From contig CANJQI010000042.1 in assembly GCA_947476215.1 (NCBI GenBank), forward strand, positions 1 through 34,152: a DNA stretch of 34,152 nt, given 5' to 3'. The translations under genes were made by a program, and so were the position numbers. This DNA is from Betaproteobacteria bacterium (lineage in GTDB: Bacteria; Pseudomonadota; Gammaproteobacteria; Burkholderiales; SG8-41). Shown piece after piece: positions 1 to 34,152 of the stretch. Below the pieces are notes generated by a model, which was given only the letters and a program-made list of their open reading frames with translations, made no database searches and was not told where the DNA came from. Every line of letters starts with the position of its first letter. Within the stretch, counting starts at the first letter, position 1.

Positions 1-74
1 ACGAAGATTTCCGGGAAATCACCTTCTTTCCCACACCAATCCACAAAAAACAACCATTCCACGCAAATCTTCGT
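1..74. repeat. Inverted repeat at the window edge (10-bp arms)
   Basis: The first ten bases (ACGAAGATTT) recur as an exact reverse complement at 65-74, separated by 54 bp of AT-rich, C-rich sequence with no ORF. A second 11-bp inverted pair with similar spacing lies at 90-100 and 157-167 and runs into the end of rfaE2. The pairs may be palindromic intergenic elements or parts of transcript ends. The left boundary is cut by the window, so neither identity nor full size can be judged. Confidence 0.3.
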
Positions 75-149
75 CCCCATTCTAGTCACAAAATCCGCGC
101 TGCTACGGCGCACCAAAGGCTAGAATTAACGTTTTCGGTCAGGCACTAA

Positions 150-635
150 CTAGCCCGCGCGGATTTTCGCGAGCGTGCTGCTGGTCGATCGTTCATGGAT
201 GAACGGAATCGACACCACCGCGCCGCTCCAGCTTTTGACCTCCGCCGCGCCCGCCATGTTCTCCGGCGCCCAATCGCCGCCTTTTACCAGGACGTCGGGT
301 TTTGCGAGCTTGATCAATGCAAGCGGTGTATCGTCGTCAAACCACGTTACGGCGCTGACGGATTCCAGGGCCGCGAGCAGTGCCACACGGTCGGCGAGGA
401 TATTGATGGGGCGATCCGGACCCTTGCCCAGCCGTCTTACGGAATCGTCGCTGTTAACCGCGACCAGCAGGCTGGCGCCCAGTGCACGTGCCTGCGCGAG
501 GTAGCTCGCGTGGCCGCGATGCAATATGTCAAACACGCCATTGGTAAACACTAGCGGCCGCGGCAACCGGGCGATGACGGCGCCAAGTTGCGCCGGTTCA
601 TGGATTTTGGATTCGTAAACAGGGACAGGATGCAC
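150..635 (-). CDS. rfaE2: D-glycero-beta-D-manno-heptose 1-phosphate adenylyltransferase (RfaE2/HldE C-terminal domain type)
   Basis: This enzyme transfers AMP from ATP to heptose-1-phosphate to make ADP-heptose for the lipopolysaccharide inner core, in the cytoplasm. The nucleotidyltransferase signature is plain: a VFTNGVFD segment followed by LHRGH (the HxGH-type motif), then VAVNSDDSVRRLGKG, and a C-terminal FIHERSTSS segment typical of the RfaE2 family. The frame is open up to an ATG at 782, but its first 49 residues have no family counterpart. A GTG at 635 gives 161 residues, the usual length of the stand-alone enzyme, so I place the start there, although no convincing ribosome binding site precedes it. 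The kinase half (RfaE1) is not fused here and not in the window. It is transcribed divergently from the Bug receptor gene at 784. Confidence 0.88.
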   Translation of the reverse strand: MHPVPVYESKIHEPAQLGAVIARLPRPLVFTNGVFDILHRGHASYLAQARALGASLLVAVNSDDSVRRLGKGPDRPINILADRVALLAALESVSAVTWFDDDTPLALIKLAKPDVLVKGGDWAPENMAGAAEVKSWSGAVVSIPFIHERSTSSTLAKIRAG

Positions 636-783
636 GGTGCGAGTGTAGCGCGATGGCGGGTGGCGCGAAAGTGCGGGCTCGCCCTTGAAGAACGATGGCC
701 AGTTACCCGATACCTGGATAGGCGAGGAGAGCGGTGCAATAGGATAAACTGACAACCGTTGCGATTCTTCTTTCGGAGGCATA

Positions 784-1767
784 GTGCGTGTAACGCATTT
801 GCTTGTGGGTTTGACTGCGATCTGTGCGGCGATGGTCCTACCCGCGCACAGCGCATGCGCGCAGACCTATCCGACCAAACCGGTCAGGGTAATTTTTCCG
901 ATAGCGGCAGGTTCAAGCAGCAACGACATATTGGGACGGGCGCTGACGCAACGTCTGGCGGCCACGCTGGGTCAACAAATCGTGGTTGACAATCGGCCGG
1001 GCACGGGTGGCGGCATAGGGTCGGAACTTGCCGCCAAGTCCGCCGCCGACGGCTACACCTTGCTGCTGGGTTACACCGGTGCGCTGGCGATAGCTCCCAG
1101 TGTGTATGAGAAAGTCGGCTTTGATCCGGTCCGAGACTTCGCGCCGGTCGCACGATTCGCCCTGATTCCCTACGCAATGATAGTGAATCCGGCGGTATCC
1201 GCGGCTAGCGTCAAGCAGTTGATCGCGCTTGCGCGCGCACGCCCTGGCCAGTTGAATTTTGCGTCCTCCGGCAATGGCAGCCTGCCGCACCTGGCAGGCG
1301 AACTGTTCAAACTTGCCGCGAACATCGATCTGGTGCACGTGCCTTACAAGGCGGGCGCTCCCGCGGTAACTGATTTGCTTGGTGGGCAGGTGCAGCTTTA
1401 TTTCACCGGCATCACGTCGGTGGTGCCGTTTCTCAAGGTCGGCAAGCTGCGCGCGATTGCCGTTACGACGCTGGTCCGTTCGCCTTTGCTGCCGGATGTA
1501 TCCACGGCGAGCGAGTCGGGGTTGCCGGGATTTGATGTTGCATCGTGGCTCGGCATACTCGCGCCGGCCGGGACCCCGGTGCCCATCGTAAGTCGTCTGC
1601 ACGCCGAGATCGCCCGCATATGCAACGCCGCGGACATGAGGAATTTCATACTGAGCCAGGGTTCGGAACCGGCACTGCAGGATCCCGCGCAGTTTGGCGG
1701 CTATCTCAAGACCGAAATCGCCAAGTGGTCGAAAGTAGTCAAGTCCGCCAACGTGAAGGCGGACTAG
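784..1767 (+). CDS. Bug/TctC-family periplasmic solute-binding protein
   Basis: An extracytoplasmic receptor of the tripartite tricarboxylate transporter (TctC/Bug) family, 327 residues. Residues 1-26 form a signal peptide ending near AHSACAQ. The mature protein begins with the family hallmark YPTKPVRVIFPIAAGSSSND and contains VDNRPGTGGGIGSELAAKSAADGYTLL, FDPVRDFAPV, the ligand-loop region VPYKAGAPAVTDLLGGQVQL and a GKLRAIAVTT segment. The GTG start is fixed by a perfect GGAGG at 775-779. No membrane subunits (TctA/TctB) lie nearby, so this is an orphan receptor and the ligand cannot be told from sequence; carboxylates and similar anions are known for the family. Its TAG stop lies in a CTAG that borders the insert described separately. 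Confidence 0.93.
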   Translation: MRVTHLLVGLTAICAAMVLPAHSACAQTYPTKPVRVIFPIAAGSSSNDILGRALTQRLAATLGQQIVVDNRPGTGGGIGSELAAKSAADGYTLLLGYTGALAIAPSVYEKVGFDPVRDFAPVARFALIPYAMIVNPAVSAASVKQLIALARARPGQLNFASSGNGSLPHLAGELFKLAANIDLVHVPYKAGAPAVTDLLGGQVQLYFTGITSVVPFLKVGKLRAIAVTTLVRSPLLPDVSTASESGLPGFDVASWLGILAPAGTPVPIVSRLHAEIARICNAADMRNFILSQGSEPALQDPAQFGGYLKTEIAKWSKVVKSANVKAD

Positions 1768-1903
1768 AACCCATCTCAAAAATACCCGAACTTGCCATTA
1801 CTTCGTTGCCCGCTACGTTGCTCCTCGCCTTACTCAGTGTAATGTCTGGTCGTGGCCTCGCGGGCGCCGTCCTGGCTGCGCGCGGGCAATTTTTAGATGG
1901 GTT

Positions 1904-1907
<4 letters not shown>
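1764..1907. mobile_element. MITE-like insert with terminal inverted repeats and CTAG at both ends
   Basis: A 136-bp segment (1768-1903) is bounded by inverted repeats: AACCCATCTCAAAAAT at 1768-1783 and ATTTTTAGATGGGTT at 1889-1903, matching except for one missing base. Each end abuts CTAG (1764-1767 and 1904-1907), as a 4-bp target duplication would. The interior has no convincing ORF. The left CTAG supplies the TAG stop of the Bug receptor; the right one supplies the stop of the convergent dolP-like gene. If the insert and one CTAG are removed, the two genes would end tail to tail sharing CTAG. Some IS5-group elements duplicate CTAR-type 4-bp targets, so a non-autonomous relative is possible; the parent element is not in the window. 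Confidence 0.6.
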
Positions 1908-3108
<1,201 letters not shown>

Positions 3109-3165
3109 TCAGTGAGTCTTCCGGTAGTTTCCGCCTAGACCGGACTGTTCTTGTGTCCGCCCGCA

Positions 3166-3510
3166 CTACTGCTCGTCAAATGCGTTCTTGATCCATTCCA
3201 TCGTATGGGCAGCGCCAGTGATGAGCAGCGCGTCAAACCTGCACGGCGGCATTTTTCTTGTCCCTGCCAGATAGTGCCGCGCCGCGAGCGTGAGTTTGCG
3301 GCGTTTGGCGGCGGTGATGCTAGCGGCGGCGCCGCCAAAGCTCGTTCCCGAACGCATGCGCACTTCCACGAAAACCAGCGTATTTCCGTCTCGCGCGATG
3401 AGATCTATTTCACCGAGCCGGCACCGGTAATTGCGTTCTATCAGTATCAAGCCTTGCTGTTGCAGGAACGTCGCAGCCCGGTCTTCGGCATCGCGGCCGC
3501 GTTCGCTCAT
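3166..3510 (-). CDS. yraN: YraN-family (UPF0102) putative endonuclease-fold protein
   Basis: A 114-residue member of the UPF0102 family, which has a restriction-endonuclease-like (PD-(D/E)XK) fold but no firmly established biochemical role. The family core is visible: GRDAEDRAATFLQQQG at the N-terminus, then RCRLGEIDLIARDGNTLVFVEVR, where the E..D...VEV arrangement supplies the expected acidic metal-binding residues; VEVR replaces the more common VEVK. The C-terminal CRFDALLI segment is also typical. The start ATG overlaps the lpoA stop by 4 nt (ATGA). A gap of about 100 bp without recognisable genes separates it from diaA downstream. Confidence 0.9.
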   Translation of the reverse strand: MSERGRDAEDRAATFLQQQGLILIERNYRCRLGEIDLIARDGNTLVFVEVRMRSGTSFGGAAASITAAKRRKLTLAARHYLAGTRKMPPCRFDALLITGAAHTMEWIKNAFDEQ

Positions 3511-4598
3511 CTCGGCGCGGTGCCGGACACGATTACTTTGCCGTCGACGAACTGCGCGGATGTCAGTTCGCGCACGAATTGCTGGTCACGCGTGAGGCGG
3601 AGCCGGCCGGTTACCCCGTCGAGCACCGGATCGGAGTTCGGTCGCAGCAACTCAAGGCCGATGCGAAATGCATCGATACCCATGGCATACAGGCGGTCGA
3701 AATCCACGGCATCGCCGAATTGCGGACGCGGATAGACCATCACCGCCGGGTGATCGGCCAGCAACATCCACGGCATATCGACGAACTTCACGCCATTGAG
3801 TTCGGACCCTTTTGCGGGAACTTTACCGTTGTTGACCTGGGAGGTTGCATACATGGAAAGCGATTTTCCGAGGTAAGGCCGTACCGTCCCGGCATGGACC
3901 GCGTCGAGCGCAAGAAAGCTCATGTCGGCCACGCCTAGCGCGGCCGCATCGCGAATTCTGGACAGGCTGGACTGGTCCGTGCCATAACTGAATTCGCCTA
4001 TCGTCATGCCGCCCAGTCGCGCAAACTCTTCCAGGAACGCCTGGCGCATGCGCTTGCTGAGGGGCGAGTCATCGTTGACTACATACGCCTTGCGCCGTCC
4101 ATCCTTGAACGCAATCTGGGCGATCTGCCGCGCTTCGAACTCGATGCTCAGGCCGAACAGATACATGCGGGACGGCTGCTGGGCGTGCGATTCCAGCGCG
4201 TTGAGGGCGAGGGTAGGAACCGTGATCACATTGCTCGCGGCCAGCGTAGCGACACCATTGCGCGTCAGCGGTCCTATCACGATTAGCGCGCCGGATTCGA
4301 CCGCGCGTTCGTACATCGTCAGCAGATTGATGGTGTCTTCGTTTACCGGATAAACGCGTATGGCAGGCGCGTCCTTGCCGGCGACCCTGGCGGCGGCAAC
4401 AAACCCCTGCCTCACGGCATCGGCGTGCGGCCCTAACGATGAGGAATTGAGCGGCAGCAGCAGGGCTATATGGGGTTCGCGTGTCGCTGCCGCGGCGGCG
4501 TGCGCAACTTCGGTGGCAAACACGGTCAGTGCACCGTATAGTAGCGCCGGAAACAAAACCAGAGCGGTAACCAGACTATGGATGTACCAGTGCATCAT
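3507..4598 (-). CDS. lpoA: Penicillin-binding protein activator, LpoA C-terminal domain only
   Basis: Related to LpoA (YraM), the outer-membrane lipoprotein that stimulates PBP1A in E. coli. This 363-residue product matches only the periplasmic-binding-like C-terminal half: it starts HIALLLPLNSSSLGPHADAVRQGF and continues with GALIVIGPLTRNGVATLA and a late DAFRIGLELLRP segment. The N-terminal TPR half of enterobacterial LpoA (about 250 residues) is absent. The first ~38 residues are a signal or anchor sequence ending in an Ala run, but there is no cysteine anywhere, so it cannot be a standard lipoprotein. ATGATG at 4598/4595 offers two starts, neither with a good ribosome binding site. The 5' end overlaps the divergent rsmI. 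Confidence 0.8.
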   Translation of the reverse strand: MMHWYIHSLVTALVLFPALLYGALTVFATEVAHAAAAATREPHIALLLPLNSSSLGPHADAVRQGFVAAARVAGKDAPAIRVYPVNEDTINLLTMYERAVESGALIVIGPLTRNGVATLAASNVITVPTLALNALESHAQQPSRMYLFGLSIEFEARQIAQIAFKDGRRKAYVVNDDSPLSKRMRQAFLEEFARLGGMTIGEFSYGTDQSSLSRIRDAAALGVADMSFLALDAVHAGTVRPYLGKSLSMYATSQVNNGKVPAKGSELNGVKFVDMPWMLLADHPAVMVYPRPQFGDAVDFDRLYAMGIDAFRIGLELLRPNSDPVLDGVTGRLRLTRDQQFVRELTSAQFVDGKVIVSGTAPR

Positions 4599-5465
4599 AT
4601 CAAGCAGACGGGAGTGGGGCAGCCATCATTATATGTAGTCGCCACGCCGATAGGAAATCTCGCCGACATTACCTTGCGCGCGCTCGACGTATTGAAGCGG
4701 GTGGACGTGATTGCCGCGGAAGACACGCGGGTCACGGTAAGGTTGCTCGGGCACTATGGTATTGCTACGAAATTAATGGCGATGCACGAGCACAACGAGC
4801 GCCATGTTGCGCAGCGATTGATCGATCTTCTGGCCAACGGAAAGTCTGTTGCCCTGGTGAGTGACGCCGGCACGCCGGGTATTTCAGATCCGGGCGCGAT
4901 CGCCGTCGCGTTGGTGCGTGAGGCCGGCTATCCCGTGGTGCCGATACCGGGCGCCAATGCGGCGATTAGTGCTTTGTCGGTCAGCGGTAACACGGCACGG
5001 CATTTTTTGTTCCATGGTTTTCTGCCGCAGCAGCAGACGGCGCGGCGGCGCGAACTCGCAGTCCTCAGTAACCTGCAGTATCCGGTTGTTTTCTATGAGG
5101 CGCCGCATCGCGTGGTGGAAACGGTGGAAGACATGGTGGGGGCCTACGGAGCCGAGCGGACAATAAGCGTGGCGCGAGAACTGACCAAACTGTTCGAAAC
5201 CGTGCATGTTTGCGCGTTGGGTGACGTCGCGGCATGGTTTGCCGCGGATGCCAATCGCACCAAGGGGGAATTTGTTCTGGTGGTGGACGGCGCCGGTGCA
5301 CCAGCGATGGACATGGACATGCCCCGACGCACACTCGAAATCCTGCTGCGCGAATTACCGTTAAAGCAGGCGGTCAAACTTGCGGCGGAAATGAGCGGCG
5401 GGAAGCGCAACGAGTTGTACCGGATGGCGTTGGAGATTAAGAAGGTGGAGAGTGGGCAGGCGTAA
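4578..5465 (+). CDS. rsmI: 16S rRNA (cytidine1402-2'-O)-methyltransferase
   Basis: RsmI 2'-O-methylates C1402 in the decoding centre of 16S rRNA using S-adenosylmethionine. The tetrapyrrole-methylase fold motifs are all present: LYVVATPIGNLADITLRAL near the N-terminus, AAEDTRVTVRLLGHYGI, LVSDAGTPGISDPG and PIPGANAAISALSVSG. The protein is 295 residues against 286 in E. coli. The start is unsure: ATG at 4578 overlaps the 5' end of divergent lpoA by 21 bp, while GTG at 4614 would shorten the product by 12 residues; neither has a clear ribosome binding site. The rsmI promoter must therefore lie inside lpoA. RsmI modifies the same nucleotide as RsmH, encoded 4 kb downstream. Confidence 0.95.
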   Translation: MDVPVHHIKQTGVGQPSLYVVATPIGNLADITLRALDVLKRVDVIAAEDTRVTVRLLGHYGIATKLMAMHEHNERHVAQRLIDLLANGKSVALVSDAGTPGISDPGAIAVALVREAGYPVVPIPGANAAISALSVSGNTARHFLFHGFLPQQQTARRRELAVLSNLQYPVVFYEAPHRVVETVEDMVGAYGAERTISVARELTKLFETVHVCALGDVAAWFAADANRTKGEFVLVVDGAGAPAMDMDMPRRTLEILLRELPLKQAVKLAAEMSGGKRNELYRMALEIKKVESGQA

Positions 5466-5606
5466 GCGGTTAGTCGTGAACGGTAGGCGGTAAGTAGCAA
5501 CTGCGTTGCGTGATGGAAATCAGCATCTTGCCCTGCTGCCGTTGTTGCAGACTTCCTTTGACAGCTAACCGCTTACCGTTTACCGTTTACGCCTCACCGT
5601 TCACCC
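5463..5606. repeat. Inverted pair of degenerate 7-nt repeat arrays
   Basis: The spacer between rsmI and pyrC holds two arrays of imperfect heptads in opposite orientation. The left array (5463-5497) reads as units like TAAGCGG, TGAACGG and TAGGCGG. The right array (5565-5606) reads CTAACCG, CTTACCG, TTTACCG, TTTACGC, CTCACCG, TTCACCC. Exact inverted matches include TAAGCGGTTAG (5463-5473 with 5565-5575) and GTGAACGGT with ACCGTTCAC (5596-5604). The stop codon of rsmI is part of the left array. Transcribed, it would form a long imperfect hairpin that could act as a weak terminator or mRNA stabiliser ahead of pyrC. Confidence 0.65.
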
Positions 5607-5631
5607 TTGACAAGCGAGCAAAGGAAAGAAC

Positions 5632-6663
5632 ATGCATCGAATTACCATGATACGTCCCGACGACTGGCATCTGCACCTGCGCGATGGCGAGCATATGCGT
5701 GCGGTGTTGCCGGATACCGCAAAGCGATTTGCACGCGCAATGGTGATGCCCAATTTGTCGCGGCCGGTGACCACGACGGAGGCGGCGCTCGCCTATCGTG
5801 AACGCATCGTATCCGCGCTTCCGCCCGGGCTTGCATTTCAGCCGTTGATGACTTTGTATCTCACGGACAATACGACAGCGGACGAAATTCGGCGTGCCCG
5901 GCAGAGTGGGATGATACATGCTGTTAAGTATTACCCTGCCGGGGCGACCACCAATTCAGATTCCGGTGTGACCGCGCTTGTCAAATGCGAAACCGCGTTG
6001 GCCGCGATGGAGGAATGCGGCTTGCCTCTGCTGGTGCATGGAGAAGTGACGTTTCCCGAGGTCGACATTTTTGACCGCGAGAAAATTTTCATCGACCGCA
6101 TGCTGCTCCCCGTGCTGCAGAAATTCCCCCGGCTGCGTGTCGTGTTCGAGCACATTACCACCAGGGATGCCGTGCGTTTTGTCATGGCGACACCGGCGCG
6201 CGTGGCCGCGACTATCACCGCACACCATCTGTTGCTCAATCGCAACGCGATGTTTATCGGGGGTATGAGGCCGCATCACTACTGCATGCCCATACTGAAA
6301 CGCGAGGAGGACCGCCAGGCGCTGATACAGGCCGCATTGAGCGGAAATCCCAAGTTTTTCCTGGGCACCGACAGCGCACCGCACGCGCGCGGCGCCAAGG
6401 AGGCCGCATGCGGTTGCGCCGGTGTCTACACTTCGCATGCCGGCATTGAACTCTATGCGGAGATCTTCGGCTCGCGCGATGCACTCGACAAGTTGGAGGG
6501 CTTCGCCAGCCTCCACGGCCCGGCCTTCTACGGACTGCCGCGTAATCAGGACACGATTACGCTCGTCAAGGAAACCTGGGATGTGCCCAAAGAGGTGCCG
6601 TTCCATGAGGAAACATTGGTGCCGTTCCGCGCCGGCGGCACCGTCGGCTGGCGCTTGCTGTAG
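5632..6663 (+). CDS. pyrC: Dihydroorotase, class II
   Basis: PyrC cyclises N-carbamoyl-L-aspartate to dihydroorotate in de novo pyrimidine synthesis. The 343-residue protein has all the zinc-site motifs of the E. coli-type enzyme. These are HLHLRDG with His13 and His15, [14 protein letters not shown] with the lysine that is carboxylated (Lys99), HGEV (His136), EHITT (His174) and GTDSAPH with the catalytic Asp247. The ATG is preceded by AAAGGAAAG, a good ribosome binding site. It stands alone between the heptad repeat region and a second inverted repeat, with no other pyrimidine gene in the window. Confidence 0.97.
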
Positions 6664-6753
6664 CGCGTGCGGCATTGCGCTCGGAGTCTCATCGTGTCGT
6701 TGTGCGCAGGGAAGCGTCCCTTTATTGTTTCGACCACCGGATCAAGTCAAACT

Positions 6754-6850
6754 CCCAACGCAGAGGACGCAGAGGTGCGCAGGGGAAAATCCTTGATTCG
6801 GTTTATTCCAACCGTTGACCTCTGCGCACCTCCGCGTCCTCCACGTTGGG
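6754..6850. repeat. Long imperfect inverted repeat between pyrC and rnpB
   Basis: Arms of about 30 bp (6754-6783 and 6818-6850) are near-perfect reverse complements, differing by a 2-nt gap and about three mismatches. The outer tips are CCCAACG and CGTTGGG. The left arm has a 9-nt periodicity (CGCAGAGGA, CGCAGAGGT), and the loop is about 35 nt. GCAGAGG-type intergenic repeats recur in many proteobacterial genomes, as I recall, so this is probably a dispersed palindromic element. It could also end pyrC transcription, although no U-rich tail follows directly. The remaining bases from 6664 to 6890 hold no gene that I can support. Confidence 0.6.
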
Positions 6851-6893
6851 CGGTTAAGCTTTTTAGGTTTACAGCAGCCCCAATGTAGGCGGT

Positions 6894-6901
6894 GCTAGAA
6901 T
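6894..6901 (+). promoter_or_regulatory. Extended -10 promoter of rnpB
   Basis: TAGAAT at 6896-6901 is preceded by a TG one base upstream (TGCTAGAAT), the extended -10 form. It ends six bases before the first paired nucleotide of the RNase P RNA. A possible -35 (TTTACA, 6868-6873) is 22 bp away, too far to be ideal, which fits reliance on the extended -10. Confidence 0.55.
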
Positions 6902-6907
6902 CAACCT

Positions 6908-7225
6908 GGGAGTTGGCCAGACAGTCGCTGTTGGCGCCCTTGTGGCGCGAATAGAGGAAAGTCCGGGCTCCACAGGGTAGGGTGGCGGCTAACGACCGTC
7001 CGCCGCGAGGCGAGCAATAGGGCCACAGAGACGAGTCCGCTGTAGCATCAGGCGGGGTGAAACGCGGCAACCTGCACCCGGAGCAACACCAAATAGGCAA
7101 GCGTTGACGTGACCCACCGAGCTTGCGGGTAGGTGGCTAGAGCGTGCGGGTAACCGTGCGTCGAGAGGAATGACTGTCACGAATGCGCAAGCATTCGACA
7201 GAACCCGGCTTATCGGTCGACTCCC
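6908..7225 (+). ncRNA. rnpB: RNase P RNA, bacterial class A
   Basis: The catalytic RNA that removes 5' leaders from pre-tRNAs. Conserved core blocks match E. coli M1 RNA in order: CCAGACAGTCGC near the 5' end, GAGGAAAGTCCGGGCTCC (P4 5' strand), ACAGAGA, GGTGAAA, ACCCGGAGCAA, CCAAATAGG, GAATGACTGTC and CAGAACCCGGCTTATCGG (P4 3' strand). The ends pair as helix P1 (GGGAGT with ACTCCC). At about 318 nt it is shorter than the 377-nt E. coli RNA. The hairpin after GAATGACTGTC is extended by a 7-bp stem closed by a GCAA tetraloop (about 7179-7198). No classic terminator is visible before the next gene. Confidence 0.96.
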
Positions 7226-7375
7226 ACTCACCGGAATGGCGCGCAACAGCACGCGCTAAGCTCGGCTCTTCTCCGGGTCGAGCGTGCAATGAAGCAAGGG
7301 GCCGGGTCCGGGAGTGAGGGCGCAGGCATGGAACATGCGTTACCGGGATACATCAAACCGCACTGAGGATCACCA

Positions 7376-8434
7376 GTGAAAAAATACAAAATTGCTTACA
7401 TACCCGGCGACGGCATAGGTAAGGAAGTCGGGCCTGAAGGCGTGCGAGTGCTGGAGGCGGCCGCGTGCAAATTTGGTTTCGAACTCCAGTTCGATGAGTG
7501 TGACTGGGGTTGCGATTACTATGCAAAGCACGGTCGCATGATGCCGCTCGATGGACTCGATCAGGTGCGCAGCCACGACGCGATATTTTTTGGCGCGGTC
7601 GGCTGGCCGGCATCGGTGCCCGATCACATATCGCTGTGGGGTTTGTTGATTCCTTTCCGGCGAAACTTTCAGCAGTACGTGAATCTGCGGCCGGTGCGAT
7701 TGATGCCAGGCGTGAAGTGTCCGCTTGTGGACCGCAAGGCAGGGGACATCGATTTCTGGGTGGTGCGCGAGAACAGCGAGGGGGAGTATTCGTCGATCGG
7801 CGGGCGCATCTTCGACGGTACGGAGCATGAAATGGCCGTGCAGCAGTCGACGTTTACGCGGCGCGGCGTCGATCGCATTCTTCGTTATGCGTTTGAGCTC
7901 GCGCGCAAGGGCACGAAAAAACATGTGACGTCAGCGACAAAATCCAACGGCATATCCATCACCATGCCGTACTGGGACGAGCGCTTCAGGGAGATGGCGG
8001 CGCGCTATCCCGATATCAGGAGCGACCAGTATCACGTCGACATCCTGTCGGCGCATTTCGTGTTGCATCCCGATTGGTTTGATGTCGTCGTCGGGTCGAA
8101 TCTGTTTGGCGACATACTCTCCGATCTCGGCCCGGCGTGCACGGGCACGATAGGTATCGCACCGTCGGCCAACATCAATCCCGAACGCGAATTTCCATCG
8201 CTGTTTGAACCCGTGCACGGATCCGCCCCCGATATCTACGGCAAACGCATCGCCAATCCTGTCGGTCAGATATGGTCCGGCGCGATGATGCTCGACCATC
8301 TGGGTCTAACCGGTGCCGCGCAGGCGGTGATCGCAGCCATAGAAACCGTCCTTCTGCATGGCCCACGTACTCCTGATTTGGGCGGAACGGCAAAAACCGC
8401 GGAACTCGGCAGGGCTGTCGCCGAGGCAGTGTAG
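7376..8434 (+). CDS. ttuC: Tartrate / D-malate dehydrogenase (TtuC/DmlA type beta-decarboxylating dehydrogenase)
   Basis: A 352-residue NAD-dependent beta-decarboxylating dehydrogenase of the isocitrate/isopropylmalate dehydrogenase superfamily. Family motifs are YIPGDGIGKEV at the N-terminus, VVRENSEGEYS, the metal-binding SNLFGDILSDL and the nucleotide-binding FEPVHGSAPDIYGKRIANP. The segment LWGLLIPFRRNFQQYVNLRPV separates the tartrate/D-malate group from LeuB. Likely reactions are oxidation of tartrate and D-malate, the latter with decarboxylation to pyruvate; which is physiological cannot be told. The GTG start is supported by GAGGAT at 7365-7370. It is monocistronic, following rnpB, and its link to the surrounding genes is not evident. 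Confidence 0.9.
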   Translation: MKKYKIAYIPGDGIGKEVGPEGVRVLEAAACKFGFELQFDECDWGCDYYAKHGRMMPLDGLDQVRSHDAIFFGAVGWPASVPDHISLWGLLIPFRRNFQQYVNLRPVRLMPGVKCPLVDRKAGDIDFWVVRENSEGEYSSIGGRIFDGTEHEMAVQQSTFTRRGVDRILRYAFELARKGTKKHVTSATKSNGISITMPYWDERFREMAARYPDIRSDQYHVDILSAHFVLHPDWFDVVVGSNLFGDILSDLGPACTGTIGIAPSANINPEREFPSLFEPVHGSAPDIYGKRIANPVGQIWSGAMMLDHLGLTGAAQAVIAAIETVLLHGPRTPDLGGTAKTAELGRAVAEAV

Positions 8435-8438
8435 CGGT

Positions 8439-8459
8439 CCGGCGTAGTCGCTACGCCGG
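8439..8459 (+). terminator. Hairpin after ttuC, possible terminator
   Basis: A perfect 9-bp stem (CCGGCGTAG with CTACGCCGG) and 3-nt loop begin just after the ttuC stop. There is no run of T after it, so termination would be inefficient or factor dependent. Confidence 0.4.
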
Positions 8460-8460
8460 T

Positions 8461-8850
8461 CATGTTAGGCGATATGATGGAAATGTTGTCCATCAACAGG
8501 TTGAATCCCCAGACGTAGGGCGGCCCCAGATACTGCATACTGAACAACTCAGTTAGGTTCCGTGCCGGGCCACAAGCTCCTTTTGACGCGGCAAGTCCGG
8601 TTTTGTATGCGCGTTATTTCCGCGATACGTGCGCACACCTTACCCAGAATTAGTTAAGCAAATCCTCACACTACGGTGTGGAAGCGGCGCAATTGAACGC
8701 CGTTCAATGCCCTACGGACTATTCCAGTCCGTTGTGTTGCTTTTTCGCAACCAGAGGCGATGCGCTAACCCCTTGAAATACAATGAAAAACCTAATGTGT
8801 TACATGTAATATCCTCTATATTATATTGTTTTTAAAAGAATTGTGGATAA
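8461..8850. other. Non-coding stretch upstream of the mra promoter, with AT-rich segment and DnaA box
   Basis: No gene is supported between ttuC and the mra promoter. Small inverted repeats are seen: ATTGAAC/GTTCAAT (8692-8708) and ACGGACT/AGTCCGT (8714-8732), the latter followed within 8 nt by TTTTT. From about 8772 to 8840 the sequence turns sharply AT-rich, unlike the rest of the window. This segment holds a candidate promoter, TTACAT (8800-8805) with a 16-bp spacer to TATATT (8822-8827), pointing towards mraZ. It ends at a perfect consensus DnaA box, TTATCCACA, read on the minus strand (8842-8850). Confidence 0.5.
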
Positions 8851-8922
8851 CTGGCTCTGCCTATAACATCAAGTGGGCAGCATAAGTCATTGTCCTGAAA
8901 ACAGAAATTCACATTTTTACGC

Positions 8923-8951
8923 TTGACCGTGCCCCGCGTTTTTCATATAGT
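8923..8951 (+). promoter_or_regulatory. mra promoter (sigma-70 type)
   Basis: TTGACC at 8923-8928 and TATAGT at 8946-8951 are separated by exactly 17 bp, a near-consensus housekeeping promoter. The start of transcription is expected near 8958, about 50 nt before mraZ. The MraZ boxes overlap the end of the -10 element and the start site. Confidence 0.8.
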
Positions 8952-8974
8952 GGGGGTAAGTGGTAAAAAGTGGG
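8950..8974 (+). promoter_or_regulatory. Three MraZ operator boxes
   Basis: GTGGG (8950-8954), GTGGT (8960-8964) and GTGGG (8970-8974) recur at exactly 10-bp intervals, one helical turn apart. This is the known MraZ operator architecture of GTGGG-like direct repeats with 5-bp spacers. The boxes lie over the start site of the mra promoter, so MraZ bound here would repress its own operon, as in E. coli. Confidence 0.85.
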
Positions 8975-9008
8975 AAAAAGCTAATTTCGCGTTTTTCGGG
9001 GGGAATTC

Positions 9009-9455
9009 GTGTTCCGTGGCGTCGTACAACTGAATTTGGACAGCAAAGGCAGGCTTGCGGTGCCATCGCGTTACCGCGATGCGTTGCAGGTGCGCTGCGC
9101 CGGACGCCTGGTGATCACCGCCGACTTCGACAAGTGCTTGCTGATTTATCCGCTTCCCGACTGGGAGCCGATCCAGCAGAAGCTGATGGCACTGTCCAGC
9201 CTGAATCCCCGCATACGCGATTTGCAACGTCGATTGATCGGTTATGCGGAAGACATCGACATGGATGCGGCGGGACGTCTGCTGATATCGCTCGCGCTGC
9301 GTGAGTTTGCCACGTTGGGTAAGAACGTCGTGCTGGTTGGGCAGGGCAACAAGTTCGAATTATGGGACAAGGAAAAATGGGAGCAGGCGCTGGAGCGTGG
9401 CAGCGGATTCGGTGACGGTGATCTGCCGCCCGAACTGGAGGGATTCTCGTTGTGA
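9009..9455 (+). CDS. mraZ: Transcriptional regulator MraZ
   Basis: A 148-residue DNA-binding protein that forms a ring and represses the dcw operon by binding GTGGG repeats. Two AbrB-like half domains are visible: [23 protein letters not shown] at residues 2-24, and [38 protein letters not shown] in the second half, each with the conserved D.(K/A)GRL. The GTG start follows a GGGGGGAA stretch and lies about 35 nt after the last operator box. The stop overlaps the start of rsmH (GTGA). Confidence 0.97.
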
Positions 9456-10390
9456 GCCCGGGCTCACATGCGCCTGTACTGTTGGAAGCAGCAATTGATA
9501 GTTTGAATGTGCGTGTGGATGGTGTTTATGTCGACTGCACATTTGGCCGCGGCGGCCACAGCCGGGAAATATTGAGGCGCCTGGGAGTTAACGGGCGCGT
9601 CATAGCGCTGGATCGCGACCCGGCTGCGATAGTGGCGCGTGGAGGGATTGATGACGAACGACTGCAACTTGCGCACAGCCGGTTCAGCCTGCTGCAGGAT
9701 GTGTTGCGCGACCGCGGCACCGCGCAGGTCGACGGCATATTGCTCGATCTTGGCGTCTCGTCGCCGCAGCTCGATGACGCCACGCGCGGCTTCAGCTTTC
9801 GCAATGACGCGCCCCTGGACATGCGCATGGACACCAGCCGCGGTCCAACTGCCGCGCAGTGGCTGGCGCAGGCCGACGAAGGTGAACTCAGAGAGGTAAT
9901 CCGCAATTATGGCGAAGAACGGTTTGCTAAACAGATTGCAGCAGCGCTTGTTGCGGCAAGATCGCGGGGGCCTGTCGCTACCACACGGCAGCTTGCCGGG
10001 ATCGTGGCCCAGGTCGTCCACACGCATGAGCACGGGCAGAACCCGGCGACGCGCACTTTTCAGGCTCTACGGATTCATGTCAATCAGGAGCTCGAGGAGT
10101 TGACCCGCGTGTTACCGCAATGCGTGGACGCGCTGGCGCCGCGAGGCCGCCTGGTGGCCATCAGTTTCCACTCGCTTGAGGACCGCATCGTCAAACGCTT
10201 CCTGCGTGAGCACTCGCAGCCCGCCCAGTTGCCGAAACGTCTGCCGCTGCGCGCGGTCGAGCTACCGCAGCCCAAGCTCGGTCTGATCGGTAAGTTGCGG
10301 CGTCCGGTTCCACGGGAGGTCGAAGTCAATCCACGCGCGCGCAGCGCAAGAATGCGCGTTGCCGAGCGCTTGGGCGGGAACGAGTTTTGA
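9452..10390 (+). CDS. rsmH: 16S rRNA (cytosine1402-N4)-methyltransferase
   Basis: RsmH (MraW) N4-methylates C1402 of 16S rRNA, completing the m4Cm modification together with RsmI. The 312 residues include [11 protein letters not shown] at the N-terminus, the SAM-binding [44 protein letters not shown] and [19 protein letters not shown], and the C-terminal family mark [14 protein letters not shown]. The GTG start overlaps the mraZ stop by 4 nt, and the stop overlaps the ftsL start. Confidence 0.97.
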
Positions 10391-10662
10391 TTACGCGCCT
10401 CAATCTGATCCTGCTCGGCGCGCTGGTGCTGTGCGCGCTTGCAGTGGTGACATCGCAACACAAGGCACGCAAGCTCTTTGTTGAGCTGCAGAAGCAACGT
10501 GAAATAGCCCGGCAGATCGAAATCGAGTGGGGACAGCTGCAGCTTGAGCAAAGCACCTGGGCCATGCATGCCCGAATAGAGAAAATCGCGACTGGCCAAC
10601 TGATGATGCGTGTACCGCCGGCGTCGCGTGTGCAGATGGTCATGCCGGACCCCGCCAGATGA
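10387..10662 (+). CDS. ftsL: Cell division protein FtsL
   Basis: A 91-residue bitopic membrane protein of the FtsBLQ complex, which signals to FtsWI during septation. Residues 4-22 ([19 protein letters not shown]) are the transmembrane segment; a charged coiled-coil stretch ([21 protein letters not shown]) follows, then a periplasmic tail ending MVMPDPAR. Sequence conservation of FtsL is low; length, topology and position between rsmH and ftsI identify it. The start is TTG, overlapping the rsmH stop as TTGA, so expression probably depends on translational coupling. Confidence 0.92.
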
Positions 10663-12389
10663 ATGCCGTTTCCCCGGCCATCGTCATACGGCTGCCTGCC
10701 TGGCGTTCGCGTGCGCTGTTGATCATTCTGCTGGGCGCTTTCGTGGTGCTGCTTGGACGCGCGTTCTATCTGCAGGGACTGAACAAGACCTTTCTGCAGC
10801 AGAAAGGCGAGTCACGCTACAGCCGGGTAGTCGAATTGTCCGCGACACGCGGCATGATCATGGACCGCAATCGCGAGCCGCTCGCGATTTCGACGCCCGT
10901 CGAGTCGGTGTCGGTGACGCCGTCCGAAGTGGAAATCACGCCGGAACAAACGCAACGCCTGGCGACGTTGCTGGAACTGGACAGCCGCGAACTCAGCAGA
11001 CGGATCGCCGAAGCCGATGGCAAATTCGCCTATCTAAAACGCCACCTTCCCCCGGAACAGGCGGCGCGCGTGATCAGTCTCGATATTCCAGGTGTGTTTT
11101 TGAGGCGCGAATATCGGCGTTATTACCCGGGCAGTGAGTACACCGCGCATTTGATCGGCGTGACGAATATCGATCATAAAGGGCAGGAAGCACTCGAGCT
11201 CGCGTTTGATGAACATCTCGCCGGAAAACCGGGCAGCCGGCGTGTGATCATTGATCGCCGCGGACACATCGTCGAGGACGTAAAGAGCATACGAACGCCG
11301 CAACAGGGTCGCGATCTCGTGCTGTCGATAGACACCAGGATACAGTACCTCGCCTATCGCGAGCTGAAGAACGCAGTCGTTGCAAACCGCGCGAAAGCCG
11401 GCGGCATCGTGGTGCTGGACGCCAGAACAGGTGAAGTCCTGGCGATGGCCAATCTGCCTTCTTATAACCCCAACAATCGCGAGAAACCCGAACCCGCGCG
11501 CATGCGCAACCGCGCGGTGACGGATCTTTTTGAGCCCGGTTCCACCCTCAAACCGTTTACCGCGGCCGCGGCCATCGAGTCCGGACTCTACACGCCGGAT
11601 ACCGTGATACAGACGGCGCCCGGATCAATGACGATAGGCGGGCGCACGATACACGATGCACATTCGGAAGGTGCGCTCACGGTGGCGCAGGTCATCCAGA
11701 AATCATCCAATGTAGGCGCAGCCAAGATGGCACTCGCATTGCCATCGCAGAAACTGTGGAACATGTTCAACGCGGTCGGATTCGGTGCGCAGCCGAGGTC
11801 GGAGTTTCCCGGGGAAAGCGCGGGCAAACTGCGCGCATACAAGACCTGGCGTCCGATCGAGCAGGCAACCATGGCTTACGGTCATGGTATTTCCCTCAGT
11901 CTGCTGCAGCTTGCACGCGCCTATATGTTGTTTACCGGCAACGGTGAAATCCGACCGGTCACTCTGATCAAGACGGATGCGCCCCCTGAAGGCGCGCAGG
12001 TGATTTCCGCGGAAACGGCACTGCAGCTGCGCAACATGCTGGAAATGGTGGTCAGGCCGGGCGGCACCGCGCCGCGCGCCCAGGTTGCCGGTTACCGTGT
12101 AGCGGGCAAGACCGGTACCGCGCACAAACTGGATGGCGCAACTTATGCTGCCAACAAATACGTGTCCTCCTTCGTCGGGTTTGCGCCTGCGTCCGCACCG
12201 CAGTTGATTGTTGCGGTCATGATAGACGAGCCGGGCGCGGGCCAGTACTACGGCGGCGCGATCGCGGCACCGGTGTTCAGCAGCGTCATGGCGGGCGCGT
12301 TGCGTTTGCTGGGAACAAAACCCGATGCGCCGCTCAACAATGTCGTTTTGCCGCCGCCCGACGCACCTGAAATCCGGGAGGAAGTATGA
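10659..12389 (+). CDS. ftsI: Peptidoglycan D,D-transpeptidase FtsI (PBP3)
   Basis: The septum-specific crosslinking enzyme, working with FtsW. The 576 residues comprise a short cytoplasmic tail, a transmembrane helix at about 19-36 and a dimerisation/pedestal domain (VVELSATRGMIMDRNREPLA). The transpeptidase domain has the active-site STLK motif (Ser295, Lys298), the SSN motif (349-351) and KTGT (484-487). All catalytic motifs are intact. It overlaps ftsL at its start and murE at its end, each by an ATGA. Confidence 0.98.
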   Translation: MNAVSPAIVIRLPAWRSRALLIILLGAFVVLLGRAFYLQGLNKTFLQQKGESRYSRVVELSATRGMIMDRNREPLAISTPVESVSVTPSEVEITPEQTQRLATLLELDSRELSRRIAEADGKFAYLKRHLPPEQAARVISLDIPGVFLRREYRRYYPGSEYTAHLIGVTNIDHKGQEALELAFDEHLAGKPGSRRVIIDRRGHIVEDVKSIRTPQQGRDLVLSIDTRIQYLAYRELKNAVVANRAKAGGIVVLDARTGEVLAMANLPSYNPNNREKPEPARMRNRAVTDLFEPGSTLKPFTAAAAIESGLYTPDTVIQTAPGSMTIGGRTIHDAHSEGALTVAQVIQKSSNVGAAKMALALPSQKLWNMFNAVGFGAQPRSEFPGESAGKLRAYKTWRPIEQATMAYGHGISLSLLQLARAYMLFTGNGEIRPVTLIKTDAPPEGAQVISAETALQLRNMLEMVVRPGGTAPRAQVAGYRVAGKTGTAHKLDGATYAANKYVSSFVGFAPASAPQLIVAVMIDEPGAGQYYGGAIAAPVFSSVMAGALRLLGTKPDAPLNNVVLPPPDAPEIREEV

Positions 12390-13909
12390 ACTCGGGATCG
12401 GCGACGTTGGGTTACGGCGTGGCCGCGGCGGGGCTCGACTGGCGGGCTATCGATGGACTGGGCGCGAAACGCCTTGCAACCGATAGCCGGACCATCAGGC
12501 GTGGCGACACCTTTATTGCATACCCCGGCGAAACGCAGGATGGCCGCCGCTACATTCCGCAGGCCATCGCCAACGGCGCGCGCGCGGTGCTGTGGGAAAA
12601 ACGTGGTTTCAAATGGCAGTCCGCGTGGCGCGTGCCCAATCTGGGCGTATCGAACTTGCGTGCGAATGCGGGGCTGATCGCAAGCCACGTCCATGCGGAT
12701 CCGTCGGCACGGTTGTGGATGGTGGGTGTGACCGGCACGAACGGCAAGACCACTTGCAGTCAGTGGATCGCGCGCGCTCTTGACGAAAGTGGCATGCGCA
12801 GCGCGGTCATCGGGACGTTGGGCCACGGGATGCGTGGCAGATTGAGACCGCTCGTCAACACCACGCCCGATGCGGTGTGGCTGCATGCGCAACTTGCCGA
12901 ATATCTGCGGCGCAAGGCGCGCGCGGTAAGCATGGAAGTGTCGTCCATAGGACTCGAGCAGGATCGTCACGCCGGCGTGCAGTTCGACGTTGCGATGTTT
13001 ACCAATTTGACCCGCGATCATCTCGATTATCACCGCACCATGCCGCGCTACCGGCGCGCCAAGGCCAGGCTATTCGAATGCGAGTCGCTCAAGCACGCCA
13101 TTATCAATGTTGACGACAACTATGGCGCGGAGCTTGCCAAAACGGTTAAACGACGCGGACTGAAGGTCGTCGAGTTTGGCTTTAACCGCATTTCCGGCAG
13201 ACGCGCGTCGCATGTGACGGGCAGCAATCTGGCGGCCGATACCCGCGGTCTGCGGTTTGACATTGCGACGCCGTGGGGTCGCGCGCATATCGCAAGCCGA
13301 ATGTTGGGGCGGTTCAATGCGTTAAATCTGCTGGGTACGCTCGCGGTACTGTTGGTCAGCGGCGTGAGCCTGCGTAAGGCAGTCGCTGCAGTCAGTCACG
13401 TGGTGCCGGTTCCAGGTCGGATGCAGACCATGGGTGGCGGCACACGGCCCTTGGTCGTCGTCGACTATGCGCACACACCCGACGCGCTGTACCAAGTTCT
13501 GGGTACGCTGCGCGAGACATTCACAACCCCTGATATGCAGAGTGCGGCCAGAAATCCGCGCCTCGCGTGCGTATTCGGTTGCGGGGGCGAGCGCGATCGC
13601 GGCAAGCGTCCGTTGATGGGCGCCATCGCCGCGCGCCTTGCGGATCGCGTGATTCTTACCAACGACAATCCGCGTAACGAGGATGCGTTGACGATAGCCG
13701 ATGACGTTCTCGGCGGCATGGAATGTGACAGCGAAATAGATCTGAACCGCGCCTGTGCCATCCAGCGCGCGATCCGTGGCGCGCAGCGTGGCGACGTCGT
13801 GCTGATCGCGGGGAAGGGGCATGAATGCTATCAGGAAATCAAAGGGATACGACATCCATTCAGCGATATGGATGTCGCCCGTGACGCGCTCAAGCGGTGG
13901 CCGGCATGA
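12386..13909 (+). CDS. murE: UDP-MurNAc-L-Ala-D-Glu:meso-diaminopimelate ligase
   Basis: MurE adds the third stem-peptide residue in the cytoplasm using ATP. The 507-residue protein has the Mur-ligase ATP loop TGTNGKTT (116-123), the SMEVSSIGLEQDR segment with the lysine-carbamate region nearby, and a DNPR tetrad (427-430). DNPR is the signature of ligases that select meso-diaminopimelate rather than lysine, so the peptidoglycan is of the meso-DAP type. The insertion FTTPDMQSAARNPRLACVFG is slightly longer than in E. coli. The start overlaps ftsI by ATGA. Confidence 0.98.
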   Translation: MNSGSATLGYGVAAAGLDWRAIDGLGAKRLATDSRTIRRGDTFIAYPGETQDGRRYIPQAIANGARAVLWEKRGFKWQSAWRVPNLGVSNLRANAGLIASHVHADPSARLWMVGVTGTNGKTTCSQWIARALDESGMRSAVIGTLGHGMRGRLRPLVNTTPDAVWLHAQLAEYLRRKARAVSMEVSSIGLEQDRHAGVQFDVAMFTNLTRDHLDYHRTMPRYRRAKARLFECESLKHAIINVDDNYGAELAKTVKRRGLKVVEFGFNRISGRRASHVTGSNLAADTRGLRFDIATPWGRAHIASRMLGRFNALNLLGTLAVLLVSGVSLRKAVAAVSHVVPVPGRMQTMGGGTRPLVVVDYAHTPDALYQVLGTLRETFTTPDMQSAARNPRLACVFGCGGERDRGKRPLMGAIAARLADRVILTNDNPRNEDALTIADDVLGGMECDSEIDLNRACAIQRAIRGAQRGDVVLIAGKGHECYQEIKGIRHPFSDMDVARDALKRWPA

Positions 13910-15267
13910 TGCGCGTTTCGGAAGCGGCACGGGCGCTTGATTCCCGGTACACCGGCGCGGATGTCGAGTTTACCGGGGTGTGCACCGATACCCGAACCAT
14001 CAAGCGCGGGGATCTGTTTGTCGCTTTACGGGGCGAGCGTTTTGACGGACACGAATTTGTTGCGCAGGCCGCCGGCGCCGGCGCAGTGGCAGCGTTAGTC
14101 GAGAATGTCCTGGCCCAGACGAATCTGCCGCAGATCGTGGCCGACAATACGCGCCGTGCGCTGGGCGTGCTTGCCAGGTGCTGGCGCCAACGGTACTCGC
14201 CGGCTTTGATTGCCATCGCCGGATCCAACGGCAAGACCACCACCAAGGAAATGCTGGCCGCCATTTTGCGCAGCCATGCAGGCGAGGACGGGGTGTTGGC
14301 GACGGCAGGTAATTTCAACAATGACATCGGTCTGCCGCTAACCCTTTTGCGCCTGCGCGCGTCTCATCGCTATTGTGCAATAGAAATCGGCATGAACCAT
14401 AAAGGTGAAATTTCCGCGCTTGCCGACATTACCCGTCCGACGATCGCAGTGGTGACGAATGCTCAGCGCGAGCATATGGAGTTCATGGGATCGGTCGACG
14501 AAGTTGCAGCCGAAAACGCGGCCGTGTACGCAGCATTGCCCGAGAACGGCGTTGCGGTGGTCAACGCGGATGACGCGTACGCGCCCGTGTTTCGACATGC
14601 AGCCGCCGGCCACAGCATCATAGATTTCGGATTGACCGGCGACGTGGCGCTGACAGGCGGATATGCATTAAAGGGGTTGTCGAGCGAAATCCGGCTGAGG
14701 ACGCACACGGAAGAGGTAAAGGCCACGCTGGAAATTCCCGGACTGCACAATGTGCGGAACGCGCTGGCCGCCGCTGCGTGCGCGCACGCAGCAGGCATCA
14801 GTCTATATGCGATAGGCGCCGGGCTCTCTGCATTTCGGCCGTATACCGGACGACTGCAAATCAAGCGCGCGTTGAGCGGGGCGACGGTAATCGACGACAC
14901 ATACAACGCGAATCCGGACTCGGTTCGTGCAGCCATCGATGTACTGGCGGTATGTCCTGCGCCTACCGTGCTGGTGCTCGGTGACATGGGCGAAGTGGGC
15001 GAGCACGAAGCGGCATTTCACCGCGAGATCGGCGAGTACGCGCGCACCCGGAATATATCGACGCTACTGGCCATCGGCAGTGCAACACGCGCCTCGGTAG
15101 GCGCTTTTGGTGACGCTGGTACTCACGCTGCATCCGTGGATGAATTGTCGACATTAGTTCGCGCCGCCGCCGGCGCAGGGGCCACGCTGCTGGTTAAAGG
15201 CTCGCGTTTCATGCGTATGGAGCGCATCGTTGCGGCGCTGATCGGAGACGGGGGCGGTGGCCACTGA
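13906..15267 (+). CDS. murF: UDP-MurNAc-tripeptide:D-Ala-D-Ala ligase
   Basis: MurF attaches D-Ala-D-Ala to complete the UDP-MurNAc-pentapeptide. The ATP loop GSNGKTT is at 106-112, followed by NFNNDIGLPLTLL and IEIGMNHKGEI, both typical of MurF; DTYNANPDS lies in the C-terminal domain. I choose ATG at 13906 because it overlaps the murE stop as ATGA, the pattern used across this cluster, giving 453 residues; GTG at 13897 and ATG at 13909 are in-frame alternatives. The stop TGA shares its last base with the first of two small ORFs leading to mraY. Confidence 0.97.
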   Translation: MMRVSEAARALDSRYTGADVEFTGVCTDTRTIKRGDLFVALRGERFDGHEFVAQAAGAGAVAALVENVLAQTNLPQIVADNTRRALGVLARCWRQRYSPALIAIAGSNGKTTTKEMLAAILRSHAGEDGVLATAGNFNNDIGLPLTLLRLRASHRYCAIEIGMNHKGEISALADITRPTIAVVTNAQREHMEFMGSVDEVAAENAAVYAALPENGVAVVNADDAYAPVFRHAAAGHSIIDFGLTGDVALTGGYALKGLSSEIRLRTHTEEVKATLEIPGLHNVRNALAAAACAHAAGISLYAIGAGLSAFRPYTGRLQIKRALSGATVIDDTYNANPDSVRAAIDVLAVCPAPTVLVLGDMGEVGEHEAAFHREIGEYARTRNISTLLAIGSATRASVGAFGDAGTHAASVDELSTLVRAAAGAGATLLVKGSRFMRMERIVAALIGDGGGGH

Positions 15268-15341
15268 TGCTTTTCGACCGTGGATTTCAACGCCGTGCAT
15301 TCCGCGCCGTATTGCCGAGCGGAGGTCAAGCATGCTGCTAG
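15267..15341 (+). CDS. Possible 24-residue leader ORF 1 between murF and mraY
   Basis: ATG at 15267 overlaps the murF stop (TGATG). The frame encodes 24 residues (MLFDRGFQRR, then [14 protein letters not shown]) and stops at a TAG that lies seven nucleotides into the next small ORF. Its start is exactly 65 nt before that of ORF 2, which is exactly 65 nt before mraY. No known domain. Whether it is translated is inferred only from coupling geometry. Confidence 0.35.
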   Translation: MLFDRGFQRRAFRAVLPSGGQACC

Positions 15342-15406
15342 AACTCGGGGTTAACGAGTGCTCGCTCTTCGGAACTTTGGAAAAGGAATTTTTCCAATGT
15401 TCCTAG
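15332..15406 (+). CDS. Possible 24-residue leader ORF 2, partial copy of the mraY start
   Basis: It begins [10 protein letters not shown], while MraY begins MFLELAQW. The first 17 nt match the mraY start with three mismatches, sharing CTAGAACTCG. A strong ribosome binding site, GGAGG at 15321-15325, lies six bases before the ATG, better placed than that of mraY itself. The stop TAG (15404-15406) is formed by the CTAGAACTC of mraY, just as the stop of ORF 1 is formed by the same string here. Translation would pass through the hairpin that holds the mraY start. Confidence 0.45.
15371..15403 (+). promoter_or_regulatory. Hairpin enclosing the mraY ribosome binding site and start codon
   Basis: GGAAC, a mismatch, and TTGGAAAA pair with TTTTCCAA, a mismatch, and GTTCC, giving a 13-bp stem. 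The AAGGAA ribosome binding site is at the loop, and the mraY ATG (15397-15399) sits in the 3' arm. Ribosomes finishing small ORF 2 would open it, which suggests translational control of mraY. This is inferred from sequence only. Confidence 0.5.
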
Positions 15407-16482
15407 AACTCGCACAGTGGCTGGCCAAGGATATCCGTGCATTCAATGTGTTCGGCTATATCACTTTGCGCGCCGTACTCGCGTGCCTCACGGCGTTGTT
15501 AATCACGTTTGCAATCGGTCCGACCATGATACGCAGACTTACCTCGTACAAGATCGGCCAGTCGGTACGCGATGATGGTCCGCAGTCGCATCTGCTCAAG
15601 GCCGGCACGCCGACCATGGGCGGAGCACTGATACTGGTTGCGGTTTGCGTCACGACACTGCTGTGGGCGGACCTCGAAAACCGTTTTGTCTGGGTGGTGC
15701 TGGCCGTGACTCTGTGTTTTGGCGCGGTGGGCTGGATCGACGATTACCGCAAGGTGGTCTATCGCAATCCCAAGGGGCTTTCGGCCAGGGCGAAGTTCTT
15801 CTACCAGTCTCTGATCGGCGTGATTGCCGCCTATGTGATCGCGTTCAGCACCAACCTCCCGGCGCAGACGGAGTTCATCGTGCCGTTTTTCAAGAACGTC
15901 GCCTATCCGCTCGGTGTCATCGGGTTCATGGCGGTTACGTACTGCGTGATCGTCGGTACCAGCAATGCGGTGAATCTCACCGACGGCCTGGATGGACTTG
16001 CAATCATGCCTACGGTCATGATCAGCGGTGCGCTGGGCATTTTTGCGTACGTTGCGGGCAATGTTGTATTCGCGCGATATCTCGGGTTTCCCTACATTCC
16101 CGGCGCCGGTGAACTGGCCGTATTTTGCGGCGCGCTTGCCGGGGCGGGTCTGGCTTTTCTGTGGTTCAACGCCTATCCGGCCGAAGTATTCATGGGTGAC
16201 GTCGGTGCGCTTGCGCTGGGCGCGGCCCTGGGCACGATAGCGGTGATTGTGCGCCAGGAGATCGTGCTGTTCATCATGGGCGGCGTATTCGTGGTGGAAA
16301 CCCTGTCGGTGGTACTGCAGGTCGCGTCATTCAAGCTGACGGGCAAACGAATATTCCGCATGGCGCCGCTGCACCACCATTACGAGTTGAAGGGCTGGAA
16401 AGAGAACCAGGTCGTGGTGAGATTCTGGATCATCACCATGATGCTGGTGCTGATCGGGTTGTCAACTCTCAAATTGCGGTAA
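15397..16482 (+). CDS. mraY: Phospho-MurNAc-pentapeptide transferase
   Basis: MraY joins phospho-MurNAc-pentapeptide to undecaprenyl phosphate, making lipid I in the inner membrane. About ten hydrophobic segments alternate with family motifs: [27 protein letters not shown] with the Asp pair at 115-116, [10 protein letters not shown] and HHHYELKGW. The ATG at 15397 gives 361 residues and places the Asp pair at exactly the E. coli numbers, so I prefer it over the upstream in-frame GTG at 15358. The start lies in a hairpin and follows two small ORFs. Confidence 0.97.
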
Positions 16483-16483
16483 G

Positions 16484-16511
16484 GAGTGAGGGGTCAGGGG
16501 TGTGAGGAGAG
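16484..16511 (+). repeat. Degenerate 7-nt repeat tract after mraY
   Basis: GGAGTGA, GGGGTCA and related G-rich units follow the mraY stop directly. The tract resembles the heptads at the murC/murB and ddlB junctions. Its end supplies the GAGGAGAG ribosome binding site of a small ORF ahead of murD. Confidence 0.4.
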
Positions 16512-16568
16512 ATGAACGAGGTTTGCAGTGACTACGCCTTGTGTATCCCGATTCGTGTCTGGTTCTGA
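16512..16568 (+). CDS. Possible 18-residue leader ORF before murD
   Basis: ATG at 16512 follows GAGGAGAG, a good ribosome binding site. It encodes MNEVCSDYALCIPIRVWF and stops 6 nt before the murD ATG, which has no ribosome binding site of its own. Coupled re-initiation would explain murD translation. It does not resemble the murD N-terminus, and no family is known to me. Confidence 0.35.
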   Translation: MNEVCSDYALCIPIRVWF

Positions 16569-16574
16569 AACATT

Positions 16575-17978
16575 ATGCGGGAATTGAAGGGGCGGAAAGT
16601 AATCGTGCTTGGACTCGGTGATACTGGGATGTCGATGACGCGCTGGCTCAAGCGGCGCGGTGCGATTGTGTCGGTCGCGGATACGCGCGCGGATCCGCCC
16701 CACGCCGCCAGTCTCAGTCGCGAGTGGCCCGCTGTCGCTATTGAAACTGGCGAGTTTCGCGAACATAGTTTGCGCGCAGCCGACATGATTGCGATCAGTC
16801 CGGGCATAGACCGCCGCACGCTGCCGGTGGCCGCGGCCATACGGCATGGGGTGCCGGTCGCCGGCGATATCGAGTTGTTTGCGCAGGCGCTGCCTGCACT
16901 GAAGTCCTCAGGAGTCGCAAAGCATACCCCGAAGATATTGGCGATAACCGGCACCAACGGCAAAAGTACCGTCACATGCATGGCCGGCGATATCTGCCAG
17001 GCTGGCGGCTTCGCCACCGTGGTCGCGGGAAATATCGGCAAACCGGTGCTCGATACCCTGGCGGAAATCGAAGATGGCGCCGCAATGCCCGACGCGTTCG
17101 TGCTTGAGTTGTCGAGTTTTCAGCTCGAAAGCACGATCAGCCTGAATGCGGACGCGGCAACCATGCTGAATCTGTCCGAGGATCACATGGACAGGTACGA
17201 CCGATTCGAAGACTACGTGGCGGCGAAAGCGCGCGTGTTTCATGGCAGCGGCACTCAGGTGCTGAATGATGACGACGCGTATAGCCGGGCCATGGCGTTG
17301 CCGGGAAGGGCCGTGCACCGCTTCGCTCTGGCCGCGCCCGCCGGCGACAAGGATTGGGGCATGGCATCACGCGTCGGTGCGCCGTACCTGTCGCACGGCG
17401 GAGTGGTGTTGCTGGCGCAGGCGGATTTGCCGGTCAGCGGCATGCATAACGCCGCCAATGCGCTCGCGGCAGGCGCGCTGTGCCACGCCATCGGCGTGGA
17501 CGATGCAGCCATCGTCCACGCCTTGCGCAATTTTCGGGGTCTGCCGCACCGCGTCACGAAAGTCGCCGAGTTTGACGGCGTCGCCTTCTATGACGACTCC
17601 AAGGGAACCAACGTCGGCGCAACGGTTGCGGCACTGGACGGCAGCACGCAGACCGTGGTGCTGATCGCAGGCGGTGATGGCAAGGGGCAGGATTTCACTC
17701 CCTTGAACAGCGCGGTCAAGAAACGTGCCCGTGCCGTGGTGCTGATCGGACGCGACAGCGAGTTGATCGCCGCCGCGCTTTCGGGTTGCGGCGTTCCACT
17801 GGTGCGCGCCGACGACATGCGGGGCGCTGTCAAGCAGGCGTACTCGCTGTGCAGGCACGGTGATGCGGTGCTGCTGTCGCCGGCCTGCGCCAGCTTCGAC
17901 ATGTTCCGCAACTATGCCCATCGGGGTGATGAATTCGTCTCCGCGGTCAGGACTCTGGTAGGTCGTGATGACCGCTAA
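16575..17978 (+). CDS. murD: UDP-MurNAc-L-Ala:D-Glu ligase
   Basis: MurD adds D-glutamate as the second residue of the stem peptide. The 467-residue protein starts with a Rossmann-type [12 protein letters not shown], has the ATP loop GTNGKST (126-132), the ELSSFQLE segment and [11 protein letters not shown], and in the C-terminal domain FYDDSKGTN and [11 protein letters not shown], all typical of MurD. An in-frame stop at 16566 rules out any longer start. No ribosome binding site precedes the ATG. The 3' end overlaps ftsW by about 11 nt. Confidence 0.97.
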
Positions 17979-19143
17979 CGCCATGTTTTACGCCGACGTG
18001 AAGAGCCGCGCTCAGGCCGCGGAATACGACTATGCGCTGACGTGGAGCGTGTTGTTGCTGCTTGCGCTCGGATTGGTGATGGTTTATTCGGCGTCGATCG
18101 CCATCGCCGAGGGCAGTCGCGCCACCGGATATCAGCAAATGTACTATCTGATGCGCCACGGATTATTTGTCACCATCGGTGTGACGCTGGCAGGCGTCGC
18201 ATTCCAGTTTCCGATGCACTTCTGGCAGAAGGCCGCGCCTTATCTTTTCCTGTTTGCCGCCGGATTGCTGGTGCTGGTGCTGATTCCCGGCGTTGGACAC
18301 GAGGTAAAAGGCAGCAAGCGCTGGCTGTCGCTATACGTGTTCAATCTGCAGCCCTCGGAACTGATGAAGTTGTTCGTCGTGATATACGCTGCTGATTACG
18401 CCGTGCGCAAGGCGGCTCACATGGACAATCTCACCAAGAGTTTCCTTCCGCTGTTCGGAGTCATGGTGCTGGTTAGTGTCCTGCTGTTGGATGAACCGGA
18501 TTTTGGGGCGTTTGCGGTGATCACAGTGATCGCGATGGGCATACTGTTTCTCGGTGGCGTGAACTGGAAGTCTTTTGCGTGCCTGATCGTTTTGCTGATC
18601 GTGAGTTGCCTGTTGTTGATCTGGGTAGCGCCGTACCGCATGCAGCGCGTCATCGGGTTCATGGATCCCTGGGCCGATCCGTACGGCAAGGGCTATCAGT
18701 TATCGCATGCCCTGATAGCGTTTGGTCGTGGCGAATGGCTGGGCGTGGGCCTCGGTGGCAGTGTCGAGAAACTCTTTTATCTGCCGGAAGCACACACCGA
18801 TTTCCTGCTCGCGGTGATCGCTGAAGAACTGGGTTTTGTCGGCATAACGCTGGTGGTTATGTTGTTTTCCGTCATCGTGGTGCGCGCATTTTCCATCGGT
18901 CGCCAGGCGGCGGCGCTGGAGCGGCATTTCCCGGCGCTGGTTGCGCACGGCATCGGATTGTGGATAGGCGTACAGGCGCTCATCAACATGGGCGTCAACA
19001 TGGGGTTGCTGCCGACCAAAGGGTTGACGCTGCCGTTGATGTCTTTTGGGGGCAGCAGCATCGTGGCCAACTGCTGCGCGATGGCCATACTGCTGAGGGT
19101 CGATTGGGAAAACCGTCAGCTCATGCGAGGTGCGGCGATATGA
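17968..19143 (+). CDS. ftsW: Septal peptidoglycan glycosyltransferase FtsW
   Basis: FtsW is the SEDS-family polymerase that makes septal glycan strands with FtsI. The 391 residues contain about ten transmembrane segments, with VMVYSAS early, KGSKRWL and [17 protein letters not shown], the conserved [32 protein letters not shown] loop and a final MSFGGSS. ATG at 17968 is chosen, next to a TAGGT ribosome binding site; GTG at 17965 and ATG at 17983 are possible. It overlaps murD upstream and murG downstream (ATGA). Confidence 0.97.
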
Positions 19144-20210
19144 GCCGAACGATCATGATCATGGCAGGTGGCACCGGGGGCCATATTTTTCCCGCACTGT
19201 CGGTCGCGGACTATCTGCGTGCCAAGGGCTGGAACATCGTATGGCTGGGCTCGAAAGCGGGCATGGAGGCGACGTTGGTTACGCCCAGGGGATACGTCAT
19301 GGCGTGGATCAGCATGCACGGCGTGCGTGGCAAGGGGTGGTTGCGCGCAGCGCTGTTGCCGTTGCATCTGCTGATAGCCTTCTGGCAGAGTGCGTGCGCG
19401 ATATTCGCGCATCGTCCAGATGTCGTGCTCGGGATGGGTGGCTATATTTCATTTCCGGGCGGCATGATGGCGTCGTTGTTCAGAAAGCCGCTCGTGATAC
19501 ACGAGCAGAATTCAGTGGCTGGCCTCGCCAATCGCGTGCTGGCCAAAGTGGCCGACCGTGTCCTGACCGGTTTTCCAGGGGTCTTGGGCGCTTCAGCCGC
19601 GATGTCCTGGACCGGTAATCCAGTGCGCGAGGAAATCGCACATCTTGCACAGCCTGAACAGCGCTATCGGAGCCGTTCGGGGCCGCTGCGACTCACTGTC
19701 ATAGGCGGCAGTCTGGGTGCACAAGCGCTCAATGAAACGGTCCCGCAGGCTCTCGCGATACTGCCCGCAGCCGAGCGCCCGACGGTCACGCATCAGGCAG
19801 GTAATCGTCATCTGGATGCCGTGCGGTCCAGCTATCAGCGCGCCGGCGTATCGGCCGACTTGGTGCCGTTTATCGCCGATATGGCACACCGCTATGGTGA
19901 ATCCGACCTGATTATATGCCGTGCCGGTGCCTCCACCATCGCCGAACTCGCCGTCGCGGGCGTAGCCAGCATACTCGTGCCGTTTCCGTATGCGGTCGAT
20001 GACCATCAAACGCATAACGCGCGCTTTCTCGCCGACCATGGCGCCGCCATTCTGGTGCCGCAGCACGAACTGACGCCTCAAAAGCTGGCGGACCTGTTGC
20101 GTGGACTTACGCGCGACGCATTGCTGGTCATGGCGCAGCAGGCGCACCGTGTCGCAAAGCCGGATGCCACCCAAATGGTGGCTGAAGAATGCATGAGGCT
20201 GGCGGCGTGA
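19140..20210 (+). CDS. murG: Lipid II synthase: UDP-GlcNAc transferase MurG
   Basis: MurG transfers GlcNAc from UDP-GlcNAc to lipid I on the inner face of the membrane, making lipid II. The N-terminal glycine loop [13 protein letters not shown], the [11 protein letters not shown] and [14 protein letters not shown] segments, the second loop [10 protein letters not shown] and the UDP-GlcNAc-binding [11 protein letters not shown] with [14 protein letters not shown] are all present. At 356 residues it is one longer than E. coli MurG. It starts within the ftsW stop (ATGA). Its stop overlaps a GTG that begins a copy of the murC N-terminus, not murC itself. Confidence 0.97.
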
Positions 20211-20368
20211 AATACAAAGTCAAACGTGTGCACTTCGTAGGCCTAGGCGGGGCTGCCGCGAGCAGAGAGCAGGGTCCTGTCACGCGACGCGTGACAGGAT
20301 GCGAACGACCGCGAGCGGCACCAGCCGGCGCAACGTCCGTACAAATGAACGCAGGCGGTACACGGTGA
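20207..20368 (+). CDS. 53-residue ORF starting with a copy of the MurC N-terminus
   Basis: GTG at 20207 overlaps the murG stop (GTGA). The first 12 codons encode [12 protein letters not shown], identical to MurC residues 1-12; the two codon differences (GTC for GTA, GGC for GGT) are synonymous. The frame then diverges into an Arg/Ala/Gly-rich tail (for example [12 protein letters not shown]) without known domains. It stays open for 53 codons and stops at a TGA overlapping the true murC GTG, again as GTGA. It thus sits between murG and murC with the same 4-nt overlap on both sides. A perfect hairpin lies inside. A translated leader or adaptor is likely but unproven; a frozen duplication scar is the alternative. 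Confidence 0.5.
20275..20299 (+). other. Perfect hairpin inside the murC leader ORF
   Basis: An 11-bp stem (TCCTGTCACGC with GCGTGACAGGA) and a 3-nt loop. There is no T run after it, so it is not a standard terminator. It would form in the mRNA about 65 nt before the murC start and may pause ribosomes or protect the message. Confidence 0.6.
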
Positions 20369-21798
20369 AATACAAAGTAAAACGTGTGCACTTCGTAGGT
20401 ATAGCCGGCTCCGGCATGAGCGGCATCGCCGAGGTATTGCTTAACCTGGGATTTGGAGTGAGCGGTTCCGACCTGAACGACAATGCGGTAACGCAACGCC
20501 TGAAGGCGCTGGGTGCCCGGGTGATGCATGGTCACGCGCCTGGCAATATTGACGCCGCCGATGCAGTCGTGGTGTCGAGTGCGGTGAAGGACGACAATCC
20601 TGAAGTTGTTGCCGCGCGTGAACACAAGATCCCGGTAGTGCCGCGCGCCATCATGCTTGCCGAGCTGATGCGCCTGAAGCAGGGCATCGCGGTGGCCGGC
20701 ACGCATGGCAAGACCACGACCACCAGCCTGGTTGCGAGCGTGCTAGCTGAAGCGGGCATGGATCCGACTTTTGTCATTGGCGGTCGTCTCGAGGCGGCAG
20801 GATCGCATGCCAAACTCGGGAGCGGCGAATTTATCGTGGTCGAGGCGGACGAGTCGGATGCATCGTTTCTGTACCTCGCGCCGGTGCTCGCCGTGGTGAC
20901 CAATATCGACGCCGATCACATGGAAACCTACGGCCATTATTTCGGCCGGTTGCGCCAGGCGTTTCTAGACTTTGTGCAGCACCTGCCTTTCTATGGCACG
21001 GCAGTATTGTGCATCGACGACCCGAACGTGCGTGAAATCATGCCGGCCGTAACCAAGCCGATCACGACCTATGGGCTATCGGCAAACGCGCAAATACGCG
21101 CAGTCAATATTGTTGCCGACGCCGGGCGCATGCGTTTCCGTGTTGTACGGCGCGACGCCCGGGATGCGCCGTTGCCGGATCTCGATATCACGCTCAATCT
21201 GGCCGGGATGCACAACGTGCTCAACTCGCTTGCCGCAATCGCGGTCGGCATGGAGGTCGGTGCGTCGGATGCGGCCATCGTCAAGGCCCTGGCCGATTTC
21301 CGCGGCGTGGGGCGCCGCTTCGAGCGTTGCGGTGACATTGCGCTCAATCCAGAAAACAAGGGGAAAGGGCATTTCGCGCTGATTGATGACTACGGTCATC
21401 ATCCGGTGGAAATGTCCGCGACGCTGGAAGCGGTGCGAGGTGCTTTCCCGGGGCGACGCGTGGTGCTGGCTTTTCAACCTCACCGCTATACGCGAACACG
21501 TGATTGCTTCGAGGACTTCGTGAAGGTTCTGTCGACCGTGGACGTGCTGCTGCTGACCGAAGTGTATGCGGCGGGCGAAGCGGCACTGGTCGCCGCCGAC
21601 GGACGTGCGCTTGCCCGTGCGGTGAGGGTGCAGGGCAAGGTGGAACCGATTTTCGTCGAGCAGGTTGCCGACTTTCCACAAGCGATACGCAATGTGGTGA
21701 GAGACAGCGATGTGGTTCTCACGATGGGCGCCGGATCCATCGGTGGCGTCGCGGCGCTCATAAAAAAGCAGGGGCTTGGAATGAGGGATGAGGGATGA
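20365..21798 (+). CDS. murC: UDP-N-acetylmuramate:L-alanine ligase
   Basis: MurC adds the first amino acid, L-alanine, to UDP-MurNAc. Motifs seen are [17 protein letters not shown], the ATP loop GTHGKTTT (112-119), [29 protein letters not shown] and FQPHRYTRT. With GTG at 20365 the protein has 477 residues. An in-frame ATG at 20299 would add 22 residues with no family support, and the overlap with the leader ORF stop favours 20365. The last codons (MRDEG) are encoded by the heptad array that follows, so the C-terminus has been extended or replaced by repeat sequence. Confidence 0.97.
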
Positions 21799-21829
21799 GG
21801 GATGAGGGATGAGGGATGAAGGATGAGGG
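21781..21829 (+). repeat. Seven tandem ATGAGGG heptads at the murC/murB junction
   Basis: Seven contiguous units: ATGAGGG five times, then ATGAAGG, then ATGAGGG. Every unit contains ATGA, a combined start and stop. The third unit supplies the murC stop, and the seventh supplies the in-frame ATG of the longest murB form. A ribosome starting in one unit meets a TGA in the unit two further on, so the array can act as a chain of stop/restart sites, and GAGGG also resembles a ribosome binding site. Tandem heptads are prone to slippage, so unit number may vary between strains. Confidence 0.9.
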
Positions 21830-22860
21830 TGGCTGCCGTGCAATTGCAGACTGGCGCTCGCCCGACTGGCGGTCGTTATTCCGGGTTCGCGGGATGTATT
21901 GCGCATGATGGTGCAGACGTGACTTCAGCGACATTGCGCGGTGAACTGAGGATGGATGAACCCATGGCGCGCCATACGAGCTGGCGCGTGGGTGGGTGCG
22001 TCGAGCGCTCTTATCTGCCCGCGGACGTTGATGACTTGTGTGCATTTCTCGCCACGCTGCCGGAGAGCGAACCGGTTTATTTTGTCGGGCTCGGCAGTAA
22101 TCTGCTGGTGCGTGACGGAAAACTGCGTGGTACCGTGATTTTCACGCATGGCGCGCTCGCCCATATCCGTTTCGAAGGCAATGTCGTGCATGCCGAGGCC
22201 GGCGTGCCGAGTCCCAAAGTGGCGCGTTTTGCCGCCGTGCATGCGCTCGCCGGCGCTGAGTTTCTCGCCGGCATACCCGGCACCGTGGGCGGCGCGCTGG
22301 CGATGAACGCGGGCTGCTATGGCGGAGAAACCTGGAACATCGTTGAAAGCGTCACCACCGTCGACCGCGAGGGCCGGCTGCGTCAACGTACCCGCGCCAA
22401 CTATGAGATCGGCTATCGCAAAGTGTCTTTGACGACGGACTCGTCAGATGCCGTACTTCGAACTCATCCCTCATCCCACATCCGTCATCCTTCAGACGAG
22501 TGGTTCGTCGCGGCACGATTCAAGCTGCCGCGTGGCGACAGGGGCAAGGCGCGGGCAACCATCAAACAGTTGCTGGAGAAGCGCATAGCTTCCCAGCCGC
22601 TTAGTCAGCATAACGCCGGCTCGGTTTTCAGGAACCCCGAGGGCGACTACGCGGCGCGCCTGATCGAAGCCTGCGGCCTTAAGGGATATGCGTTGGGCGG
22701 CGCAGCGATTTCAATTCAGCACGCGAACTTCATAGTCAACACTGGCAGGGCACGTGCCGCCGAAATAGAGGCTTTGATCACCATTGCACATGACACCGTG
22801 CAGCAAAAGTTCGGCATAGACCTCCAACGCGAAGTGCGGATAGTGGGTGAGCACTCATGA
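21823..22860 (+). CDS. murB: UDP-N-acetylenolpyruvoylglucosamine reductase
   Basis: MurB is the FAD enzyme that reduces the enolpyruvyl group to make UDP-MurNAc. Motifs include [72 protein letters not shown] (with the catalytic serine of NAGS) and [17 protein letters not shown] in the last heptad gives 345 residues; an in-frame GTG at 21919 would give 313 and begins closer to the conserved region ([15 protein letters not shown]), so the start is uncertain. About 20 residues after GYRKVSL ([20 protein letters not shown]) come from an in-frame heptad insert absent from typical MurB. The stop overlaps the next ORF (ATGA). Confidence 0.95.
22465..22492 (+). repeat. Four CATCCCT-type heptads inside murB, in frame
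   Basis: CATCCCT, CATCCCA, CATCCGT and CATCCTT, contiguous and read through by murB. They are the reverse complement of the ATGAGGG units 640 nt upstream. Flanking ACTCGTC (left) and GACGAGT (right) form a further inverted pair, suggesting a palindromic element inserted in the coding sequence. Confidence 0.75.
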
Positions 22861-23015
22861 GCATTCGTCACTCTTCACTCCTAACTCCTCACCGCGACTT
22901 TGGAAAAGTCGCAGTATTGATGGGCGAGCGTGCCGGGCTCGGCGGGCGAAGCCGGGGCGGGCAGGTGCGCCGGGGCCGCCCAGGCGACGTCATCCGCGCA
23001 AGAGGTGTGGCATGA
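22857..23015 (+). CDS. 52-residue ORF containing a copy of the Ddl N-terminus
   Basis: ATG at 22857 overlaps the murB stop (ATGA). The product begins MS, has 11 codons made of TCACTCC-like heptads ([11 protein letters not shown]), then [10 protein letters not shown], identical to Ddl residues 3-12. Within these ten codons five differ from ddlB and all five are synonymous; the second codon also differs synonymously (AGC for AGT). A Gly/Arg-rich tail follows ([17 protein letters not shown]). The frame is open for 52 codons and ends in a TGA overlapping the true ddlB ATG (ATGA). The layout matches the murC leader ORF closely. The heptad insert of 33 nt keeps frame, hinting that the frame matters. 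Confidence 0.5.
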
Positions 23016-23923
23016 GTGACTTCGGGAAGGTAGCAGTACTCATGGGCGGCCGCTCCGCGGAGCGCGAGATTTCGCTGATGTCCGGCAACAATGTGCTGGC
23101 GGCACTGCGTCGTAAAGGCGTCAATGCACATGCATTCGATCCGGCTGAACGGACCTTGTCCGACCTCAAGACCGACGGTTTTCAGCGCGCATTTATCGTG
23201 CTGCATGGTCGCTTTGGCGAGGACGGCACTGTGCAGGGCGCGCTCGAATGGATGGGCATACCGTATACGGGCAGTGGTGTCATGTCATCTGCATTGTGTA
23301 TGGACAAGCTGCGCACCAAGCTGGTGTGGCTGGGCGCAGGGATATCCACGCCGCGTCACGCAGTGGTGAACGCAGCCAGCGATTGGGGATCGGTTGCGCG
23401 TGATTTGGGACTCCCGCTGATCGTGAAACCCGCCCGCGAAGGTTCCAGTATTGGACTGACCAAGGTAGGCACGATCGAGAAAATTCAGGCGGCATATGAT
23501 GTGGCCGCACGTCATGACTCGCTGGTAATCGCGGAGACATTTATTTCCGGGCAGGAACTTACCGCCGCATTCCTCGCTGACCGTGCACTTCCGCTGGTAA
23601 GAATAGAAGCGCCACAGGGTAACTACGATTATCAAAACAAGTACTTCGGTGACGAAACTCGCTACCACTGTCCGTGCGGGTTGCCCGCCGCGCAGGAGCA
23701 GGAACTGCAGGCGCTGGTGATGCGCGCGAAGGACGCATTGGGCTGCAGCGGCTGGGGACGCGCCGACTTGATGTTGCGCGACGACGGCAGGGTTTTTCTG
23801 CTGGAAATGAATACCACGCCGGGTATGACCGGCCATTCGCTGGTGCCCATGGCGGCACGCGCCGCGGGCCTTGAATTCGACGATCTAGTATTGCGTATTC
23901 TGGAGCTGGCGCATGTGGGATAA
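23012..23923 (+). CDS. ddlB: D-alanine:D-alanine ligase
   Basis: Ddl makes the D-Ala-D-Ala dipeptide used by MurF. The ATP-grasp protein shows [19 protein letters not shown] at the N-terminus, [62 protein letters not shown] and the metal-binding [17 protein letters not shown]. With ATG at 23012 it has 303 residues, close to E. coli DdlB (306). The start overlaps the leader ORF stop by 4 nt; the 3' end overlaps ftsQ by 11 nt. Confidence 0.97.
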
Positions 23924-24671
23924 GCCCGACATGCTGAATGGCGTGGCAAATCTGCTGATCGCGGCGGCGTTGTTGGTGGGAGCCTACGGCATACTGCACT
24001 ACGCCTCGCGCCTGCCCGTATTCTCGCTACGCGAAGTGCATGTCACCAGTCCGCTGGCGCACGTTACGCTCGATCAGATTGAGACGGTTGTAAAGCACCA
24101 ACTCAAGGGTAATTTCTTTACGCTCGACCTTGAGGGCGCCCGCACCGGATTCGAGAAATTGTCGTGGGCGCGCAAGGCCAACGCGCGCCGGGTGTGGCCG
24201 GACCGGCTCGAAGTGGCGATTGAAGAGCACGTACCGCTCGCGCGTTGGGGAAGCACGGCGCTGGTTAACAGCCACGGTGAATTGTTTACCGCTGCGTTTG
24301 ATGGCGCGCTGCCATTGTTCGTGGGGCCTGAAGCAAGCGCCAAGGAAATCGCAATTCAGTATGGCTATTTTCAGCGCAGTCTCTCTGCCATCGGGCGTGT
24401 ACCGGCGCAGGTGCAGGTGTCCGCGCGCCGCGCATGGCAGATCAAGCTAGACAATGGACTGATCATCGAACTCGGGCGCGAGAGCATGGAGACGCGGCTG
24501 GATCGTTTTGTCGCCGTTTTCGAGCGTACCGTCGGGCGTCTGAATCGCAGGCTGAACTATGTGGATCTGCGCTATCCCAATGGTTTCGCGTTGCGCATAC
24601 CGGAGTTCGACCATCAGCCGCGGAACCCGAGCCCGCGTCGCGACGATGCCGGCAATACCAAGAGGGGATGA
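23913..24671 (+). CDS. ftsQ: Cell division protein FtsQ
   Basis: A bitopic inner-membrane protein that scaffolds FtsB and FtsL at the division site. The 252 residues comprise a short cytoplasmic N-terminus, a transmembrane segment (about 12-30, [19 protein letters not shown]) and a POTRA domain ([24 protein letters not shown]). The beta domain ends with the conserved [16 protein letters not shown], and a charged tail follows. The ATG overlaps ddlB, and the TGA overlaps the ftsA start (ATGA). Confidence 0.96.
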
Positions 24672-25897
24672 TGAGCAACGCCAAGGAAAACAAGAATCTC
24701 ATTGTCGGTCTGGATATAGGCACGTCCAAGATCGCGGCGATCGTTGCCGAAGTCAAGCCGGACGGCAGTTTCGAAGTCATAGGCATGGGAGGCCATCCGT
24801 CCCGAGGACTGAAAAAGGGCGTGGTTGTCAATATCGAGGCGACCGTCAGTGCGATACAGCGTGCGCTGGAAGAGGCCGAACTGATGGCCGATTGCAAGAT
24901 ACATGATGTCTATACCGGTATTGCCGGGAGCCATATCAAAAGCATCAATTCTCGCGGCATGGTGGCTATCAAGGACCGTGAGGTCACCCAGCAGGATGTC
25001 GACCGCGTCATAGAAACCGCCAAGGCGATCCCCATACCGACGGATCAGCAGGTGCTGCACATCCTTAACCAGGAATTCATCGTCGATGGGCAAGGCGATG
25101 TGCGCGTGCCGCTCGGCATGAGCGGCGTGCGGCTCGAAGTCAACGTCCACATCGTAACCGGAGCGGTGTCGGCGGCGCAAAACATTATCAAGTGCGTGCG
25201 TCGCTGCGGGCTCGAAGTCAAGGATTTGATCCTGCAGCCGCTGGCCTCGACCATGGCGGTCGTATCCGAAGACGAGAAAGAACTGGGCGTATGCCTGGTG
25301 GACATCGGCGGTGGCACGACGGATATGGCCATCTTTACCCAGGGCGCGATACGCCATACCGGGGTGATACCCATCGCCGGGGATCAGGTCACAAACGATA
25401 TTGCAATGGCCTTGCGCACACCGACCAAGGATGCGGAGGATATCAAGCAGCGCTACGGCTGCGCATTGCGTCAGCTTGCGGACCCGCAGCAGATGGTCGA
25501 GGTTCCCGGCATCGGCGAGCGAGGTCCGCGCCAGTTGTCACGCCAGACGCTGGCGGAAGTCATAGAGCCACGGATTGAAGAACTGTATTCGCTAGTGCAG
25601 TCGGAGTTGCGCCGCTCGGGGTACGAGGACCTGTTGTCGTCGGGCATTGTCATCACTGGGGGGTTGAGTTCCATGCAGGGCATGGTCGAATTGGGTGAGG
25701 AGATTTTTCACATGCCGGTGCGCATAGGCCAGCCGCAATACCACGGCGGACTGGCGGAAGTGGTGCGCAATCCCCGATACGCGACCGCGGTCGGGCTGTT
25801 GATGATAGGCGCGCAGCAACAGCGCGAGCAGCAGCTTGCCCAGGCAAACATAGGATCGATCGCGGGATTGATAGAACGGATGAAAAACTGGTTCTAG
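24668..25897 (+). CDS. ftsA: Cell division protein FtsA
   Basis: The actin-like ATPase that tethers FtsZ to the membrane and recruits the later division proteins. Motifs are IVGLDIGTSKIAAIVAEV (phosphate 1), VCLVDIGGGTTDMAIF (phosphate 2) and SSGIVITGGLSSMQGM (adenosine). The C-terminal amphipathic helix LIERMKNWF is the membrane-targeting sequence. ATG at 24668 (followed directly by a second ATG) overlaps the ftsQ stop and is preceded by AGAGGGG; this gives 409 residues. A spacer of about 105 bp separates it from ftsZ. Confidence 0.97.
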   Translation: MMSNAKENKNLIVGLDIGTSKIAAIVAEVKPDGSFEVIGMGGHPSRGLKKGVVVNIEATVSAIQRALEEAELMADCKIHDVYTGIAGSHIKSINSRGMVAIKDREVTQQDVDRVIETAKAIPIPTDQQVLHILNQEFIVDGQGDVRVPLGMSGVRLEVNVHIVTGAVSAAQNIIKCVRRCGLEVKDLILQPLASTMAVVSEDEKELGVCLVDIGGGTTDMAIFTQGAIRHTGVIPIAGDQVTNDIAMALRTPTKDAEDIKQRYGCALRQLADPQQMVEVPGIGERGPRQLSRQTLAEVIEPRIEELYSLVQSELRRSGYEDLLSSGIVITGGLSSMQGMVELGEEIFHMPVRIGQPQYHGGLAEVVRNPRYATAVGLLMIGAQQQREQQLAQANIGSIAGLIERMKNWF

Positions 25898-26002
25898 GGA
25901 AACTTTTGAAGCATGTGCGGGTGCAGAGACGGGAAAAATCGATTCGGCAGTAAAGAGGTTGGGAAATTTGGCGGTCTTTTATCGTAATCAAAGGAGGACG
26001 TT

Positions 26003-27169
26003 ATGTTTGAAATCGTGGAAGTTCCTTCACAGGAAGCGGTAATCAAGGTAATCGGGGTCGGAGGTTGCGGGGGCAATGCGGTCGATCAGATGATCGTGCA
26101 CGGCGTGAAAGGCGTCGAGTTTATCTGCGCGAACACGGATATGCAGGCGCTGAAGCGCACGCAGGCGCGCACCCAGCTTCAGCTCGGGGTGAACATCACC
26201 AAAGGGCTGGGGGCGGGGGCGAATCCAGAGATGGGCCGGCAGGCCGCGCTTGAGGATAGAGATCGCATCATTGAACTGCTTACGGGTACGGATATGCTAT
26301 TCTTGGCGGCAGGCATGGGTGGCGGTACCGGCACTGGCGCGGCACCCGTGGTTGCCGAGATCGCGCGCGAGCTTGGGATACTTACGGTTGCTGTGGTGAC
26401 CCGTCCTTTTGCTTTTGAAGGCAAACGCCAGAAAATTGCGCAGGAGGGCCTCGACGCGCTGACTCAGTATGTCAACTCGCTGATCGTGGTGCCGAACGAC
26501 AAGCTGATGCAGGTGTTGGGCAATCAGGTCACCCTCAATGAAGCATTCCGCGCAGCCAACGATGTTTTGCATGGCGCGGTTGCGGGGATCGCCGAAATCA
26601 TCAGCTGTCCGGGGATGATCAACGTTGACTTCGCGGATGTGAAGACCGTGATGTCCGAAACAGGCGTGGCGATGATGGGTTCAGCCAAGGCGGTGGGAAC
26701 CGACCGCGCGCGCATGGCTGCAGAGCAGGCCGTCGCGTGTCCGTTGCTCGAGGACATCGACATGGCCGATGCGCGCGGTGTGCTGATCAATATCTCCGCC
26801 AGTCGCGATAGCTTGCAGTTGCAGGAAGTCTACGACGCAATGGACGTTATCAAGGCGTACGCGGCTGACTCCGCGTCACCCATTATCGGTACCGTCTACG
26901 ACGATGCGCTGGGTGACGAATTGCGCGTCACCATAGTCGCGACGGGGCTGGGCAAGACGACAGCGCGTCTTCAACCCAAACAACCGCTGACTGTTGTCAT
27001 GCAGGCCACCGGTACTGACGGCGGATCCATCGGCGCACCCGTAAACTATGACGAGCTCGAAGCACCTGCTGTCATGCGTCGCAATCGCAATCAGACAGTC
27101 GAAGCGATGCGGCAGAATGGCGTAGATATGCTCGACATACCGGCGTTCCTGCGCAAGCAGGCTGACTAA
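26003..27169 (+). CDS. ftsZ: Cell division GTPase FtsZ
   Basis: The tubulin-like GTPase that forms the Z ring. The 388 residues include VIGVGGCGGNAV, the signature GGGTGTG at 106-112, the T7-loop segment MINVDFADVKTVM, a short variable linker and the C-terminal DIPAFLRKQAD that binds FtsA and other partners. Its ribosome binding site, AAAGGAGG just before the ATG, is the strongest in the cluster, as expected for the most abundant division protein. It does not overlap its neighbours. Confidence 0.98.
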   Translation: MFEIVEVPSQEAVIKVIGVGGCGGNAVDQMIVHGVKGVEFICANTDMQALKRTQARTQLQLGVNITKGLGAGANPEMGRQAALEDRDRIIELLTGTDMLFLAAGMGGGTGTGAAPVVAEIARELGILTVAVVTRPFAFEGKRQKIAQEGLDALTQYVNSLIVVPNDKLMQVLGNQVTLNEAFRAANDVLHGAVAGIAEIISCPGMINVDFADVKTVMSETGVAMMGSAKAVGTDRARMAAEQAVACPLLEDIDMADARGVLINISASRDSLQLQEVYDAMDVIKAYAADSASPIIGTVYDDALGDELRVTIVATGLGKTTARLQPKQPLTVVMQATGTDGGSIGAPVNYDELEAPAVMRRNRNQTVEAMRQNGVDMLDIPAFLRKQAD

Positions 27170-27182
27170 CAGGTTGGCAAGG

Positions 27183-27221
27183 GGCATTTTCGTCACGCCG
27201 TACCGGCGTGGCGAAAATGCC
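27183..27221 (+). terminator. Strong hairpin between ftsZ and lpxC
   Basis: An 18-bp stem (GGCATTTTCG, a T-G pair, CACGCCG and complements) with a 3-nt loop, 14 nt after the ftsZ stop. A second hairpin, CCCGGGG/CCCCGGG, is at 27243-27263. Neither has a following T run. They may partly terminate the dcw transcript or protect ftsZ mRNA from decay. Confidence 0.55.
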
Positions 27222-27321
27222 GATGTTGGGTATTGTTCGGATCCCGGGGGGTTTTGCCCCGGGTGCGGCGGCCGTGATAAACTTGGATCATCAAGAATAT
27301 TAATAATCAAAGAGTTAACCA

Positions 27322-28236
27322 GTGATTCGGCAGCGTACGCTTAAAAACATCATCCGTGCCACCGGGGTGGGATTACATAACGGGACCAAGGTCTACATGA
27401 CTTTGCGTCCCGCTGCGCCGAATACCGGCGTCGTGTTCTGTCGTGTTGACTTGCCGCAACCGGCGGAAATCAAGGCCGCCGCGCATCTGGTCGGCGACAC
27501 GCGTTTGTCTTCAAGTCTGGAGCAAGGCGCCGTTCGTGTTTCGACGGTGGAGCATCTGATGTCGGCGCTGGCCGGGCTGGGTATAGACAATCTGTATGTG
27601 GACCTGTCGGCGGGCGAAGTGCCCATCATGGACGGCAGCGCGGGTCCGTTTGTTTTTCTTTTGCAGTCCGCCGGAATCGAGGACCAGGCGGTGGCAAAAA
27701 CATTTATTCGCATACTAAAGACCGTAACAGTGACCGACGGGGACAAGTCGGCACGTTTCGAGCCTCACGATGGATTCAAAATCAGTTTCAGCATAGATTT
27801 TGATCATCCGGTGTTCGAAAAATCGGCAAAGTCGGTATGTGTTGATTTCGCAACCACCTCTTATGTAAAGGAGGTCAGCCGCGCTCGCACCTTTGGTTTC
27901 ATGCAGGAGGTGGAATGGTTGCGCGCACAGGGACTTGCGAGAGGGGGATCGCTGGACAACGCGATTGTGCTGGACGAATACCGTATTCTCAATAGCGACG
28001 GGCTGCGTTACAACGACGAATTCGTCCGGCACAAGGTGCTGGACGCCATCGGCGATCTGTTTTTGCTCGGGCATCCTGTCATTGGCGCGTTCTCCGGGCA
28101 CAGGTCCGGACACGCGCTCAATAACGCGTTATTGCGCCGCCTGCTGGAGACCAAGGACGCGTGGGAGTTCGTGACGTTTGATCGCGCGGAAGATGCACCC
28201 GCCTATGTGGCCTCTACCCAGCCCGCACTTGCGTAA
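27322..28236 (+). CDS. lpxC: UDP-3-O-acyl-N-acetylglucosamine deacetylase
   Basis: LpxC is the committed zinc-dependent step of lipid A synthesis. The 304 residues carry the zinc ligands His78 ([10 protein letters not shown]), His237 and Asp241 ([14 protein letters not shown]) and the catalytic His264 ([10 protein letters not shown]), each one residue before the E. coli number. [11 protein letters not shown] and the [13 protein letters not shown] segment are also conserved. The start is GTG. A possible promoter, TTGCCC (27254-27259) with GATAAA (27276-27281) and a 16-bp spacer, lies downstream of the ftsZ hairpin, so lpxC may be transcribed separately. Confidence 0.98.
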
Positions 28237-28322
28237 CAGCCCGATTTCGTCAGGTCGCGTTATCGGGTGCGAATATTTCCGAAGTATTCCGATGTTCCGC
28301 GCGGAAGTCTAGATAATCGCAC

Positions 28323-28508
28323 ATGTTCGTCCTGCGTCTGGTAGGTTTTCTCCTGCTCCTTACCATAGGAGCATCCCTGACGACGTACCTATTGACCCGA
28401 AACCGGCGCTACCTGACGTTTACCTGGCAATTACTGAAATACAGTATTGTGCTGGCGATTATCGTGCTGGCGTTCATGTTGTTCGAGCGATTGATACTGG
28501 TGGTGTGA
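28323..28508 (+). CDS. Small two-helix membrane protein of unknown function
   Basis: A 61-residue product with two hydrophobic stretches (about 3-24 and 40-60) separated by a basic TRNRRYLTFTW loop, which suggests both ends face the periplasm. I do not recognise a named family. It lies 86 bp after lpxC. There is no ribosome binding site, and a -10-like TAGATAAT (28310-28317) ends only 5 bp before the ATG, so the message could be leaderless. Hydrophobic composition and codon use like that of its neighbours support it as a real gene. Confidence 0.65.
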   Translation: MFVLRLVGFLLLLTIGASLTTYLLTRNRRYLTFTWQLLKYSIVLAIIVLAFMLFERLILVV

Positions 28509-28518
28509 GTCTGTTGGG

Positions 28519-29508
28519 CTAATTCTGTATCTTGATACCGACGTCTTGGACGAGCTTGCGCCACAGCTGGGTTTCCGCGGCGATTTGCCGGCGGAACTCT
28601 TCAGGCGAGCTGCCCACCGGCTCGCCGCCGTCTTCCGAAAGTTGTTCGGCCATTTCCGGCGTTCTTACAACTCTTGTATAAGCCGCGCTGAGCTTGTTGA
28701 TGATGGCAGCCGGCGTGCGCGGCGCGGCCACGTAGCCGTGAAAGGTGGCGGCGTTATACCCGACGACGCCTTGTTCCGCCAGGGTAGCAAGGTCGGGCAG
28801 AACCTTGGAGCGCTGTATGGTGCTGATGCCCAGCGCCCGTAATTTTCCGGATTTAACATGCGGCCCTGAACTAAGCACATTGGTCAGCGCGCCATCCAGC
28901 CTGCCACCGATCAAGTCCAGCATCGCGGGCCCGGTGCTCTTGTAAGGAACATAGGTCGCCTTGATACCCGCTGCGCTGATGAACCACTCTGTGACGAGAT
29001 GCGTGCCGGTGCCGATGTTGCCGGCGCCAAAGTTCAGTTTGCCGGGCTGAGCGCGTGCTAGCGCTATCAGGTCCTTTGCCGACTTGAACGTGGATGATGC
29101 GTTTACCACGAGCAGGTAAGGCGCTCTTGTGAGCAACGAAACCGGCGTGAAATCCTTGATTGGATCAAACGGGTAATCCTTATATAAAGCAGGAGAAAAG
29201 GTAAAACTGGGCGTAATTGCCAGCAGGTTATATCCATCCGGACTGGACCTTGCCACCAGCGCGGCGGCGCTAACGCCCGCAGCGCCGCCACCGACGCGGT
29301 TGTCGATGACAAATTGCTGGCCCAGAAGCTGGCTTATCCTGGTCGAGAACATGCGTGCCTGTATGTCGGTGCCGCCGCCCGGTCCTTGGGGCACGACCAC
29401 GCGGACGGGTCGGTTCGGATAATCTGTCGCAGTTTGAGCGTGAGCGGTGGCGGTTAGGGCCAGTGCACCTGCGAATGTTGCCCAGGATCCAGTATTTGAA
29501 ACTTTCAT
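28519..29508 (-). CDS. Bug/TctC-family periplasmic solute-binding protein
   Basis: A second orphan receptor of the tripartite tricarboxylate family, 329 residues. A signal peptide of about 24 residues ends in TATAHAQ. The mature protein begins YPNRPVRVVVPQGPGGGTDIQAR and contains VIDNRVGGGAAGVSAAALVARSSPDGY, FDPIKDFTPVSLL, VPYKSTGPAMLDLIGG and GKLRALGIST. An AAAGGG ribosome binding site precedes the ATG. It lies downstream of the dciA-like gene on the same strand with a gap of about 70 bp and could be co-transcribed. The ligand is not predictable. Confidence 0.93.
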   Translation of the reverse strand: MKVSNTGSWATFAGALALTATAHAQTATDYPNRPVRVVVPQGPGGGTDIQARMFSTRISQLLGQQFVIDNRVGGGAAGVSAAALVARSSPDGYNLLAITPSFTFSPALYKDYPFDPIKDFTPVSLLTRAPYLLVVNASSTFKSAKDLIALARAQPGKLNFGAGNIGTGTHLVTEWFISAAGIKATYVPYKSTGPAMLDLIGGRLDGALTNVLSSGPHVKSGKLRALGISTIQRSKVLPDLATLAEQGVVGYNAATFHGYVAAPRTPAAIINKLSAAYTRVVRTPEMAEQLSEDGGEPVGSSPEEFRRQIAAETQLWRKLVQDVGIKIQN

Positions 29509-29577
29509 GTTTTTACCCTTTGCGTGTTTCGCTGGTTCAAGTTTGCATCCCCGTGCGGCCGCAATCTGTTTTGATAG

Positions 29578-30027
29578 TCATGCGGTTTGGTCATTTTTAC
29601 GCTGATGCTCAGTCAAGTTGGTTAGTGCTTGCTTTAAAGGGGAGTCTTCGAGTTCGCTCGCAAGCTGTTCCAAATGTTTAATAGATTCAAGGCTTAAGCG
29701 CTTATTTCCCCTGCCGCGGTCCGAGCTGGAGGCAGGCTCCGTGACTTGCACTTCGATCCTTATTGAAGTAACCTGAAATCCGGTTTTCTCATAAGTAGTC
29801 AATAACCGCGGGGCGAGTTGCTTGAGTTTTGCAGCGACCGCCGCATTTCCAGCCATAAGGACGAGGGTACCAGATCGCAATTGCTTGACGCAGCACGCCT
29901 GTGTCAGCGCCTGCGGGGCGACTTTCATGAATATGTCCTGCAAGCTGGCCAACTGCGATGCACGCCGAGCAAGCGTTCGCAGGCGTTCGGACGAATCGAA
30001 GTAAAAGCCGATCTTGTGCGTGGTCAT
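29578..30027 (-). CDS. dciA: DUF721 protein, DciA-like helicase-loader candidate
   Basis: A 149-residue member of the DUF721 family. DciA of this family interacts with the replicative helicase DnaB in bacteria without DnaC, and in many genomes lies beside secA, as here. The conserved N-terminal core is LASLQDIFMKVAPQALTQACCVKQLRSGTLVLMAGNAAVAAKLKQLAPRLL. The C-terminal part (after ASSSDRGRGNKR) is charged and less conserved. The ATG has no clear ribosome binding site and is only 21 bp from the divergent peptidase gene. The helicase role is by family; it is not proven by sequence. Confidence 0.8.
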   Translation of the reverse strand: MTTHKIGFYFDSSERLRTLARRASQLASLQDIFMKVAPQALTQACCVKQLRSGTLVLMAGNAAVAAKLKQLAPRLLTTYEKTGFQVTSIRIEVQVTEPASSSDRGRGNKRLSLESIKHLEQLASELEDSPLKQALTNLTEHQRKNDQTA

Positions 30028-30048
30028 TGTTGAGATTGTGGGGCAAAG

Positions 30049-30966
30049 ATGAACATTATTCTAGTTTCCGGAAAATTAACCAAGACGCGCACCTTGACGC
30101 TGAGCGCGCGCCACCTGGTTTTTGGGGGGGTGATAACCCTTGCGGCCATGCTGGTCATGGCGTTTGGCTTGCAGTATTCGTTGCTGCGGTTTGCTTCCAG
30201 CATTAACAGCTCATTTGTCAACAATCTGATCATGAGCGCGCAGCACGAGCATAATGAAAAAATGCAGAGCTATGTGCGCGAAAATCTGAGCGCCATGGCA
30301 TCCAAGCTCGGGCAGATGCAGGCGCAGTTGCTGCGTTTAGACACGCTGGGTGAGCGCCTTGCGCGGGCCGCGGGATTCAAGCCGCAGGAGTTCATGTTCG
30401 ATCAAGTGCCCGCGCGCGGCGGTGCCGTATCGACCCGTCCAGCAACCGAGATTTCACTGGGTGATTTGGGGCGTCAGGTCGAGGTGCTGACGCGCCAAAT
30501 GGCAGATCGAACGGAAAAACTCGGGATACTGGACTCACTGATGATCGCCGTCAGCGCCAAGAAAAAACTTGTGCCTTCTGTTCTGCCCATAGAAGGAGGG
30601 TGGTACTCGTCCAATTTCGGATGGCGCATTGATCCATTTACGGGCATGCGCTCATTTCACGAAGGCATGGACTTCATGGCAGAGACGGGGACTACGATCA
30701 ACGCGGCGGCCGGCGGCGTAGTGGCAACCTCGGATTTCCATCCTCAATATGGTAATATGATCGAGATTGATCATGGTAATGGACTGGTTACGCGTTACGC
30801 ACATTTATCGAAACGGCTGGCCAAAGCGGGCGACGTAATTTTGAGTGGCGCAAAAATCGGCGAAGTTGGGAGCACTGGACGGGCGACCGGGCCACACCTG
30901 CACTTTGAGGTTCGCCAGAACGGGGAGTCAGTGAACCCGGTGCGTTTTTTACAATTGCCGGGTTAG
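30049..30966 (+). CDS. M23 family metallopeptidase, membrane anchored
   Basis: A predicted murein endopeptidase acting in the periplasm. The 305 residues show a transmembrane anchor at about 24-46 and a coiled-coil region with heptad-like leucines (about 65-165). The LytM domain has its zinc site HEGMD (His204, Asp208) and HLH (His283, His285), plus the RYAHL motif with His252. All expected ligands are present, so it should be catalytically competent, unlike the degenerate EnvC type. It is next to dciA and secA in many beta- and gammaproteobacteria. A hairpin terminator follows. Confidence 0.93.
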   Translation: MNIILVSGKLTKTRTLTLSARHLVFGGVITLAAMLVMAFGLQYSLLRFASSINSSFVNNLIMSAQHEHNEKMQSYVRENLSAMASKLGQMQAQLLRLDTLGERLARAAGFKPQEFMFDQVPARGGAVSTRPATEISLGDLGRQVEVLTRQMADRTEKLGILDSLMIAVSAKKKLVPSVLPIEGGWYSSNFGWRIDPFTGMRSFHEGMDFMAETGTTINAAAGGVVATSDFHPQYGNMIEIDHGNGLVTRYAHLSKRLAKAGDVILSGAKIGEVGSTGRATGPHLHFEVRQNGESVNPVRFLQLPG

Positions 30967-30986
30967 TATTTTAGTTTCGCATCAGT

Positions 30987-31020
30987 AAGGGGGTGGGGTG
31001 TTTCCCCACCCCCTTTTATT
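30987..31020 (+). terminator. Rho-independent terminator just before secA
   Basis: AAGGGGGTGGGG pairs perfectly with CCCCACCCCCTT around a TGTTT loop, giving a 12-bp, mostly G-C stem, followed by TTATTT. It ends the M23 gene transcript. The T-rich tail is only about 10 nt from the secA ATG, so it lies in the secA leader rather than in a neutral spacer. Confidence 0.85.
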
Positions 31021-31030
31021 TGGATAATTC

Positions 31031-33757
31031 ATGATTTCGGGTTTGCTCAAGAAGATCTTCGGTAGCCGCAATGAAAGACTGTTGCGCCAGTACATGCACT
31101 CGGTGCGAGCGATCAACGCACTCGAGCCGGAAATCGCCAAGCTTTCCGACGACGCCCTGAAGGCTAAAACCGCCGAGTTCAAGCAACGCCATGTTAACGG
31201 CGAAACCCTGGACCAACTGCTGCCCGAGGCATTCGCCGTGGTGCGCGAGGCGGGCAAGCGCATCCTGAAGATGCGCCACTTCGACGTGCAACTGGTCGGC
31301 GGCATTGCTCTGCACCAGGGCAAAATTGCCGAAATGCGCACCGGCGAAGGCAAGACCCTGGTCGCGACACTGCCTGCTTACCTCAATGCGCTGTCCGGCA
31401 AGGGTGTGCACGTGGTGACGGTCAACGACTATCTGGCCAAGCGCGACGCGGAATGGATGGGGCGCCTCTACGGTTTTCTGGGTCTCGGCGTGGGCGTGAT
31501 ACTGTCGCAGATGGAACACGCCGACAAGCATGGCGCCTATGGCGCCGACATCACCTACGGCACCAACAACGAATTCGGCTTCGACTATCTGCGCGACAAC
31601 ATGGCCGGCAGTCCCGCGGAACGATTTCAGCGCGGGCTCAACTACGCGATCGTCGACGAAGTGGATTCGATACTGATCGACGAAGCGCGCACGCCGCTCA
31701 TCATTTCGGGGCAGTCGGACGACACCACCGAACTTTATTACCGGATGAACGAGATCGCGCCGCGCCTGACGCGCCAGAAGGAAGAAGAAGGGCCCGGCGA
31801 TTATCACGTCGATGAGAAACAACACCAAGTCCTGCTGTCGGAAGCAGGACACGAACGCGCCGAGGCGCTGCTCGCCGAATCCGGCATGCTGCCGCATGGC
31901 GGCAGCCTGTACGAGCCAAGCAACATCAACCTGATGCACCATCTCAATGCCGCGCTGCGGGCACATTCGCTGTTTCACCGCGACCAGCAGTATGTCGTGC
32001 AGGAAGGCGAGGTCATCATCGTCGATGAATTTACCGGTCGCCTGATGCCGGGGCGGCGTTGGTCAGACGGACTGCACCAGGCGGTCGAAGCCAAGGAAGG
32101 CGTGGCGATCCAGCGCGAGAACCAGACCCTTGCTTCGATCACGTTCCAGAATTTTTTTCGCATGTACACGAAATTGTCCGGTATGACCGGTACGGCGGAT
32201 ACCGAGGCCTACGAGTTCCAGCACATATACAACCTAGAGACGGTGGTGATGCCGACTCAGAAGCCGATGATACGCGACGACCGCATGGACCAGGTCTATC
32301 AGACGTCGCGTGAGAAATACGAAGCCGTTGTCAAGGACATCCGCGACTGCCAGTCGCGTGGTCAGCCGGTGCTGGTCGGCACGACTTCCATCGAAAATTC
32401 CGAACTGGTGTCCACGCTGCTCGACAAGGAAAAGCTGGTGCACAATGTTCTCAATGCCAAGCAGCACGCGCGCGAAGCGGAAGTCGTGGTGCAGGCAGGG
32501 CGACCGGGTACCATCACCATAGCCACCAATATGGCCGGTCGTGGCACCGACATCGTGCTGGGCGGCAATCCGGAGCCGGAAATCAATCTCGTGCATGCTG
32601 ATGCGGACTTGGACGAAGCCGCGAAGCAGAAACGTACCGAGGACATACGCCACAACTGGCAAAAGCTGCATAACCAGGTCGTCGCCGCTGGTGGATTGCA
32701 CATCATCGCCACGGAACGCCACGAGTCCCGCCGTGTCGACAACCAGTTGCGCGGACGTTCGGGGCGGCAGGGCGACCCCGGATCCAGCCGATTTTACCTC
32801 TCGCTCGAAGATCCGTTATTGCGTATCTTTGCGTCGGACCGCGTGGCAGCGATCATGCAGCGGCTCAAAATGCCGGACGGCGAAGCGATAGAACATCCGT
32901 GGGTGACGCGTGCCATTGAAAATGCGCAGCGCAAGGTCGAAGCGCGCAACTTCGACATGCGCAAACACCTGCTCGAATACGACGACGTCGCCAACGACCA
33001 GCGCCGCGCCATTTACGAGTCGCGCAATCAGCTGCTTGATTCCTCAGATATTTCAGAGCGCATTACCGCGATACGCGGCGAAGTCGTCAACGGTTTCATC
33101 ACCCAGCATATACCTCCGGAAAGCATGGAGGAACAATGGGATCTCGACGGACTGGAAAAAACGCTAAACGCGGAATTACAGCTCGAACTGCCCGTCAAAC
33201 AATGGCTGACCGACGAGCCCGACCTCGATGAAACGCAGTTACGCGAGCGTATAGTCGATCACGCGGGGAAAAAGTATCAGGCCAAGATCGCCAACCTCGA
33301 TCCCGCCGCCATCCGCCAGTTTGAGCGCACGGTCATGTTGCAGAGCGTGGATACGCACTGGCGCGAGCATCTTTCCGCGCTCGACCATTTGCGCCAGGGC
33401 ATACATCTCAGGAGTTACGCCCAGAAGACGCCGACTCAGGAATACAAGCGTGAGGCATTTGAGCTTTTTGCCTTGATGCTGGACATGATCAATACCGAAG
33501 TCACCAAGTTGTTGATGACTGTGCAGTTCAGGAGCGAAGCTGAATTGCAGAAGGTCGACGAGCCCCACCCGCCCACCAATGTACAGTTTCATCATGCCGA
33601 TTACGAGCAGGCGTTAGGTGACGCCAACGCGGATTCGGAGACCAACGCCACCGATGCGCAGACCTTTGTGCGCCAGGGAAGAAAAGTCGGTCGCAACGAT
33701 CCGTGCCCATGTGGATCAGGCAAGAAGTACAAGCATTGCCACGGCAAGTTAACTTAG
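31031..33757 (+). CDS. secA: Protein translocase ATPase SecA
   Basis: The motor of the Sec export pathway. The 908 residues include the N-terminal [17 protein letters not shown], Walker A MRTGEGKT (102-109), the DEAD-like DEVD (209-212) with [37 protein letters not shown] and [15 protein letters not shown]. The C-terminal zinc-binding tail has Cys892, Cys894, Cys903 and His904, which binds SecB and lipids. The start matches E. coli SecA in register. No ribosome binding site precedes the ATG, and a strong terminator stands immediately upstream, so either a promoter in the hairpin tail or read-through must supply the transcript. Confidence 0.98.
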
Positions 33758-33843
33758 TCATATAAAACAATAACTTATGTGATCGTATTCCGCCAAAATG
33801 TGTTGTACACTTGTTTCACAAAGCGTGAAAAAAGGTGTAAGTT

Positions 33844-34152
33844 ATGCAGATGTTTGGCAATGAATACAAAGAGTTATTAGAGAACGGTGACGTGCTGTTG
33901 TTTGCACGTAACGGCATCTTCCAAGCCCGCGTTTATGCAGGCGATAGGCGTTACGTTTATCGCAGCTTGAAAACGACGCATTTGGAAGATGCGCGGAAAT
34001 TGGCACTACGGTTTTTGCACGAGACAGAATTTAAGCGGCAAGAAGGCATGCCGTTGCAACAAATGACGCTAGCGGCGGTCATCGACGAGTACATCGCATT
34101 GCGCCAGCGACAGTACAAACAAAGTCAAACCGCGCAAGTAAATAGCTCAACG
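33844..34152 (+). CDS. Integrase (tyrosine-recombinase type), N-terminal part, cut by window end
   Basis: An open frame of 103 codons runs to the last base. An ATG at 33844 follows AAGGTG. It encodes FARNGIFQARVYAGDRRYVYRSLKTTHLEDARKLALRFLHETE, which resembles the arm-binding domain of phage-type integrases. The stretch TLAAVIDEYIALRQRQY resembles the start of the SAM-like core-binding domain. The catalytic domain lies outside the window, so the assignment rests on the N-terminus only. Base composition is more AT-rich than in secA. In the 86-bp spacer ATAACTTA (33770-33777) and TAAGTTAT (33838-33845) are exact inverted repeats, and TTTCAC/GTGAAA is nearer the gene; these may be regulatory or attachment-site features. 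Confidence 0.7.
   Translation, partial: MQMFGNEYKELLENGDVLLFARNGIFQARVYAGDRRYVYRSLKTTHLEDARKLALRFLHETEFKRQEGMPLQQMTLAAVIDEYIALRQRQYKQSQTAQVNSST

Follow-up and report, generated by a model that had tools for sequence, protein, structure and literature searches.

A small open reading frame between murB and ddlB as a probable displaced gene start left by a dispersed hairpin element

A small open reading frame (ORF) lies between murB and ddlB in a 34,152-nucleotide stretch of a betaproteobacterial assembly (hereafter the window). We consider it most probable, at roughly 0.7, that this ORF represents the native start of ddlB, displaced by the insertion of a member of a dispersed family of hairpin elements. 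The family adjoins gene starts in uncultured soil and groundwater bacteria, and is best read as a structured, MITE-like element that on insertion duplicates some 50-80 nt of its target. The first-pass annotation of the window had suggested a common mechanism at two junctions, and this is supported: the same hairpin family lies between the two start copies at murC in the window, and at both ddlB and murC in relatives.

The small ORF (22857..23015, plus strand; 52 codons) overlaps both neighbors by ATGA, as first described; its start overlaps the stop codon (22858-22860) of the upstream murB ORF (21823..22860, plus strand), and its own stop overlaps by 4 nt the start at 23012 of ddlB, the working gene (23012..23923, plus strand). 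It contains a displaced first copy of the ddlB start (copy 1; 22896..22925, plus strand), and the working gene begins with copy 2 (23018-23047), 122 nt away. Both copies encode the same ten residues, a string that occurs exactly twice in all six frames of the window. Direct codon comparison bears out the annotated difference in five of the ten codons; the six differing bases are all synonymous by the most direct path, or 5 synonymous and 1 non-synonymous when averaged over paths. Pfam confirmed the MurB, Ddl, MurC and MurG domains in the window genes and gave no match at E 0.01 for either of the window's two small ORFs.

The small ORF had been taken for the recoded copy, a view that is not supported, as the polarity at this ddlB looks reversed. 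In 10 of 15 relatives the functional start is nearer to copy 1 than to copy 2 (4 against, 1 tie). Copy 1 carries CACCGC and heptads, resembling the element-free start of the relative G014, which it matches at 28 of 30 positions, compared with 24 of 30 for its own copy 2. Copy 2 lacks the heptads and is therefore not a plain duplicate of copy 1. Judged from these comparisons, it is the working start, not the small ORF, that looks recoded. The 33-nt heptad tract is present as annotated (22863..22895, plus strand), within the displaced ddlB start, but the role in the mechanism ascribed to it is not supported, as element-free relatives carry heptads too: tracts were seen by eye in the real ddlB start of four of them (L005, L006, L010, L018). 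Such tracts are apparently native to ddlB starts in the clade and not special to the small ORF. The heptad types upstream of ddlB in these four loci differ (CTCGCCT, CTCAATC and GTGAACG, by eye).

The insert between the two ddlB copies (22926..22985, plus strand; ends approximate) is a degenerate member of the hairpin family, on the basis of its position, its outer stem, and the intact elements found at the same place in relatives. The outer stem is kept (22928-22934 with 22964-22970; all seven pairs form, two as G-T) and the GAGCAGGG core is gone; the covariance model of the family gives no match to this insert, and the folding of the region is not unusual (z -0.37). Within it, GCCGCCCA at 22975-22982 is complementary to TGGGCGGC of ddlB at 23043. 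The Gly/Arg-rich tail that had been noted as a feature of the peptide turns out to be translated hairpin; the frame in which this part is read changes from gene to gene, and we therefore rejected a peptide role for it.

The second junction, murG/murC, is real and has the 4-nt overlaps on both sides that were claimed for it (here GTGA), although the two ORFs are not of equal length (53 versus 52 codons). The murG/murC small ORF (20207..20368, plus strand) includes copy 1 of the murC start (20207-20263, plus strand). The core of a hairpin element (20267..20304, plus strand) separates it from copy 2 (20365-20421), the start of the working murC gene (20365..21798, plus strand), and the two copies are 82% identical. 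Downstream, at the murC/murB junction, there is an array of GGGATGA heptads (21778-21829), within which murC terminates (GMRDEG stop) and a start for the long murB ORF is available. Because a 7-nt repeat containing ATGA places ATGA in all three frames, the array may serve as a stop/start junction whatever the frame. The murB frame itself contains, at 22463-22494, a complementary heptad tract (CTCATCC...) that is 91% complementary to the array at 21782-21813. Elsewhere in the window, 6909-7228 matches class A RNase P RNA (E 1e-75), and 30960-31023 matches STnc390 below the gathering score and looks like a terminator hairpin.

In the family at large, the element core is GAGCAGGG-stem-GATGCGACC, enclosed within a covarying outer stem and separating two gene-start copies. 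The whole element, about 60-75 nt long, comprises a 7-bp outer stem, an internal stem, the GAGCAGGG/GATGCGACC core and a GCCGCC tail. The ddlB start is duplicated in 4 of 18 loci, including the window's own; in the relatives the insert is GAGCAGGG-stem-loop-stem-GATGCGACC, with the core intact in G004 (L007), G002 (L014) and G015 (L020), the last belonging to another genus. Duplications of the murC start were found in 6 of 30 loci (the window's own, G007, G012, G005, G015 and G032) and in 6 of 40 further loci (G088, G036, G090, G089, G067 and G054), the 40 being upstream stretches from 67 listed places, with L266 lacking the murC motif; L067 and L109 are further cases. The core is altered or partly deleted in the murC duplications of G088, G089 and G090, and absent from that of G004 (L240). 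One genome, G076, has the element and no copy 1 (L295), and the contig of G002 ends before murC copy 1 would begin (L237, L301). Many relatives carry no small ORF at all, and peptidase-E-like starts in relatives show the same architecture as murC and ddlB. At the murG/murC junction of L257 (G028, from another family), the murC start is duplicated around a different-looking insert without the GAGCAGGG core, possibly a second element family that behaves likewise.

The pattern GAGCAGGGN{4,34}GATGCGA occurs in 36 of 46 genomes, including 27 of 28 in the host family of the window, although many matches outside that family, and in some genomes within it, are stemless and chance-like. It reaches 27 matches per genome, versus 0 or 1 for the reversed control. 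A longer pattern, run against a collection of named genomes, matched 99 stretches; among 80 of the 99 titles, the single exception to a proteobacterial origin is an uncultured Williamsia, and most are betaproteobacterial assemblies. The covariance model places at least three copies in the window's genome, a lower bound since 150 of 2381 first-look candidates were scored. In a viral collection two stretches match the core pattern; a search of plasmids gave no near match of the murB/ddlB junction, and the Rfam 15 covariance models gave no match at the element regions. The core string gagcaggggcccc was absent from the literature searched, which left out most subscription papers, and we found no description of the element family there.

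Of 185 matches to the pattern, 142 had both a stem and sufficient flank, and 141 were classed. The outer stem, a 7-bp inverted repeat, was scored at fixed positions in 85 elements (the flush-geometry class and the rest class): at least six of the seven pairs form in 66 of them, compared with about 35% when partners are swapped, and each of the seven pairs shows several pair types. In 42 chosen elements, the 19 proposed pairs are formed in 95.9% of cells (85.2% when shuffled), a value inflated by the hand-picking of these elements, mostly pairing ones, from the 85. The same elements show 68 two-sided changes, versus 13.5 when shuffled, with kinship among the copies inflating the covariation figures; the middle helix has zero two-sided changes. 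REP sequences are short GC-rich hairpins with a conserved tetranucleotide beside the stem (GTAG/GGAG). In the present family GGAG precedes the stem, but the element is longer than a REP and three-part.

Some elements are arranged in pairs. In eight loci (L073, L086, L145, L146, L159, L171, L177 and L183), from several genomes, head-to-head elements come after a shared flank like AGCCCGAAGGGTTGCGGCC and have an inverted core copy behind them, which makes a longer composite repeat. Head-to-head elements also lie antisense in TctC-like genes near a PPDGxTLL motif (L154, L096); in L154 the open frame is kept as a 49-residue insert.

Direct flanking repeats with a score of at least 16 were found around 24 of 114 single elements, compared with 9 of 570 swapped pairings; at the other 90 elements the flanking repeat was not above the threshold, and 27 elements with a second core nearby were excluded from this test. 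The flanking copies are near-identical at L020 (ddlB), L060 (TctC-like), L067 (murC) and L248, and diverged elsewhere. The end of copy 1 is often GGCGG, some 12-16 nt ahead of the core, and the element seemingly ends about 26-30 nt past it; together these boundaries give an estimated duplicated stretch of about 50-80 nt. GGCGG corresponds to a Gly-Gly codon pair about ten codons into the gene, or lies within the ribosome-binding site. At a thiolase-like gene (L057) and two ferredoxin-like genes (L102, L080), so named by eye from their translations, the element sits at the 3' end and a leftover copy of that end follows the intact gene. We infer that the flanking repeats are target duplications and that the element is mobile.

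The reading frame across the elements is conserved, in agreement with the earlier proposal of selection for an open, coupled frame. A second class of elements (56 of 141) lies at junctions between genes, where an ATGAGC-like start immediately precedes the core; 2 of these have no left start, 3 are tandem, for 10 no gene was found, and 41 were counted. The small ORF is in the coupling frame, stopping at the start codon of the gene, in 36 of the 41 scorable junctions. The same holds for 23 of the 28 junctions whose hairpin or spacer length departs from the commonest pair (binomial 1.5e-7 versus one third, over junctions that are not fully independent). The overlap is exactly 4 nt in 31 of 41; L067 and L076, to which a start within murC was assigned, were scored as misses of this overlap, not of the frame. 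The remaining five of the 41 do not keep the coupling frame, and in two of them the small ORF would be joined to the gene as a fusion. Among 15 gene-copy junctions, seven have a spacing of -4, two of -8, one of -1 and one of 0, so that 11 of 15 fall from -8 to 0, and the others are at -11, +1, +15 and +19; in this comparison, which does not include L067, the L076 junction (the same as L252) has the 4-nt overlap. At a minority of sites, the TctC-like genes of L056, L060 and L154, the insert is in frame and the protein thus remains one chain. These results suggest that coupling is what is selected.

The displaced copy 1 itself evolves like coding sequence, to judge from its substitutions. Across 21 copy pairs, which omit the TctC pairs and three 3'-end pairs, we counted 69 synonymous differences and 11 non-synonymous ones (14% non-synonymous); the murC and ddlB pairs were chosen by location, and two peptidase-E-like pairs by repeat scan or by eye. 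None of 1000 neutral simulations gave so low a value. A freely drifting copy 1 would give 59-61% non-synonymous differences, and placing a tenth of the mutations in copy 1 would give 29%. A smaller set of 15 pairs gives 42.5 synonymous to 9.5 non-synonymous. In bases, the two copies are about equally distant from the functional starts of element-free relatives (copy 1 at 7.41 nt and copy 2 at 7.30 nt, 11 genomes), though in amino-acid distance copy 1 is further in 4 of 11 and equal in 7 of 11. Orthologous copy-1 sequences, from genomes that seem by eye to share an insertion, differ by 5:1, 6:1, 8:3, 5:2, 4:1 and 3:1 synonymous to non-synonymous changes. Two observations speak against constraint: the compared stretch ends at Gly, and the codon that follows, which was not counted, is often non-synonymously changed in copy 1; and copy 1 has been lost in G076.

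The amino-acid constraint on copy 1 is the least explained part of these results, and it gives some weight to the possibility, on the whole a doubtful one, that the mini-cistron is a functional regulatory gene, an old domesticated insertion in which the peptide, or translation through the hairpin, tunes the next gene. The 69:11 ratio, the biased orthologous copies and the kept frame would all be expected of such a gene. However, the constraint covers only the gene-homologous stretch, the remainder being hairpin in differing frames, and the small ORF is missing from many relatives. The leftover 3'-end copies are also biased to synonymous changes (30:14). As the constraint is limited to the gene-homologous stretch and extends to these leftovers, recombination fits better than a functional peptide. 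If the repeats underwent deletion or conversion with each other, defective copies would be exposed in essential genes; alternatively, copy 1 may be refreshed from element-free alleles.

Recombination of another kind would be involved if a native start had been joined to a diverged start from another lineage, by short-homology recombination at GGCGG. Two functional alleles would be expected to differ at synonymous positions only, and the window's ddlB, with a copy 1 nearer to G014 than to its own copy 2 and a copy 2 without heptads, conforms to this. Import is nonetheless improbable, given the near-identical copies at L020, L060, L067 and L248 and the orthologous copy-1 sequences, which seem to have continued to evolve under constraint after a shared insertion.

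We regard it as slightly less credible still that RAYT (Y1) transposases move the elements as REP-type repeats and that the gene-start copies arose separately by hairpin slippage. The REP-like hairpin, the GGAG before the stem, the head-to-head pairs and the tandem arrays all recall such repeats, and 19 of 29 genomes have matches to Y1_Tnp (PF01797). However, 30 Y1_Tnp loci, with about 1.5 kb per side where present, contained four loose pattern matches, none of which had a stem by eye, and G017 (a genome 81% complete) has 13 pattern matches and zero Y1_Tnp matches. Slippage should moreover repeat the hairpin, whereas in the single cases just one hairpin lies between the gene copies. No mover gene was found in the 30 Y1_Tnp loci or between paired cores. 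Of six gaps between paired cores (250-5000 bases), those of L113, L237 and L248 appear to be murC/ddlB pairs in one cluster, and the ORFs of the other three, like those of the viral locus L306, included no transposase recognizable by eye.

That the window is an assembly chimera of strains, whose copies would likewise differ synonymously, has next to no likelihood in view of the same architecture and hairpin in other genomes, the many independently named assemblies, and the regularities of frame and spacing; for the family as a whole, recurrence in independent assemblies refutes it. The search of relatives that the first-pass annotation proposed thus found the arrangement in other genomes and other assemblies, and neither absence from near relatives nor a mixture of strains, the two grounds on which it might have fallen, applies.

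Under the preferred reading, insertion of a hairpin element that displaces the native start, the element would enter behind GGCGG, for which the GCCGCC in the element is a possible pairing partner, and repair or copying of the target would leave the long duplication. The ribosome-binding site, the start codon and the first codons would then recur downstream of the insert, where the gene restarts and thus stays whole. Ribosomes leaving the upstream gene would translate through the displaced start and pass to the gene at the NTGA overlap by termination-reinitiation. Two arrangements would persist, a mini-cistron leading into an NTGA overlap or an in-frame insert, and insertions after which translation is no longer continuous would be eliminated, either by polarity or because coupling is lost. 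More tentatively, the family may represent a new class of mobile structured element that homes to GGCGG, in Gly-Gly codons or ribosome-binding sites, perhaps guided by GCCGCC; its 50-80 nt duplication would rebuild the gene, and the displaced start would become a translated mini-cistron under amino-acid selection that couples essential cell-wall genes.

The closest known kinds are the palindromic inserts in frame in Rickettsia genes and the REP elements. Rickettsia palindromic elements are described as short structured dispersed repeats located in frame inside unrelated protein genes (PMC10969869). The in-frame inserts in TctC-like genes (L056, L060, L154) resemble them; the long flanking duplications that rebuild gene starts, the NTGA-coupled small ORF, the core and the host clade are different. 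This comparison is by description, the sequence-level comparison being that with Rfam. REP/BIME sequences, according to PMC3733652, are hairpin repeats in tandem and head-to-head layouts with many copies per genome, and the present family shares all of these traits. It differs in that no RAYT gene was found beside a core in the 30 Y1_Tnp loci, that elements occur at gene starts and inside genes, and that gene-start copies flank the element on both sides.

Like MITEs, the elements are short, geneless and flanked by direct repeats (24/114 versus 9/570), although the repeats are far longer than usual, and here the duplication would be selected to rebuild genes. The outer stem is a 7-bp inverted repeat, but no transposase and no terminal inverted repeats of a known IS were identified, and no parent transposon was recognized in the paired-core gaps and L306. 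IS1549 and IS1634 are recorded as having long variable target repeats, from 8 to 514 bp (PMC2266710), so that the length of the duplication alone is not unprecedented. In overlapping gene pairs, spacings of -4, -1 and -8 are reported to be enriched (PMC12548453). The same spacings (-4, -8, -1) occur here, with the difference that the coupling cistron is a by-product of insertion that repeats the start of the gene into which it leads.

An insertion near the start of an essential gene should kill, yet the family shows repeated occupancy of murC and ddlB without breakage. These genes would tolerate the element because the start recurs downstream and translation is continuous through the overlapping mini-cistron. 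It also presents an insertion process with unusually long duplications and, in the amino-acid-level constraint on a gene fragment that seems to serve no purpose, a testable puzzle. The family offers dozens of natural tests of translational coupling, and may be a source of new small ORFs.
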